Positions 1-24,037 of a stretch of DNA of 24,037 bases are shown here, one piece after another. A program made the translations under genes and the position numbers. The number at the start of each line of letters is the position of its first letter. Position 1 is the stretch's first letter. The notes beneath the pieces were generated by a model. It saw nothing but the letters and a program-made list of their open reading frames with translations. It was not told the DNA's origin and did no database searches. Origin of the DNA: a virus. The DNA is taken from the IMG/VR virus record IMGVR_UViG_3300042691_001963, positions 1 to 24,037 of that record. One strand, given 5' to 3'.

Positions 1-2
1 AC

Positions 3-926
3 AACACAAGCACTTCCCAATCAGAAATTTATCAAAATGGCGCATGGGTTCAATTTGCTATTTCTTCTGCAAGTTCTGTAAATTATTTGGTTATTGCGGG
101 CGGTGGCGCTGGTGGGGGAGTTTCTAGTGCATTGGGCAACAATGTTGGCGGTGGCGGTGGCGGTGCTGGTGGGTATAGAGAGTCTACTCTTGCTGTTAAT
201 CCGGACGTACCACTCACTGTTACTGTTGGGGCAGGTGGCGCTGGAACATCAACAGACCCATCATATGGTGGGAATGGAAGTGATTCAGTATTTTCTACCA
301 TTACTTCTGTAGGCGGCGGTGGTGGTGGCGCACAAAGCACTTCTACCTCTATTGCAAACGGGCGAGCAGGTGGCTCAGGCGGTGGTGGTGCTGGATATGA
401 CGGTAACTATGTAGGTACTGGTGGCTCTGCAACATCTGGTCAAGGCAGTGCTGGTGGAGGTGGTAACTACACTTCACCTAACTACGCTGGCGGTGGCGGT
501 GGCGGGGCAAATGCTGTAGGTGTTGCTGGAACAAATACTACTGGTGGTAATGGAGGCGCTGGAACTGCTTCTTCTATTACAGGCTCTTCTGTAACTAGAG
601 CTGGCGGTGGCGGTGGTGGAACTTACAATCTTAATGGTAGTGCTGGAACCGCTGGCACTGGAGCAAATGGTGGTGGAAATGGTTCTGCTGGATACGGTGT
701 TGGCTCAAATGCAACTGTTAATACTGGGTCAGGCGGTGGCGGTGCTGGTGGCGGAAATAATAATGCTAGTACTCCTTTTGTTGGTGGTAATGGTGGTTCT
801 GGAATTGTTATTATTTCATACTCAAATTCATTAAAACTTGCAACCGCTACAGGCACATATACCCAAACAAACTCTGGTGGAAATTACATATTCACCTTCA
901 CCGGTTCTGGAACCATCACATTCTAA
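3..926 (+). CDS. Glycine-rich tail fibre/adhesin protein, 5'-truncated by window edge
   Basis: The frame is open from the first bases, so the start lies outside the window; an internal TTG at 87 is not the real start. The visible N-terminal part (NTSTSQSEIYQNGAWVQF) matches the same region of the next gene (NTSLNLLEIWNGSAWVAV), a typical phage-fibre lead-in. It is followed by YLVIAGGGAGGG and about 200 residues of poly-Gly runs broken by short polar inserts, then a C-terminal beta-type tail (GGSGIVIISY, then GNYIFTFTGSGTITF). This is the pattern of the Gly_rich_2-type domain and resembles the polyglycine bundles of T-even gp38-type adhesins, where the inserts contact the receptor. It likely sits at the tip of a tail fibre and decides host range. 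The next gene starts 12 bases after its stop behind an AAGGAG site. Confidence 0.82.
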   Translation, partial: NTSTSQSEIYQNGAWVQFAISSASSVNYLVIAGGGAGGGVSSALGNNVGGGGGGAGGYRESTLAVNPDVPLTVTVGAGGAGTSTDPSYGGNGSDSVFSTITSVGGGGGGAQSTSTSIANGRAGGSGGGGAGYDGNYVGTGGSATSGQGSAGGGGNYTSPNYAGGGGGGANAVGVAGTNTTGGNGGAGTASSITGSSVTRAGGGGGGTYNLNGSAGTAGTGANGGGNGSAGYGVGSNATVNTGSGGGGAGGGNNNASTPFVGGNGGSGIVIISYSNSLKLATATGTYTQTNSGGNYIFTFTGSGTITF

Positions 927-938
927 GGAGAAAAGAAT

Positions 939-1883
939 ATGCCTCAAATTTTTGATGGAACGACAGGCACGGTGCCTGCTTCCTGGACCACGGCCGGGAG
1001 ACCAACGTCGCCCGCTACGGGTCAATTTGGTTATAACACCAGCCTAAACCTGCTTGAAATATGGAATGGATCTGCATGGGTTGCGGTTGGAGATCAGTCT
1101 GCTCCTTATTCAGTTCAATATCTGGTGGTTGCTGGTGGCGGAGGCGGTGGCGGTGGCGAACCAGCCTCTGGTGCCGGTGGCGGCGGTGGAGCAGGCGGCT
1201 ATAGAACAGCATCAGGATATTCAGTAACTCCACAAACTTCATATACAGTAACAGTTGGAGCTGGTGGAGCTGGTGGAGCAGGGGCTGCAAACGGAACACA
1301 AGGAAATAATTCTGTTTTTGACACAATAACTTCCACAGGCGGCGGATTTGGAGCCCCTTATCCAACAGGAGTTAGCGGTGATGGTGGTAATGGCGGTTCA
1401 GGAGGGGGTGGAGGAAACAGTGTCCGCCCTGGCGGATCAGGAACTGCTGGTCAAGGAAATAATGGCGGAACTGGCGGCTCTTATCCTGGACAAAATGGTG
1501 GTGGCGGTGGTGGTGCAGGCGCTGTTGGTGGTGCCGGATCATCTACCGGCACAGGCGGCGCGGGAACAGCTTCTTCAATTACAGGGTCATCAGTAACTTA
1601 TGCAGGTGGCGGTGGAGGTGGCGGCGGCGGATCAAACGGAGGTACTGGCGGTGGAGGTGCTGGAAATTCGGCGGGAAGCAATGGTTCAAATGGATCTGCA
1701 AACACCGGTGGCGGTGCTGGAGGTTCAAAATCCAATGGCTCTAACCAAACTGGAGGTACTGGCGGTTCAGGAGTAGTAGTTATTAGCTATGCTGGTCCTC
1801 AAAGAGCTATTGGCGGAACAGTCACACAATCCGGTGGAAACACTATTCACACATTCACTTCATCTGGCACATTCACAGCCTAA
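939..1883 (+). CDS. Glycine-rich tail fibre/adhesin protein, tandem paralogue
   Basis: A 314-aa protein. ATG 939 is preceded by AAGGAG at 926-931. The N-terminus (TTAGRPTSPATGQFGYNT then LEIWNGSAWVAV) is a short fibre-type attachment region common in phage tail proteins. Next comes YLVVAGGGGGGGGE and a long poly-Gly section with variable inserts, ending in GGSGVVVISY and a beta-rich tail (GGNTIHTFTSSGTFTA). It is a paralogue of the upstream gene: order of segments, boundaries and several inserts agree, and a 15-residue stretch (552-596 versus 1554-1598) is identical in protein but differs at seven synonymous sites. That indicates an old duplication kept by selection on the protein. Role: receptor-binding tip or fibre adhesin, by analogy to Gly-rich phage adhesins; not proven from sequence. 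Confidence 0.85.
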   Translation: MPQIFDGTTGTVPASWTTAGRPTSPATGQFGYNTSLNLLEIWNGSAWVAVGDQSAPYSVQYLVVAGGGGGGGGEPASGAGGGGGAGGYRTASGYSVTPQTSYTVTVGAGGAGGAGAANGTQGNNSVFDTITSTGGGFGAPYPTGVSGDGGNGGSGGGGGNSVRPGGSGTAGQGNNGGTGGSYPGQNGGGGGGAGAVGGAGSSTGTGGAGTASSITGSSVTYAGGGGGGGGGSNGGTGGGGAGNSAGSNGSNGSANTGGGAGGSKSNGSNQTGGTGGSGVVVISYAGPQRAIGGTVTQSGGNTIHTFTSSGTFTA

Positions 1884-1901
1884 TTTTTCAAGGAGAAAAC
1901 A

Positions 1902-2261
1902 ATGGCACATTTCGCAAAAGTAGTAGACGGCAAAGTGACGCAAGTCATCGTAGCCGAACCTGAATTCTTCACCACTTTCGTGGATTCGTCTCCTGGCGAA
2001 TGGATTCAAACTTCATACAACACTCACGGTGGCGTTCACAAAAACGGTGGCACTCCATTGCGTAAGAACTACGCAGGGATCGGCTTTACTTATGACCGCA
2101 CTCGTGATGCTTTCATCCCTCCTCAGCCTTATGCTTCATGGACACTTGACGAGCAAACTTGCTTGTGGAATGCTCCAGTAGCTTATCCTACTGATGGCAA
2201 GCGTTACGCATGGGACGAGGCAGCCACTAACTGGGTTGAAGTAGCAGATCAGGCGGCCTAA
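1902..2261 (+). CDS. Small conserved phage protein next to tail fibres
   Basis: A 119-aa protein, start at ATG 1902 behind AAGGAG (1890-1895) in nearly the same leader as the gene before it. It begins MAHFAKVVDGKVTQVIVAE and has aromatic-rich segments (GIGFTYDRTRDAFIPPQPY, DGKRYAWDEAATNWVEV). I know this pattern from small proteins encoded next to tail-fibre or baseplate genes in aquatic phages, where they are annotated only as virion or hypothetical proteins. No catalytic motif or membrane segment is visible. Its place directly after the adhesins suggests a fibre-associated or fibre-assembly role. The stop overlaps the next start by one base (TAATG). Confidence 0.75.
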   Translation: MAHFAKVVDGKVTQVIVAEPEFFTTFVDSSPGEWIQTSYNTHGGVHKNGGTPLRKNYAGIGFTYDRTRDAFIPPQPYASWTLDEQTCLWNAPVAYPTDGKRYAWDEAATNWVEVADQAA

Positions 2262-2416
2262 TGGAACACATGCAGATCAGCGTTAAGCTGCTAAACCAGG
2301 TCCTCGGCTATTTGGGCAATCGCCCTTATACCGAGGTGTTTCAGCTTATTGAAGCACTTCAGCTTGAAGCAAAGAATCAGCCTCAAGCAGAACAAGAAGA
2401 GCGCCCGGGAGAGTGA
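2261..2416 (+). CDS. Small conserved phage protein (51 aa), unknown function
   Basis: A short reading frame starting at ATG 2261, which shares one base with the preceding stop, and ending TGA 2414-2416, with the next ATG immediately after. The product begins MEHMQISVKLLNQVLGYLGN, continues RPYTEVFQLIEALQLEAK and ends in a Gln/Glu-rich tail. The helical pattern with LNQVLGYLGNRPY-EV-QLI-AL resembles small proteins found near lysis genes in many podoviruses. It is soluble by composition and its function is unknown. The tight coupling on both sides and the family-like core make it very likely real despite its length. A start at the internal Met (2270) is possible. Confidence 0.7.
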   Translation: MEHMQISVKLLNQVLGYLGNRPYTEVFQLIEALQLEAKNQPQAEQEERPGE

Positions 2417-2617
2417 ATGAATTCGGCAGAAGTTGCTGCAGCATTATCGACCCATGAGGCGGTTTGTGCAGAACGTTATAAAAATATTGAGGTGCAATTT
2501 AGGTCTAGTAATGCTAGGCTTAAACGCATGGAGACGATCATGATTGCGGCAGCTGCTGCCATCATAGCCGCTTCTGGAGCAGTTTGTATGCTGCTCATTC
2601 AATTGATTACAAAGTGA
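2417..2617 (+). CDS. Small membrane protein, probable lysis accessory
   Basis: A 66-aa protein whose ATG follows directly on the previous TGA. Residues 1-40 are a charged amphipathic helix (ALSTHEAVCAERYKNIEVQF, then ARLKRMETI), and residues 41-62 form one hydrophobic membrane span rich in Ala and Ile, followed by a short Lys end. Layout and size resemble XhlA-type haemolysin/holin-enhancer proteins or a small holin. It is the first of three consecutive membrane proteins before the endolysin gene. No lipobox or signal peptidase site is visible, so an outer-membrane spanin is unlikely. The assignment to lysis rests on context. Confidence 0.6.
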   Translation: MNSAEVAAALSTHEAVCAERYKNIEVQFRSSNARLKRMETIMIAAAAAIIAASGAVCMLLIQLITK

Positions 2618-2625
2618 GGAGTAGT

Positions 2626-3045
2626 ATGGATCTTGCAACAGCAGAAAAATTAGCGGTCATCCAGGCCGAAGCAGAGATGAAGCTCAAGGAGCTAGAGTCT
2701 CAAGCCCCTGCAAAAGAAGTAGCAGGAAAGGCCATTGGCAAGCATGGCTTGATCTACATCACGATTATCGTGGCCATGGGTGTCGGTGCTTCTATAGTCC
2801 TTGAAGAGTCTAAGATGGCAGCCGTTATGGGCTTGCTAGGCGCTTCATTGACCGCTCTGATTAGTATGCTAAATGGTGTTGCAGGAGCCAATCCGAAGCA
2901 AGAGAAGCCAGAATTTGAAGTCATGAAGCAATTGATCGACAGACTTGACAAGATGGCTGATCGTGATCCTATGTCAGTCCAGGTTGAAGGTGACAAGGTC
3001 ATCGTCAAAAAGGGTGACCATGAGACAACTGTGGGGAGACAATAA
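2626..3045 (+). CDS. Two-span membrane protein of the lysis region
   Basis: A 139-aa protein. I choose ATG 2626, preceded by AGGAG at 2617-2621, rather than the upstream in-frame ATG at 2584, which lies inside the previous gene. Residues 1-35 are a charged helix (KLAVIQAEAEMKLKELESQA). Hydrophobic spans lie at about 41-59 and 65-86, joined by a short acidic/basic turn (EESK). Residues 90-139 form a charged C-terminal tail with LIDRLDKMADRD and VQVEGDKVIVKKGDHE. The position just before the 3TM-type holin suggests a second holin, an antiholin or another lysis regulator; the family is not recognised. The stop overlaps the next start by one base. Confidence 0.62.
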   Translation: MDLATAEKLAVIQAEAEMKLKELESQAPAKEVAGKAIGKHGLIYITIIVAMGVGASIVLEESKMAAVMGLLGASLTALISMLNGVAGANPKQEKPEFEVMKQLIDRLDKMADRDPMSVQVEGDKVIVKKGDHETTVGRQ

Positions 3046-3458
3046 TGTTTCCATTGACTGCCCTTGTCGATGTCGGGATGAAAGTCCTTGACAAGTTTAT
3101 TCCTGATCCTGAGGCGAAAGCCAAGGCCCAGCAAGAACTGTTGAAGATGCAGCAAGAAGGCCGTTTGGCCGAATTGAATGCAGACAACATTGAAGCCCAG
3201 GAACTGACGAAGCGTCAAGCTGCCGACATGGCTAGCGACTCTTGGCTTAGCAAGAACATCAGGCCAATGACTCTGATCTTCATCTTGTTTGCCTACTTCT
3301 TGTTTGCAATGATGTCTGCCTTTGGCAACAATGCCAATGAAAAGTACGTCGAGCTGCTAGGCCAGTGGGGCATGCTGATTATGAGCTTCTATTTTGGTGG
3401 TCGTACACTTGAGAAGATCATGGACATGAAGTTCAAGGAAAAAGATGCAGCTAAGTAA
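3045..3458 (+). CDS. Holin, 3TM family (GTA holin-like)
   Basis: A 137-aa protein. The N-terminus is weakly hydrophobic (1-18) and leads into FIPDPEAKAKAQQELLK and a long charged helix, then SWLSKNIRPMTLI and two clear membrane spans at about 75-93 and 104-118, ending in a Lys-rich tail. The order PDP.AK....EL, helix, SW..K.IRP, span, span is the pattern of the three-transmembrane holins described for gene-transfer-agent release and common in proteobacterial phages. Such proteins open the inner membrane and let the endolysin reach the wall. Its last 14 bases overlap the start of the peptidase gene, the usual holin-endolysin coupling. Confidence 0.78.
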   Translation: MFPLTALVDVGMKVLDKFIPDPEAKAKAQQELLKMQQEGRLAELNADNIEAQELTKRQAADMASDSWLSKNIRPMTLIFILFAYFLFAMMSAFGNNANEKYVELLGQWGMLIMSFYFGGRTLEKIMDMKFKEKDAAK

Positions 3459-3909
3459 AAACTTTAGCCTTGAAGAGATGACAAAGTCAGAGACGGCTTT
3501 GCGTCATGACATGGACAATACACCAAAGGCTGCCGAGATTGCAAACCTTGTCGTTCTTTGTGAGAAAGTATTGCAGCCAGTTCGTGACCACTACGCCCGG
3601 GGCGTGAAAGTTAATTCTGGCTATCGTGCTCCTGAGGTGAATGCCAAGGTTGGAGGTTCTAAGACTTCAGACCACTGTAAAGGCATGGCAGCAGACATTG
3701 AGATTCCTGGTGTACCTAACCACGAGTTGGCCGAATGGATCAGTAAGAATTTACCTTTTACTCAGGTGATCTTGGAGTTTTATACGCCAGGTGTTCCTGA
3801 CAGTGGCTGGGTGCATGTGTCTTATGACCCGGCTGATTTGAAAAAACAAGAATTGACAGCAGTCAAACGTGACGGCAAGACAGTCTATTTGCCAGGTTTG
3901 GTTGCTTAA
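3445..3909 (+). CDS. Endolysin, M15-family (D-Ala-D-Ala carboxypeptidase-like) peptidase
   Basis: A 154-aa protein. It starts LSKNFSLEEMTKSETALRHD, the usual opening of Peptidase_M15_3 proteins, then VKVNSGYRAPEVN, SDHCKGMAADIE and GWVHVSY. Expected zinc ligands are visible as His77, Asp84 and His124, and Glu111 in QVILEF fits the catalytic acid. The enzyme would cut the peptide stems of peptidoglycan. Length is normal for a single-domain endolysin, with no wall-binding domain and no signal peptide, so it should depend on the holin encoded just upstream, whose gene it overlaps by 14 bases. Confidence 0.88.
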   Translation: MQLSKNFSLEEMTKSETALRHDMDNTPKAAEIANLVVLCEKVLQPVRDHYARGVKVNSGYRAPEVNAKVGGSKTSDHCKGMAADIEIPGVPNHELAEWISKNLPFTQVILEFYTPGVPDSGWVHVSYDPADLKKQELTAVKRDGKTVYLPGLVA

Positions 3910-3918
3910 GGAAAGAAT

Positions 3919-4572
3919 ATGCCAGCAGCAATGACCTTTACGACACTAAAAGACGACGTCAGGAGTTATCTTGAGCGCGGCGGTTCTGCATCAACAGACC
4001 CGATCGTCTTTGCCCAGATTCCTAACCTGATTACGTTAGCAGAGCGTCGTATCAGTCGTGACCTGAAGATTCAAGGTTTTCAAGCTGTTGTCGTGACGAA
4101 CATGCAAGCCGGTGTTCCTGTGATGCCTAAGCCCGACCGCTGGCGCGAAACCATCAGCATGAACATAGGAACAGGCACCGGTAACAACACTCGTGTCCAG
4201 ATCTTCACAAGAGCCTATGAATATGTCAGAAGCTACTGGCCTGATCAGACTCAGGTAGCGCAGCCTGTATTTTATGCAGACTACAACTACACAAACTGGG
4301 TCTTTGCGCCAACACCTGATATTGCTTACCCTGTTGAGATTGTCTATTACGAGCTACCAGCATTGCTAGACGAAGCTAATCAGACTAACTGGTTGACAGA
4401 ATTTGCACCAAACTTATTGTTATACGCAACACTTTTAGAAGCGACTCCATTCCTAAAGAATGATGAGCGCATCCCTGTATGGACCAACATGTACGCTATG
4501 GCAGCTCAAGCACTTAACGGTGAAGACCTTAAGAAGATCTTGGACCGTGGCGCCGTAAGAAACGAGGCTTAA
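3919..4572 (+). CDS. Head-tail adaptor / tail tubular A-like protein
   Basis: A 217-aa protein starting at ATG 3919 behind AAGGAA. It shows the helical opening TTLKDDVRSYLERGG, IPNLITLAERRISRDLKI, a beta segment (MPKPDRWRETISMNIG), PVFYADYNYTNWVFAPTPD, IVYYELPALLDE and FAPNLLLYATLLEATPFLKND. I know this order from podovirus adaptor proteins that form the ring between portal and nozzle (T7 gp11-like, P22 gp4-like position). The context fits: a nozzle/stabilisation protein is encoded two genes downstream. It could also be called a generic phage adaptor. An internal Met at residue 5 is a possible alternative start. Confidence 0.72.
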   Translation: MPAAMTFTTLKDDVRSYLERGGSASTDPIVFAQIPNLITLAERRISRDLKIQGFQAVVVTNMQAGVPVMPKPDRWRETISMNIGTGTGNNTRVQIFTRAYEYVRSYWPDQTQVAQPVFYADYNYTNWVFAPTPDIAYPVEIVYYELPALLDEANQTNWLTEFAPNLLLYATLLEATPFLKNDERIPVWTNMYAMAAQALNGEDLKKILDRGAVRNEA

Positions 4573-4573
4573 T

Positions 4574-5764
4574 ATGACTGTCTTCACAAATATCTTTGGT
4601 GGCGATAACATAAGCCCATCAGACGTCAGCTACATTGCTGTCACCTTGACTGCAGATAAGGCGTTTGATTGGCCACTTGAAACCGCACCTTCTACAAACC
4701 TGATTGCCTCGATCATGGACGTGACTGCTTCTGCAGGTCCGTTTGCGATCATATTGCCATCAGCACTAGAAGCATCGACAGGTCAGACAATCCTATTCAG
4801 CAACGTAGGAGCTAACGCCTTTGTAGTCAAGAACAATGCCGGTACTCAAGTACTAAACGCTGCACCTGGCACTGTATGGCAATTGTACCTGACAAACAAT
4901 ACAACGCCAGCAGGCGTCTGGCAAGCTTACCAGTTTGGTGCAGCTGTATCGTCAGTCAATGCTTCTTCTCTTGCAGGAACAGGCATTATCGCAATTGGAT
5001 CTGTGCTGTCACAATCCATGCCAGTTACTTCTTTTGGTACAAACTACACGACAAACAGCAACGATCGTGCAAGAACGCTTATCTGGAACGGCGGAGCTGG
5101 CGTTTTAACGTTAACGGCTGCCGGCACCCTTGGCGATAACTGGTTCATCAACCTACGCAATGAAGGCAGTGGAGCCCTGGTCGTAGACCCTGCAGGATCA
5201 GAGACTATTAACGGATCTTCATCCTTGACTTTCCAGCCTGGCGACTCTGCTGTCATCTGTACTGATGGCGTTCAGTTCTACACAATTGGCTATGGCCAAG
5301 CCCCTGTATTTGCTTTTGACTACACATCAATCGACGTAGCAGGATCTGGCAACTACACCTTGTCTGGTTCAGAGCTAAACCGTATCGCCTACCAGTTTAC
5401 CGGCGTCTTGACCGGCAACCGTAACATCATTGTGCCAAACACGGTACAGCAATACTGGGTGACCAATGATACGACAGGCGCGTATACCCTTACCGTTAAA
5501 ACAGCCGCAGGAACCGGGGTAGCAGTTGCTCAAGGATCTAGGACCATCATGTATTGCGATGGAACCAACGTCGTTGCGGCGGATACAGGAGGACTTGCGT
5601 TGCCGGTTCCAATTAGCCAGGGTGGTACTGGAGCAACAACCGCAGGTAACGCATTGATCAATCTAGGTGGTACAGCAACTGGTATTGCAATCTTTACGGC
5701 AGCTTCTCAAGGGGCAGCCCAGGTAGCAATCGGTCTTGATCCAATTCAAGGTGGAACTTACTAA
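4574..5764 (+). CDS. Fibre-like virion structural protein
   Basis: A 396-aa protein, starting one base after the previous stop and ending in a TAATG overlap with the next gene. It consists of repeated beta-rich, Ala/Thr/Gly/Asn-rich blocks (FAIILPSALEASTGQTILFS, GALVVDPAGSETINGSSSLTF, NYTLSGSELNRIAYQF), each with a pattern like the head-binding or shaft repeats of tail fibres. Near the C-terminus (about 346-366) is PISQGGTGATTAGNALINLG, the GGTGATT...A..NLG motif well known from phage fibre proteins. It contains no catalytic motif. It is encoded between adaptor and nozzle, so it may be a fibre or spike attached at the nozzle, or a tail decoration protein. Confidence 0.7.
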   Translation: MTVFTNIFGGDNISPSDVSYIAVTLTADKAFDWPLETAPSTNLIASIMDVTASAGPFAIILPSALEASTGQTILFSNVGANAFVVKNNAGTQVLNAAPGTVWQLYLTNNTTPAGVWQAYQFGAAVSSVNASSLAGTGIIAIGSVLSQSMPVTSFGTNYTTNSNDRARTLIWNGGAGVLTLTAAGTLGDNWFINLRNEGSGALVVDPAGSETINGSSSLTFQPGDSAVICTDGVQFYTIGYGQAPVFAFDYTSIDVAGSGNYTLSGSELNRIAYQFTGVLTGNRNIIVPNTVQQYWVTNDTTGAYTLTVKTAAGTGVAVAQGSRTIMYCDGTNVVAADTGGLALPVPISQGGTGATTAGNALINLGGTATGIAIFTAASQGAAQVAIGLDPIQGGTY

Positions 5765-7407
5765 TGCCAACAACGCCTGTCGTCATTCGTTCGCAGGCCG
5801 GTATCAAGCGAGACGGTACCAGGTTTGAGGGCGATTTTTATGTAGACGGACAATGGGTTCGTTTCCAGCGTGGTCTTCCTCGTAAGATAGGCGGCTATAA
5901 GGTCGTCAATCGTTACCTGTCTGAGATCAGCCGCGGGATCAAGACTTATACTGAGGATAGCTTTACCTACATCCACTCAGGATCTGCAGGAGCCGTAGAG
6001 CGTTTCAGGATTAACGGAAACGGTGTCTCTAGTCTGATCACAAATAGGACACCGGCTAACCTTGACGTCAGCGACCAAAACCTCTGGCAGTTTGATGTAA
6101 TCTATGACAGCCAAAGCATACCTCCGGTGAATACCCTAGTTGCCCAAGTGGCTCCTAATGCCAATTGTATCTGTAACACGGACGGCGGTCAATTATTCAT
6201 TGGTGACCTTATAGGAACAGGGCTTCTTCAAGAAGTAACCGTTTTCCCTGCAGGAGCTAATGTTAACGGTGGCGTCTGTGTATTGCACCCTTACTTGACT
6301 TATTTTGGAAGCGATGGCTTTCTTGGATGGTCGGTAGCTGGAGATCCTGGCGATCTTGTGGGCGTAGGCTCAGGGAATGCGCGTATAGCTGCACAAAAGA
6401 TTGTTCGTGGACTTCCACTTAGGGGTGGCCCAGGAAATGCCCCTGCTGGCCTCTATTGGTCCGCAGACGCTGTTATTAGAGCCTCCTTCGTTGGTGGTCA
6501 GCAGATCTTCCAGTTTGACACAATCAGTAGCCAGTCAAGTATCTTGTCAGCAGCTTCTGTCATCGAATATGACGGCCAGTACTTCTGGTGCGGTACAGAC
6601 AGGTTCTTGATGTTTAACGGTGTTGTTCGTGAGATTCCTAACAATCTCAACATCAACTACTTTTTTGACGGCTTAAACAGGAATGCAACGCAGAAGGTGT
6701 TTGCCTATAAGGTTCCTCGTTATGGTGAGATCTGGTGGTGCTATCCACGTGGAGATGCGACTGAGTGTACACATGCCGTGATCTTTAACATCAAAGAAGG
6801 CACCTGGTACGATACCGAGTTGCCTAACGGTGGTAGATCTGCTGGAGAATTCTCACCTGTCTACGCTGCCCCCTTATTGGCTGGTGTGCAGCTTTCAAGC
6901 TTTGTGCCAAACGTTCGAATCACTGAAAACGATAACATTCGAATCACAGAAGACGGTAACTCAAGAGCCATTCAGCCTGAAGAAGGTTTCAAGGTCTGGC
7001 AGCATGAGTTTGGGTCAGACGAGATTGACGGCCAAAACATCACAGCCGTTCCTTCTTTCTTTGAGACTGCTGACATGAGCTTCTTAGTCGGCGGAAGTCC
7101 ACAGAGCAAGTGGATTCGTGTCGAGATGATCGAGCCTGACTTTGTGCAGTCAGAAAATATGACAGTTCAGTTGACAGGACGAGCCAACGCCAAGGCTGGC
7201 GAGGTAGCCGGTCCTGAAAGAATCATCTACGCAACGCCATCTGATCCTTACGAGCAGGTGGTCTGGTTCAAAGAAGAACGCCGAGAGCTTCGCTTTAAGT
7301 TTACTTCAAACACCATCAACGGCGATTACCAGATGGGACAAGTCATTGCTCACATCGAACCGGCTGATGGAAATGTGCTTGGAGCTGTTGCAGGGGGTTC
7401 CACGTGA
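5764..7407 (+). CDS. Tail nozzle / packaged-DNA stabilisation protein, P22 gp10-like
   Basis: A 547-aa protein. It opens RSQAGIKRDGTRFEGDFYVD then GQWVRFQRGLPRKIGGYKVV, a hallmark of the gp10-like stabilisation (tail hub/nozzle) proteins of podoviruses. It continues through beta-propeller-like blocks (GGQLFIGDLIG, YFGSDGFLGWSVAGDPGDLV, ASVIEYDGQYFWCGTDRFLM, KVPRYGEIWWCYPRGD, AVIFNIKEGTWYDTELPNGG) to a beta-rich C-terminal half. It would close the portal-adaptor channel and connect it to the tail tip. A small internal repeat, RITENDN then RITEDGN, lies near residue 385. The gene starts in a TAATG overlap, and the next gene overlaps its stop with GTGA. Confidence 0.8.
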   Translation: MPTTPVVIRSQAGIKRDGTRFEGDFYVDGQWVRFQRGLPRKIGGYKVVNRYLSEISRGIKTYTEDSFTYIHSGSAGAVERFRINGNGVSSLITNRTPANLDVSDQNLWQFDVIYDSQSIPPVNTLVAQVAPNANCICNTDGGQLFIGDLIGTGLLQEVTVFPAGANVNGGVCVLHPYLTYFGSDGFLGWSVAGDPGDLVGVGSGNARIAAQKIVRGLPLRGGPGNAPAGLYWSADAVIRASFVGGQQIFQFDTISSQSSILSAASVIEYDGQYFWCGTDRFLMFNGVVREIPNNLNINYFFDGLNRNATQKVFAYKVPRYGEIWWCYPRGDATECTHAVIFNIKEGTWYDTELPNGGRSAGEFSPVYAAPLLAGVQLSSFVPNVRITENDNIRITEDGNSRAIQPEEGFKVWQHEFGSDEIDGQNITAVPSFFETADMSFLVGGSPQSKWIRVEMIEPDFVQSENMTVQLTGRANAKAGEVAGPERIIYATPSDPYEQVVWFKEERRELRFKFTSNTINGDYQMGQVIAHIEPADGNVLGAVAGGST

Positions 7408-7631
7408 TCACGCAGCCTGTTATAATAGGACTCAGAGACTGGGCAGATCAAGTCGTACTCGATCTTGATACCTATGGCCCTCTCGTGAGGCTAGACGATG
7501 AAACCAAATGGCAGGAGTGGGGCGTGCAATTCTGCGTTATCTCGGGATTGAGCCAAAAGAACATTCCTAATCCAAATGATTTTGACGACTGGCGTATTTG
7601 GGCACAACGCTTCGTACAAATGGTGGATTAA
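7404..7631 (+). CDS. Small conserved phage protein (75 aa), unknown function
   Basis: Starts with GTG at 7404 overlapping the previous TGA, with a purine-rich AGGGGG just upstream. The product begins MITQPVIIGLRDWADQVVLD, has a WQEWGVQFC segment and ends PNPNDFDDWRIWAQRFVQMV. It is rich in Trp and Asp and is probably helical at both ends. Similar short proteins with PxxFxDWrxWA-type endings occur next to nozzle genes in other podoviruses, so it probably belongs to the virion module rather than to the acyl-carrier pair that follows. No enzymatic motif is seen. The next ATG follows its TAA with no gap. Confidence 0.65.
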   Translation: MITQPVIIGLRDWADQVVLDLDTYGPLVRLDDETKWQEWGVQFCVISGLSQKNIPNPNDFDDWRIWAQRFVQMVD

Positions 7632-7922
7632 ATGACAGAACAAGAATTTCTCAAGCTGCTGCATGAGGTAGCTAAAAAAGCAAAACCGTTTCACAACGAA
7701 CTAAAACCCATCGACACGATGGAAGTTGTATTCACTGAAGTAGGTCTTGACAGCCTTGACCTTCTTATGTGTACAGTATATCTCTGCGAAGTCTACGACG
7801 TAGAAGACGAGAAGAGTAAAGAGATGCAAGCCACGACTCCACGAGAGTGCTGGGACTTTTTAAATGAACATGGTCGTCGTAAACCTGAATCATTTGAGCA
7901 AGCAGTGGGGTGGATCCTATGA
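7632..7922 (+). CDS. Phage-encoded acyl carrier protein
   Basis: A 96-aa acidic helical protein. The segment FTEVGLDSLDLLMCTVYLCE carries the DSL phosphopantetheine site, with Ser41 as the attachment residue, in the position and hydrophobic setting of bacterial ACPs (compare GADSLDTVELVMALEEEF in E. coli AcpP; family knowledge). The first helix (EQEFLKLLHEVAKKAKPF) and an acidic third region (VYDVEDEKSKEMQATTPREC) fit the four-helix fold. The C-terminus is about 15 residues longer than AcpP. To work it must be loaded by a phosphopantetheinyl transferase, not seen here and presumably from the host. Its stop overlaps the start of the ketosynthase gene (ATGA), which suggests coupled synthesis and use as that enzyme's partner. 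Confidence 0.8.
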   Translation: MTEQEFLKLLHEVAKKAKPFHNELKPIDTMEVVFTEVGLDSLDLLMCTVYLCEVYDVEDEKSKEMQATTPRECWDFLNEHGRRKPESFEQAVGWIL

Positions 7923-9040
7923 GAATCTTCTTGACTGAAAGTCGCACAGCTAGTACGACGCAGACTGAGGTCTACGAAGATCATGGTTTTCCGCAGCGCG
8001 TTCATTGGTTCCCTGATAGCTACGCAAGAGTCAAGACAGGTCTTTTTAATCCTGCTCACGTCGTAGCAGAAAAGGTTCTAGATCCAGATCTCTTGAACCT
8101 TCTTCGCCAGACACAGACTGGCAAGACTGCCTTCATCTTGGCTTCTGGAAACAGTAACTTTGCCAACGAAGGTAGGAAGATGGGCAAAGAGAACAGCATG
8201 ACTTTTAACTACAAGGTCTTGCCGTTGTCATTGACCCAGATCTACGCAGGCCGTGTAGCCTCGCAGTGCGGGGAAATAGATCATACAGCAACTGACGCAA
8301 CCGCGTGCACCTCTAGCCTTAAGGTATTGATGGACGTGCAGACACTGATTAAGTTCTATGGGTTTGACCGCGTGGTTGTTCTTGCAGTAGAAGATCAGGT
8401 CAACAATATGACCCTACAGTTCTTTGGTGAAGCAGGAGCAACTCTTACAGAAAAGATGGCAGCTGAGCATCAGGTGATGCCTTCTGCATTTGATTCCAAG
8501 AATTTTGGCTTCTACATTGGTCAGGGTGCTGCTTTTGCAGTCTTTGAGAGTGAGAAGGCCTTAGAAAAGTCTGGTTTGATACCAAAAGCCGAGCTTCTGG
8601 GGGCTTATACAGCCACGGAGCTTCTGACCAATGCCATCGGGCAACGAGAAGATGGCCAGGGATTTACACGGGCCATAAAAGGCGCGATAGAAATTTGTCA
8701 AATTTTGCCAGAACAAATTAAAATCGTGAAGACACATGGCACTGGAACAAAATCTAATAATGCAGCCGAAAAAGCATGTTTAGATCAGTTGCCTGGCAAG
8801 TTTGTAGCGACATCGTATAAGCAACGAATCGGCCATACGATGGGAGCGAGTGGACTTTTAGAGACCCTCTTGCTGTTCAATGATTTGGGGAAGGGCGCTG
8901 TGCCTGAGATCTTGAATAGGACAGAAGAGGATCATGTATACCTCTCGCATCCGGTTGAAGTTCCTGATGGCATAGTGATGAGCTTGAGTGCTGGTATGGG
9001 CAATGTGTTCAGCGCCGCACTGTTCAACACAAGGATATAG
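7919..9040 (+). CDS. Divergent beta-ketoacyl-ACP synthase (FabF/KS-like)
   Basis: A 373-aa protein. I start at ATG 7919, which overlaps the ACP stop as ATGA; a GTG at 7910 would add three residues. The thiolase-fold catalytic set is present: Cys130 in DATACTSSLKVLMD, His273 in KTHGTGTKSNNAAE, and Lys301/His306 in YKQRIGHTMGASGLLE. This matches KAS-I/II type enzymes (Cys-His-His), which condense malonyl-ACP with an acyl chain, and not KAS-III. Divergent points: the usual VTGxGxVSPxG start is missing, the protein is about 40 residues shorter than FabF, and the C-terminal gating motif GFGGTN reads GMGNVF (Met360). No reductase, dehydratase or acyltransferase of the pathway is in the window, so other steps would come from the host. 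It is embedded between virion genes. Confidence 0.85.
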   Translation: MRIFLTESRTASTTQTEVYEDHGFPQRVHWFPDSYARVKTGLFNPAHVVAEKVLDPDLLNLLRQTQTGKTAFILASGNSNFANEGRKMGKENSMTFNYKVLPLSLTQIYAGRVASQCGEIDHTATDATACTSSLKVLMDVQTLIKFYGFDRVVVLAVEDQVNNMTLQFFGEAGATLTEKMAAEHQVMPSAFDSKNFGFYIGQGAAFAVFESEKALEKSGLIPKAELLGAYTATELLTNAIGQREDGQGFTRAIKGAIEICQILPEQIKIVKTHGTGTKSNNAAEKACLDQLPGKFVATSYKQRIGHTMGASGLLETLLLFNDLGKGAVPEILNRTEEDHVYLSHPVEVPDGIVMSLSAGMGNVFSAALFNTRI

Positions 9041-9043
9041 ATT

Positions 9044-9499
9044 ATGCCATTGGTAGATAGCAAACAACAAATGCTCCAGGTCGGAGAGCTTTTAAAAATA
9101 GCCTCTGAAAATACGGAGTCAGAATACCCGCCTGAATTCCTATATGCAACCTTCGTAAAAGAAGTGCAGATGCCTGACAGCAAGTTTTTGCGCTACGGCA
9201 ATGTGTTGTACCTCATACACGGTTCACCCAAAGATCCTCGCAAGGGTCAGTTCAGAGCATTGAACGCAGACATTGCCCAAAATTTCCTAAACTCCGGTTT
9301 CCAATTCGTCATCGACGCATACAAAGCCGGGTTTGATGTATTGGTCACAGAATTTAAAGATCAAAGCCTATTAAATATTTTCCGAACTGTCGCAAAAAAT
9401 CCTCCTAACCCTGGCATGGGGTATCAAGTCGAGATGACGCAAGGTGGTCAGTATAGAGTGACCCTACAGCTCGGAACACCACGTCAAGGAGCTAGATAA
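9044..9499 (+). CDS. GNAT-like small phage protein at the gp13/internal-virion position
   Basis: A 151-aa protein, ATG 9044 behind AAGGAT. The segments KFLRYGNVLYLIHGSPKD, GQFRALNADIAQNFLNSGFQ, FVIDAYKAGFDVLVTEFKDQ and SLLNIFRTVAKNPP follow a beta-alpha-beta order that looks like a degenerate GNAT fold. I know this pattern from small proteins preceding the internal virion proteins in T7-like aquatic phages (gp13-like position). No clear acetyl-CoA pyrophosphate loop (Q/RxxGxG/A) is visible, so CoA binding is doubtful. It lies three bases after the ketosynthase gene and overlaps the next gene by TAATG. It may be an internal virion protein, or an acyltransferase fed by the ACP; the first is more likely on family grounds. 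Confidence 0.58.
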   Translation: MPLVDSKQQMLQVGELLKIASENTESEYPPEFLYATFVKEVQMPDSKFLRYGNVLYLIHGSPKDPRKGQFRALNADIAQNFLNSGFQFVIDAYKAGFDVLVTEFKDQSLLNIFRTVAKNPPNPGMGYQVEMTQGGQYRVTLQLGTPRQGAR

Positions 9500-11478
9500 T
9501 GAGTGCAGTCGTTTCAGCAATTGGTGATGCCGTTGGCGGTATCGTTGAGGGTGTAGGTGACCTTGTAGAGGGCGTTGGCGACGTTATCGGTGACATTGGT
9601 AGTGCTATCGATGATTACGTTATCCAGCCGATTCTTGATGACCCCTTAACTGCTATTGCCACCGTTGCAGGTGCTGCAATCTTAGGACCTATGGCGGCTC
9701 CATATCTTGGGGCATTTGGCGCTGGTGCAGGTGCTGTTGGAGCAGGGCTAGGTGCATTTGCAGGCAATACCACTGCTGGGCTTGTACAGGGTGAAGAATT
9801 TGATGAGGCCATTAAAGGCGGTTTGATTTCAGGTGTAACAGCTGGTTTGACACAAGGTGCATTTGATTACTTTGGTGGTCCTAGTGCAGCAGCAGTTCCT
9901 GATGAAGCGCTTGCAGGAGCAGCCGACGATCCTCTTGGCCAATTCTTAGCTAGCAAAAATAACTTTGCGGATGTTGATGTTGGCCTGCCAGGTGGTACGG
10001 GAGCAACTACTTATGCTGTGCCTCCTCCACCAAGCTTGACGCCTACAGCACTCAATCCGCTTGATGACACGCTGACATCCTCTCTTGATGATGCCTTGAC
10101 GACTTCTCTTGATGACGCTGTGGTTCCTCCTCCTAAGGTGGCTGCTCCTACTACATCAAGCCCTTTGTCTACTGCTACTCCTCGCAACTACCTGACAGAG
10201 GGTATTGACGACAGTTTTGGTAAGCTCAAGGTGCCTAAGTATGATCCAATGGCTCCATTGCCAAGGGATTTAATGGGCAACATTGACTACAGCCTTGGTG
10301 CTGGTATGCAAAGCACTAATCCTGGTTTGCAATTGCCTAAGTCACCTAGTCTTTCTAGCATGGGGGGTGGTTCTGGTTTGACTCTTGCACAAGAAGCAAT
10401 TCCAGACTTCACCTACAGCATGAACAGCTTAGATCCTTCTATTCGTGGAATGAGCGACTCCTGGGTTGGTGAGAGCGGTAAACTCTATGGTGCAGGTACA
10501 CCAGCAGGTACAGTTGGTGAGCTTGGATTTACTGCCGCTCCTAAACAGTTTTCTTACGATCTTCCTAGTGTTGCTCCTAAGACTCTTGGTGACAAGCTTA
10601 AAAACTTTGATTTTGCTGACATCAACGCAAGTGACATGTCTAGTCTTGCAGGAAAAGCAATCGACTATGCTATTGACAATCCGTTGACTACTTTGGCAGG
10701 TATCACATTGGCGACAGGTGTATTGAGTCAAGATGCTCCTCCAAATGCACAGCCAAATCCTGGTAGCACACGTGACCCTAGCTTTACAAGGCCAATGGAT
10801 CAATACAACTACATGCGCGATCAAATGGGTTATGGTGGCGATATTTACAGATACGGCCAGTCAGGTGGAGAGCATAGGTTCTTTACACCAAGCCGTTTTG
10901 AACTAGTCACGCCTCCTCCCGTTACTGCAAAAGAAGGTGGCTTGATGCACATGCGACAAGCTTATCAGGCAGGTGGTAGAGCTGCTCCTATGAACCCACG
11001 TATGATGCAGACAGGAATGCCTGCCGGTGGTATGGGACGTGGTATGCCTTCACAAGGCGGACTAAACCAAGCAATGCAGACTGGCAACATGCCTCCTGCT
11101 GGTGGTATGCCAATGCGAGGTAGTCCTCAGCCTGTGAACCGTAACCCACGGACTTCCTACTATCAGTATGGAACCCCTCCTGGAGGAGCTCCTAAGCCTG
11201 GTATGTCGGCTGGCGGCGCACTGAACATGGTTCGTAGCTATAACATTGGTGGAGGTGCTGATGGCCGCTCTGACGACGTAGATGCTGTCTTATCTGATGG
11301 CGAATACGTGTTTGATGCGGAGACAGTTGCTCTACTGGGCAATGGTTCATCTGAAGCAGGTGCAGACCGCTTAGACCAGATGCGCCAGCAAATTCGCAAG
11401 CAAAAGGGAAAACATCTAGCTCAAGGCAAGATCAGTCCTGATGCTCAAAGCCCATTGTCTTACTTGAAGAGGTCCTAA
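9499..11478 (+). CDS. Large ejection/internal virion-type protein with hydrophobic N-terminus
   Basis: A 659-aa protein. Residues 1-45 are a regular Gly/Val/Asp repeat (VGGIVEGVGDLVEGVGDVIG). Residues 52-95 are hydrophobic and Gly/Ala-rich, possibly membrane-active. Residues about 165-240 are Pro/Thr/Ser-rich with three LDD repeats. The middle (420-580) is Met/Pro/Gly-rich and probably disordered, with AYQAGGRAAPMNP. The C-terminus (LSDGEYVFDAETVALLGNGS, then AGADRLDQMRQQIRK) is a module I have seen at the end of many phage internal or tape-like proteins. Together with its neighbours this suggests a protein packaged in the capsid and ejected with DNA. The first base of its ATG is the last base of the previous stop. 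Confidence 0.65.
   Translation: MSAVVSAIGDAVGGIVEGVGDLVEGVGDVIGDIGSAIDDYVIQPILDDPLTAIATVAGAAILGPMAAPYLGAFGAGAGAVGAGLGAFAGNTTAGLVQGEEFDEAIKGGLISGVTAGLTQGAFDYFGGPSAAAVPDEALAGAADDPLGQFLASKNNFADVDVGLPGGTGATTYAVPPPPSLTPTALNPLDDTLTSSLDDALTTSLDDAVVPPPKVAAPTTSSPLSTATPRNYLTEGIDDSFGKLKVPKYDPMAPLPRDLMGNIDYSLGAGMQSTNPGLQLPKSPSLSSMGGGSGLTLAQEAIPDFTYSMNSLDPSIRGMSDSWVGESGKLYGAGTPAGTVGELGFTAAPKQFSYDLPSVAPKTLGDKLKNFDFADINASDMSSLAGKAIDYAIDNPLTTLAGITLATGVLSQDAPPNAQPNPGSTRDPSFTRPMDQYNYMRDQMGYGGDIYRYGQSGGEHRFFTPSRFELVTPPPVTAKEGGLMHMRQAYQAGGRAAPMNPRMMQTGMPAGGMGRGMPSQGGLNQAMQTGNMPPAGGMPMRGSPQPVNRNPRTSYYQYGTPPGGAPKPGMSAGGALNMVRSYNIGGGADGRSDDVDAVLSDGEYVFDAETVALLGNGSSEAGADRLDQMRQQIRKQKGKHLAQGKISPDAQSPLSYLKRS
10060..10125 (+). 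repeat. Short in-frame tandem repeat encoding LDD units
   Basis: Three consecutive units inside the 659-aa protein gene: LDDTLTSS (10060-10083), LDDALTTS (10084-10107) and a shortened LDDAVV (10108-10125). The 24-base units differ at several synonymous and non-synonymous positions, so the repeat is not recent. It lies in a Pro/Thr-rich, probably disordered region and likely acts as a flexible acidic spacer. Confidence 0.7.
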
Positions 11479-11479
11479 T

Positions 11480-12760
11480 ATGGGAATTCTAGACTTTCTA
11501 TTCCAGGGCAGCCCGCCATCGTCTGTTACCACTTATGGTGAGACGACTCAAGACTTGCCTACCTGGTACAGTGACTACACACAAGGTCTGATCAGCCGTG
11601 CAAACGCGATCGCAGCAGAGCCGTATCAAGCCTACACGAATCCTAGGATTGCCGGGCTAGACCCGGCGCAGCAAACGGCGTATCAGAAAACATTGGGGCT
11701 TGAGCAGCAATACGCCCCAACAATGCAATCTGCTCTACAAGCCGCCCAGCAAGGGGCTGGAGGAAGTTCTTTAAATCAAGCAAACCCTTACTTCCAGCAG
11801 GCTCTTGGTTACAACCCAATGACCGCTGCCAACCCATTGCTTGGTGAAGCAGCCTCGAATATTCGCATGCAAGCAGGCGATACTAGCGCCTTGGCTCAAC
11901 CTTATTTGAATCAAGCGGCTCAGATGACTGGGCAAGCAGGTCAAACTGGTTTGGCTGGCATTCAAGACTACATGAACCCATACAATGCACAAGTCGTTGA
12001 CCGCATTGGTGAACTGGGGGCTCGTAACTTGCGTGAGCAGTTTTTGCCTCAGATCCAAGACAAGGCGATTCAGTCAGGTCAATTTGGTGGTAGCCGTCAA
12101 GGCGAGGCTATTGGCCGTGCTTTGCGTGACACTCAAGAGTCTACACTGGCTCAGCAGGCTCAAGCATTGCAATCTGGCTATGGTCAAGCTGCTCAGCAAC
12201 TTGCTGCAGATCGTACTCGTCAACTACAAGCTGCTGGTCAAACAGCAGCCCTTGGTCAAACTCAGGCTGGTCTTGAGAGTGCTGATCTTGCAAGGTATGC
12301 CCAGACTGGATCCCAATTGGGGGCTCTTGGTCAAATGACAGGCCAATTAGCCGGTCAAGCAGGAACACAAGCATTGCAAGTCGGTCAGCAGACAGGAGCT
12401 CTTGCAGGTCAAGATCTTACTCGTCAACTACAGGGTGCCCAGCAACTTGGAGCCCTTGGTCAGCAGCAAGCTCAGCTTGGACTTCAAAACATTGGTGCCT
12501 TGGAAGGTGCTGGAGCGTCTCAACAGCAGCAAGCTCAGCGTTCATTGGATCAGGCATACGCCGACTTCCTTGGACAAAGAGAATACGACCGCAACAACAT
12601 TGCATTCCTCAACGCAGCTATTCGAGGCCTTGAGATTCCTACGTCGACATCAACCACCTCTACAGGTCCTGCCAGCGTATATCAACCTTCGCCGTTGTCT
12701 CAACTGGCTCAGGGTGCTGCAAGTATCTACGGCTTCAACAAGCTGTTTGGTGGAAAATAA
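11480..12760 (+). CDS. Gln/Ala-rich internal virion protein (gp14-like position)
   Basis: A 426-aa protein, ATG 11480 one base after the previous stop, with AAGAGG upstream. The N-terminal segment includes AAEPYQAYTNPRIAGLDPAQ, a pattern common in podovirus internal proteins. The middle is a long Gln/Ala/Gly/Leu-rich helical region with many LGQ, AGQ and QQA units (residues about 140-350) and no catalytic motif. It closes with a Ser/Thr stretch (PTSTSTTSTG) and SQLAQGAASIYGFNKLFGGK. Composition and place suggest a helical protein of the ejection apparatus, comparable in position to T7 gp14, though direct homology cannot be shown here. Confidence 0.65.
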   Translation: MGILDFLFQGSPPSSVTTYGETTQDLPTWYSDYTQGLISRANAIAAEPYQAYTNPRIAGLDPAQQTAYQKTLGLEQQYAPTMQSALQAAQQGAGGSSLNQANPYFQQALGYNPMTAANPLLGEAASNIRMQAGDTSALAQPYLNQAAQMTGQAGQTGLAGIQDYMNPYNAQVVDRIGELGARNLREQFLPQIQDKAIQSGQFGGSRQGEAIGRALRDTQESTLAQQAQALQSGYGQAAQQLAADRTRQLQAAGQTAALGQTQAGLESADLARYAQTGSQLGALGQMTGQLAGQAGTQALQVGQQTGALAGQDLTRQLQGAQQLGALGQQQAQLGLQNIGALEGAGASQQQQAQRSLDQAYADFLGQREYDRNNIAFLNAAIRGLEIPTSTSTTSTGPASVYQPSPLSQLAQGAASIYGFNKLFGGK

Positions 12761-12775
12761 TTAAGAGGATTCAAT

Positions 12776-15700
12776 ATGCCGTTAGATGATGAAGATCTGC
12801 AAGAACAGCTAGGCGCGACAAATCAGACCGGATTTACTTCGTCAAGAGGTCAGAATCCATATACAACCCAGCTTCAAGAGTTGCTGGGTAAGTATCTTGA
12901 GCAAACTGACAAACAAGCCACTGAAAAGCAAGTTATTCTTGATAAGGCTCGTGAGCGCCTTCTTGCGCGTCAATCTGGACCTTCTGATGCAGAGACGGCT
13001 TTTCGTATTGCCGGAGCCTTTGGTAAGCCGACCAGGACTGGTAGCTTCTTTGAAACGCTAGGCGGTGTGTCAGATGTGACAGCCGATGTTCTTAGCCAGA
13101 AGCGTAAGTCTAAAGCAGAACTTGAAGATCTGCAGATGAAGTACGACCTTGCAGCCATCGATCAGAAGGGTGAGGGCCTTAAGACTAAGGTCTCTGCCCT
13201 TTCTACATTGGCCAAGACTGTACCTAAAGATCGCTTGACCGAGATCGAGAAGCTGACTGAAGTCATTCAAGATCCTAAGGCAACGCCTGATGCCAAGCGT
13301 ATTGCAGAAGCCCGTATCAAGAAACTAACATTCATCAAGCCTGAAACAGCCGGTGCAGATGGTGTTGGTGGTAAGCCACAATCGCCAGCCGGTAAGATTG
13401 CGGCAGACGAGGGCTTTAAGCCAGGAACCCCTGAATTCAATAAACGTGTTCAGACCATCGTCAAGGAAGGCACGACAGTTAAGCTATCTCCTGCTGAGAT
13501 CAAGCTCAAAGATGAGCTGCAAGACAAGATCTCTGCCGGTAAAGAAGTGGTCACCGCGTTTGGACAGGCATTGAAACTAAATGACGTAGCTTATGAAGGT
13601 AAGACTGCAGGCATTCGTGAGTCTGTCGGTTCTGTCATTCCTGGTGTTCGTCAATCTACTGCTCAAACTGCAACGGCAGACCTTGAAAACATTGTACTTG
13701 GTACTGCGCTGACCCAATTAAAAGCAATTTTTGGAGCAGCTCCTACCGAAGGCGAACGTAAGATCTTGATCGATGTTCAAGGCTCTATCAATAAGCCTGC
13801 AGCAACCCGTAAAGCTATTTGGGAAAGAGCCCAGACAGCCGCGGCTCGCAGAATTAAAGACAATCAAACAAGATTGACCGAGATCAGTACAGGAGCCTAT
13901 TCACGCAAATCCGTATCAGGTGATGATGCAGAGCCAGAAGGAAATGCTGATGGCGGACGTGTAGGTTTTTCTAGAGGTGGTGACGTATCCGCAGCCAACA
14001 TTGGCCGTGCAGTAGGTCAAGGCCTCGGCTTTGGCTTTGGTGACGAGGCAATCGCCCGTGTCAGAGCCAAGATGGAAAATCGCCCATACGAAGATGTACT
14101 GCGTGAAGAGCGCGAAGCCTATGATCGTTTTGTAGAAAAGAACCCCTTAATTGCTCTAGGCACTGAAGTTGTATCAGGAGCCATTCCTAGTGTTGCGGCT
14201 GCATTTATTCCTGGTGGCCAAGCAGCTACTGCAGTGGGAGCAACAAGGACTGCTCAGGCTGCCCAACGCCTGTCATCTGTCTTGCCGCAGTTTATGAAAG
14301 GGCCAACGGCTCGTATGGCAGGAACAGCAGGTGTTCAAGGATCTATCTCAGGTGCTGGTACAGCAACAGAAGGTGAACGTGGTGCTGGAGCAGTTCAAGG
14401 TGGCGTAACAAGCGCCGTTGCAGGACCAGTCATTGCAAAAGGTGCACAACTTGTAGGAGCAGGTGGCAAGGCTATTAAGAGCAAGATTGCACCTTCACCT
14501 CAAACCGTTGAGGCAAGAGCCAATGAGAAGGTACTAGAGGCAATGGCTAGGGACGAGATCGATCCTATACAAGCACGAGCCATGATGGAAAAAGACAGGG
14601 CAATGGGCGTTACTTCAACACTCATGGACGTCACTCCATCTACTAAATCGCTTGGAGAAGCTGTGGTCACGATCCCCGGACCAGGACGTAAGATTCTTGG
14701 TCAGGCTCTGGAAGATCGTCTTGAAGGTGGTCGTGATGTTGTTGGTCAGCGCGTTGTTAAAGACTTGGCCAAGGGCCGTGACTACGTTGCAAGCGAAGAT
14801 AGCCTACTTGGCAAGCTTCGTGCAAATGCAAATAACCTCTATGATGCAGCCTACGCCCATGGATCTGTTAACGATCCACGCCTCATGAAGGTATTGGAAG
14901 ACGATACATTTAAGAGTGCCTTTAAAGAAGCTCAAAGAATTGCTGCAAAAGAAGCACGGGCAGCAGAGCTACGTGGTGAAGATCCAAGCAAGTTTATCCT
15001 CAAAGACATTTACAACGTCGACAGCGAGGGCAACATCGCCAGCATTAGTAAGGTGCCTGACGTCAGGACCTTGGACTACATCAAGCGCGGTATTGACGCA
15101 TTGATTGACAAGGGCTACAAAGGCGAAGGTATGGGTAAGGCAGAAGCCAATGCTCTTAAAGATCTTCGTAAGGCGTACATCGGAGCCATTGACGAAAATG
15201 TGCCTGAATATGCAGCCGCTCGTGCCAAATATGCCGGCGACATGGAAGTGCTAGATGCTCTTCGCCTTGGTCGTGAGGAGTTTATGTCTCCTAAGACCTT
15301 GCCTGAGCAAGCTAGAAAGATCGTTGCCAATATGTCAGAAGGCGAACGTGACGCTTTAAGAACTGGCGCAACACAAGCCATCCTGACTAAAATTATGGAC
15401 AGCCCGCAGCAAATTAACGCGGCCCAGCGTGTCATAGGAGCACCTGCAACACGTAAACGTCTTGAAGCCCTATTCGATAATCCTCAGGAATATGAGATCT
15501 TTGAAGCAGCTTTAAAGCGTGAATCCGAATTGTTCAGAAACGCCCAAGACATCGCCCGCGGCAGCCGTACCCAGCCTAAAGCAGAAGCTGTTAAGGATCT
15601 GAAGTCTGGCAGCGGAGTACTTGATGTTGCCGGCGAGGCGGTTGACGTAGCTATGGGAACACCTGGCTCCGTGGTCGGTCGCGTCTTGAAATACTTACAA

Positions 15701-15970
15701 GCCAGAACGACACTTGATGAGAAGAGCTCTGCAGAGATTGCCAAGATGCTTAAGTCATCGACACCTCAAGAGATTGACGACACCTTGTCACGTCTAGAGA
15801 GGAGCAGCGAGAAGTTTGTTCAAGACAGAGAGCGCACTTCAAAACGTCTGCAAGGAATTGCAGGAACTACCGGCCGCGTGCTTCCTGAATCTGAGAAGCT
15901 TCCTGTTGAAAAAGAGGAAGCCCCTGATGAGGATGTAGAAGCTACTATCGAACGCCTCACCAGGGAGTAA
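12776..15970 (+). CDS. Large ejection-type virion protein (1064 aa) with GGRVG linker
   Basis: ATG 12776 follows an AAGAGGAT site. Residues 1-130 are charged and helical (FRIAGAFGKPTRTGSFFETL is a phrase I know from podovirus internal proteins). A coiled-coil-like section extends to about 380. At residues 393-397 lies GGRVG, followed by a Gly-rich joint and YEDVLREEREAYDRFVEKNP. Residues about 455-570 are hydrophobic and Gly/Ala-rich (ALGTEVVSGAIPSVAAAFIP, VQGGVTSAVAGPVIAKGAQL), possibly inserting into the host membrane. The C-terminal 450 residues are helical and charged (QARAMMEKDRAMGVTSTLMD, YDAAYAHGSV, VPEYAAARAKYAGDMEVLDA). No transglycosylase triad was recognised. It is likely a counterpart of the long ejection proteins of podoviruses (gp15/gp16-like position). 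Confidence 0.68.
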   Translation: MPLDDEDLQEQLGATNQTGFTSSRGQNPYTTQLQELLGKYLEQTDKQATEKQVILDKARERLLARQSGPSDAETAFRIAGAFGKPTRTGSFFETLGGVSDVTADVLSQKRKSKAELEDLQMKYDLAAIDQKGEGLKTKVSALSTLAKTVPKDRLTEIEKLTEVIQDPKATPDAKRIAEARIKKLTFIKPETAGADGVGGKPQSPAGKIAADEGFKPGTPEFNKRVQTIVKEGTTVKLSPAEIKLKDELQDKISAGKEVVTAFGQALKLNDVAYEGKTAGIRESVGSVIPGVRQSTAQTATADLENIVLGTALTQLKAIFGAAPTEGERKILIDVQGSINKPAATRKAIWERAQTAAARRIKDNQTRLTEISTGAYSRKSVSGDDAEPEGNADGGRVGFSRGGDVSAANIGRAVGQGLGFGFGDEAIARVRAKMENRPYEDVLREEREAYDRFVEKNPLIALGTEVVSGAIPSVAAAFIPGGQAATAVGATRTAQAAQRLSSVLPQFMKGPTARMAGTAGVQGSISGAGTATEGERGAGAVQGGVTSAVAGPVIAKGAQLVGAGGKAIKSKIAPSPQTVEARANEKVLEAMARDEIDPIQARAMMEKDRAMGVTSTLMDVTPSTKSLGEAVVTIPGPGRKILGQALEDRLEGGRDVVGQRVVKDLAKGRDYVASEDSLLGKLRANANNLYDAAYAHGSVNDPRLMKVLEDDTFKSAFKEAQRIAAKEARAAELRGEDPSKFILKDIYNVDSEGNIASISKVPDVRTLDYIKRGIDALIDKGYKGEGMGKAEANALKDLRKAYIGAIDENVPEYAAARAKYAGDMEVLDALRLGREEFMSPKTLPEQARKIVANMSEGERDALRTGATQAILTKIMDSPQQINAAQRVIGAPATRKRLEALFDNPQEYEIFEAALKRESELFRNAQDIARGSRTQPKAEAVKDLKSGSGVLDVAGEAVDVAMGTPGSVVGRVLKYLQARTTLDEKSSAEIAKMLKSSTPQEIDDTLSRLERSSEKFVQDRERTSKRLQGIAGTTGRVLPESEKLPVEKEEAPDEDVEATIERLTRE
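13952..13966 (+). repeat. GGRVG motif, copy in the 1064-aa protein
   Basis: Encodes Gly-Gly-Arg-Val-Gly at residues 393-397, followed by FSRGGDV, in a Gly-rich joint between a helical N-terminal part and the hydrophobic central part. The same motif recurs in the next gene with different synonymous codons. Confidence 0.75.
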
Positions 15971-15975
15971 GAGGA

Positions 15976-18900
15976 ATGAGTGATCTAGACAAACTCAAAG
16001 ACAAGTACGACAAAAAAGAAGATAAGGCATCTTCAAACGTCAAGAACGCTAAAGCCCTGACCAAAGAACTTGAGTCCAAGAAAGACTCGGCTCCTGTAAG
16101 GGCAGCAAAGCAAGCCGTGTCTGGTTTCAGAAGCCAGTGGTCTGGTATGGACGACCAGGGCAAAGTAGGAATTGGTAAGGGTGTTCCTGGTATCTATTAC
16201 GACACCGTGGCCATTCCTGCATTGGCTGGAGTTGTTGATGACAAGTATGCTCCTGAGTTTGCTGTAGAGGCCGATAAGAAGGCCGGAAAGATCAAAGAAG
16301 CTATCCGTAAGGACATGGGTATCGAAGCACCTAAGGGTGCCTTAGAACACTTTGCAAATGCAGGTGGAACCATGCTCGCCCAGTTGCCGGTTCCCGGAGC
16401 CTGGCTAAACCGAGTCTTGAGCCCAGTTAAAAGTGCCGGAATTGCCGGCAAGGTAGCCACGTCTCCTATCGAATATCTAAGCCCGATCGTAGATCCTAAG
16501 AAGATCAACTATGGTGTTGGTACTGGCTTTGGCGGTACCATCGGCACCGTTGGCGAGATGCTTGAAGAAGAGCCTGTCAAGAAAGAACTTGGCGGTTTGA
16601 TTCAGAAGTACGAAGACGGTGGCCGTGTCGGCAAAGTCAAGTCGTTCTTCTCTGCCGTTGACAAGGCCATTGATACCTTAAAGCAGAAAAAAGGAACTGG
16701 AGAGCAGATCCTCAAGGAGATCGAGAAGGCTCCTGGTGTCAAGAAAGAAGAGCTTGAACTTCGTAAGATCGGTGAGAAGCTTAAAAACAAGAAGTCAATT
16801 ACCCAAGAAGAAGTCAGGGCTCTTGCTGCTGAGTCGCCCGCTCCTAGTATCAAGGCCATAGTTAAAGACAAAAAGCCTATTCCTGTTGCCGAAGATTGGA
16901 CCCCTGATCTTAGCGAAACAAATGCGTCTTATCTAGAGATTATGGGGATCTCCCCCGTTGTCAATCCAGAAGACAGGACAGTACTTGGATTCTTGATTGA
17001 AGAAACCGGCGACATTGTTGACATCAATACCCTAAAGTCGATGACGCCAGAAGATTTTGGTGTTCAAAAAACAATTAACGACTACAACATGGTTGACGAT
17101 ATGAAGGGCGTCGCCAGCATGGTAAACACCCAGTTCAATAATGCAACTAGGGCTGCTATGCAAAACAAAGAGCCTAAGTTTGAAAAATACACGACTCCAG
17201 GTGGTGAAAACTATCGTGAGATATTGCTGCAAGTTGACAGGCCATCTTCTTCAAGAAAGGCACTTGGAGGAGATCCTGTAGAGCTTACCCCAGCAGAGGC
17301 AGCAGAAAGAATTGGAATCATGCCTGATGATTTTGCAGAGGATTCTAAGGTTCTCTACTACCCATCTGGCTATTACATTGAAAAGCTTAAAAGCGGTCGC
17401 TATATTACAACTGTTGAAAATAGAGACAAGCTCAGCAGCAATCTTAATGAAGTTGAAGACTTCTTAGCTAGTGCCATGTCTTCTGAAGTAGGCATGAGTA
17501 GCCCTTCATTTGTTAGCGGACACTTTGATGAACCAAACGTTGTTGTCCATGCCCGTGTAACAGATCGCAAAGGACCTAACGGCGAGAAGGTCTTGTATGT
17601 TGAAGAGATTCAATCAGACTGGCATCAAGCTGCCCGCAAGAAAAGAGATGAACTCATTGACGACAAGCTCAGTGAGTCTCGCGAGATGGTTGAAAAACAA
17701 AGCCGCGAGATCATGGAGAGCATCGGCAGGTCTGAGCCAACTAGAGAAAATGCGGCTATTCGTGAAGGTATCGTAAATAAACTAGCTAAGCAACGTCGTG
17801 CTGAAATTGCTAAAGAGATTCCAAAAGATGAGGGATATTCAAAACCAATGTCTGATCTTCAAGGAACGTCTGCGGATGATATTCTTTGGCAATATGGCGA
17901 CCGTCTAAATGAAAATCAAAAATCTTGGTTGCGTGACTTTATTGAGAAATGGGAACTAGACGTTGATGGTTCACCTGCTGGTCAAGCGGCCCAAGATCAA
18001 TTAGCTAGAGAATACGACGCATGGATTAGTACCAATTCACTTAAGGGTGTTCCAGATGCCCCTTGGAAAAATACTGCCAATGAGCTTGCTGTGAAGCAAA
18101 TTTTAGATGTCGCCGCAAAAGAGGGCTACGACACTGTGGCCTTTAGCCCAGGATCAGAACACGCTAAGCGCTATGGTATGAGCCAGTTCTTTGATACTTT
18201 AACAGCTACCAAAGAACCTAATGGCCAAATTAAGTTAGTGGGCACAAAAGAAGGCAAGGGCGTGGTCGATAGACGCGTTGACGCAGACGAGCTTGCAGAC
18301 TACATCGGCAAAGAAAAAGCTGAAAACATTATGGCCCAACTTAAGAAGCCGCCTCCTAGGAACGAGGCCGGAGACAGACTAAGTGGCCTAATAGACGAGT
18401 GGTCTCAAAAATATGATGATGACTTTCCTATCACCTTAAAAGAAAAGCTGACACCAGAAGAGGTGAATCAGTGGGATACTTTGCTTGAAGAAAGCCGAGT
18501 ATGGGATCGTGAAAACAGGGTTCAAGAGGGTAATAGGATGGTCATGCCTAAGCAGCAGGCTGTTTTAGTAGGTGAAGAACTAGAACTGACAACCGCTGAA
18601 GGCGCCGGCAAGAAAAAGATCTACGACGAGATCATTCCTAACTTTGTTCGCAAGTACGCGCAAAAAGAGTTTGGTGCTGAGCCTGGTGAGATTGATATTT
18701 CTATCGGCGGCTCTACAAAGCCGTATGAGCAATATCTAGAAGAGATCAACATCGACCCCTATCGTTATTTTGATGAAGACCAAGTGTTTGATGAACTACA
18801 TGAGCGCGTCATGGATAAGGCAAATGTCAGAGGATATGACTTCAAGGGCGAAGATGCCGATGATCTTTGGGATCAGATGATGACCCGCGAGGGTCCGTTT

Positions 18901-20397
18901 GAGGAAATCTGGCAACAGGCAGAGCAAGAGATGTATCAGGCTAAAGCCAAAGAACTTGCTGAAAAAGATCCAGGTCAAAAGCTCAAAGCGTTTGCTGTTC
19001 CCGTCACTCCTCAAATGCGCGAGAAGATTACAGGTGAAGGTCAAAAGCTATTTGCAGCAGCCCCAATAGTAGGTGTTCAAGGCATTCCTGGCATGGAAGA
19101 AGCTCAACAAGCCTTTGATTCAGAGGGGTCTGATTACGACTACGAAACCGCAAGGTCTTCTGGCATGGCTCCTGAAGAATCAGGAGAAAACAAAGGTCAT
19201 TGGGGATCTGTAGCACAAGCCAGTGAAGAAGCAAGAAGGCAATACGGTTTGCCTGAAGACAGCTACATGCTTCTCAAGGGAAGAAAGCACGAGACATGGA
19301 ACATGGCTGAAGAAGCCGAAAAAGAGCGAGGCGCGGAGATCATCAAGCGCGGAGATCGCTACTTCTCAGTGCCGAGGGGTTCTGTCAGTGAGGAAGCCTC
19401 CGCTGAGTTTGAAACTGGTGGGCGCGTAGGTGCTGCAAAGAAAGCTATTGAAGCGGCTATGAAAAAAGCCGGCCAGAAGAAGGGTCAGGTAGCAGATAAA
19501 GACTTGACAACTTTGCAAGACTTTCATACAAGTCTTGGAGACAGGATAAATGAAAGAGTGCGCGAAAAGATGAAGCTAATGGAAAGCTTCGACTATTCCT
19601 ATAAACCTGGTGACAGGGTATTCACTGAGTGGTCTGCTAGCAATAACTACGCGCCATTTGAAATATTGAGAAAGACCATCACAGACGAAGGTTTTGTTCG
19701 TGATCCAAAAACTTCAAAAATTCTTCGCGATGCCGAGGGAAATAAGGTTAAACGCGAACCAGAACCGGGATACTTAATCCGCCACCAGCTTAACTTTAAT
19801 GGGGAGGACATTGACCATCAGTATGTGATTCCTGCAAAGAACATCAAGGGTCTTGTAGAACCTGATGAACCTTACAAACGAGGTGGTTCCGTAGGCTTTG
19901 AAAATGGTGGGCGAGTAGGGAAGACTAGGGAAGCTGCAGAAAAGCTCCTACGGGTCCTCCATGGAAGTCCTACGAATGTCGTACCGTCAAAAGAACGGAC
20001 CATTGACGTGACTACAGATCCTGCCTACGCGGTAAAGCGCGGAACAGACAAGATGTTTGGTAAGTCAGGTCCTCCGATGGTTAACAAATTTGACATACCA
20101 GAAGGCCGGCTGCTTAGGTTTGAGGAGCAGTACAGCCCTCAAGACGTAGCCCTGATGAAGCGATTCTTCAATAAGCTGCCTGGAGACACCCCCATGACCG
20201 GGGAGGAGATCTACGATCTGGCCCAAGGACGAGACGTGGTTCTGGGTGGTATCGCCAAGGCTGGCGGCTTTGCGGGGTATGAGCGCCCCAATACCGGGGC
20301 CGTGGGCAAGGGTCAATGGTTCCGGGTAACCGAGCCAGAAGAACTCAAGCGGGGTAAGGCTCGCGGGGGTCTTGCCCAAGCTACAAAACCCCTATAG
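15976..20397 (+). CDS. Giant polyvalent virion protein with EIQSDWHQ module and ART-like C-terminus
   Basis: A 1473-aa protein, ATG 15976 behind AGGGAG. Modules separated by GGRVG motifs (residues 215, 1148, 1303, 1311): a basic/helical N-terminus with weakly hydrophobic segments (about 60-200); GTGEQILKEIEKAPGVKKEE (about 240); TTPGGENYREILL and FDEPNVVVHARVTDR; EIQSDWHQ (544-551); PDAPWKNTANELAVKQIL (from 693); KKIYDEIIPNFVRKYAQKEF; VTPQMREKITGEGQKLF (about 1010). In that order these are the phage large polyvalent protein module. Next comes DYDYETARSSGM...GHWGS...LLKGRKHETW...GDRYFSVP (1053-1137), another phage-wide module, then a barrel-like segment (PGDRVFTEWS, PGYLIRHQLN). The last 150 residues (HGSP at 1329, TTDPAYAVKRG, VTEPEEL) look like an ADP-ribosyltransferase fold. 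It is probably packaged and ejected into the host. Confidence 0.75.
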   Translation: MSDLDKLKDKYDKKEDKASSNVKNAKALTKELESKKDSAPVRAAKQAVSGFRSQWSGMDDQGKVGIGKGVPGIYYDTVAIPALAGVVDDKYAPEFAVEADKKAGKIKEAIRKDMGIEAPKGALEHFANAGGTMLAQLPVPGAWLNRVLSPVKSAGIAGKVATSPIEYLSPIVDPKKINYGVGTGFGGTIGTVGEMLEEEPVKKELGGLIQKYEDGGRVGKVKSFFSAVDKAIDTLKQKKGTGEQILKEIEKAPGVKKEELELRKIGEKLKNKKSITQEEVRALAAESPAPSIKAIVKDKKPIPVAEDWTPDLSETNASYLEIMGISPVVNPEDRTVLGFLIEETGDIVDINTLKSMTPEDFGVQKTINDYNMVDDMKGVASMVNTQFNNATRAAMQNKEPKFEKYTTPGGENYREILLQVDRPSSSRKALGGDPVELTPAEAAERIGIMPDDFAEDSKVLYYPSGYYIEKLKSGRYITTVENRDKLSSNLNEVEDFLASAMSSEVGMSSPSFVSGHFDEPNVVVHARVTDRKGPNGEKVLYVEEIQSDWHQAARKKRDELIDDKLSESREMVEKQSREIMESIGRSEPTRENAAIREGIVNKLAKQRRAEIAKEIPKDEGYSKPMSDLQGTSADDILWQYGDRLNENQKSWLRDFIEKWELDVDGSPAGQAAQDQLAREYDAWISTNSLKGVPDAPWKNTANELAVKQILDVAAKEGYDTVAFSPGSEHAKRYGMSQFFDTLTATKEPNGQIKLVGTKEGKGVVDRRVDADELADYIGKEKAENIMAQLKKPPPRNEAGDRLSGLIDEWSQKYDDDFPITLKEKLTPEEVNQWDTLLEESRVWDRENRVQEGNRMVMPKQQAVLVGEELELTTAEGAGKKKIYDEIIPNFVRKYAQKEFGAEPGEIDISIGGSTKPYEQYLEEINIDPYRYFDEDQVFDELHERVMDKANVRGYDFKGEDADDLWDQMMTREGPFEEIWQQAEQEMYQAKAKELAEKDPGQKLKAFAVPVTPQMREKITGEGQKLFAAAPIVGVQGIPGMEEAQQAFDSEGSDYDYETARSSGMAPEESGENKGHWGSVAQASEEARRQYGLPEDSYMLLKGRKHETWNMAEEAEKERGAEIIKRGDRYFSVPRGSVSEEASAEFETGGRVGAAKKAIEAAMKKAGQKKGQVADKDLTTLQDFHTSLGDRINERVREKMKLMESFDYSYKPGDRVFTEWSASNNYAPFEILRKTITDEGFVRDPKTSKILRDAEGNKVKREPEPGYLIRHQLNFNGEDIDHQYVIPAKNIKGLVEPDEPYKRGGSVGFENGGRVGKTREAAEKLLRVLHGSPTNVVPSKERTIDVTTDPAYAVKRGTDKMFGKSGPPMVNKFDIPEGRLLRFEEQYSPQDVALMKRFFNKLPGDTPMTGEEIYDLAQGRDVVLGGIAKAGGFAGYERPNTGAVGKGQWFRVTEPEELKRGKARGGLAQATKPL
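16618..16632 (+). repeat. GGRVG motif, copy 1 in the polyvalent protein
   Basis: Residues 215-219, in YEDGGRVGKVKSFF. It follows the N-terminal segment and precedes the KKGTGEQILKEI start of the EIQSD-type module, so it falls at a module boundary. Confidence 0.72.
19417..19431 (+). repeat. GGRVG motif, copy 2 in the polyvalent protein
   Basis: Residues 1148-1152, in ETGGRVGAAKKAIEAAMKKA. It lies just after the GDRYFSVPRGS end of one module and before the barrel-like segment. Confidence 0.72.
19882..19920 (+). repeat. Double GGSVG/GGRVG motif before the ART-like domain
   Basis: Residues 1303-1315 read GGSVGFENGGRVG: two copies eight codons apart, placed directly before the helix and LHGSP that open the C-terminal ART-like domain. 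The codons differ between copies (GGTGGT versus GGTGGG; GTAGGC versus GTAGGG). Confidence 0.72.
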
Positions 20398-20674
20398 AGG
20401 ATTCTAGAAGCCTTAAAAGAGTGGATTGATCCAGTCCTTTATTGTCTCGCGTGGACTAGAGGACGAGCGAACGAGTCAAATATAGGTGTTAAATGACTAA
20501 ATCCAGCCTGTTATGGCTCTAGAATTGATCTATAGCGTTTTTGGCCGGATAGCTAGTAAATGTCCCAGCATAAAAATATTTTAAAAAAGTCGCGCGCCAC
20601 GTGATTTTCCACTGTAGAATCTACCCATGCACAGCAATTCTGCTTGCATAAACAGAAAGAAGAAAGGATTCACC
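20398..20674 (+). promoter_or_regulatory. Intergenic control region between virion and nucleotide/replication genes
   Basis: About 277 bases without a convincing gene, the only real gap in the window. It is AT-richer than its flanks and stop-rich. It contains a short TGGA-TTGA-TCCA hairpin followed by CCTTTATT (20422-20441), a GCGCGC run next to CACGTG (20598-20603), and TAGAAT at 20615-20620, which could act as a -10 box, although no good -35 stands 16-18 bases upstream. A promoter for the downstream DUF932 gene and an end to the virion operon are both expected here. I can only mark candidates. No tRNA cloverleaf was seen. Confidence 0.4.
20663..20668 (+). promoter_or_regulatory. Ribosome binding site deciding the DUF932 start
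   Basis: AAAGGA, six bases before ATG 20675. No such site stands before the upstream in-frame ATG at 20627, so the shorter protein beginning MSHEVETMAYAN is favoured. Confidence 0.7.
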
Positions 20675-21661
20675 ATGTCACATGAAGTAGAAACGATGGC
20701 TTACGCCAATGAGACCCCTTGGCACGGCCTTGGTACCCCTGTCGCCGATACTTTGACCCCTGTCGAGATGCTGCAAGCAGCTGGCCTTGATTGGAAGGTT
20801 GAAAAGAAGGCGTTATTTGTCGATGATCTAGACACACAGATCAACAGCCACTATGCACTAGTGCGCAATACCGACAGTCGCATTCTTGGCATCTGCGGCA
20901 ACGAATATTCCCCAACACAGAACGAAGAGGTTTTTGACTTCTTTAGCAAGTTCTGTAAAGCTGGCGACATGAAGATGGAAACAGCTGGCAGTTTACACGG
21001 TGGAAAACGCGTTTGGGGTCTTGCAAAGATCAATGGCGGCTTTATGTTGGGCGGCAAAGATGAAGTCGAAGGCTACATCTTGCTTGACAACCCACACATC
21101 AGGGGTCGCAGCCTACAGATCATGTTCACACCTATTCGCGTGGTCTGCAACAACACCTTGACTCAAGCTCTACGTGGTAATACCCACAAGGATGCAACTT
21201 TCCGCATGTCTCATGATCGCGCCTTCAGTGACGAGATCAAGCAAGAGGCTGCAGAAAAAGTTGGCTTGGCAATGAAAGCCCTTGACGTATTCAAAGATCG
21301 TGCCGAATTCTTGTCTAAGAAGCGCGCAAAAGATCAAAAGGTCATGGAGTTTTTCAGCAAGCTAGTTAATCCTGATCTCTATCAAACTGCTCAAGAGCAG
21401 AGTGAAGACGGTATCGTTAACCGCTCTGATCTTGGCCGCACTGTTAACCGTTTGATTGACATTGTTCACACTCAACCAGGTGCTGATCTGAAGACTTCAG
21501 CAGGTACTTGGTGGGGCGCGTTCAACGCAGTGACGTATTACTACGATCACGTCGCAGGCACTGATCAAGACAAGCGATTGACATCTGCTTGGTTTGGTTC
21601 AGCAGCAACACGCAAACGCCAGGCACTTGACTTAGCCGTCGAGTTCGCTGAAGCAGCGTAA
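20675..21661 (+). CDS. DUF932 phage/plasmid-like protein
   Basis: A 328-aa protein beginning MSHEVETMAYANETPWHGLG, then TLTPVEMLQAAGLDWKVEKK, YALVRNTDSRILGICGNEYS, NEEVFDFFSKFC, GGKRVWGLAKING, YILLDNPH, RSLQIMFTPIRVVCNNTLTQ and, near the end, GTWWGAFNAVTYYYDHVAGT. This is the full pattern of the DUF932 family (phage/plasmid-like protein), widespread in phages and plasmids; its biochemical role is not established as far as I know. Length is normal for the family. The upstream ATG at 20627 would add 16 residues without family support. A strong hairpin follows its stop within six bases. Confidence 0.88.
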   Translation: MSHEVETMAYANETPWHGLGTPVADTLTPVEMLQAAGLDWKVEKKALFVDDLDTQINSHYALVRNTDSRILGICGNEYSPTQNEEVFDFFSKFCKAGDMKMETAGSLHGGKRVWGLAKINGGFMLGGKDEVEGYILLDNPHIRGRSLQIMFTPIRVVCNNTLTQALRGNTHKDATFRMSHDRAFSDEIKQEAAEKVGLAMKALDVFKDRAEFLSKKRAKDQKVMEFFSKLVNPDLYQTAQEQSEDGIVNRSDLGRTVNRLIDIVHTQPGADLKTSAGTWWGAFNAVTYYYDHVAGTDQDKRLTSAWFGSAATRKRQALDLAVEFAEAA

Positions 21662-21666
21662 AGCTT

Positions 21667-21696
21667 GGGGGCTTCGGCCCCCTTGCCTTCCCTTTT
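21667..21696 (+). terminator. UUCG-loop hairpin after DUF932 gene
   Basis: Six-base-pair stem GGGGGC (21667-21672) and GCCCCC (21677-21682) closed by a TTCG tetraloop, which is exceptionally stable in RNA. A pyrimidine-rich tract ending in CCTTTTT (21690-21696) follows. The T-run starts about 10 bases after the stem, farther than in a classic terminator, so it may be only partly terminating or may protect the 3' end of the DUF932 transcript, letting the next gene be expressed at a lower level. Confidence 0.65.
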
Positions 21697-21714
21697 TAAC
21701 CTAGGAGAATCAAA

Positions 21715-22566
21715 ATGGCAAATGCCAGAGGAAAAGCAATTGACAATACCCATCTCAGTATCGATCAGGCCGAAGAGCGCGGCTTCATCCACCGAGACTA
21801 CATCGCCCACTGCCTACGATGGACCCACGTGGCCAAGTACATGGGCAAACCAGATCACCGCAAGGATTGCAAGCTGCTAGACATTGGCTGCGGCAAAGAC
21901 GTGCCGTTGGCTCGTATGCTGATGACCAGTCGCATGGCTTCAGATGGTCTTGAGTATGTCGGCATTGACTACAACGCATTGGAGATGCCTTCAATGTTCA
22001 CGAATACCAAATTCAAGCCTACTCTGATCGGCAAGGTAGCATTCCCAGATGTTCAGTTACCGCATGAAAAGTATGACGTGATCACAAGCTTTGAAGTGCT
22101 TGAGCACGTAGAACCAGTCCACGCCTTAAAGATGCTGCAAGGTATGAACAAGATCTTGGCCGATGACGGAGTTGTGTTTATCTCAACACCAGTTTACGAC
22201 GAGAAGGTAGGAGCAGCAGATAACCACGTGAATGAGATGACTTACGAGACCATGCAAGCAATGATTGCGCATGCTGGCTTTGAGATCGACGATCATTTCG
22301 GCACATTTGCATCAATCAAAGATTACAAGGAAGTCCTTGAAAAAGAAGACATCGATGGAGTGTTCAATCGTCTCCGTGCTTACTACGACAGCAACTATCT
22401 GGCAACTATCTTTGCCCCGCTCTATCCACGCCATTCGCGTAACGTGCTGTGGAGACTTAAGAAGTCTGCTAGCAAGGACGTGCTCTTACCGAAATTCAAA
22501 GAACTGCCCCAGCCGCTGTCAAGCAGTAATGAGTGGCAGCCTCTCTTTGATCACGTTGGAGAATAA
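21715..22566 (+). CDS. Class I SAM-dependent methyltransferase
   Basis: A 283-aa protein, ATG 21715 behind AGGAG (21703-21707). Motif I is KLLDIGCGKD (about 53-62), motif II YVGIDYN (81-87), and the motif IV region YDVITSFEVLEHVEP (120-134) is followed by MNKILADDGVVFISTPVYDE (144-163). These are clear Rossmann-fold methyltransferase signatures of the Methyltransf_11/UbiG-like type. The DPPY/NPPY motif of amino-group DNA methyltransferases and the PC motif of cytosine-5 enzymes are absent, so a standard restriction-type DNA methylase is unlikely. The residue HVN after the Rossmann core (KVGAADNHVNEMTYETMQAM) resembles small-molecule or sugar methyltransferases. Target unknown; the neighbours point to nucleotide metabolism. 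Confidence 0.8.
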   Translation: MANARGKAIDNTHLSIDQAEERGFIHRDYIAHCLRWTHVAKYMGKPDHRKDCKLLDIGCGKDVPLARMLMTSRMASDGLEYVGIDYNALEMPSMFTNTKFKPTLIGKVAFPDVQLPHEKYDVITSFEVLEHVEPVHALKMLQGMNKILADDGVVFISTPVYDEKVGAADNHVNEMTYETMQAMIAHAGFEIDDHFGTFASIKDYKEVLEKEDIDGVFNRLRAYYDSNYLATIFAPLYPRHSRNVLWRLKKSASKDVLLPKFKELPQPLSSSNEWQPLFDHVGE

Positions 22567-22568
22567 TC

Positions 22569-22961
22569 ATGTCTAATATGTTTGACGATGTTGCAGCCTT
22601 TCATAAGCGGTTTGGCTTAGAACCTACTCAGCAGCCTGATTTTCCAGATCAGCACATCTGGATGCTCAAGAATATTCACATGCAAGAAGAGCTCAATGAG
22701 ATTCGCGCTGCTTGCTTGACAGGAGATCTTGAGCAGTATTTTGACGGTATCATTGACCTTGTCTACGTAGCTCTTGGTGCTGCTTATCTTGCTGGCTTAC
22801 CTTTTGAAGAAGGCTTCAAGCGTGTTCACGAAGCTAACATGAAAAAAGTTAGAGCAACAACTGCAGAAGAGAGCAAAAGAGGATCTACCTATGATATAGT
22901 TAAACCTGCAGGTTGGGTGGCTCCCACTTTAGAAGATCTGCTTAGAAAGGAGAAAGCATGA
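22569..22961 (+). CDS. MazG/PRA-PH-like nucleotide pyrophosphohydrolase
   Basis: A 130-aa protein, ATG 22569 behind GGAG. It reads FDDVAAFHKRFGLEPTQQPD, then HMQEELNEIRAA and YFDGIIDLVYVALGAAYLAG, ending with VHEANMKKVRA. This is the all-alpha NTP pyrophosphohydrolase pattern with the metal-binding acids Glu40, Glu41, Glu44, Asp59 and Asp63. Phage members of this group are thought to hydrolyse (d)NTPs to monophosphates, either cleaning the pool of an unwanted nucleotide or lowering ppGpp; the substrate here is not determined. The gene overlaps the start of the kinase gene (ATGA), consistent with a joint role in dNTP handling. Confidence 0.78.
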   Translation: MSNMFDDVAAFHKRFGLEPTQQPDFPDQHIWMLKNIHMQEELNEIRAACLTGDLEQYFDGIIDLVYVALGAAYLAGLPFEEGFKRVHEANMKKVRATTAEESKRGSTYDIVKPAGWVAPTLEDLLRKEKA

Positions 22962-23953
22962 AAGGATTGATCATCGTTGACGGTTGCGATGGCACAGGCA
23001 AGACAACTCTTGCTAAAGCTATTTGCGAACGCTTCAACGGCATCTACATGCACAACACTTACAGATGGCCTACCAAGATGCCTCTGTATCACACAGCTGC
23101 CTTGCATCGCGCATTGAAGCTGGCTAAGACACGCTTGGTCGTTATTGATCGTCTATGGATGAGCGAAGCGATCTATGCAGAAGTGTATCGTGGAGGTAGT
23201 TCTTGGCCCCACATGGGCCGGATGATCGATCGCATTGTTCGTAAACATGCTGGCTTGTATATCTTGACCTTATCTCCTGAAGGCCATAAGGAACGTTTTG
23301 ACAAATTAAAGACAGAGCGTGAAGAGATGTATGACAACGTTGAAGCAGTACGTATCCGTTATGACGAGCTCTTTCATGGTGGCTTTGCTATGCATGATCG
23401 TGACTATGCGCAGCAATTGTCTGTACATGGTATGAAAGACAGGCATGATGTACTTGGCTATAGACTTGATGTCGAAGGCACTGACATACCTCAATTCTTG
23501 TCATTCGTTGAAGCTGCTTTGATGGAGCGTCAGATGAGTCAGTATGAACCTGCTTTGCACTTGCATACGAAAAACTTTGCAGGTCATTTAGGCGATGCTG
23601 ATACCATCATTGTCGGTGATCAAACAAACAGCAAGATGCGAGCCCTTGAGTGGCCTTGGTATGACATTGGTAACAGCAGCTTGTTCCTATCAGAGTGCTT
23701 GCATGATCTGCATTTTGATGAGACACGAGCAGTCTATATCAATGCCAATTCTGGCAATGGCGGCTTGTACATCGGCGATTGCTTACGTCATAGCCCATAT
23801 ATGAAGCTTGTTGTTCTTGGCCAATTGGCCTTTGACACTGTCAAGCACTTACGTATGGATCGCACCGCTGTTCGCTGCATGCACCCATCTGCAGCAAAGC
23901 GTTTTAACAAGCGTGATGAATTCATGCAAGAACTTAAAGGAGCCTTGAAATAA
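22958..23953 (+). CDS. Thymidylate-kinase-like protein fused to a UDG-superfamily-like domain
   Basis: A 331-aa protein, ATG 22958 behind AAAGGAG and overlapping the previous stop. Residues 1-190 form a P-loop kinase: GLIIVDGCDGTGKTT with the Walker A motif at 9-16, then VVIDRLWMSEAIYAEVY with the DRxxxS element (64-69), as in thymidylate/dNMP kinases. Residues about 213-331 form a second domain: ADTIIVGDQTN, NSSLFLSECLHDLHFDETRA, VYINAN, KLVVLGQLAFDTVKHL and CMHPSAAKRF. This follows the order of family 4/5 uracil-DNA glycosylases (GEAPG; GxxGxxLxxLLxxxGxxRxxVYITN; ALGxxA; HPS), but the first motif reads GDQTN, so standard glycosylase activity is doubtful. It may phosphorylate or sense a modified pyrimidine nucleotide. 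Confidence 0.72.
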   Translation: MKGLIIVDGCDGTGKTTLAKAICERFNGIYMHNTYRWPTKMPLYHTAALHRALKLAKTRLVVIDRLWMSEAIYAEVYRGGSSWPHMGRMIDRIVRKHAGLYILTLSPEGHKERFDKLKTEREEMYDNVEAVRIRYDELFHGGFAMHDRDYAQQLSVHGMKDRHDVLGYRLDVEGTDIPQFLSFVEAALMERQMSQYEPALHLHTKNFAGHLGDADTIIVGDQTNSKMRALEWPWYDIGNSSLFLSECLHDLHFDETRAVYINANSGNGGLYIGDCLRHSPYMKLVVLGQLAFDTVKHLRMDRTAVRCMHPSAAKRFNKRDEFMQELKGALK

Positions 23954-24037
23954 TGAATACAACTAACATCAACTGGCAAGGCTTGCTTCACATCATCATG
24001 AAGCACGGTCAGCAAGCTAATCCAAGAGGTCAGAAGA
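23953..24037 (+). CDS. Start of probable thymidylate synthase / pyrimidine hydroxymethylase (cut by right edge)
   Basis: ATG 23953 overlaps the TAA of the kinase gene; 28 codons are visible before the window ends. The product reads NINWQGLLHIIMKHGQQANP followed by RGQK. The W..LL..I...G....PRG.K pattern is the usual N-terminus of phage thymidylate synthase family proteins, which methylate or hydroxymethylate dUMP/dCMP. Fewer than 30 residues are available, so the call leans on a short motif and on its place after a dNMP-kinase-like gene. The AAAGGAG stretch at 23936-23942 serves as the ribosome site. Confidence 0.5.
   Translation, partial: MNTTNINWQGLLHIIMKHGQQANPRGQK

What the first reader, a model, noticed from the sequence alone, without database searches (positions are those of the whole stretch)
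19933..20397. Probable ADP-ribosyltransferase-like domain at the end of an ejected giant protein
Residues about 1320-1473 show LHGSP, TTDPAYAVKRG and a later VTEPEEL, matching the order of ART-fold proteins (His/Arg in strand 1, a middle segment, a late Glu). If the protein is ejected with DNA, the domain could modify a host target on entry, as T4 Alt does.
Basis: partly seen in the sequence, partly recalled or inferred. Interest (0 to 1): 0.6.

Follow-up and report, generated by a model that had tools for sequence, protein, structure and literature searches.

The report
Phage giant protein with ART-fold tail
The last 150 residues of a giant phage protein that is probably carried inside the virus particle fold like ADP-ribosylating enzymes, so the phage may deliver this domain into its host with its DNA; this is a divergent form of a known phage strategy, and its active site is unusual enough that activity must be tested.

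Summary
Residues 1322-1462 of the 1473-aa ORF (15976..20397) are invisible to Pfam, NCBIfam and PDB sequence searches. Relatives from 16 other viral contigs give a model (pLDDT 85). All 50 PDB entries listed in the second look (VIA-align), as far as I can classify them, are ADP-ribosyltransferase (ART) superfamily: AcrIF11 Z 9.3, cyanophage A4 pre-ejectosome C-terminus Z 7.9, ParT, diphtheria toxin, tankyrases. Viral models include named ART-PolyVal proteins (E 8e-5).

His1329 is invariant and sits in the ART His slot. The proposed late Glu (VTEPEEL) is neither in the catalytic slot nor invariant. That slot is Gln1447 here and Asp, Glu or Asn in relatives. It swaps acid for amide with position 1436 in all 14 sequences: E1436 with Q/N1447, Q1436 with D/E1447.

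The protein is polyvalent: the middle region has a GNAT-like fold; an ortholog carries a Pfam-level ART-PolyVal insert; another phage fuses the domain to PBECR5. It follows a DNA-ejection-protein gene here and lies between terminase and portal genes in the other lineage. Packaging and catalysis are inferred. It is a divergent variant of a known kind and not Alt-like by residues.

The parts
15976..20397 (+). 1473-aa giant ORF (polyvalent-type protein) carrying the finding at its C terminus
   Evidence: begins just after the stop of the 1064-aa ORF, AGAGGA upstream of ATG
17158..19110 (+). Middle region (residues 395-1045): GNAT-like acyltransferase fold with long helical insertions (motif VLYVEEIQSDWHQ)
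   Evidence: Model m236d63235f1b, pLDDT 73; listed PDB matches are nearly all GNAT/HAT entries, Z up to 10.0; viral models named ART-PolyVal-like / large polyvalent protein
19126..19881 (+). Hypervariable linker (residues about 1051-1302), not shared with most orthologs
   Evidence: Column identity 0.02-0.04 and 74-88% gaps over residues 1051-1275
19882..19920 (+). GGSVGFENGGRVG linker immediately before the ART-like domain
   Evidence: Motif scan; the same GG-K/R-VG linkers flank domain cassettes in the ortholog L018
19939..20361 (+). ART-fold domain, residues 1322-1462
   Evidence: Model macf16665a4ff, pLDDT 84.9, pTM 0.77; PDB and viral structure matches; alignment A3
19960..19962 (+). His1329, strand-1 His slot of the ART fold, invariant
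   Evidence: start-of-range registration with A4 p27 H1426
20005..20007 (+). Asp1344, at the slot where other ARTs have the strand-2 Tyr/aromatic; D in 11 and H in 3 of 14
   Evidence: assignment rests on motif alignment, not on a superposition
20026..20028 (+). Tyr1351, invariant, at the start of the helix after strand 2
20281..20283 (+). Glu1436 (GYERP), E in 8 and Q in 6 of 14; reciprocal with Gln1447
   Evidence: tree
20314..20316 (+). Gln1447, canonical acid slot of the ART fold; Q/N in 8, D/E in 6 of 14
20326..20346 (+).
11480..12760 (+). 426-aa ORF matching a DNA ejection protein family (phrog_4287, 3.2e-11)
12776..15970 (+). 1064-aa ORF directly upstream (phrog_5880, phrog_24990, unknown function), with its own GGRVG linker
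3919..4572 (+). SU10-type adaptor protein, indicating a short-tailed virion
   Evidence: PF24175, 4.4e-25

Best explanation
The C-terminal 150 residues form a divergent ART-fold effector domain at the end of a polyvalent-type protein of a short-tailed phage. The protein is most likely packed in the head with the ejection proteins and delivered with the DNA; once inside, the domain binds NAD+ through His1329 and its neighbours and modifies a host target, or removes host NAD, in the first minutes of infection. The active site is not textbook: the usual acid slot holds Gln1447 and the carboxylate may instead come from Glu1436 on the preceding strand. Shown here: ART fold (predicted), invariant His, purifying selection, polyvalent architecture, ejection/head gene context. 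Inferred: packaging, ejection, NAD use, target.
For: Fold: model pLDDT 85; second look at PDB gives AcrIF11 (6kyf) Z 9.3 over 110 residues, rmsd 3.0; cyanophage A4 pre-ejectosome chain 9k3a_B residues 1419-1601 Z 7.9 over 130; then ParT, diphtheria toxin, RES, VPA0770, tankyrases, NatT, so all listed entries are ART-superfamily as far as I can classify them. Viral Foldseek: 15 hits at E <= 1e-3, including 'ART-PolyVal-like domain-containing protein' (Salmonella phage Mutine, 8.1e-5) and 'PolyVal ADP-Ribosyltransferase' (1.0e-4). Residues: invariant His1329; A4 p27 H1426 and D1586 fall on domain residues 8 and 126 by range arithmetic. Architecture: middle region GNAT-like, and Iyer et al. 2017 (PMC5512222) report that one GNAT family in polyvalent proteins typically neighbours an ART; ortholog L018 has a PF18760 ART-PolyVal insert over the Pfam cut-off (33.3 vs 31.2 bits); L022 fuses the domain to PBECR5 (7.6e-21). 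Context: the gene follows a DNA ejection protein gene and a second giant-protein gene; in the second lineage the order is terminase small, terminase large, carrier, giant protein with PF18760, portal. Solved precedent for packaging: 9k3a_B is the 1717-aa A4 p27.
Against: No sequence profile reaches the ART families: Pfam none, PF18760 none in this record, hhalign to ART-PolyVal sets not above shuffled controls. Foldseek against PDB had no hit at E <= 1e-3. The strand-2 aromatic appears to be D or H, and the acid slot is Gln in this window, so the domain may be catalytically dead. Relative L028 has an internal deletion that removes much of the domain, so at least one lineage seems to do without it. 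Virion presence was not tested.
Confidence: 0.66

Rival explanations
1. A degenerate ART fold kept as a binding module: it is packaged and ejected but no longer does chemistry, and holds NAD, ADP-ribose, nucleic acid or a host protein.
For: Gln at the acid slot, D/H at the strand-2 aromatic slot; internal deletion of the domain in L028.
Against: Strong purifying selection and many invariant polar residues (H1329, Y1351, K1354, R1355, N1370, D1373, E1384, R1437) in 14 sequences; at 1436/1447 one carboxylate and one amide are always present, which is what retained chemistry would give.
Confidence: 0.25
2. The giant protein is not virion-borne; it is made in the infected cell and the ART-like domain acts late or intracellularly.
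For: No proteomics here; the 1473-aa ORF is followed by non-structural genes (DUF932, methyltransferase, PRA-PH/MazG-like).
Against: Directly downstream of ejection-protein and giant-protein genes; between terminase and portal in the other lineage; A4 p27 with a matching C-terminal fold is in a solved pre-ejectosome.
Confidence: 0.15
3. The fold match is incidental and the domain is an unrelated alpha+beta fold.
For: Z values of 5-9 can reflect common arrangements, as the tool itself warns; sequence profiles do not connect.
Against: The listed structure matches are all ART-superfamily entries rather than a mix, two independent libraries agree, and the invariant His falls in the ART His slot.
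Confidence: 0.06

Closest known systems
ART-PolyVal (PF18760), ADP-ribosyltransferases of polyvalent proteins (Iyer et al. 2017, PMC5512222)
   Same: Fold, strand-1 HG[ST] motif, position in giant phage proteins with other effector domains, neighbourhood with head genes; true PF18760 domains occur in an ortholog and in the adjacent gene of related phages
   Different: Not detected by the PF18760 model; D/H instead of the strand-2 aromatic; Q/N/D/E at the strand-5 acid slot with reciprocal E/Q at 1436
Cyanophage A4 (Anabaena phage A-4L) p27, chain 9k3a_B, pre-ejectosome (probably Hou et al. 2025, doi 10.1073/pnas.2423403122; paper not readable here)
   Same: ART-like C-terminal domain (LYHGT, GTYFSKSS, GDTTLVINPD) on a giant ejection-type protein, seen in a solved virion structure
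   Different: 1717 aa, no sequence homology to the window proteins; canonical-looking H, Y and D residues
AcrIF11 anti-CRISPR ART (6kyf)
   Same: Best structural match (Z 9.3); phage-borne ART with non-canonical key residues H-F-H-D (PMC12421852)
   Different: Stand-alone intracellular protein; no sequence similarity found; no evidence for a Cas target here
T4 Alt
   Same: Injected virion ART as a concept
   Different: R-S-E clade active site (PMC5512222); the window domain has His in strand 1

Membership tests
ART superfamily (fold) | Split beta-sheet ART core | tested here: met
   Predicted model only; listed PDB and viral structure matches are ARTs
ART superfamily, H-Y-[EDQ] clade | His in strand 1 | tested here: met
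   His1329 invariant and in register with A4 p27 H1426
ART superfamily, H-Y-[EDQ] clade | Tyr/aromatic in strand 2 | tested here: inconclusive
   Motif alignment puts D/H1344-V1345 there; Y1351 lies in the next helix; no superposition available
ART superfamily, H-Y-[EDQ] clade | E/D/Q in strand 5 | tested here: inconclusive
   Gln1447 in the window, D/E/N in relatives; Q is allowed by the clade's name (PMC9503650), N is not; slot assignment by range arithmetic
PF18760 ART-PolyVal | Score over the Pfam gathering cut-off | tested here: not met
   No match in this protein or record
Polyvalent proteins | Several unrelated effector domains in one polypeptide | tested here: met
   GNAT-like plus ART-like by predicted fold; PF18760 insert in ortholog L018; PBECR5 fusion in L022
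Polyvalent proteins | Encoded with virion/ejection genes | tested here: met
Polyvalent proteins | Packaged in the virion and injected | not testable with these tools
   Needs virion proteomics
T4 Alt/VIP2 (R-S-E) | Arg in strand 1 at the catalytic position | tested here: not met
   His1329 occupies the slot
AcrIF11 | Inhibits type I-F CRISPR by ADP-ribosylating Cas8f/Csy1 | not testable with these tools
   Structural similarity only

The most novel reading that the evidence does not exclude
A virion-delivered ART family in which the catalytic carboxylate has moved: acid and amide have exchanged places between position 1447 (canonical strand-5 slot) and position 1436 (preceding strand), leaving an active enzyme with a non-canonical site.
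Probability: 0.22. Interest if true: 0.7.

Novelty: new variant of a known kind. Interest (0 to 1): 0.45.

Why it matters
Injected ARTs are thought to be widespread in phages, but few are known experimentally beyond T4 Alt. This family shows that such domains can be so divergent that sequence libraries miss them, and the match to a solved pre-ejectosome suggests that ART-like tails sit on ejection proteins of unrelated podophages. The acid/amide exchange gives a clear, cheap test of whether an ART active site can relocate its carboxylate.

Tried and rejected
Pfam, NCBIfam and PDB sequence searches with the domain or its profile: nothing meaningful. Profile-profile comparison with ART-PolyVal sets: correct motif pairing in two sets but scores not separable from shuffled profiles (one shuffle reached 27.8 against 22.4), so it is not used as evidence of homology. 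Cellular relatives: none in genome contigs by two routes. Annotated phages: no relative of the domain. A last pattern scan had a spacing error of one codon (my mistake) and returned only frame-broken chance hits. A second specific pattern scan returned 15 contigs, all already known, so the detectable family is small. Significance of the acid/amide swap: only one or two events on the tree, and a single origin is not rejected (p-AU 0.129), so it is suggestive only. Sequence homology between the window's large proteins and A4 ejectosome proteins: none.

Full report
What was checked. The window is a 24,037-base virus record. The finding lies at the end of a 1473-aa ORF, 15976..20397 on the + strand. 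The quoted motifs are present at the stated place. His1329 is in LHGSP (1328-1332), Tyr1351 in TTDPAYAVKRG, and VTEPEEL spans 1451-1457.

Sequence libraries say nothing. The domain has no Pfam, NCBIfam or PHROG match and no meaningful PDB sequence match. Relatives were found only in viral contigs: 16 other contigs, none in about 85,000 prokaryote genomes by two routes, none among annotated phages.

Conservation. In 14 aligned sequences H1329, V1345, T1346, Y1351, K1354, R1355, D1358, N1370, D1373, E1384, Y1386, G1434, Y1435, R1437 and W1448 are invariant. Pairwise dN/dS is 0.05-0.30 (synonymous changes are near saturation in several pairs, so the values are rough). The domain is as conserved as the first 300 residues of the giant protein, with a hypervariable linker between. 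In other contigs (L022-L026) it follows a different N-terminal part altogether, so it is a module.

Fold. The predicted model of residues 1322-1473 has pLDDT 84.9 and pTM 0.77. Foldseek against PDB was weak (no hit at 1e-3) but led with 9k3a_B and ParT. The VIA-align second look gave AcrIF11 Z 9.3, cyanophage A4 pre-ejectosome Z 7.9, ParT 6.8, diphtheria toxin 6.3, RES 6.2, tankyrases 5.6, NatT 5.4; every entry listed is an ART-superfamily protein as far as I can classify it from its title. Against predicted viral proteins, 15 hits reached 1e-3, several named ART-PolyVal or PolyVal ADP-ribosyltransferase. 6kyf is identified as AcrIF11 by PMC12421852.

Active site. The aligned ranges start at model residue 1 and chain residue 14 (diphtheria toxin), 1024 (tankyrase 2), 1177 (tankyrase 1) and 1419 (A4 p27). 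With the catalytic His known at 21, 1031 and 1184 (own knowledge) and the LYHGT His at 1426 in p27, all four fall on model residue 8, which is His1329. From the range ends, the acid of p27 (D1586) falls on residue 126, and those of diphtheria toxin and tankyrases on 125-127 (residue numbers from own knowledge). Residue 126 is Gln1447. This is range arithmetic, not a superposition.

An unexpected pattern. Column 126 is Q, N, D or E, and column 115 (Glu1436, GYERP) is E or Q. In all 14 sequences E1436 goes with Q/N1447 and Q1436 with D/E1447. The two columns lie on strands that follow each other (113-115 and 127-130). I noticed this after seeing the data; the tree allows one or two events only, and a single origin is not rejected. 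It is a lead, not a result. A single carboxylate always remaining in the pair would fit retained catalysis.

The rest of the protein. Residues 395-1045 were modelled (pLDDT 73); PDB matches are GNAT-type acetyltransferases almost throughout, best Z 10.0, and viral matches include ART-PolyVal-like and large polyvalent proteins. Iyer et al. 2017 describe GNAT and ART as neighbours in polyvalent proteins. An ortholog (L018) has a true PF18760 domain inserted between two near-identical copies of ALGGLIQKYENGGKVGK. In L022 the domain and PBECR5 (PF18814) are in one polypeptide. In the second lineage the next gene carries PF18760.

Delivery. The ORF follows a 1064-aa ORF and a DNA-ejection-protein family member, in a record with an SU10-type adaptor, so a short-tailed virion. 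In the second lineage the carrier lies between the large terminase and portal genes, a context that PMC9503650 takes as a sign of packaging. The A4 p27 protein, with an ART-like C-terminus, is part of a solved pre-ejectosome. Packaging of the window's protein is therefore likely but not shown.

Conclusion. A divergent ART-fold domain on a polyvalent-type, probably virion-delivered phage protein. It works like an injected ART if active; it is not a member of PF18760 by score and not Alt-like by residues. I put about 0.93 on the ART fold, 0.75 on packaging and 0.55 on catalytic activity.

Noticed in passing
window 7632-7922 and 7910-9040 (+): An acyl-carrier-protein-like ORF (LDSLDL, no Pfam match) overlaps a beta-ketoacyl synthase ORF (PF02801 1.6e-14, PF00109 3e-8) with Cys, His, His motifs intact (ATACTSS, THGTGT, GHTMGASG), inside the structural gene block. 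A phage-borne ACP/ketosynthase pair is odd.
   Followed up: partly
L018:4557-5066 and flanks: A PF18760 ART-PolyVal cassette inserted in the ortholog of the window's giant protein, flanked by direct repeats of ALGGLIQKYENGGKVGK (51 bp, nearly identical), as if domains are added by duplication of GG-K/R-VG linkers.
   Followed up: partly
window 16618-16632, 19417-19431, 19882-19920 (1473-aa ORF residues 215, 1148, 1303-1315) and 1064-aa ORF residue 393: GG[RK]VG linkers recur between domains of several large proteins of this phage and its relatives.
   Followed up: no
L028:8001-8147: Relative in which most of the ART-like domain is deleted in frame while the giant protein continues.
   Followed up: no
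L023:6786-8507, L024:4934-6730, L026:6762-8513, about residues 1-370 of the carriers: The parts N-terminal to the ART-like domain differ completely between close relatives while the linker and domain are kept, which looks like cassette exchange.
   Followed up: no
window 3-926 and 939-1883 (+): Two consecutive glycine-rich, tail-fibre-like ORFs with similar C-terminal parts.
   Followed up: no

Follow-up and report, generated by a model that had tools for sequence, protein, structure and literature searches.

The DNA analysed in the current study (the window) is a stretch of 24,037 nucleotides, positions 1 to 24,037 of the IMG/VR virus record IMGVR_UViG_3300042691_001963. On its plus strand, positions 22958-23953 encode a protein of 331 residues (ATG to TAA) comprised of an N-terminal thymidylate-kinase-like domain and a C-terminal domain assigned below to the uracil-DNA glycosylase (UDG) superfamily. 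The kinase domain (residues 1-200, 22958-23557, +) is matched by Pfam Thymidylate_kin (32.4 bits against a cut-off of 27) and by the thymidylate kinase family PHROG 761 (8.2e-13), and its nearest solved structure is YorR (2axp/3kb2). A P-loop, GCDGTGKTT (residues 9-17, 22982-23008, +), has G9, D11, G12, G14, K15 and T17 invariant among the homologues. It is accompanied by an equally invariant DR motif (D64-R65, 23147-23152, +), which we take, from knowledge of the family, to be the acceptor-phosphate motif of thymidylate kinases. Across 39 nonredundant fusion sequences both the P-loop pattern GxxGxGKT and the DR motif are invariant.

The fusion gene is preceded by a gene for a Class I SAM methyltransferase (21715-22566, +), which is the conserved first gene of the cluster, and by a gene for a MazG-like NTP pyrophosphohydrolase of the PRA-PH fold (22569-22961, +), which overlaps the fusion gene by 4 nt. 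Its stop codon overlaps by 1 nt the start codon of a pyrimidine hydroxymethylase gene (TAATG, 23951-23955). This gene is truncated by the end of the window after 28 codons (23953-24037, +), whose translation, MNTTNINWQGLLHIIMKHGQQANPRGQK, matches the N-terminus of the hydroxymethylase of a related locus, L009. The order in most loci is methyltransferase, MazG-like pyrophosphatase, kinase with UDG domain, thymidylate synthase (TS)-like enzyme, dCMP deaminase and family-A DNA polymerase.

A number of further genes have been noted in the window and in the related loci. A DUF932 protein (154 bits) is encoded at 20627-21661 (+) of the window, and 39 loci have a member of this family upstream of the cluster. 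Four loci, including L070, L073 and L074, have in the cluster a protein of about 450 residues (family f25) that by eye resembles C5 cytosine DNA methyltransferases, and in the three named loci it stands upstream of the kinase. In L031 and L033 an amidoligase-looking protein (family f29, by eye) replaces the dCMP deaminase and the DNA polymerase downstream of the hydroxymethylase. The window also encodes a beta-ketoacyl synthase (7910-9040, +; PF02801 54.4 bits, PF00109 34.0 bits), the gene of which is overlapped by that of a small protein (7632-7922, +) with an acyl-carrier-protein-like GLDSLDLL motif and no Pfam match. These two genes of fatty-acid or polyketide type sit among phage structural genes, which is an unusual place for them.

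A sequence-only reading of this DNA had proposed that a dNMP-kinase-like domain is fused here to a UDG-superfamily-like domain, in which the motifs VYIN, VVLG and HPS follow each other in the order known from family 4/5 UDGs and GDQTN stands in place of the usual motif A. The open reading frame, the Pfam match of the kinase and the family-level matches to UDGs bear this out, and all the motifs have been located in the fusion protein (GDQTN 220-224, VYIN 259-262, VVLG 285-288, HPS 309-311). The C-terminus of the window protein searched alone has no match in Pfam or PHROGs; the assignment of this region (residues 209-331, 23582-23950, +) to the UDG superfamily is made because its homologues match UDGs. 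A profile of 25 homologous C-termini compared with PDB has uracil-DNA glycosylase chains as all of its top 28 matches, which are individually weak (E 0.03-0.55) and unanimous; motif A, the Asn and HPS fall into register in them. Nine of the 25 C-termini are matched by Pfam UDG (best 2.2e-5). The C-terminal domains of gp315 of Bacillus phage G (48.2 bits, 1.5e-12) and of the locus L089 (51.0 bits, 2.1e-13) are over the cut-off of the Pfam family, and hhalign relates the C-terminal family of the window to the UDG domains of these two with a probability of 97.2 and an E-value of 4.6e-11. The structure prediction suggested in that reading agrees: the AlphaFold2 model of the fusion protein (pLDDT 91.7, pTM 0.91) resembles UdgX and family-4 UDGs as well as kinases in PDB, with UdgX ranked first and the kinase YorR second by Foldseek. 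A full-length relative at 65% identity and phage G gp315 are both contained in BFVD. The C-terminal part of the fusion is thus almost certainly a UDG-superfamily domain.

The same fusion has been sought in other phages, and scans of IMG/VR have revealed about 60 full-length fusions in viral contigs. Stenotrophomonas phage AXL3, Pseudoxanthomonas phage PW916, phage DSL-LC01 and Bacillus phage G also encode it in full length, as does the public phage record MW202621. A frame or assembly error, which the sequence-only reading had considered, is excluded as their origin, because several phage isolates and dozens of contigs assembled from separate samples have the fusion in full length. AXL3-type fusions with a cytosine-type hydroxymethylase are also found in three contigs binned with bacterial genomes of Chromatiales, Lentisphaera and Gallionella (L098, L099 and L100), which are probably phage or prophage.

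A kinase with no UDG domain directly precedes a cytosine-type hydroxymethylase in L057, L059, L062 and pelagiphage HTVC200P, and in L049, L050, L053 and L076 the pocket of the UDG domain is decayed. Fused, decayed and unfused members are intermixed in the kinase tree with 13 label changes; the deep branches of this tree are weak, and the fused and unfused labels cluster no more than in many shuffles. A single gain of the UDG domain along the tree was considered and set aside, repeated loss being a better fit to the scattered labels. The UDG domain is apparently an add-on that has been lost repeatedly and, as unfused and decayed kinases persist in the same cluster, the phosphorylation seems to be independent of it. 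Nothing observed supports the earlier suggestion of a kinase working on bases in DNA; the DR motif, which is that of dNMP kinases, and the presence of a UDG-less kinase in the same operon slot elsewhere fit a free-nucleotide kinase better.

The pocket of the family-4 enzyme Thermus UDGa is made up of E41, G42, E47, F54, N80 and H155, among which Phe54 is the base-stacking residue (PMC5387724), and the motif B residue of UdgX is R184 (PMC10359453). The equivalent places were counted over the 39 nonredundant fusions. That of F54 holds Phe or Trp in 37 of 39; it is W234 in the window protein, in the pair P233-W234 (23654-23659, +) that is PF in most members, and the spacing of this pair from motif A (13) is identical to that in Thermus UDGa. 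Asn is conserved at the place of the base-reading N80 in 35 (N262, 23741-23743, +), His at that of the catalytic H155 in 33 (H309) and Arg at that of UdgX R184 in 33 (R315). H309 and R315 belong to motif B, HPSAAKRF (residues 309-316, 23882-23905, +), whose P310 is present in 39 of 39. Asp or Glu is found at the place of E41 in 35 of 39 (residue 221 in the window protein).

Motif A has been rewritten. Most fusions have G[D/E]xxNxK, not the GE[A/G]PG of family 4, and in the window protein GDQTNSK (residues 220-226, 23615-23635, +) replaces GE[A/G]PGxx. The place of G42 holds K, Q, R or other residues instead of Gly, and that of E47 is variable (M227 in the window protein). A conserved Cys column for the four-cysteine Fe-S cluster of family 4 is absent from the alignment of C-terminal domains, and neither the window protein nor its relatives have the KRRIH R-loop of UdgX with its nucleophilic His or the UdgX motif A GEQPG. 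Phage G and L089 have stayed closer to the canonical motif, with NPG, and may have an equivalent of Asn89. Changes at E41, G42 and E47 strongly cut the activity of Thermus UDGa, the loss being about 100-fold in the G42 and E47 mutants (PMC5387724). By analogy with these mutants, strong uracil excision would have been lost in the fusions.

Among 21 sequences less than 50% identical, the pocket columns, a set picked from the UDG literature and not from the alignment, exceed each of 20,000 random column sets in conservation. In the same sequences the co-occurrence of pocket residue losses was matched by 0 of 20,000 shuffles, which ignore relatedness, and the residues are lost together in the decayed copies of the domain. 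Since the columns are strongly conserved and their losses co-occur, the pocket appears to operate as a unit in most members, with the part beside C5 and the attacking water probably rewritten.

The base served by the cluster is indicated by the neighbour of the kinase, which public records call a thymidylate synthase or a dUMP hydroxymethylase. When aligned with controls, the neighbours have Asp at the place of T4 Asp179, as has the dCMP hydroxymethylase gp42 of T4, and Asn is found there in SPO1-type gp29, the Ackermannviridae enzyme, the Pseudomonas Abidjanvirus enzyme (Lucjan) and T4-type td. In a motif survey of 61 neighbours this Asp is present in 55 of the 55 in which the motif was located; in the other six the pattern landed on a wrong site, and they are excluded from the evidence. 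An Asp three residues before the catalytic Cys is a signature of hydroxymethylases (PMC6400193) and is found (T4 Asp145) in 60 of the 61 neighbours. As dUMP hydroxymethylases, which have one Asp and one Asn, share this signature residue, it is the pair of Asp residues and not the single one that points to a dCMP hydroxymethylase. The best PDB match of the TS-like neighbour is the CMP hydroxymethylase MilA (1e-22, versus 4e-13 for TS). The Ser94 signature of T4 is not kept in the neighbours, which have Gly, and it is missing from the SPO1-type enzyme as well. For the window, whose own hydroxymethylase ends after 28 codons, the Asp residues are read from relatives, the nearest being L009, with a fusion protein 82% identical.

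These comparisons suggest that the cluster probably encodes a pathway of 5-hydroxymethyl-cytosine (5hmC) type, and it is likely that the kinase serves a pathway of C5-modified dCMP. A dUMP hydroxymethylase with thymidine hypermodification was rejected on the Asp/Asn position. The hypermodified-thymidine chemistry proposed in the sequence-only reading is thus probably wrong, since the hydroxymethylase of the relatives has both the cytosine-specifying and the hydroxymethylase Asp. Its other idea, that a base-reading pocket could tell a modified pyrimidine apart, agrees with the conservation of the pocket. In the T4 relative Serratia phage CHI14 (L092, 895-3040) an unfused thymidylate-kinase-like gene lies near a TS-like gene with Asp at seemingly the same place, with a 303-residue protein that has no Pfam match nearby. 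This region adjoins uvsX, the place of beta-gt and gene 42 in T4.

Of 37 restriction enzymes, TasI (AATT) and Tru1I (TTAA) alone cut the DNA of AXL3; the 35 that it resists include enzymes with T-free sites such as MspI, HaeIII and SmaI (PMC7504290). The glucosyl-5hmC DNA of T4 withstands 94% of enzymes, and MluCI (AATT) and MseI (TTAA) digest it to completion (PMC7653180). The pattern of AXL3 fits a modified cytosine. Eam1105I is an isoschizomer of AhdI. Simple 5-methyl-cytosine of the Xp12 type is disfavoured for AXL3, the DNA of which is uncut by KpnI and Eam1105I (PMC7504290), whereas KpnI and AhdI cut Xp12 DNA (PMC7653180). Phage G encodes a DNA alpha-glucosyltransferase (PF11440) two genes away from its fusion gene, and none was found in the records of the other phages.

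The following scheme is suggested for the cluster. The MazG-like pyrophosphatase would return dCTP to dCMP, the TS-family enzyme, to judge from its relatives, very probably makes 5hm-dCMP as a dCMP hydroxymethylase, and the kinase domain would phosphorylate 5hm-dCMP toward 5hm-dCTP, as its fold and operon position indicate. The C-terminal domain appears to keep the aromatic stacker, the Asn for the Watson-Crick edge and the His and Arg of motif B, and to have given up the usual motif A and the C5-adjacent residue; it most likely binds a C5-modified pyrimidine, as nucleotide or in DNA, with no efficient excision. Such a reader may favour the modified substrate, or may hold the kinase near the DNA under copying. 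We consider it an even chance that the fusion as a whole is a kinase of 5-hydroxymethyl-dCMP, or of another C5-modified dCMP, with a UDG-derived base reader. For the C-terminal domain taken by itself, a base-specific, non-excising reader is slightly favoured; conservation argues for a functional pocket, and the ligand and the loss of excision are deduced. The retention of the His and Asn of active UDGs, together with the aromatic residue and the Asp/Glu, counts against a reader that does not excise. The more specific proposal is a tentative one: the domain would recognise 5hmC, either in newly made DNA or as the free nucleotide, and by gating the kinase would keep unmodified nucleotide out of the DNA. 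UDG-superfamily pockets can be adapted to modified cytosine, as seen in Brig1, which excises alpha-glucosyl-5hmC (PMC11078745). The reading Asn of the fusions, at a place where Brig1 has Glu, is a residue of uracil type and counts against a modified-cytosine reader.

The main rival is a working glycosylase, which would clear the phage DNA of uracil, or of a wrong or deaminated base such as hmU, and whose fusion to the kinase would reflect the dCMP/dUMP pathway that both serve. The conservation of His309, Asn262, the aromatic residue 234, Arg315 and Asp/Glu 221, the more canonical motifs of phage G and L089 and the production of dUMP by the dCMP deaminase of the cluster all agree with it. The rewritten motif A and the loss of E47 in the group of the window protein, at places where changes strongly reduce the activity of Thermus UDGa (PMC5387724), and the want of conserved cysteines for the family-4 Fe-S cluster do not. 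A second UDG gene is absent from all the 43 records, fused or unfused, as judged by the Pfam model, which misses most of the diverged fused domains too. This absence is in favour of a working glycosylase, and the failure to find a replacement in the unfused phages is against it. A separate UDG gene replacing the lost domain was looked for with this same model and none was found. On balance we regard a working glycosylase as unlikely.

Less probable still is a docking module with no base specificity, namely a retired glycosylase whose only task would be to anchor the kinase at the replisome or on the hydroxymethylase. In its favour, several members have kept the kinase while the domain has decayed or is gone, and jumbo phages such as PaBG have a UDG domain on their DNA polymerase I (PMC7412058). 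Against it, the pocket ranks with the best-conserved positions of the domain, and its residues vanish together upon decay. The current annotation, an ordinary thymidylate kinase beside a thymidylate synthase with an irrelevant C-terminal extension, is improbable. It has the database names and the Pfam Thymidylate_kin match on its side, but the supposed synthase carries the residues typical of cytosine specificity and of hydroxymethylases, the extension belongs to the UDG superfamily and is conserved, and a thymidylate synthase complementing protein is among the other products of AXL3 (PMC7504290). A kinase that phosphorylates 5-hydroxymethyl-uracil in DNA after the UDG domain has flipped the base is very improbable: 5hmdU DNA kinases do act on bases in DNA (PMC6449724, PMC7653180) and could well make use of a domain that flips the base, but the adjoining hydroxymethylase is of cytosine type, the resistance of AXL3 at T-free sites is not readily explained by thymine modification, and no other thymidine-hypermodification genes have been recognised near the gene.

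Returning to the C5-modified dCMP kinase with a base reader, the same two-domain architecture near a cytosine-type hydroxymethylase and a dCMP deaminase is present in phage G gp315, AXL3 gp29 and the 'thymidylate kinase' of DSL-LC01, which are annotated only as thymidylate kinases and for which reports of activity were not found. Phage G differs in its more canonical UDG motif A (QNPGG) and in the alpha-glucosyltransferases nearby. With family-4 UDGs (Thermus UDGa, TM0511) and UdgX the C-terminal domain shares the fold, the order and spacing of motifs, the aromatic/Asn/His pocket and the motif-B Arg; it differs from them in the G[D/E]xxNxK motif A, the lost E47, the lack of conserved Fe-S cysteines and of a visible KRRIH loop, its shorter length and its junction to a kinase. 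The predicted set of steps is the same as that of the 5hmC pathway of T4 (gp1 dNMP kinase, gp42 dCMP hydroxymethylase, gp56 dCTPase, cd dCMP deaminase). Unlike in T4, the genes form a compact co-oriented operon and the kinase bears a UDG domain. Presumably the kinase and the pyrophosphatase of the cluster do not belong to the T4 kinase or dCTPase families, to which they are not recognisably related.

The anti-phage glycosylases Brig1 and Brig3 are also UDG-related and adapted to 5hmC or glucosyl-5hmC; they are base-excising enzymes of bacterial defence, whereas the domain described here belongs to a phage, is carried by a biosynthetic kinase and is probably non-excising. The 5hmdU DNA kinase of phages M6 and ViI is likewise a phage kinase acting after a hydroxymethylated pyrimidine has been made, but it works on uracil-type bases in DNA and the present cluster is of cytosine type. 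To our knowledge no non-excising UDG-superfamily reader inside a phage DNA-modification pathway has been known earlier, and the present domain, if it is one, would be the first. In PaBG-type jumbo phages the UDG fold is likewise appended to an enzyme of DNA synthesis, which is DNA polymerase I and not a nucleotide kinase. UDG domains on phage DNA polymerase I are thus already known (PMC7412058), and none of the papers retrieved by full-text searches for the kinase fusion or its pathway describes this fusion.

A widespread cluster labelled as thymidylate kinase and thymidylate synthase thus probably serves to make 5-hydroxymethyl-cytosine in small phages that are remote from T4. Such a pathway would explain the restriction-resistant DNA of AXL3, which had been left open (PMC7504290). 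The fusion is a natural case of a DNA-repair glycosylase fold joined to nucleotide synthesis, and it mirrors the Brig glycosylases of bacteria, which attack the same kind of modified base.
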